DNA of 19,135 nt from a bacterium (GTDB lineage: Bacteria; CG2-30-53-67; CG2-30-70-394): assembly GCA_024278555.1 (NCBI GenBank), contig JAJRSX010000207.1, forward strand, positions 1 to 19,135, read 5' to 3'. A program made the position numbers and the translations under genes. Under the pieces are notes generated by a model, which saw only the letters and a list, made by a program, of their open reading frames with translations, was not told where the DNA came from and did no database searches. Below, one piece after another: positions 1-19,135 of this stretch (within the stretch, counting starts at the first letter, position 1; every line of letters starts with the position of its first letter).

Positions 1-67
1 CCGCGATCCGCGCCGGGGCGCGGCAGGCCCCTTGGGCCTGCATCGGGGGTGCAACCCCCTCCTACCG
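1..67. repeat. REPIN-like palindromic element, left end cut off by the window
   Basis: The right arm reads as an inverted GTAGGAG-type REP (CTCCTACCG at 59-67). It is preceded by a stem ggggg/ccccc at 45-49/55-59 with loop tgcaa. Internal hairpins are ccgcg/cgcgg (8-12/19-23) and gcaggcc/ggcctgc (23-29/35-41). The same architecture recurs at 8013-8108 and 12257-12348. The matching left arm would lie before base 1. Confidence 0.6.
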
Positions 68-102
68 TGCGACTGAAATGCTGGCGTCGGCACTCTCTCT
101 CC

Positions 103-123
103 GCGCCTCTGCGTCTCTTCGCG
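103..123 (+). repeat. Period-8 intergenic repeat (GCG-ending units)
   Basis: GCG trinucleotides at 103-105, 111-113 and 121-123 end short pyrimidine-rich units (ccgcg, cctctgcg, tctcttcgcg) spaced 8 and 10 nt apart. A weaker copy with 8-nt spacing lies at 191-216 (cctttgcg / ccttcgag / acttggcg). The same kind of unit recurs at 15827-15850, 17621-17647, 19054-19072 and within 9831-9859. Confidence 0.5.
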
Positions 124-221
124 AGCCACGCATTCCAAGCCGCGACGTGGTCCTTGCAGCGCGCCGGTGACGCCGACTTTACGGGTGAGCTTCCTTTGCG
201 CCTTCGAGACTTGGCGTCTGA

Positions 222-338
222 TATGGAGGGGGACGCCACGCGCCCCCCTCGCGGGCCGGCGCATGTCCGGCCGGCTTCACCCCCCGTGGATGGAGGGCTG
301 ATGCCCTCCAGAAGACCGCGTGGCGCGTCCCGCGCCAT
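222..338. repeat. Nested palindrome downstream of the RND operon
   Basis: Outer arms around tatgg...gggacgccacgcg (222-242) and cgcgtggcgcgtcccgcgccata (about 317-338) are imperfect inverted copies, with cgccacgcg (234-242) and cgcgtggcg (317-325) exactly complementary. Between them lie hairpins ggccgg/ccggcc (254-259/267-272) and tggagggc/gccctcca (291-298/303-310, loop tgat). An alternative stem gaggggg/ccccctc (226-232/244-250) is also possible. No credible gene lies in 1-448. Confidence 0.5.
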
Positions 339-385
339 ACGCTCTTTGCGTTGAATCCCTCTCCCTCCAACAGCACGAAACCAAA

Positions 386-415
386 GGGCCCGGGGGTCGA
401 TCGACCCCCGGGCCC
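386..415 (-). terminator. Intrinsic terminator of the RND efflux operon (perfect 30-bp palindrome)
   Basis: Bases 386-415 form a perfect palindrome with two 15-bp arms (gggcccgggggtcga and its complement). It lies 33 bp beyond the stop codon of the RND permease. Read on the minus strand it is followed by TTTGGTTTCG, a short T-rich tract, so a rho-independent terminator for the minus-strand operon is the simplest reading. With no loop bases in the perfect palindrome, the folded hairpin must open a few central pairs. Confidence 0.75.
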
Positions 416-448
416 CGGGATGCTACGGGTGCGGATAGGGCGGTGCGT

Positions 449-3400
449 CTAGGCGCTCACCGGCCCCTCTTCCGGAGGGGTTGGCGGAGCCGAGGGCGGT
501 GGCGAGTTGGCCTGCTGCTCACGCTTCATCCGCGCCTTCCTCTTGGCCTCCTTGAAGGCGGCCTTCTTCTCTCTCTTCTCTTGGTGCTTCAGGTGGTTGA
601 AGAGGTAGATCGGCACCATCACCAGCGACAGCAGGGTGGAGGCGCCGGTGCCCCAGATCAGGGAGGTGGCCAGGCCGTTGAAGATGGGATCGAGGAGAAT
701 GACCATGGCGCCGACGAAGACCGCCGCCGCGGTGAGGAAGATCGGCATCGTCCGCAATGCACCGGCCTCGATACAGGCGTCACGCACCGGCATCCCCTCC
801 TCGATCCGCTCCATGGCGAACTGCACCACCAGGATCGAGTTCCGCACGATGATCCCGGCCAGGGCGATCATCCCCATCATCGAGGTGGCGGTGAACCAGG
901 TGGAGGTGAGCCAGTGGCCCGGCATGATGCCGACGAGGGTGAAGGCGATCGGCGACATGATGACGCCGGGGAGGGAGAAGGAGCGGAACCACCCCACGAG
1001 GAGCACCCACATGACCAGGAGGGCGATGCCGAAGGCGCCGCCCATGTCGCGGAAGGTCTCGACGGTGGTGTGCCACTCGCCGTCCCACTTCACCACCACG
1101 TCCTTCTCGTTTTTCGGCTGGAGGAACATGTGCTGCTTGATCGCCCTCCCTGCCGGGGTGGTGATCTCGCTGATCCGATCCCACATGTTGATCAGGGCGT
1201 AGACCGGCGAGGCGTTGCGGCCGGCCACGTCACCGGTGACGTAGATCACCCGCTGAAGGTTCTCGTGGTAGATCGACTTCTCCGCCACCGTCCGCTCTAC
1301 CTTCACCAGCTCGGAGAGGGGGACGACGCGGCCCGACGGGGTGGGCAGGCGGATCTCCTTGAGCGAGTCCACCGAGTTGCGCCGGGCGACCGGAAAGCGG
1401 AGGCGAATCGGCACCGGGGCGAGCTCGCCGCCGATACGCAGGTGAGAGACGTCCATCCCCGCCATGGCCATACGCAGGGTCTTGACCACCATCTCCTTGG
1501 AGAGGCCGACCTGGTTCACCTTTTCGTCGTCGACGACGATCACATCCTTCGGCTGGTCGTCCTCGTAGTACCAGTCCACGTCCACCACATCCTGGGTGGT
1601 GTCGTAGATCTCGTGAACCTGCTTGGCCACCGCCACCTGGGTCGCACGGTCGCCGCCGTAGATCTGGCAGACAAGGGTGGAGAGGTTGGGGGGGCCGGGC
1701 GGCGGCTCAAGCACCTTGATGCGCGCCCCGTACTTGTCGGCGATGGCGTGCAGCGCCGGGCGGACGCGGGTGGCGATGTCGTGGTTCTGCTGGGTCCGGA
1801 ACCGCTTGTCGATGATGTTCACCTGGATGGTCGCGACGTTGCTGCCGCGGCGCATGAAGTAGTGGCGCACCAGGCCGTTGAAGTTGAAGGGGGAGGCGGT
1901 GCCGGCGTAGATCTCGTAGTCGGAGACCTCGTTCACCGTGCGGATGTAGTCGCCCAGCTCCATGGCGATGCGGGTGGTCTCCTCCAGGGTGGTCCCCTCG
2001 GGGGTGTCGATGACGACGCTGAACTCGCTCTTGTTGTCATACGGCAGGAGCTTCACCAGCACCGTCTTGGTGGCCACCAGCCCCATGGCCGCCATCATCA
2101 TCACCATCACCAAGAGGTAGGCGATCCACTGGTAGCCACGGTGGTCGAGGATCGCCCCCATGGTCCGCTGGTAGAAGCGGTAGTAGGGGGTGCGCTTGGC
2201 GTAGTCGGCGTGCGCCTCCTCCTCCTCGGTGCGCCGCCGGGTGGTCACCGGCTCGGGCTCATAGTGCTTGAGGAACTTGTTGGCGCACCACGGGGTGACC
2301 ATCAAGGCGACCACCAGCGACATGAGCATGGCGGCCGAGGCGTTGATCGGCATGGGGCGCATGTACGGCCCCATGAGGCCGCCCACCACCGCCATTGGCA
2401 TGAGGGTGACGATGACCGTGAAGGTGGCCAGGATGACCGGCGGTCGCACCTCGTTTACCGCGAAGATGATCGCCTGGACCGGCGGCAGTCTTCGCATGGA
2501 GAAGTGTCTGTGGATGTTCTCCACGTCGACGATCGGGTCATCTACTAATATGCCGATCGACATGATCAGGGCAAAGAGGGTGACCCGGTTGAGGGTGTAG
2601 CCGATCGCCCAGCTCCAGAAGAGGGTGATCGACAGGACCACCGGCACCGCGATGAGGACCACCAGGGCATCGCGCCAGCTCAAGAAGACGCCCACCAGGA
2701 GGATGACCGAGACGGTGGCGATCCCGAGGTGGAAGAGGAGCTCGTCCGCCTTGTGGCCGGCGGTGAAGCCGTAGTTGCGGGTGAAGGTGTAGTGGACGTC
2801 CTCGGGGATGAGCTGGGAGCGGATCTCCTTCAGCTTCTCTTCTACCGCCTTGGCGACGTTGACGGAGTTGGTCCCCTTCTTCTTGGCGACGGTGATCGTC
2901 ACCCCGGGGAGCATGTGGTCGCGTACCCCCTCGGGCCAGTCGATGGTCTTGCCCAGGGCCTCCTCATCCTCTTGATACTGGGGGCCGACGCCGATCAAGA
3001 CGTACTGATTCACCTCTCCCGGGCCATCCTCGATCCGCGCCACGTCACGCAGGTAGACCGGCTTGCCGCGGAAGGTCCCGACCACCAGGTTGCCCACCTC
3101 GTGGGCGCTGTGGAGGTAGGCACCGGCGTCGACCAGGTACTCCTGGTCGTTGGCCTGAAAGGTGCCCGCCGGCATCGACCAGTTCGCCGCCTGGATCACC
3201 TGGGCGATCTGCGGCGGTGAGGTCATGTGCGCCGCCATCTGCTGCGGATCGAGGAGGATGTGGATGGTGCGCGGGCGACCGCCGATGATCTCGACCTCGG
3301 CGGCGTCGGGGATCTGCTCGAGCTGGTCGGCGATCGGCTGGGCGATGCGCCGCAGGTCGTAGTCGCCGTAGTTCTCGCTGTAGAGGGTGACCGCTACCTG

Positions 3401-3874
3401 GGGGACATCGTTGATGTCCCTGAGTTTGATGATCGGCTGCAACGCCCGGCCGCCCGGGGCGAGGCTGATCCCGCCGCCGGGCGCCTTGTCGGCGTTGTTG
3501 AAGAGTTTGTCGTAGAGCTGGACGAGGGAGCGCTGGAGGTCGGAGTTGACGTAGAAGCGCGCGGTGACCACGCCGTAGTTGGCGTGGCTCATGGAGTAGA
3601 CGTACTCCACCGGGAAGTCATCGATCCCCCATACCAACCGTTCCAGGGGCTTGATGACCTGCGACTCCACCTCCTCGGCGGAGGCGCCCGGCACCGGGAC
3701 GATGATGTCGACCATCGGCACGACGATCTGCGGGTCCTCCTCACTCGGGGTCACGAGGACCGCGAAGAGGCCGAGGATCAGGGCGGTGCCGATGAAGAGC
3801 GGCGTCAGCTTGCTGGTGGTGAAGTAGCCGACCAGCCGCGCGAGGAAGGTGTCGTCGGTCTTGTAGTGGGCCAT
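449..3874 (-). CDS. RND-family efflux transporter, inner-membrane permease subunit
   Basis: The product (1141 aa) is an AcrB-type proton-driven pump of the inner membrane, expected to act with the adaptor encoded just upstream and an outer-membrane TolC-like channel not present here. A first membrane helix lies near residues 23-41. A large periplasmic domain follows to about 370, then a helix bundle at about 375-535, a second periplasmic domain, and a C-terminal bundle. The helix-4 motif SIGILVDDPIVDVENI carries the paired aspartates D445/D446 of the proton relay. This favours the HAE/NFE type over heavy-metal CusA/CzcA pumps, which lack the DD pair. Unusual are P447 and a third aspartate, D450. 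The protein is about 100 aa longer than AcrB, with an acidic cytosolic loop (about 545-565) and a Lys/Pro-rich tail (about 1096-1141). It starts 3 bp after the adaptor stop. The substrate cannot be read from sequence. Confidence 0.93.
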   Translation of the reverse strand: MAHYKTDDTFLARLVGYFTTSKLTPLFIGTALILGLFAVLVTPSEEDPQIVVPMVDIIVPVPGASAEEVESQVIKPLERLVWGIDDFPVEYVYSMSHANYGVVTARFYVNSDLQRSLVQLYDKLFNNADKAPGGGISLAPGGRALQPIIKLRDINDVPQVAVTLYSENYGDYDLRRIAQPIADQLEQIPDAAEVEIIGGRPRTIHILLDPQQMAAHMTSPPQIAQVIQAANWSMPAGTFQANDQEYLVDAGAYLHSAHEVGNLVVGTFRGKPVYLRDVARIEDGPGEVNQYVLIGVGPQYQEDEEALGKTIDWPEGVRDHMLPGVTITVAKKKGTNSVNVAKAVEEKLKEIRSQLIPEDVHYTFTRNYGFTAGHKADELLFHLGIATVSVILLVGVFLSWRDALVVLIAVPVVLSITLFWSWAIGYTLNRVTLFALIMSIGILVDDPIVDVENIHRHFSMRRLPPVQAIIFAVNEVRPPVILATFTVIVTLMPMAVVGGLMGPYMRPMPINASAAMLMSLVVALMVTPWCANKFLKHYEPEPVTTRRRTEEEEAHADYAKRTPYYRFYQRTMGAILDHRGYQWIAYLLVMVMMMAAMGLVATKTVLVKLLPYDNKSEFSVVIDTPEGTTLEETTRIAMELGDYIRTVNEVSDYEIYAGTASPFNFNGLVRHYFMRRGSNVATIQVNIIDKRFRTQQNHDIATRVRPALHAIADKYGARIKVLEPPPGPPNLSTLVCQIYGGDRATQVAVAKQVHEIYDTTQDVVDVDWYYEDDQPKDVIVVDDEKVNQVGLSKEMVVKTLRMAMAGMDVSHLRIGGELAPVPIRLRFPVARRNSVDSLKEIRLPTPSGRVVPLSELVKVERTVAEKSIYHENLQRVIYVTGDVAGRNASPVYALINMWDRISEITTPAGRAIKQHMFLQPKNEKDVVVKWDGEWHTTVETFRDMGGAFGIALLVMWVLLVGWFRSFSLPGVIMSPIAFTLVGIMPGHWLTSTWFTATSMMGMIALAGIIVRNSILVVQFAMERIEEGMPVRDACIEAGALRTMPIFLTAAAVFVGAMVILLDPIFNGLATSLIWGTGASTLLSLVMVPIYLFNHLKHQEKREKKAAFKEAKRKARMKREQQANSPPPSAPPTPPEEGPVSA

Positions 3875-3877
3875 GAC

Positions 3878-5062
3878 CTACATCGCCTCCATGATCGGGC
3901 TGCCGTCCTGCACCTCGTCCAGCTTGTTGAGGACGATCCGTTCGCCCGGCTTGAGGCCGGCGATGATCTCCACCTGCGAGTCGGTGGTCCGCCCGAGGCG
4001 GACGAAGCGGAGGTGCGCCTTGCTGTCGGCGCCGACCACGTAGACGCCGGTGAATTGGTACCACCGTTTCACCGCGTCGGTCGGGATGTAGATTGACTCC
4101 GTTGCCTGCCCCACCGCGAAGGTGGCGCGACCGAACATACCGGCCTTCACCGCCGCCGTCTCGGGCAGGTTGATCCGCACCGAGTAGGTGCGGCTCATCG
4201 GGTCGACGGAGGGGATGACCTCGCTCACCGCGAGCTGGCTCACTAGGCCGGCGGAGCCGATCTCGACGTTCACCGCCTGACCCTCCTGCACCGCGATGCC
4301 CTCATTCACGGGCACGGTTAGGCGGTAGGCTCGCGTCTCCACCGTGAACACCGGGTGGCCCGGCGCCGCGAGATCGCCGACGTCCGCCATCTTGTGGGTG
4401 ACGCGGCCGTCGAAGGGCGCCTTGATCACCGTGTAGTCCTGGTAAATCTGCGCGGTTTTTAGCCCCGCCTCCGCCTGGCGCTTCTGCGCCTGCAGCGCCG
4501 CGATCTTCGCGTCCGCCTGGGCGACCATCGCCTTGGCACCGGCGTAGGCGGCGTTGACGTCGTCGAGCTCCTTCTTGGCGAAGGAGCCCTCCTTGTAGAG
4601 CTGAGTGAACCGCTTGTGGTGGGCGGTGGCGGCGGTGAGCTGCGCTTCGGCCGCCTGCTTTGCCGCGCGTGCCACCTCGATCCCCTTGGTCGCCGCCCGT
4701 ACCGCCGACTCGGCCTGCGCCACCTTGGCGTTCACCTCGCTGTCGTCGAGGACACACAGGACCTGGTGGCGGCTCACCTCATCGCCCTCGTGGACCTTGA
4801 TCTCCTTGATCTTGGCCATGATTTGCGGCGCCACCTGCGCCACCTCATGTGACTCCACGGTGCCCATCACGGTCACCGTGCGGGCCGGCGCGGTCTGCTC
4901 AACCGTGCTTACCTTGACGTCGGTGACCATCATCGCGAATTCGGCGGTCTCGCCCGCCTCCACTTTTTCGGGGCCGACGATCGGCAGGTTGCCCTGATCC
5001 CACCCGATCATCAGGTAACAGGGGAAGACGAGGAGACAGAAGAATTTGAGCCAGAAGCGCAT
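3878..5062 (-). CDS. RND efflux periplasmic adaptor (membrane fusion protein, HlyD/AcrA family)
   Basis: The 394-aa adaptor links the RND permease to an outer-membrane channel. An N-terminal hydrophobic helix (about 4-20) serves as signal or anchor. The lipoyl-like halves are near 72-105 and 210-240 (motif APFDG at 215-219) and flank an Ala/Gln/Lys-rich coiled-coil hairpin (about 108-205). A beta-barrel (245-315) and a membrane-proximal domain (to about 390, with LKPGERIV) follow. I chose the ATG at 5062 because GGGAGGGG lies just before it and it opens directly into the signal helix. The open frame extends to 5224, but that extension is not protein-like for this family. The gene is first in a two-gene operon, 3 bp before the permease. 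No lipobox cysteine follows the helix in a convincing context, so a membrane-anchored rather than lipoprotein form is more likely. Confidence 0.92.
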   Translation of the reverse strand: MRFWLKFFCLLVFPCYLMIGWDQGNLPIVGPEKVEAGETAEFAMMVTDVKVSTVEQTAPARTVTVMGTVESHEVAQVAPQIMAKIKEIKVHEGDEVSRHQVLCVLDDSEVNAKVAQAESAVRAATKGIEVARAAKQAAEAQLTAATAHHKRFTQLYKEGSFAKKELDDVNAAYAGAKAMVAQADAKIAALQAQKRQAEAGLKTAQIYQDYTVIKAPFDGRVTHKMADVGDLAAPGHPVFTVETRAYRLTVPVNEGIAVQEGQAVNVEIGSAGLVSQLAVSEVIPSVDPMSRTYSVRINLPETAAVKAGMFGRATFAVGQATESIYIPTDAVKRWYQFTGVYVVGADSKAHLRFVRLGRTTDSQVEIIAGLKPGERIVLNKLDEVQDGSPIMEAM

Positions 5063-5292
5063 GGGCCCCTCCCGGAGCAGGGCGACGTCTCCAGAGGAGA
5101 GGTCGCGGGGACTGGTGACCGCGAAGGTTACGGGATAACCGCTACGCGGCGTGAGTGGATCGAGTCTGACAATGCATTCTAACGAGATCAAGATGGGGCG
5201 GATTCTCCCCGGGTGACCGCGCAACAGGACCCCTGCTCCGCAATCAGGTATACGAGAGCCCCCGACTTAAGAATGGTTGCGTACTATTTTTC
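5063..5292 (-). promoter_or_regulatory. Upstream region of the RND operon with a repeated 10-mer and a small inverted repeat
   Basis: The 230 bp between clpA's stop and the adaptor start hold the direct repeat GGTGACCGCG at 5114-5123 and 5212-5221. They also hold an inverted repeat ggtta-cggga-taacc at 5126-5140. On the minus strand TTGATC, 17 nt, CAGACT is a weak sigma-70-like candidate, and TAGAAT nearby is another -10 candidate. No regulator gene is adjacent. The repeats are possible operators, not proven ones. Confidence 0.3.
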
Positions 5293-7577
<2,285 letters not shown>

Positions 7578-7578
<1 letters not shown>

Positions 7579-7895
7579 CAGGCAGGCTCCATGGTGCACT
7601 TGAGGGGGTGCTCCAGACGGCGAGCGTAGGCGGTCACCTGCGCCACCTTGGTCTCCGCCACCTCGTGGGTGAAGACCCCGGCCACCCCGACCCCGTTGCG
7701 GTGGACCTTCATCATGATCTGGTAGGCGTGGGGCTCGTCCAGGTGGAAGAAGCGGATGAGGATCTCCACCACGAACTCCATGGTCGTGTAGTCATCGTTG
7801 TGCAGCAGCACCTTGTACATCGGCGGCCGCACCACCTGCGACCGCTCGCGGGTCCTGGTCTCGCCCTGGCCGTCGGGCCTCTCGTTGTCTGCCAT
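7578..7895 (-). CDS. clpS: ClpS, N-degron adaptor of ClpAP
   Basis: This small cytoplasmic adaptor (105 aa) binds destabilising N-terminal residues and delivers them to ClpA. A flexible N-terminal extension (about 1-25) is followed by the core. The core carries the pocket residues N33, D34/D35, M39 and H65, in motifs [14 protein letters not shown] and VHRNG, matching E. coli N34, D35, M40 and H66. Its TGA overlaps the clpA ATG by one base, the usual clpS-clpA order. No Shine-Dalgarno sequence precedes the ATG. TAGACT ends only 6 nt before it, so the mRNA may be leaderless. Confidence 0.96.
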
Positions 7896-7901
7896 GGCGC
7901 T

Positions 7902-7907
7902 AGTCTA
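7902..7907 (-). promoter_or_regulatory. Candidate -10 element for clpS, consistent with a leaderless transcript
   Basis: Minus-strand TAGACT is followed by 6 nt and then the clpS ATG. The context GGGTAGACTAGCGCC has no ribosome-binding sequence. No good -35 lies at 16-18 nt (TGCCCT at 17). If used, transcription would begin at or next to the start codon. Confidence 0.45.
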
Positions 7908-8012
7908 CCCGCGCCGTGGGCGACAGGGCAGCAGGGGGACCAGCCCGTTGCCTTGGCGCCTGTCGGACCTGGGCCCGTATTTCTTACCGGGGATCATCGC
8001 GAGAGCGCGCAG

Positions 8013-8108
8013 ATGTCGGTAGGAGGGGGTTGCACTCCCGATTCCGGCCCGCAGGGCCGGCGGGGCCAGAGGCCCCGAATCGCGGGTACAACCCGCTCCT
8101 ACCGGCAT
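8013..8108. repeat. Complete REPIN-like element between nadB and clpS
   Basis: Outer arms atgtcggtaggag (8013-8025) and ctcctaccggcat (8096-8108) are inverted copies with one mismatch. Inner hairpins are ccggccc-gca-gggccgg (8044-8060), ggggcc-aga-ggcccc (8062-8076) and gcgggt-aca-acccgc (8082-8096). On the minus strand it begins GTAGGAGCGGGT, like Pseudomonas-type REPs. It shares its core with the element at 12257-12348 in opposite orientation. The rest of the 260-bp gap (7896-8155) shows no gene. Confidence 0.75.
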
Positions 8109-8155
8109 GGCCGTACTCCGCACCCTTGTATCCTTGCGTTATTCGGCGTGTCTCC

Positions 8156-9670
8156 CTACGACTGGTCCGCCACCGCGTCGGCCCGGTAGTGGGAGCCGAG
8201 GGAGGCGGTACGGGCGAGGGCGGCCTGGCAGATGAGGCGGCTGACCATGATCGCGTTGCCGGTCTCCGCCACCAGGCGGTCGGCGGGATAGCGCTGGTAC
8301 GGCAGCTCCAACGCCCGGAGGGCGGCGTCGGCGGCGGTGAGCCCCTCGGCGGTGCGGTGGATGCCGGCGTACTCCCACATGATCTCTCGTGCCTGCTCCT
8401 GGCGGGCGACGTAGTCGATCTCCAAGATCGGCGCCGGCGGCTCGTAAAAGCCGGCGTGGCGGAGGGTCGGGAAGGTGACCTCCGTGGCGAGGATCGCCCG
8501 GGCCGCGCGCTGGCCGAAGACGAGCCCCTCCAGCAGAGAGTTGCTCGCCAGGCGGTTGGCACCGTGGACGCCGGTGCACGCCACCTCGCCACAGGCGTAG
8601 AGGCCGGGAAGGTCGGTGGCGCCGTCGAGGTCGGTGACCACCCCGCCCATCATGAAGTGGGCCGCGGGCGCCACCGGGATCGGCTGGGTGCGCATGTCGA
8701 TGCCGTAGCTTCGGCACGCCTCGAAGATGGTCGGGAACCGCTTCGGCAGGAGCTCCGCCCCGAGGTGGCGGCAGTCGAGAAAGACCGGCCGGCCGTCGTG
8801 GCGGGCCATCTCGTCGTAGATGGCGCGGGCGACCACGTCGCGTGGCGCCAGGTCGCCGTCCGGGTGGCGGCCGACCATGAATCGTTCGCCCTCCTGGTTT
8901 AGTAGTCGGGCGCCTTCGCCGCGCACCGCCTCGGAGATGAGGAAGGCGGGGACGCCGTCGAGGTGCAGGGCGGTGGGGTGGAATTGGACGAACTCCAGAT
9001 CGCGCAGGGTGGCGCCGGCGCGGTGGGCCATGGCCAGGCCGTCGCCGGTGGCCACCGCCGGGTTGGAGGTGTGCCGGTAGAGCCACCCGACACCGCCGGT
9101 GGCCAGGACCACCGCGCGCGCCAGCAGGAGCCGCTCGCGGCCGTTGGTCTGGTCGACCAGCCAGACGCCGAGGCAGCGCCCCTCCTCGACCACCAGGCCG
9201 AGGCTGTAGTGGTGCGGCAGGCGACGCGCCCGCTCCAGGGTCCGCACCTTGGCCACCAGGGTGCGTTCCACCTCGCGACCGGTAGCATCGCCGCAGGCGT
9301 GCAGCACCCGGTTGTGGTGGTGGGCCCCTTCGCGGGTGAAGTCGAGGTTGCCCCCCAGGTCGAGGTCGAAGTGGATCCCCCAGTCGATCAGCTCGCGCAC
9401 CCGCTCCGGCCCCTCGTTCACCAGGACATCCACGGCGCCGGCGTTGCAGCAGCCGGCGCCCGCCTCCAGGGTGTCGTCGCGGTGGGCGGCCGGGGTGTCG
9501 CCGTCGGCCAGGGCCACGGCGACGCCCCCCTGGGCGTACTCGGTCGCCCCATCGCGCAGGGCATCCTTGGTGAGGACCGTCACCTGGCCGGCGTCGGCCA
9601 GCTCGATCGCCGCCCGCAGGCCGGCGACCCCGCCCCCCACCACCACGAAGTCGGTAAAGGAGATCTCCAT
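8156..9670 (-). CDS. nadB: L-aspartate oxidase (NAD biosynthesis)
   Basis: The product (504 aa) oxidises L-aspartate to iminoaspartate with FAD in the cytoplasm, the first step of de novo quinolinate/NAD synthesis. Visible features are the N-terminal FAD motif VVVGGGVAG (9-17), ATEYAQGGVA (about 42-51), QFHPTAL (229-235), SEAVRGEGARL (246-256) and HFMMGGVVTD (338-347). The flavin-binding stretch CGEVACTGVHGANRLASNSL (360-379) and a shortened helical C-terminus complete it. It is some 35 aa shorter than E. coli NadB, mainly at the C-terminus. The start at 9670 opens directly into the FAD-binding strand. No Shine-Dalgarno sequence is visible, and CATACT ends 8 nt before the ATG. It stands alone: nadA and nadC are not in the window. 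Members of this family resemble succinate dehydrogenase flavoproteins, but these motifs favour NadB. Confidence 0.95.
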   Translation of the reverse strand: MEISFTDFVVVGGGVAGLRAAIELADAGQVTVLTKDALRDGATEYAQGGVAVALADGDTPAAHRDDTLEAGAGCCNAGAVDVLVNEGPERVRELIDWGIHFDLDLGGNLDFTREGAHHHNRVLHACGDATGREVERTLVAKVRTLERARRLPHHYSLGLVVEEGRCLGVWLVDQTNGRERLLLARAVVLATGGVGWLYRHTSNPAVATGDGLAMAHRAGATLRDLEFVQFHPTALHLDGVPAFLISEAVRGEGARLLNQEGERFMVGRHPDGDLAPRDVVARAIYDEMARHDGRPVFLDCRHLGAELLPKRFPTIFEACRSYGIDMRTQPIPVAPAAHFMMGGVVTDLDGATDLPGLYACGEVACTGVHGANRLASNSLLEGLVFGQRAARAILATEVTFPTLRHAGFYEPPAPILEIDYVARQEQAREIMWEYAGIHRTAEGLTAADAALRALELPYQRYPADRLVAETGNAIMVSRLICQAALARTASLGSHYRADAVADQS

Positions 9671-9678
9671 GGCCGGGA

Positions 9679-9684
9679 AGTATG
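9679..9684 (-). promoter_or_regulatory. Weak candidate -10 element for nadB
   Basis: Minus-strand CATACT is followed by 8 nt and then the nadB ATG. No Shine-Dalgarno sequence lies between. There is no recognisable -35. It is listed because its position matches the better examples at clpS, def and trmL. Confidence 0.3.
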
Positions 9685-9766
9685 CACCGGCGGCCGCCAG
9701 TGGGGAGGGTCTTCTCTAGCTGCCTACCCCGGTAGTTCAGCAGAGTTGGAGGAGCCCGGAAAAACA

Positions 9767-9852
9767 GGAACACGAAAACACGAAATCTTGAAACACACGA
9801 AAAACTCCAACACGACTTTTCGTATTTTCTCCCTTTTGTGTCTTCGTGTTCC
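9767..9852. repeat. AT-richer inverted repeat built of cacgaaa/ttcgtg units
   Basis: Outer arms ggaacacga (9767-9775) and tcgtgttcc (9844-9852) pair perfectly, and the inner arms acgaaaa/ttttcgt (9797-9803/9817-9823) also pair. Between them the arms are imperfect copies. The right arm shows GTG-ending units at 9838-9840, 9846-9848 and 9857-9859. It lies in the 339-bp divergent gap between nadB and the ComEA-like gene and is far less GC-rich than its surroundings. The remainder of the gap shows no gene. Confidence 0.65.
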
Positions 9853-10009
9853 CATCGTGCCATCTACCTGAGACACGGGTGTAGGCACTCTTCCCACCGG
9901 GGACACGGGAACGTCGGGGGGCCGCGGCCGCCCCTTGCCGCGCCCGGCGTGACGGCGGAGACTCGGCGGAGGCCACGGAGAGGCCGCCCAACTCACGGAG
10001 GAGTTTCCC

Positions 10010-10306
10010 ATGTTCAAACGTCTCGTCTCGCTCTTCGCCCTTCTTGCCCTCCTCGCCGCCCCGGCTGCCTGGGCGGCGGAGGTGGCCGCGCCGGTCTCGG
10101 TCGACCCGGCGGTCACCGCCCTCCACCTCAACACCGCCACCGCCGCGGAGCTCGAAAAGCTCCCAGGGATCGGGCCGGTCCTCGCTGAACGCATTGTCGA
10201 GTACCGCACCGAGCATGGTCCGTTCACCCACCTCGATCAGCTTCAAGAGGTGAAGGGGGTGGGGGACCACCTCCTCGGGCGGCTCCAGGCCAACCTCGAC
10301 CTGTAG
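10010..10306 (+). CDS. Secreted ComEA-like helix-hairpin-helix protein
   Basis: The product is 98 aa. It has a clear signal peptide (MFKR followed by a Leu/Ala-rich core, with a likely cut after AWA near residue 22) and then a tandem helix-hairpin-helix domain. LPGIGPVLAERIVEYR (51-66) is preceded by LNTATAAELEK, and VKGVGDHLLGRLQ (81-93) follows FTHLDQLQE. This is the DNA-binding unit of ComEA, the periplasmic receptor that pulls in transforming DNA. Many proteobacteria carry such short ComEA-like proteins, some essential for DNA uptake and some of unknown role. GGAGGAG at 9997-10003, six bases before the ATG, sets the start. No other competence genes are nearby, so a DNA-uptake role is inferred from the domain alone. 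Confidence 0.9.
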   Translation: MFKRLVSLFALLALLAAPAAWAAEVAAPVSVDPAVTALHLNTATAAELEKLPGIGPVLAERIVEYRTEHGPFTHLDQLQEVKGVGDHLLGRLQANLDL

Positions 10307-10314
10307 GGCGGGTC

Positions 10315-10334
10315 GGCGGGGTACCGACCCCGCC
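10315..10334 (+). terminator. Hairpin after the ComEA-like gene, possible terminator
   Basis: Stem ggcgggg (10315-10321) and ccccgcc (10328-10334) with a 6-nt loop starts 9 bp after the stop codon at 10306. No T-run follows directly; the nearest is ttt about 16 nt further on. Termination here is therefore uncertain and may be partial. Confidence 0.35.
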
Positions 10335-10381
10335 GCCTCGTACCCCTTTCTTCATCGCGGCCTCTCCGTGACCCTGTCGCC

Positions 10382-11200
10382 GTGAAGGTACACCGCAACA
10401 TCACCTGGAACGGCCACAACCTCGCCTACACCGAGGTGGGGAGCGGCCCGCCCCTGTTGCTGCTCCACGGCTGGGGGGCGTCGGCGCGCTTCTGGTGGGA
10501 GTCGATGCGCCACCTCGACGACGCCTTTCGCTGCATCGCCCTCGACTGGCTTGGCTACGGCGACTCGGACCGGCCGGGCCACCCGGCGGGGCTGTCCAGC
10601 CACGCCGACGCCATCGGCGCGGTGTTACGGGAGCTCTCCATCGAGGGGGCGACGGTGGTCGGCCACTCCATGGGCGGGACGATCGCCGCGATGGCAGCGG
10701 CGGCGGGGATGCCGATCGGCCGCCTCGTCCTCGTCGCCCCCATGATCCGTGGGGCCGACGGCCTCAACCGCCGCTCCCGCTCTCTCCTGTGGCCGGGGGT
10801 GCGCCACCTGGTGCGGCCGCTGATCGGCGCGCGCCCCTTTGCCCGCTGGATCGCCGCCAACTCCACCTACGAGCTCCCAATCCCGGAGCTCTTCATCACC
10901 GGCGCCATGCAGGCGGATCGCGCGGTCCTCATGGATGACGCGGTGGCCCTCGGCAGGGTCGATCTCACCCCCCTGCTTCCGGCCATCCGCCAGCCGACCC
11001 TCCTGGTGACCGGCCGTAACGACGCGGTCCTCCGCCCCGGCCCCCTGGCCGAGGCCGAACGCCTCCTCCCCGACACCGAGCTGGTGCGCTTCGACCGATG
11101 CGGCCACTGCCCGCCCCTGGAGGTGCCGGCGCGCTTCGCCGAGGTGGTGGCGCGGTTCGCCGGCGGCGCGCCAGCGGAGGGTGGCACGCCTACGCGGTGA
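10382..11200 (+). CDS. Alpha/beta-hydrolase fold protein
   Basis: The product is a 272-aa soluble hydrolase of the broad MhpC/BioH-like alpha/beta group. The oxyanion-loop motif LLLHGWGAS is at 26-34. The nucleophile elbow VVGHSMGG has Ser96. The acid is probably Asp214 in LLVTGRNDAVL, and the base is His242 in RCGHCPPLE. A cap region (about 120-190) sits between core strands. A full catalytic triad suggests an active esterase, lipase or C-C hydrolase, but the substrate is not readable. The GTG at 10382 is the best start because it opens directly into the first core strand. It has no clear Shine-Dalgarno sequence. The gene lies 75 bp after the ComEA-like gene with a hairpin between them. Its 3' end overlaps the convergent def gene by 11 bp. 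Confidence 0.88.
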   Translation: MKVHRNITWNGHNLAYTEVGSGPPLLLLHGWGASARFWWESMRHLDDAFRCIALDWLGYGDSDRPGHPAGLSSHADAIGAVLRELSIEGATVVGHSMGGTIAAMAAAAGMPIGRLVLVAPMIRGADGLNRRSRSLLWPGVRHLVRPLIGARPFARWIAANSTYELPIPELFITGAMQADRAVLMDDAVALGRVDLTPLLPAIRQPTLLVTGRNDAVLRPGPLAEAERLLPDTELVRFDRCGHCPPLEVPARFAEVVARFAGGAPAEGGTPTR

Positions 11201-11714
11201 GGGTGTAGTCGCCTGCCTTGGCCGCCTTCCGGATCTTCCGCTTGAGGATGTCGCGCTTGAGGGCGCTCATCCGGTCGATGAAGACGACACCGTCGAGGTG
11301 GTCGATCTCGTGCTGGAGGATGCGGGCGGTGAGATCCAGGTACTCCTCCTCGTGGACCGTGCCGTCGCGGTCTTGAAAGCGCACCACGATCCGCTCGGCG
11401 CGCGCAACGTCACCGTAAAACTGCGGCACCGACAGACACCCCTCCTCGCCCACCACCGACCCCTCGCGCAGGACGATCTCCGGGTTGATGACCACCCGCG
11501 CCGCACGCGCCTCCGGGTCCGGATTCGGGTCGTAGACCAGCAGGCGGATCGCCTCGCCCACCTGCGGCGCGGCGAGGCCGACGCCGGGGGCCTCGTACAT
11601 CGTCTCGACCATCGACTCGATGAGCTCGTGCAGCCGACCGTCGAACCGTTCCACGGCGACGCACGCACGGCGTAGCCGCGGGTCCGGATAGTGGAGAATG
11701 GGGAGGATCGCCAT
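11190..11714 (-). CDS. def: Peptide deformylase
   Basis: This metalloenzyme (174 aa) removes the formyl group from nascent N-terminal methionine in the cytoplasm. All three signature motifs are present: GVGLAAPQ (44-51), EGCLS with metal ligand Cys93 (91-95), and QHEIDH with His135, Glu136 and His139 (134-139). The length is normal for the family. The start at 11714 gives the typical MAILPILHYPDPRLR N-terminus; the frame stays open to 12134, but that extension only shadows trmL. It has no fmt partner in the window, whereas def-fmt is the common arrangement. It diverges from trmL with 60 bp between start codons and overlaps the convergent hydrolase by 11 bp at the 3' end. Confidence 0.97.
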   Translation of the reverse strand: MAILPILHYPDPRLRRACVAVERFDGRLHELIESMVETMYEAPGVGLAAPQVGEAIRLLVYDPNPDPEARAARVVINPEIVLREGSVVGEEGCLSVPQFYGDVARAERIVVRFQDRDGTVHEEEYLDLTARILQHEIDHLDGVVFIDRMSALKRDILKRKIRKAAKAGDYTLTA

Positions 11715-11720
11715 CCGGGA

Positions 11721-11749
11721 AATGTAGGAGAGCGAGGGGGGGTGGGCAA
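11721..11749 (-). promoter_or_regulatory. Sigma-70-like promoter of def, predicting a leaderless mRNA
   Basis: On the minus strand TTGCCC (11749-11744), a 17-nt spacer and TACATT (11726-11721) form a good -35/-10 pair. Only 6 nt separate TACATT from the def ATG, and no Shine-Dalgarno sequence exists. Transcription should begin at or within a base or two of the start codon. This is the best of the promoter candidates in the window. Confidence 0.55.
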
Positions 11750-11757
11750 CGCGGTGG

Positions 11758-11766
11758 TGGTACCCT
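11758..11766 (+). promoter_or_regulatory. Extended -10 promoter candidate for trmL
   Basis: TGG-TACCCT (11758-11766) fits the extended TGn-TAnnnT pattern and ends 8 nt before the trmL ATG at 11775. No Shine-Dalgarno sequence and no clear -35 are present. It is back to back with the def promoter in a 60-bp gap, so the two promoters overlap in space. Confidence 0.4.
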
Positions 11767-11774
11767 GCCGCCCC

Positions 11775-12239
11775 ATGGATTCGATGGACCACCACCTCCA
11801 CGTCGTCCTCGTCCACCCGGAGATCCCGCCGAACACCGGCTCCATCGCCCGGCTGTGCGCCGGCACCGACACGGTGCTGCACCTGGTCGAGCCCCTCGGC
11901 TTCTCCCTGGAGGATCGCTATCTCAAGCGCGCCGGCCTCGACTACTGGCCCCACGTGCAGCTCGTCGTCCACCCCTCCCTCGACCACCTCTCTGTTGCCC
12001 ACCCGGGGCTGCGCGGCTTCTACGCCACCAAGTCGGCGCCCCGCCTGCACACCGAGGTCCGCTACCGCCCAGGCGACTTCCTCTTCTTCGGCCGCGAGAC
12101 CCGTGGCCTGCCCGAGGCGCTCCTCGCCGCCCACCGGGAGGAGACGATCCGCCTGCCGCAGAACGAAAAGATCCGCTCCCAGAACCTCGCCAACGCCGTC
12201 TCGGCGATCCTCTACGAGGCGATCCGACAGCTTCGCTGA
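11775..12239 (+). CDS. trmL: tRNA (cytidine/uridine-34-2'-O)-methyltransferase TrmL (SPOUT family)
   Basis: The product (154 aa; E. coli TrmL is 157) methylates the ribose of wobble base 34 in leucine tRNAs using S-adenosylmethionine. It is a minimal SPOUT domain. Motif 1 is PEIPPNTGSIARLC (15-28, with N20 and R26), motif 2 is FGRETRGLP (105-113), and motif 3 is RSQNLANAVSAILYEA (134-149), which forms the cofactor knot. In motif 3 the usual IPM is LPQ (127-129) and RS[ML]NLSN is RSQNLAN, small departures for the family. The ATG at 11775 fits the nearby -10 element; an ATG at 11784 is a close alternative. It is transcribed away from def and converges on the small DUF6572-like gene, with a REPIN-like element between them. 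Confidence 0.93.
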   Translation: MDSMDHHLHVVLVHPEIPPNTGSIARLCAGTDTVLHLVEPLGFSLEDRYLKRAGLDYWPHVQLVVHPSLDHLSVAHPGLRGFYATKSAPRLHTEVRYRPGDFLFFGRETRGLPEALLAAHREETIRLPQNEKIRSQNLANAVSAILYEAIRQLR

Positions 12240-12256
12240 GGAGGCGTGGCTCGAAG

Positions 12257-12348
12257 GGGGTGGGAGCGAGCTCCCGCTCGCGATTCGGCGCCGAAGGCCC
12301 CGCCGGCCCTGCGGGCCGGTTTCGCCGGCGGGAGCCGGCTCCTACCCC
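12257..12348. repeat. Complete REPIN-like element between convergent genes
   Basis: Outer arms ggggtgggag (12257-12266) and ctcctacccc (12339-12348) are inverted copies with one mismatch (a G-T pair). The arm stems are gcgag/ctcgc (12266-12270/12277-12281) and gccggc/gccggc (12324-12329/12334-12339). The core hairpin is ccggccc-tgc-gggccgg (12303-12319). It lies between the 3' ends of trmL and the DUF6572-like gene, a typical REP position. The remaining parts of the 180-bp gap show no gene. Confidence 0.75.
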
Positions 12349-12419
12349 ATTCTTCCGGGAGGCTCGGCTGCCGGAGCGCCACCCGCGCCGTCTCCCCTTG
12401 TGCTGTCCGTGACGCGGCG

Positions 12420-12758
12420 TCACCCCATCGCCGTCGCCCCCGGGTGGAGAAGAAAGTTGAACTCGATGGAGTCGGCGGCCAGGACCTGGCGGACGTAGTC
12501 GAAGAAGGCGAGCGACGCCGCTCCCGGGGCCTCACGGCAGATCAGGGTGATGACGCAGTCCTCGGTGGTCACCCCTGGATACGCCTTCGCCACCTCTCCC
12601 TCCATGATGTACTGGAAGTAGGTGTCGACCTTGCGCTTGAGCTGGTCGTGCATCTCCTCCACATGGTCCCACGGCCGGTCCTCGCGGATGATCAGGACGT
12701 ACTTGGCGCGCGCCGCGTCGTGGGCGATGTAGTCGATGGTGGTGGCGTCGGACATCAT
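12420..12758 (-). CDS. Small conserved protein resembling DUF6572
   Basis: The product is 112 aa, soluble, with no signal peptide or membrane helix. The opening TTIDYIAHD, the strand YVLIIREDRPWD (20-31), the helix EEMHDQLKRKVDTYFQYIMEGEVAKAYP (34-61) and a later strand CVITLICRE (68-76) recall the DUF6572 pattern (T-I-D...W-D...L..K...Y..FI..G...YP). I recall this pattern from memory and have not searched it. I chose the ATG at 12758 because GAGG lies six bases before it. A GTG at 12770 is in frame and overlaps the glycosyltransferase stop (GTGA) but has no ribosome-binding sequence. Either way it is translated immediately after the glycosyltransferase, so it is the last gene of that cluster. 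Its function is unknown. Confidence 0.8.
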   Translation of the reverse strand: MMSDATTIDYIAHDAARAKYVLIIREDRPWDHVEEMHDQLKRKVDTYFQYIMEGEVAKAYPGVTTEDCVITLICREAPGAASLAFFDYVRQVLAADSIEFNFLLHPGATAMG

Positions 12759-12766
12759 GGTGGGCC

Positions 12767-14566
12767 TCACGGGGTAGGGGGAGGGAGGGGGGGGAGCGGG
12801 TCGCCGGGTCCGGGGCAGGGTGCCGCCTCCTGGGGTTCGGGTGGTGGCGGTGAGTCGAGGGGCTTTTCGGAGGGTGTTGGCCAGTCGCTTGGCTCCGGTG
12901 GTACCGGACCGGTCGTCGGGGGGGCGGCCTCAGGGGGCGGGCTGGGGGCGGCCGGGTCGCGGGTGGCCAGGAGGAGGGTCTCCACCCTCCCCTTGTTGGG
13001 CTGGAAGGGGAATCGGTAGACCTCGCGCAGCCGGTCGGTCTGCGCCGCGATCTCCGCCCACCGCGCCTCCGGGAGGAGGAGGTAGGTGGCACCGGGGGCG
13101 AGGTGGGCGATCGCCGCATCGGCGGTGGCGAGCTCCGTGGGCTTGCGGCCCAGGTAGTAGGGGAGGGAGCCCTGGTCGCGGGCGGTCCAGGCGTAGACCG
13201 CGAAGGGGGCATCCCCTACCAGGGTACGGACGCGGGCCAGGGGCACGCGCGGGTCGTGGCTCGGGAGGCTCTGGAGGTGCCAGTAGCCGGGCCCCTGGAG
13301 GGCGGCGAGGGCGACGGCGAGGAGGGCCGTGCCGCGCAGGGGCCGACCGTGCCAGGCGAGGTGGCCGGCCCCGGCCGCCGCCACCGCCATCGCCGCGAAC
13401 GCCGCCGCGATGAAGGGGGCGTGGGCGGCGACCACCGTGTGCAGGTAGTTGTGGCCCGGCTCGACCCACAGGGGGGCGAAGGCCGCGCCGATCGCCCCGG
13501 CCGCGGCGACCACGGCGGTGATGACGCTCGCCACGGAGAGGCCACGCGCCGCCCACTTGCTGTCGATGCCGAGGGCGATCCACGCGGCCACTGCCGGATA
13601 GATCGGCATGAGGTAGCGGTGGGTCTTCTCCGCCGACAGGGAGAAGAGGAGAAAGGTCGCTACCGCCCACACCACCACGAAGGTGGCGAGCCGCCGGTGG
13701 CGCCGCCACGCCGGGACCACGGTGAGGGGGAGGAGGAGCCCCCACGGGAAGAAGTGGGTCGCGAGGGTGTTGAGGTACCAGAGGGGCGGCTCGTGCTCGT
13801 TCAGGCCGGTGACCTGCTGGGTGAGCTCGGTGGACAACAGCGACCGCGCCGCCTCGCCGCCGCTCAGGGCGACCGCCCCGTACCACGCCGCCGGCAGGAG
13901 CCAGAGGAGGGTGGTGCGCCGGCGCACCAGGTTCAGCAGGGCGCGCGGCCTACCGAGGGCCATGGCGGTGGGGACTGCCACCGCCCCGAGGACCGCCAAG
14001 GCCAGGGGCCCCTTGAGGAGGGCCGCCACCGCCCCCAGGAGATGCACCGCCCCGAAGGCGCGTCCTTCTCTCCCCTCCTCCGCCTCCAGCCCCCGGAAGA
14101 AGGCCCACACCGCCGCCCCGAGGGCGAGCATGAGGGGCAGGTCGATGAGGGCGTAGGCGGCGCGGTGGGCGAAGTCGTAGGTGGAGATGAGGATGAGCGC
14201 CGCCAGCCACGCCCGCCCGCTCCCCAGGGGGCGCCGGCTCACCCCCCAGAGGGTGAGCAGCAGCACCACCGAGGCCACGGCGGTGGCCAGGCGGGCGATG
14301 GTCTCGTCCACCCGGCCGGCCACCAGCCCACCAGCGGCGATGATCCAGGGGGAGAGCGGCGGCTTGAAGATGTACGGCCTCCCCCACGTCTCGGGGATCA
14401 GCCAGTGGCCCCCCTCCACCATCGACTGGGCACAGGCGATGCGGATCGCCTCGATGGTGTTGTGCACCGGCCGGGCGAGGTCGGGGAGGGCGAGGAGGAG
14501 GACAAGGGCGGCCAGCGACAGGGGGGCGGCCACGAGCCACCGGCGCGGTGTTGGTCTCTCCTCCAT
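12767..14566 (-). CDS. ArnT/PMT-like GT-C glycosyltransferase with proline-rich tail
   Basis: The product (599 aa) is a polytopic inner-membrane protein of the PMT_2/ArnT type, which transfers sugars from polyprenyl carriers to envelope acceptors such as lipid A. About a dozen hydrophobic helices span residues 10-460. The first periplasmic loop reads IEAIRIACAQSMVEGGHW...GRPYIFKPPLSPW, with the family's KPP at 68-70. The usual catalytic Asp-Glu pair of that loop appears as Ile38-Glu39, so the first acidic residue is not where expected. Further family-like features are STYDFAHRAAYALIDLPL and LSAEKTHRYLMPIYPA. The last 63 residues (537-599) are 29 prolines plus acidic and polar residues, an extension absent from ArnT. 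GAGGAGAGGGAG directly before the ATG at 14566 sets the start; the frame stays open to 14923 as a shadow of ispG. It follows ispG by 44 bp and meets the small downstream gene. Confidence 0.87.
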   Translation of the reverse strand: MEERPTPRRWLVAAPLSLAALVLLLALPDLARPVHNTIEAIRIACAQSMVEGGHWLIPETWGRPYIFKPPLSPWIIAAGGLVAGRVDETIARLATAVASVVLLLTLWGVSRRPLGSGRAWLAALILISTYDFAHRAAYALIDLPLMLALGAAVWAFFRGLEAEEGREGRAFGAVHLLGAVAALLKGPLALAVLGAVAVPTAMALGRPRALLNLVRRRTTLLWLLPAAWYGAVALSGGEAARSLLSTELTQQVTGLNEHEPPLWYLNTLATHFFPWGLLLPLTVVPAWRRHRRLATFVVVWAVATFLLFSLSAEKTHRYLMPIYPAVAAWIALGIDSKWAARGLSVASVITAVVAAAGAIGAAFAPLWVEPGHNYLHTVVAAHAPFIAAAFAAMAVAAAGAGHLAWHGRPLRGTALLAVALAALQGPGYWHLQSLPSHDPRVPLARVRTLVGDAPFAVYAWTARDQGSLPYYLGRKPTELATADAAIAHLAPGATYLLLPEARWAEIAAQTDRLREVYRFPFQPNKGRVETLLLATRDPAAPSPPPEAAPPTTGPVPPEPSDWPTPSEKPLDSPPPPEPQEAAPCPGPGDPLPPLPPPTP

Positions 14567-14610
14567 TCTCCCTCTCCTCAGGCCGGCTGGCGGGCGGTGT
14601 CGCGCGGAGC

Positions 14611-15678
14611 TTACACCCCGTCCGGGTGGTCCGCCTCGATGAGCGCCACCAGGGCGTCCACCAGGCGCGCCTCCTCCACCCGCTCCACCACCTCGCCCCC
14701 CTTGAAGAGGGTGCCGAAGCCGCGGCCGCCGGCGATGCCGTAATCGGCGTCGCTCGCCTCCCCGGGGCCGTTGACCACGCACCCCATCACCGCCACCGAC
14801 ACCGAGGCGGCCATAGAGCCGAGGCGCTGCTCCACGTCGCGCGCCAGCCCCACCAGGTCGATCTCCGCGCGGCCACACGAGGGGCAGGCGATCAGGTTCA
14901 CCCCGCGCTTCCTGAGGCCGCACGCCTTGAGGATGTCGAAGGCGACCCGCACCTCCTCCACCGGGTCGGCGGCCAGGGAGATGCGGATTGTGTCGCCGAT
15001 CCCGTCCAGCAAGAGGCTGCCGAGGGCGACCGCCGACTTGATCGCGCCGGTGGCCGGCGGCCCCGCCTCGGTCACCCCGAGGTGGAGCGGGTAGTCGATC
15101 TGCTCGGCGATCAGGCGGTACGCCTCCACCGTCCGGTGGACGTCCGACGCCTTCAACGAGATCTTGATCTGGTCAAAGCCGAGCTCCTCGAGGATGCGGA
15201 TGTGGCCGAGGCCGCTGGCCACCATCGCCTCGGCGGTGGCGCCGCCGTGGGCCTCCATGACCGCCTTCTCCAGGGAGCCGCCGTTCACCCCGATGCGGAT
15301 CGGCACGCCGCGGTCGGCGCAGGCGCGGGTCACCTCCTCCACCTTCCAGCGGGCGCCGATGTTCCCCGGGTTGATCCGGATGCAGTCGGCGCCTGCCGCC
15401 AGGGCGGCGAGGGCGAGCTTGTGGGAGAAGTGGATGTCCGCCACCAGGGGGACGGCGGTGTGGTCCTTGATCCGGGCGAACGCCGCGGCCGCCTGTTCGT
15501 CGAGGACCGCCAGGCGGACGATCTCGCACCCCGCCTGCTCCAGGGCGCGGATCTGCGCCACGGTGGCAGCCACGTCGCGGGTGTCGGTGTTGGTCATCGA
15601 CTGGACCGACACCGGCGCGAAGCCGCCCACCTTCACCTGGCCGACACGGATCTGTCTGGCGATGCGACGGGTCTTCAT
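14611..15678 (-). CDS. ispG: 4-hydroxy-3-methylbut-2-en-1-yl diphosphate synthase (IspG/GcpE)
   Basis: The product (355 aa) is the cytoplasmic [4Fe-4S] enzyme that converts MEcPP to HMBPP in the MEP isoprenoid pathway. The TIM-barrel N-terminus opens with SVQSMTNTDTRD (24-35) and includes ADIHFSHKLALAA (80-92) and RINPGNIG (101-108). The cluster ligands are Cys265 and Cys268 in CPSCGR and Cys300 in GCVVNGPGE, with the conserved Glu307. Length and lack of an insert fit the ordinary bacterial two-domain form. It begins a cluster with the glycosyltransferase (44 bp on). No Shine-Dalgarno sequence or close -10 is visible upstream. A hairpin ccgcca/tggcgg lies at 15709-15724, 30 bp before the start. 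The MEP pathway supplies polyprenyl carriers, which could loosely link it to the next gene. Confidence 0.97.
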   Translation of the reverse strand: MKTRRIARQIRVGQVKVGGFAPVSVQSMTNTDTRDVAATVAQIRALEQAGCEIVRLAVLDEQAAAAFARIKDHTAVPLVADIHFSHKLALAALAAGADCIRINPGNIGARWKVEEVTRACADRGVPIRIGVNGGSLEKAVMEAHGGATAEAMVASGLGHIRILEELGFDQIKISLKASDVHRTVEAYRLIAEQIDYPLHLGVTEAGPPATGAIKSAVALGSLLLDGIGDTIRISLAADPVEEVRVAFDILKACGLRKRGVNLIACPSCGRAEIDLVGLARDVEQRLGSMAASVSVAVMGCVVNGPGEASDADYGIAGGRGFGTLFKGGEVVERVEEARLVDALVALIEADHPDGV

Positions 15679-15708
15679 GGGAGGGGGCTTTCAGCGGTCA
15701 GCGAAGCG

Positions 15709-15724
15709 CCGCCAAGGGTGGCGG
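15709..15724. other. Hairpin in the ispG upstream region
   Basis: Stem ccgcca (15709-15714) and tggcgg (15719-15724) with a 4-nt loop lies 30 bp upstream of the ispG ATG. If transcription starts further upstream it would be in the leader. Too short to assign a role. Confidence 0.35.
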
Positions 15725-15731
15725 CTCCGGC

Positions 15732-15852
15732 GCCGCAAAGCGAGGGGAGGAGGGGAAAGAAGGGCCTGCAAGGCCCGCGCCATCCCAAGGGGGACACCGA
15801 TGACGCCATCCCCCCCTTCGCCTCCCCCTCTGCGTCTCCGCGTCTTTGCGCG
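15732..15852. repeat. Imperfect inverted repeat containing period-8 units, upstream of ispG
   Basis: The right part holds three exact 8-nt-spaced units, cctctgcg / tctccgcg / tctttgcg (15827-15850). The left part (ccgcaaagcgaggggagg onward from 15732) is a loose inverted counterpart. A perfect small hairpin gggcc-tgcaa-ggccc is at 15762-15776. No protein-like frame exists in 15679-16191. Confidence 0.45.
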
Positions 15853-15979
15853 AGATCATCGCCTTCCAGGCCCGTACCGTCCCCCGGTCCACCCCCATCG
15901 ACCCCACCCCCCCCGGTCCCGCTCCCCCCTTTCTACTTTCTACCCTCTACTGCCATTCCACAGATACCGTGCCGAGGTC

Positions 15980-16006
15980 GGTGCGCCGCGCTGCGCTTGG
16001 CGCACC
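15980..16006. repeat. Short palindromic repeat ggtgcgcc...ggcgcacc
   Basis: Perfect arms ggtgcgcc (15980-15987) and ggcgcacc (15999-16006) flank gcgctgcgctt and are followed by ctacgg. The form (GTAGGGTGCGCC, a loop rich in GCGC, GGCGCACC) looks like a dispersed intergenic repeat familiar from other proteobacterial genomes. Confidence 0.5.
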
Positions 16007-16064
16007 CTACGGAGGCTTCTCCACCCAAGCCCCATTTCCAGATTCCGCCGTACTGCCATTTGTA

Positions 16065-16185
16065 GGGCGGCTGAGGTGCCCCAGGTTTGCGCCGACCCGC
16101 AGGGCGGGCCGCCGAGGCGTAGCAGCGCTACGTTGAGGCGGCACGCCCGAGGACGCGGCGCAAAGATGGGGTGCATCAGCCGCCC
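16065..16185. repeat. Long nested palindrome just downstream of rseP
   Basis: Outer arms gggcggctga (16065-16074) and tcagccgccc (16176-16185) pair perfectly. Next inward, ggtgccccaggtttgcgcc and ggcgcaaagatggggtgca pair at 13 of 19 positions. The innermost arms gggcgggccgcc...cgtagc and gctacg...ggcggcacgccc pair around a centre near 16124. The whole 121 bp ends 7 bp after the rseP stop. It could act as a terminator or REP-like element; no T-run is seen. Confidence 0.65.
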
Positions 16186-16191
16186 GTCTCT

Positions 16192-17556
16192 CTACGGCAT
16201 GGGGTAGATGCCGATCCAGCGCATAACATCGTTATAGGTCGCAAACAGCATCAAGGTCAGCAGCAGCGCCAGGCCGAGCTGTTGCGCCGTCTCCAGGATG
16301 CGCGGGTTGGCCGGCCGCCGGGTGATCCCCTCCACCGCGCAGATCAGCAGGTGGCCGCCGTCGAGGATCGGGATCGGCAGGAGGTTGAGGATGCCGAGGT
16401 TGAGGCTGATCACCGCCACGAAGAAGAGCCAGTCGGTCATGCCGCGGGCCGCCTGCTCGCCCGCCACCTGGACGATCATGATCGGGCCGCCGAGGCTCTT
16501 CGCCGACACCTCGTGGCGGAAGAGCTGGCCGATGCCGGAGACGATGGCGCCCCCGACCTCGACCGTCCGGTGGGTGCCGGCGGCGAGGGCGTCGAGAGGG
16601 CCGAGGCGGTGGAGGGTGAAGAGCTCCGGCGGCGGGTCGCCAGCGGCGATCCCCACCCGGCCGATCGTCTCGGGCTCGCCGTCGGCGGCGGCTTCGGGGT
16701 TGTCCACCGCCTTCGGTACCACCTCGATCTCCACCTCGGTGGCGCCGCGCCGGATGTGAAAGCGGAGCGGGGTCTCCGGGTGGTCGCGGATGATCGCCGC
16801 CATCGCCGCCCACGACCCCACCGGCTCGTCGTTGACCGCCACGATTCGATCGCCCGGCTCGATCCCGGCGGCGGCGGCCGGCATCTCCGGCTGCACCGTG
16901 CCCACCAGGGGGGGGAAGACAAAGAGGGCGCCGCGGGTGGCGATCTCGCCGGGGGCGACCGCATCGCCATCGGCGGGCGGCGCCGGTGGATCGACCACCA
17001 GGCGGAGCTCTTCGCCGTGGCGGCGGACCACCACGGCCACCGGTTCGGTGGGGTGGGTCGTGTAGTGGTGCAACGCCGCCTTCCAGGTCGAGATCGGCTC
17101 GCCGTCCATGGCGACGATCTCGTCGTCCGGCTCGATCCCGGCCCGTGCCGCGGGCGAGCCCGGTACCACCTCGCCGATCAACGGCCGCAGGGCGGGCACA
17201 CCGGCCATGAAGACCGCCGCGAAGAGGAGGACCGGCGCCACCAGGTTGGCCGCCGGTCCGGCCGCCGCCACCGCCGCCCGCTTCCACGGCGGCTGGGCGA
17301 GAAAGGCACGCCCCTGCTCGGCCTCGTCGACCTCCGCGTCCGGGGTGTCGCCGAGCATCTTCACGTAGCCGCCGAGGGGGATGGCGGCGATCTGGAAGTC
17401 GGTCTCGCCGATCCGCCGCTCGTACAGCGGGGGGCCGAAGCCGATGGAGAACCGCTCCACCCGGATCCCGAGCCGCCGCGCCACCACGAAGTGGCCCAAC
17501 TCGTGGATGAAGACCAGCAGGGGGAGGGTGGCGACGGCGGCGAAGATGCTCAGCAT
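16192..17556 (-). CDS. rseP: RseP-type site-2 intramembrane zinc metalloprotease
   Basis: The product (454 aa; E. coli RseP is 450) is an inner-membrane protease that cleaves anti-sigma factors and signal-peptide remnants within the membrane. Zinc motif HELGH is at 18-22 in the first helix, and the third ligand region NLLPIPILDGGH (391-402, Asp399) is in a later helix. Two tandem PDZ domains occupy about 125-190 and 215-285, as in gammaproteobacterial RseP; single-PDZ forms are common elsewhere. The start at 17556 is the canonical position 17 residues before HELGH; the frame's extension to 17703 would precede the first helix and is rejected. The usual neighbours (dxr, cdsA, bamA) are absent. 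The next gene downstream on the same strand is ispG, 513 bp away. No Shine-Dalgarno sequence; TAGAGT ends 10 nt before the ATG. Confidence 0.96.
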   Translation of the reverse strand: MLSIFAAVATLPLLVFIHELGHFVVARRLGIRVERFSIGFGPPLYERRIGETDFQIAAIPLGGYVKMLGDTPDAEVDEAEQGRAFLAQPPWKRAAVAAAGPAANLVAPVLLFAAVFMAGVPALRPLIGEVVPGSPAARAGIEPDDEIVAMDGEPISTWKAALHHYTTHPTEPVAVVVRRHGEELRLVVDPPAPPADGDAVAPGEIATRGALFVFPPLVGTVQPEMPAAAAGIEPGDRIVAVNDEPVGSWAAMAAIIRDHPETPLRFHIRRGATEVEIEVVPKAVDNPEAAADGEPETIGRVGIAAGDPPPELFTLHRLGPLDALAAGTHRTVEVGGAIVSGIGQLFRHEVSAKSLGGPIMIVQVAGEQAARGMTDWLFFVAVISLNLGILNLLPIPILDGGHLLICAVEGITRRPANPRILETAQQLGLALLLTLMLFATYNDVMRWIGIYPMP

Positions 17557-17566
17557 GGTTGGCCAC

Positions 17567-17572
17567 ACTCTA
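17567..17572 (-). promoter_or_regulatory. Candidate -10 element for rseP
   Basis: Minus-strand TAGAGT is followed by 10 nt and then the rseP ATG, with no ribosome-binding sequence between. A 17-nt spacer leads back to TGCCCA, a poor -35. It would give a leader of about 0-4 nt. Confidence 0.35.
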
Positions 17573-17620
17573 CCCGCGGTGGCGACCACTGGGCATCGGT
17601 GGGATGGTGGTTTGCCCACC

Positions 17621-17647
17621 CTTCCGTGTCCTTCCGTGGATTCCGTG
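17621..17647 (+). repeat. Tandem ttccgtg repeat in the rseP-kinase divergent gap
   Basis: Three units, cttccgtg, cttccgtg and ttccgtg, have GTG at 17626-17628, 17636-17638 and 17645-17647 (spacing 10 and 9). The block ends 15 bp before the kinase ATG, so it occupies the likely promoter region. It belongs to the same loose family as the GCG-ending period-8 repeats. Confidence 0.5.
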
Positions 17648-17662
17648 GCTAAATCTCGACCC

Positions 17663-19030
17663 ATGACCATCCTCGCCCTCGACCTCGGTAGCACGCGGAT
17701 CAAGGGGGCGATCGCGGATGAGGCGGGCCGGCTGGTGACGGTTGCCGCCGTGGACGCGCCAACCCTGGCGGTGGCGGGTAGCTCGGTGACCGGCGACGCC
17801 TCTGTCTACGTGGCAGCGACCATGGGGCTCATGGGGTCGCTCTCGGCCGGTGGAACCTCGCCCTCGTCCCTCGCTGTCGCCTGCCAGCGCTCCTCCTTCC
17901 TTCTCTGGGAGCGGACCACCGGCGCGCCGGTGACGCCGCTGATCTCCTGGCAGGACCGCTCCGCCGCCGCCTGGTGCGATGGTCACCGAGACCTCGCCAC
18001 CGAGGTCGCCGCCGCCACCGGCCTGCCCCTGTCGCCCCATTACGCCGGCCCCAAGCTCGCCGCCCTCCTGCGGAGGGAGCCCGGCCTGCGGCGGCGCCTC
18101 GCGGTGGGGAAGCTGGCCTTCGGCACCCTTGAGACCCTGCTCTTGTGGGTCCTCTCGGGCGGCCGTGTCCACCGCACCGACCTCACCCAGGCGAGCCGCA
18201 CCCTCCTCGTGGACCTCGCCACCGGCGACTGGAGCCCAGCGCTCCTGGACGCCTTCCAGATCCCCGCCGCCTGCCTCCCGGAGATCGGCCCCACCGCCGG
18301 CGTCGGGCTTGACCTGGCGCCCCGCCTTCGTCTCGCCGCCTCGATCGCCGACCAGCCCGCCGCCTGCCTGGCGCTGCTGGGCGACGACGAGGCAACGACG
18401 GTGGTCAACCTCGGGACCGGCGGCTTCTGCCTCCACCCCACCGGGAGCGAGCCGGTGCGCCTCACCGGCTACCTCACCACACCGCTCCTCGCTGGACCGG
18501 GCCGCACCCGCTTCGCCCTCGAGGGGACGATCAACGGCGCCGGCGCGGCGCTGGACCGGTACGGCAACCCGCCCACCGACCTCCCCGAGACGGACCCGGC
18601 GCCGGACGCCCTCTGCCTCCCGGACCTCGCCGGCGCCGGCGCCCCCCATTGGCGGCCCGACCTCTCCCTCACCCTGTCGCCCGAGGCCGAGGCGCTCGGT
18701 ACGGCCGGCCGCCGCCGGGTCGTCCTCGAGGGGCTCCTCTTCCGTATCGCCGAGATCGTCGAGGCCATCGCCCCGGCGGCCGGCCCGGTGGTGGTGGGCG
18801 GCGGCGCCACCCGCGACCCGGCGGTGGCCGCCGGCCTCGCCGCGCTCCTCGGCCGGCCGGTGGCGGTGGCCACCGAGGCGGAGGCGACCCTCACCGGCGC
18901 CGCCCGCCTCGCCGCGCCAACACCCTCGCCGCCGCCCCCCACCCGCACCGTCGTCCCGGCCGCGGCCGGCGCCTACCTGCCGGAAAAATACCGCCGCTGG
19001 CAGGCGTGGCTCGCCGGGCGCCTCGGGTGA
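17663..19030 (+). CDS. FGGY-family carbohydrate kinase, glycerol-kinase-like
   Basis: The product (455 aa; glycerol kinase is about 500) should phosphorylate a sugar or polyol with ATP in the cytoplasm. The N-terminal phosphate motif LALDLGSTRIKGAI is at 4-17. ISWQDRS (94-100), TDLTQASRTLLVDLATGDW (172-190) and the catalytic-base region ADQPAAC (229-235, Asp230) follow. NLGTGGF (249-255), DLAGAGAPHW (321-330) and the adenosine motif GGGATRDP (379-386) complete it. Overall order fits glycerol kinase, and the DQ pair is kept. By my alignment the glycerol contacts E84 and Y135 of E. coli GlpK fall on Ser77 and His126, so glycerol is doubtful. The ATG at 17663 opens straight into the first strand. 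It has no Shine-Dalgarno sequence; TAAATC, 7 nt before the ATG, is a poor -10. No transporter or dehydrogenase neighbour is visible. Confidence 0.88.
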   Translation: MTILALDLGSTRIKGAIADEAGRLVTVAAVDAPTLAVAGSSVTGDASVYVAATMGLMGSLSAGGTSPSSLAVACQRSSFLLWERTTGAPVTPLISWQDRSAAAWCDGHRDLATEVAAATGLPLSPHYAGPKLAALLRREPGLRRRLAVGKLAFGTLETLLLWVLSGGRVHRTDLTQASRTLLVDLATGDWSPALLDAFQIPAACLPEIGPTAGVGLDLAPRLRLAASIADQPAACLALLGDDEATTVVNLGTGGFCLHPTGSEPVRLTGYLTTPLLAGPGRTRFALEGTINGAGAALDRYGNPPTDLPETDPAPDALCLPDLAGAGAPHWRPDLSLTLSPEAEALGTAGRRRVVLEGLLFRIAEIVEAIAPAAGPVVVGGGATRDPAVAAGLAALLGRPVAVATEAEATLTGAARLAAPTPSPPPPTRTVVPAAAGAYLPEKYRRWQAWLAGRLG

Positions 19031-19053
19031 GGGGTGTCTGGAAGCGACCTCAA

Positions 19054-19072
19054 CGCAAAGGCGCCAGGGCGC
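19054..19072 (-). repeat. Period-8 intergenic repeat downstream of the kinase
   Basis: On the minus strand cgcgcc, ctggcgcc and tttgcg units place GCG at 19070-19072, 19062-19064 and 19054-19056, exactly 8 nt apart. It lies in the last 105 bp, where no gene is visible. Confidence 0.5.
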
Positions 19073-19135
19073 GAAGGGGGGGGGATAACTGGGGGGGCGG
19101 TGTCGCCGGTGGCGGACCGAGGGTTCGTGCCGAGG

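Follow-up and report, generated by a model that had tools for sequence, protein, structure and literature searches.

Very probably (about nine chances in ten, by our estimate), ordinary promoters of the sigma-70 type whose -10 box lies 6-10 nt before the start codon would yield the leaderless or near-leaderless mRNAs predicted here for a minority of first-in-unit genes in the genome that contains the window (the whole analysed stretch of 19,135 nucleotides). The evidence comes first of all from a sample of 1.29 Mb of this 3.06-Mb, 211-contig genome (G000), with 664 unit-first and 189 operon-internal genes, in which a Shine-Dalgarno sequence (SD) was defined as a match of 4 or more nt and expected motif counts were taken from the region -74 to -25. 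Start codons are computed throughout; the gene caller used coding potential and start-codon type only and ignores upstream signals, so that motifs cannot bias its choice of start. It reproduced the starts assumed in an earlier note on this DNA for five genes except trmL, where it took an in-frame ATG three codons later.

The genome-wide positional peak that the earlier note proposed to look for is present. At positions -16 to -11 of unit-first genes without an SD, TAnnnT was found 40 times against 10.0 expected (P 6.5e-13) and ranks first among all 64 patterns of the form XYnnnZ, the runner-up reaching P 8e-4, and the narrower motif TAnnCT was found 22 times against 2.5 expected (P 3e-14). Two nucleotides before the hexamer G is enriched (62% vs 34%), and a -35-like T[TC]G[AC] is concentrated at spacers of 17 and 18 nt (8 of 43 genes). 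The consensus is (G)nTAnnCT, and a -35 element at 17-18 nt is hinted at. The hexamer is confined to unit-first genes that lack an SD: it precedes 16 of 236 divergent and 18 of 287 far same-strand genes, and 1 of 189 operon-internal genes (internal vs unit-first, Fisher P 0.002). SD-led genes carry it 3 times against 14.6 expected, a depletion that is partly to be expected because purine-rich SDs exclude TAnnnT. The controls run through the same pipeline behave as the literature predicts, the MP1 plasmid of Deinococcus radiodurans giving 9 against 2.6 with a peak at -12 and -13, and 150 kb of Escherichia coli K-12 giving 3 against 4.2. Freely fitted EM mixture models of the upstream signals settled on the C-rich text in front of the ATG; as their fractions were unreliable, simple counting was used instead. 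Joint scoring of starts and motifs showed high background when motifs were permuted or offset as controls, and its output served as a candidate list only.

In the mechanism that we propose, a -10 box of the form G-n-T-A-n-n-C-T, often with a weak -35 element at 17-18 nt, stands 6-10 nt upstream of the start codon, and RNA polymerase would begin the transcript with the A of the AUG or no more than ~4 nt ahead of it. The resulting leaderless or near-leaderless mRNAs could not use an SD, and ribosomes, probably as assembled 70S particles with initiator tRNA, would initiate straight at the 5'-terminal AUG. The sigma factor, the 70S route and the exact transcript 5' ends are what we infer from the DNA text, with the translation of leaderless mRNAs by 70S ribosomes carried over by analogy from other bacteria (PMC4117421).

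The gaps between hexamer and start codon are spread over 5-10 nt, with 11 genes at gap 6 and 22 at gaps 8-10; there are maxima at 6 and at 8-9 nt and few genes at 7, a pattern that may be due to chance in so small a sample. With textbook spacing, gaps of 8-10 nt put the transcription start 2-4 nt upstream of the AUG, and some of these mRNAs may carry a leader of 1-4 nt unless start choice favours the A. Such short leaders, at least in the subset with gaps 8-10, are a sub-variant of the main reading, with which their confidence overlaps, and we regard them as less likely than not: the spread of the gaps speaks for them, whereas the MP1 replicon of Deinococcus peaks at 6-7, and base composition speaks against them. 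The A of the AUG may be picked as +1 because the two preceding positions are mostly C (71% at -2 and 68% at -1 before the ATG of unit-first genes in G000, SD-led ones included), a poor initiating base where purines are preferred. The CC before ATG was rejected as a mark of the class, being common to SD-led genes and Halomonads; it is strong in the latter, weaker in Pseudomonas, and probably a general high-GC trait. Low 5' structure is likewise not distinctive, since the first 45 nt of genes with the hexamer (TA-led genes) show at least as much structure as those of SD-led ones.

Within the window, the four hexamers that the earlier note had read before clpS, def, trmL and rseP stand where it placed them, with gaps of 6, 6, 8 and 10 nt, respectively, and no SD (Table 1), and comEA has the good SD attributed to it (GGAGGAG). 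For nadB only the position and gap of the upstream CATACT hold: as a leaderless candidate it falls short, being off consensus and having a truncated orthologue in the sister species from which the start is missing; its product matches an FAD-binding/fumarate reductase family (Pfam), consistent with nadB. The background of TAnnnT at this place is ~1.7-2.4% per unit-first gene. The hexamer occurs in four of nine unit-first genes of the window with P ~1e-5 to 4e-5 against background, a post hoc value for cases picked by the reader of the earlier note. When the share found across the genome (~6% of unit-first genes) is taken as the rate, P is 0.001; four leaderless-type genes in one window are a local richness, above the genome rate. 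A generic sigma-70 consensus scan found no promoter, as expected because the -10 boxes are GC-rich.

Table 1. Candidate promoter elements and associated genes in the window (gap: nt between hexamer and start codon; G001: sister species of the same genus)
Feature	Position	Strand	Remarks
clpS -10, TAGACT	7902..7907	(-)	gap 6 to ATG; no SD
clpS gene	7578..7895	(-)	ATG at 7895-7893; Pfam ClpS E 1.2e-34; N-terminus kept in G001
def -10, TACATT	11721..11726	(-)	gap 6; no SD; hexamer and gap identical in G001
def -35, TTGCCC	11744..11749	(-)	spacer 17; TTGCTC at equal spacing in G001
def (peptide deformylase)	11190..11714	(-)	Pfam E 3.1e-51
trmL extended -10, TGG-TACCCT	11761..11766 (hexamer)	(+)	gap 8; no SD; GTGGTACCCTGCCGC kept in G001
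trmL-like SpoU tRNA methyltransferase	11775..12239	(+)	Pfam E 6.6e-26
rseP -10, TAGAGT	17567..17572	(-)	gap 10; no SD; TAGACT with gap 9 in G001
rseP	16192..17556	(-)	ATG at 17556-17554, start kept in G001; family name from the earlier note
nadB upstream, CATACT	9679..9684	(-)	gap 8; not TAnnnT; weak candidate only

Comparison with the sister species (G001) bears on whether individual hexamers are real. Its upstream regions of clpS, def, trmL and rseP keep the hexamer at the corresponding place. For example, GGGTAGACTnGCGCCATG is kept at clpS while the DNA beyond about -20 hardly aligns; def retains its -35 and -10 elements but not the discriminator; and at rseP one inner base of the hexamer is changed and the gap differs by one base. 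Four more pairs are concordant, namely a gshA-like gene, the L146 and L115 genes, and mutS (TATCCT, gap 8), so that the hexamer is kept in 8 of 8 orthologue pairs examined, a biased rate as the pairs were partly found via the hexamer. In an unselected orthologue set, four unit-first pairs were concordant and six discordant, three of the latter (clpS, mutS, L115) being differences in the start call. The def and trmL genes are divergent, with 60 bp between their start codons (11715-11774) and the two promoters back to back, an arrangement that is retained in the sister species along with both -10 boxes.

That the matches are due to chance, with transcription from promoters further upstream and translation initiated without an SD on an ordinary 5' UTR, is very improbable for the class as a whole. 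Background accounts for ~10 of the 40 hits, so that about a quarter of the individual calls would be chance, nadB and several low-scoring genes among them, but neither the size of the positional excess and its first rank among 64 patterns nor the retention of the hexamer in all eight sister orthologues while their flanks diverge would follow from it. Across codons 2-13 of seven pairs, substitutions by codon position number 9/8/21, a third-position bias which indicates that coding constraint starts at the proposed ATG. Hence it is hardly credible that the -10 boxes are real and the computed starts wrong, with transcription beginning at or inside the reading frame and a downstream codon used on a leadered mRNA: the caller did pick a downstream Met for the sister species' clpS orthologue, but that substitution pattern and the similar N-termini argue against it.

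Leaderless or near-leaderless initiation thus remains our preferred reading, for a class smaller than the earlier note's several first-in-unit genes might suggest: the class extends genome-wide, and its frequency is that of a minority, a few percent of unit-first genes. Among the 421 unit-first genes without an SD, TAnnnT is in excess by ~30 genes (7%); relative to all unit-first genes the excess is ~4%, which is probably a lower bound because miscalled starts and off-consensus boxes are missed. An SD precedes ~44% of unit-first and 69% of operon-internal genes, and the anti-SD is intact (GGATCACCTCCTTTCT at the 16S 3' end), so that SD-led initiation runs in parallel; the two types of start anticipated for this genome do occur side by side.

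The 30 strong TA-led genes include uvrB, mfd, mutS, mutS2, trmFO, tgt, dxr and ispH, as well as aroC, trpF, folC, mqnE, hemW and a prmA-like gene. Equivalogs above cut-off number 14 in these 30 and 5 in 30 SD-led first genes (Fisher P 0.025). The TA-led set was chosen by motif score and the SD-led set at random with a length limit, and with such unlike selection the lean of TA-led genes to core functions is only suggestive; the idea that housekeeping genes favour the leaderless mode is weakly borne out. DNA repair looks over-represented among TA-led genes, and a leaderless-type -10 box stands before mutS, mutS2, uvrB and mfd (L226:16915, L188:6421, L006:11401 and L194:9580, respectively).

The kinship of the window genome runs from 'same class' (six genomes) straight to 'same domain', and the genome is for this reason probably not proteobacterial; the best IspG identity was 60% (records of or very near the window genome may be excluded). 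In G002, a genome of the sister family with a GC content of 55%, TAnnnT is not enriched among 64 genes (5 vs 5.3), a sample of limited power; compared with a share equal to that of G000 the count gives P 0.06. Genome-wide, TASMCT-N6-9-ATG exceeds its reversed pattern, a crude control, in G000 (62 vs 41) and G001 (52 vs 32), and stays under it in all six sister-family genomes. The def orthologues of the sister family lack a TAnnnT at the expected distance from their likely start. Within the class, leaderless use of the TAnnnT type would therefore seem restricted to the window's family, as far as these motif counts can tell. A wider proposal, which we think doubtful, is that one family of a phylum-level lineage, unlike its sister family, gained or kept a leaderless mode that would preferentially serve genes for DNA repair, tRNA modification and isoprenoids; the unusually wide spacing between -10 box and AUG (6, 8-10 nt) would then imply that the choice of start site on the AUG itself is relaxed.

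The leaderless class itself is well described elsewhere. Zheng 2011 (PMC3160421) reported TAnnnT-led genes and found leaderless genes in 207 of 953 bacterial genomes, Proteobacteria included, and a prediction cited in PMC9581028 puts leaderless transcription in 21.6% of bacterial species. In Caulobacter crescentus 375 genes (9.6% of CDSs) are leaderless (PMC4117421); such mRNAs, which the earlier note took to be less often described for proteobacteria, are thus already documented in that group. As in Actinobacteria (PMC3160421), the genome is rich in GC and has TAnnnT ~10 bp ahead of the start in some genes and SD-led genes alongside, but the excess is ~4% of unit-first genes here and roughly 20% of genes there, as obtained by differing methods. 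The Deinococcus box, likewise a TAnnnT just before the ORF and most often TACACT, is separated from the start by 6-7 nt and precedes nearly a third of the genes (Zhong et al. 2025, PMC12340547), whereas here gaps are 6-10 nt and usage is lower; the pipeline used here detects the MP1 signal. Caulobacter shares a minority leaderless mode, a GC-rich genome and SD-led genes (PMC4117421), and there the class rests on 5' end mapping and ribosome profiling, unlike here, where it is known from sequence. What appears to be new is the putative class in a phylum-level lineage with few genomes, outside the classical groups, and next to a sister family without detected signal. As SD-based gene callers miss leaderless starts, the annotated starts of genes in this lineage may be wrong. 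For the gain or loss of leaderless usage, a natural comparison is offered by a genus that would use such starts beside a sister family without detection, and should repair and tRNA-modification genes indeed be over-represented in the class, differential translation would be worth testing.

An Rfam search of the window gave no match. Its intergenic regions include GC-rich, inverted-repeat-like text that recurs at 8050-8110 and 12270-12350 (ggcccgcagggccgg, gattcgg or complement) and resembles REP-type elements. The intergenic region at 9760-9860, adjoining the comEA-like gene, is AT-rich and partly self-complementary (aaaacacgaaa...ttttcgtattttctccc...gtgtcttcgtgttc).
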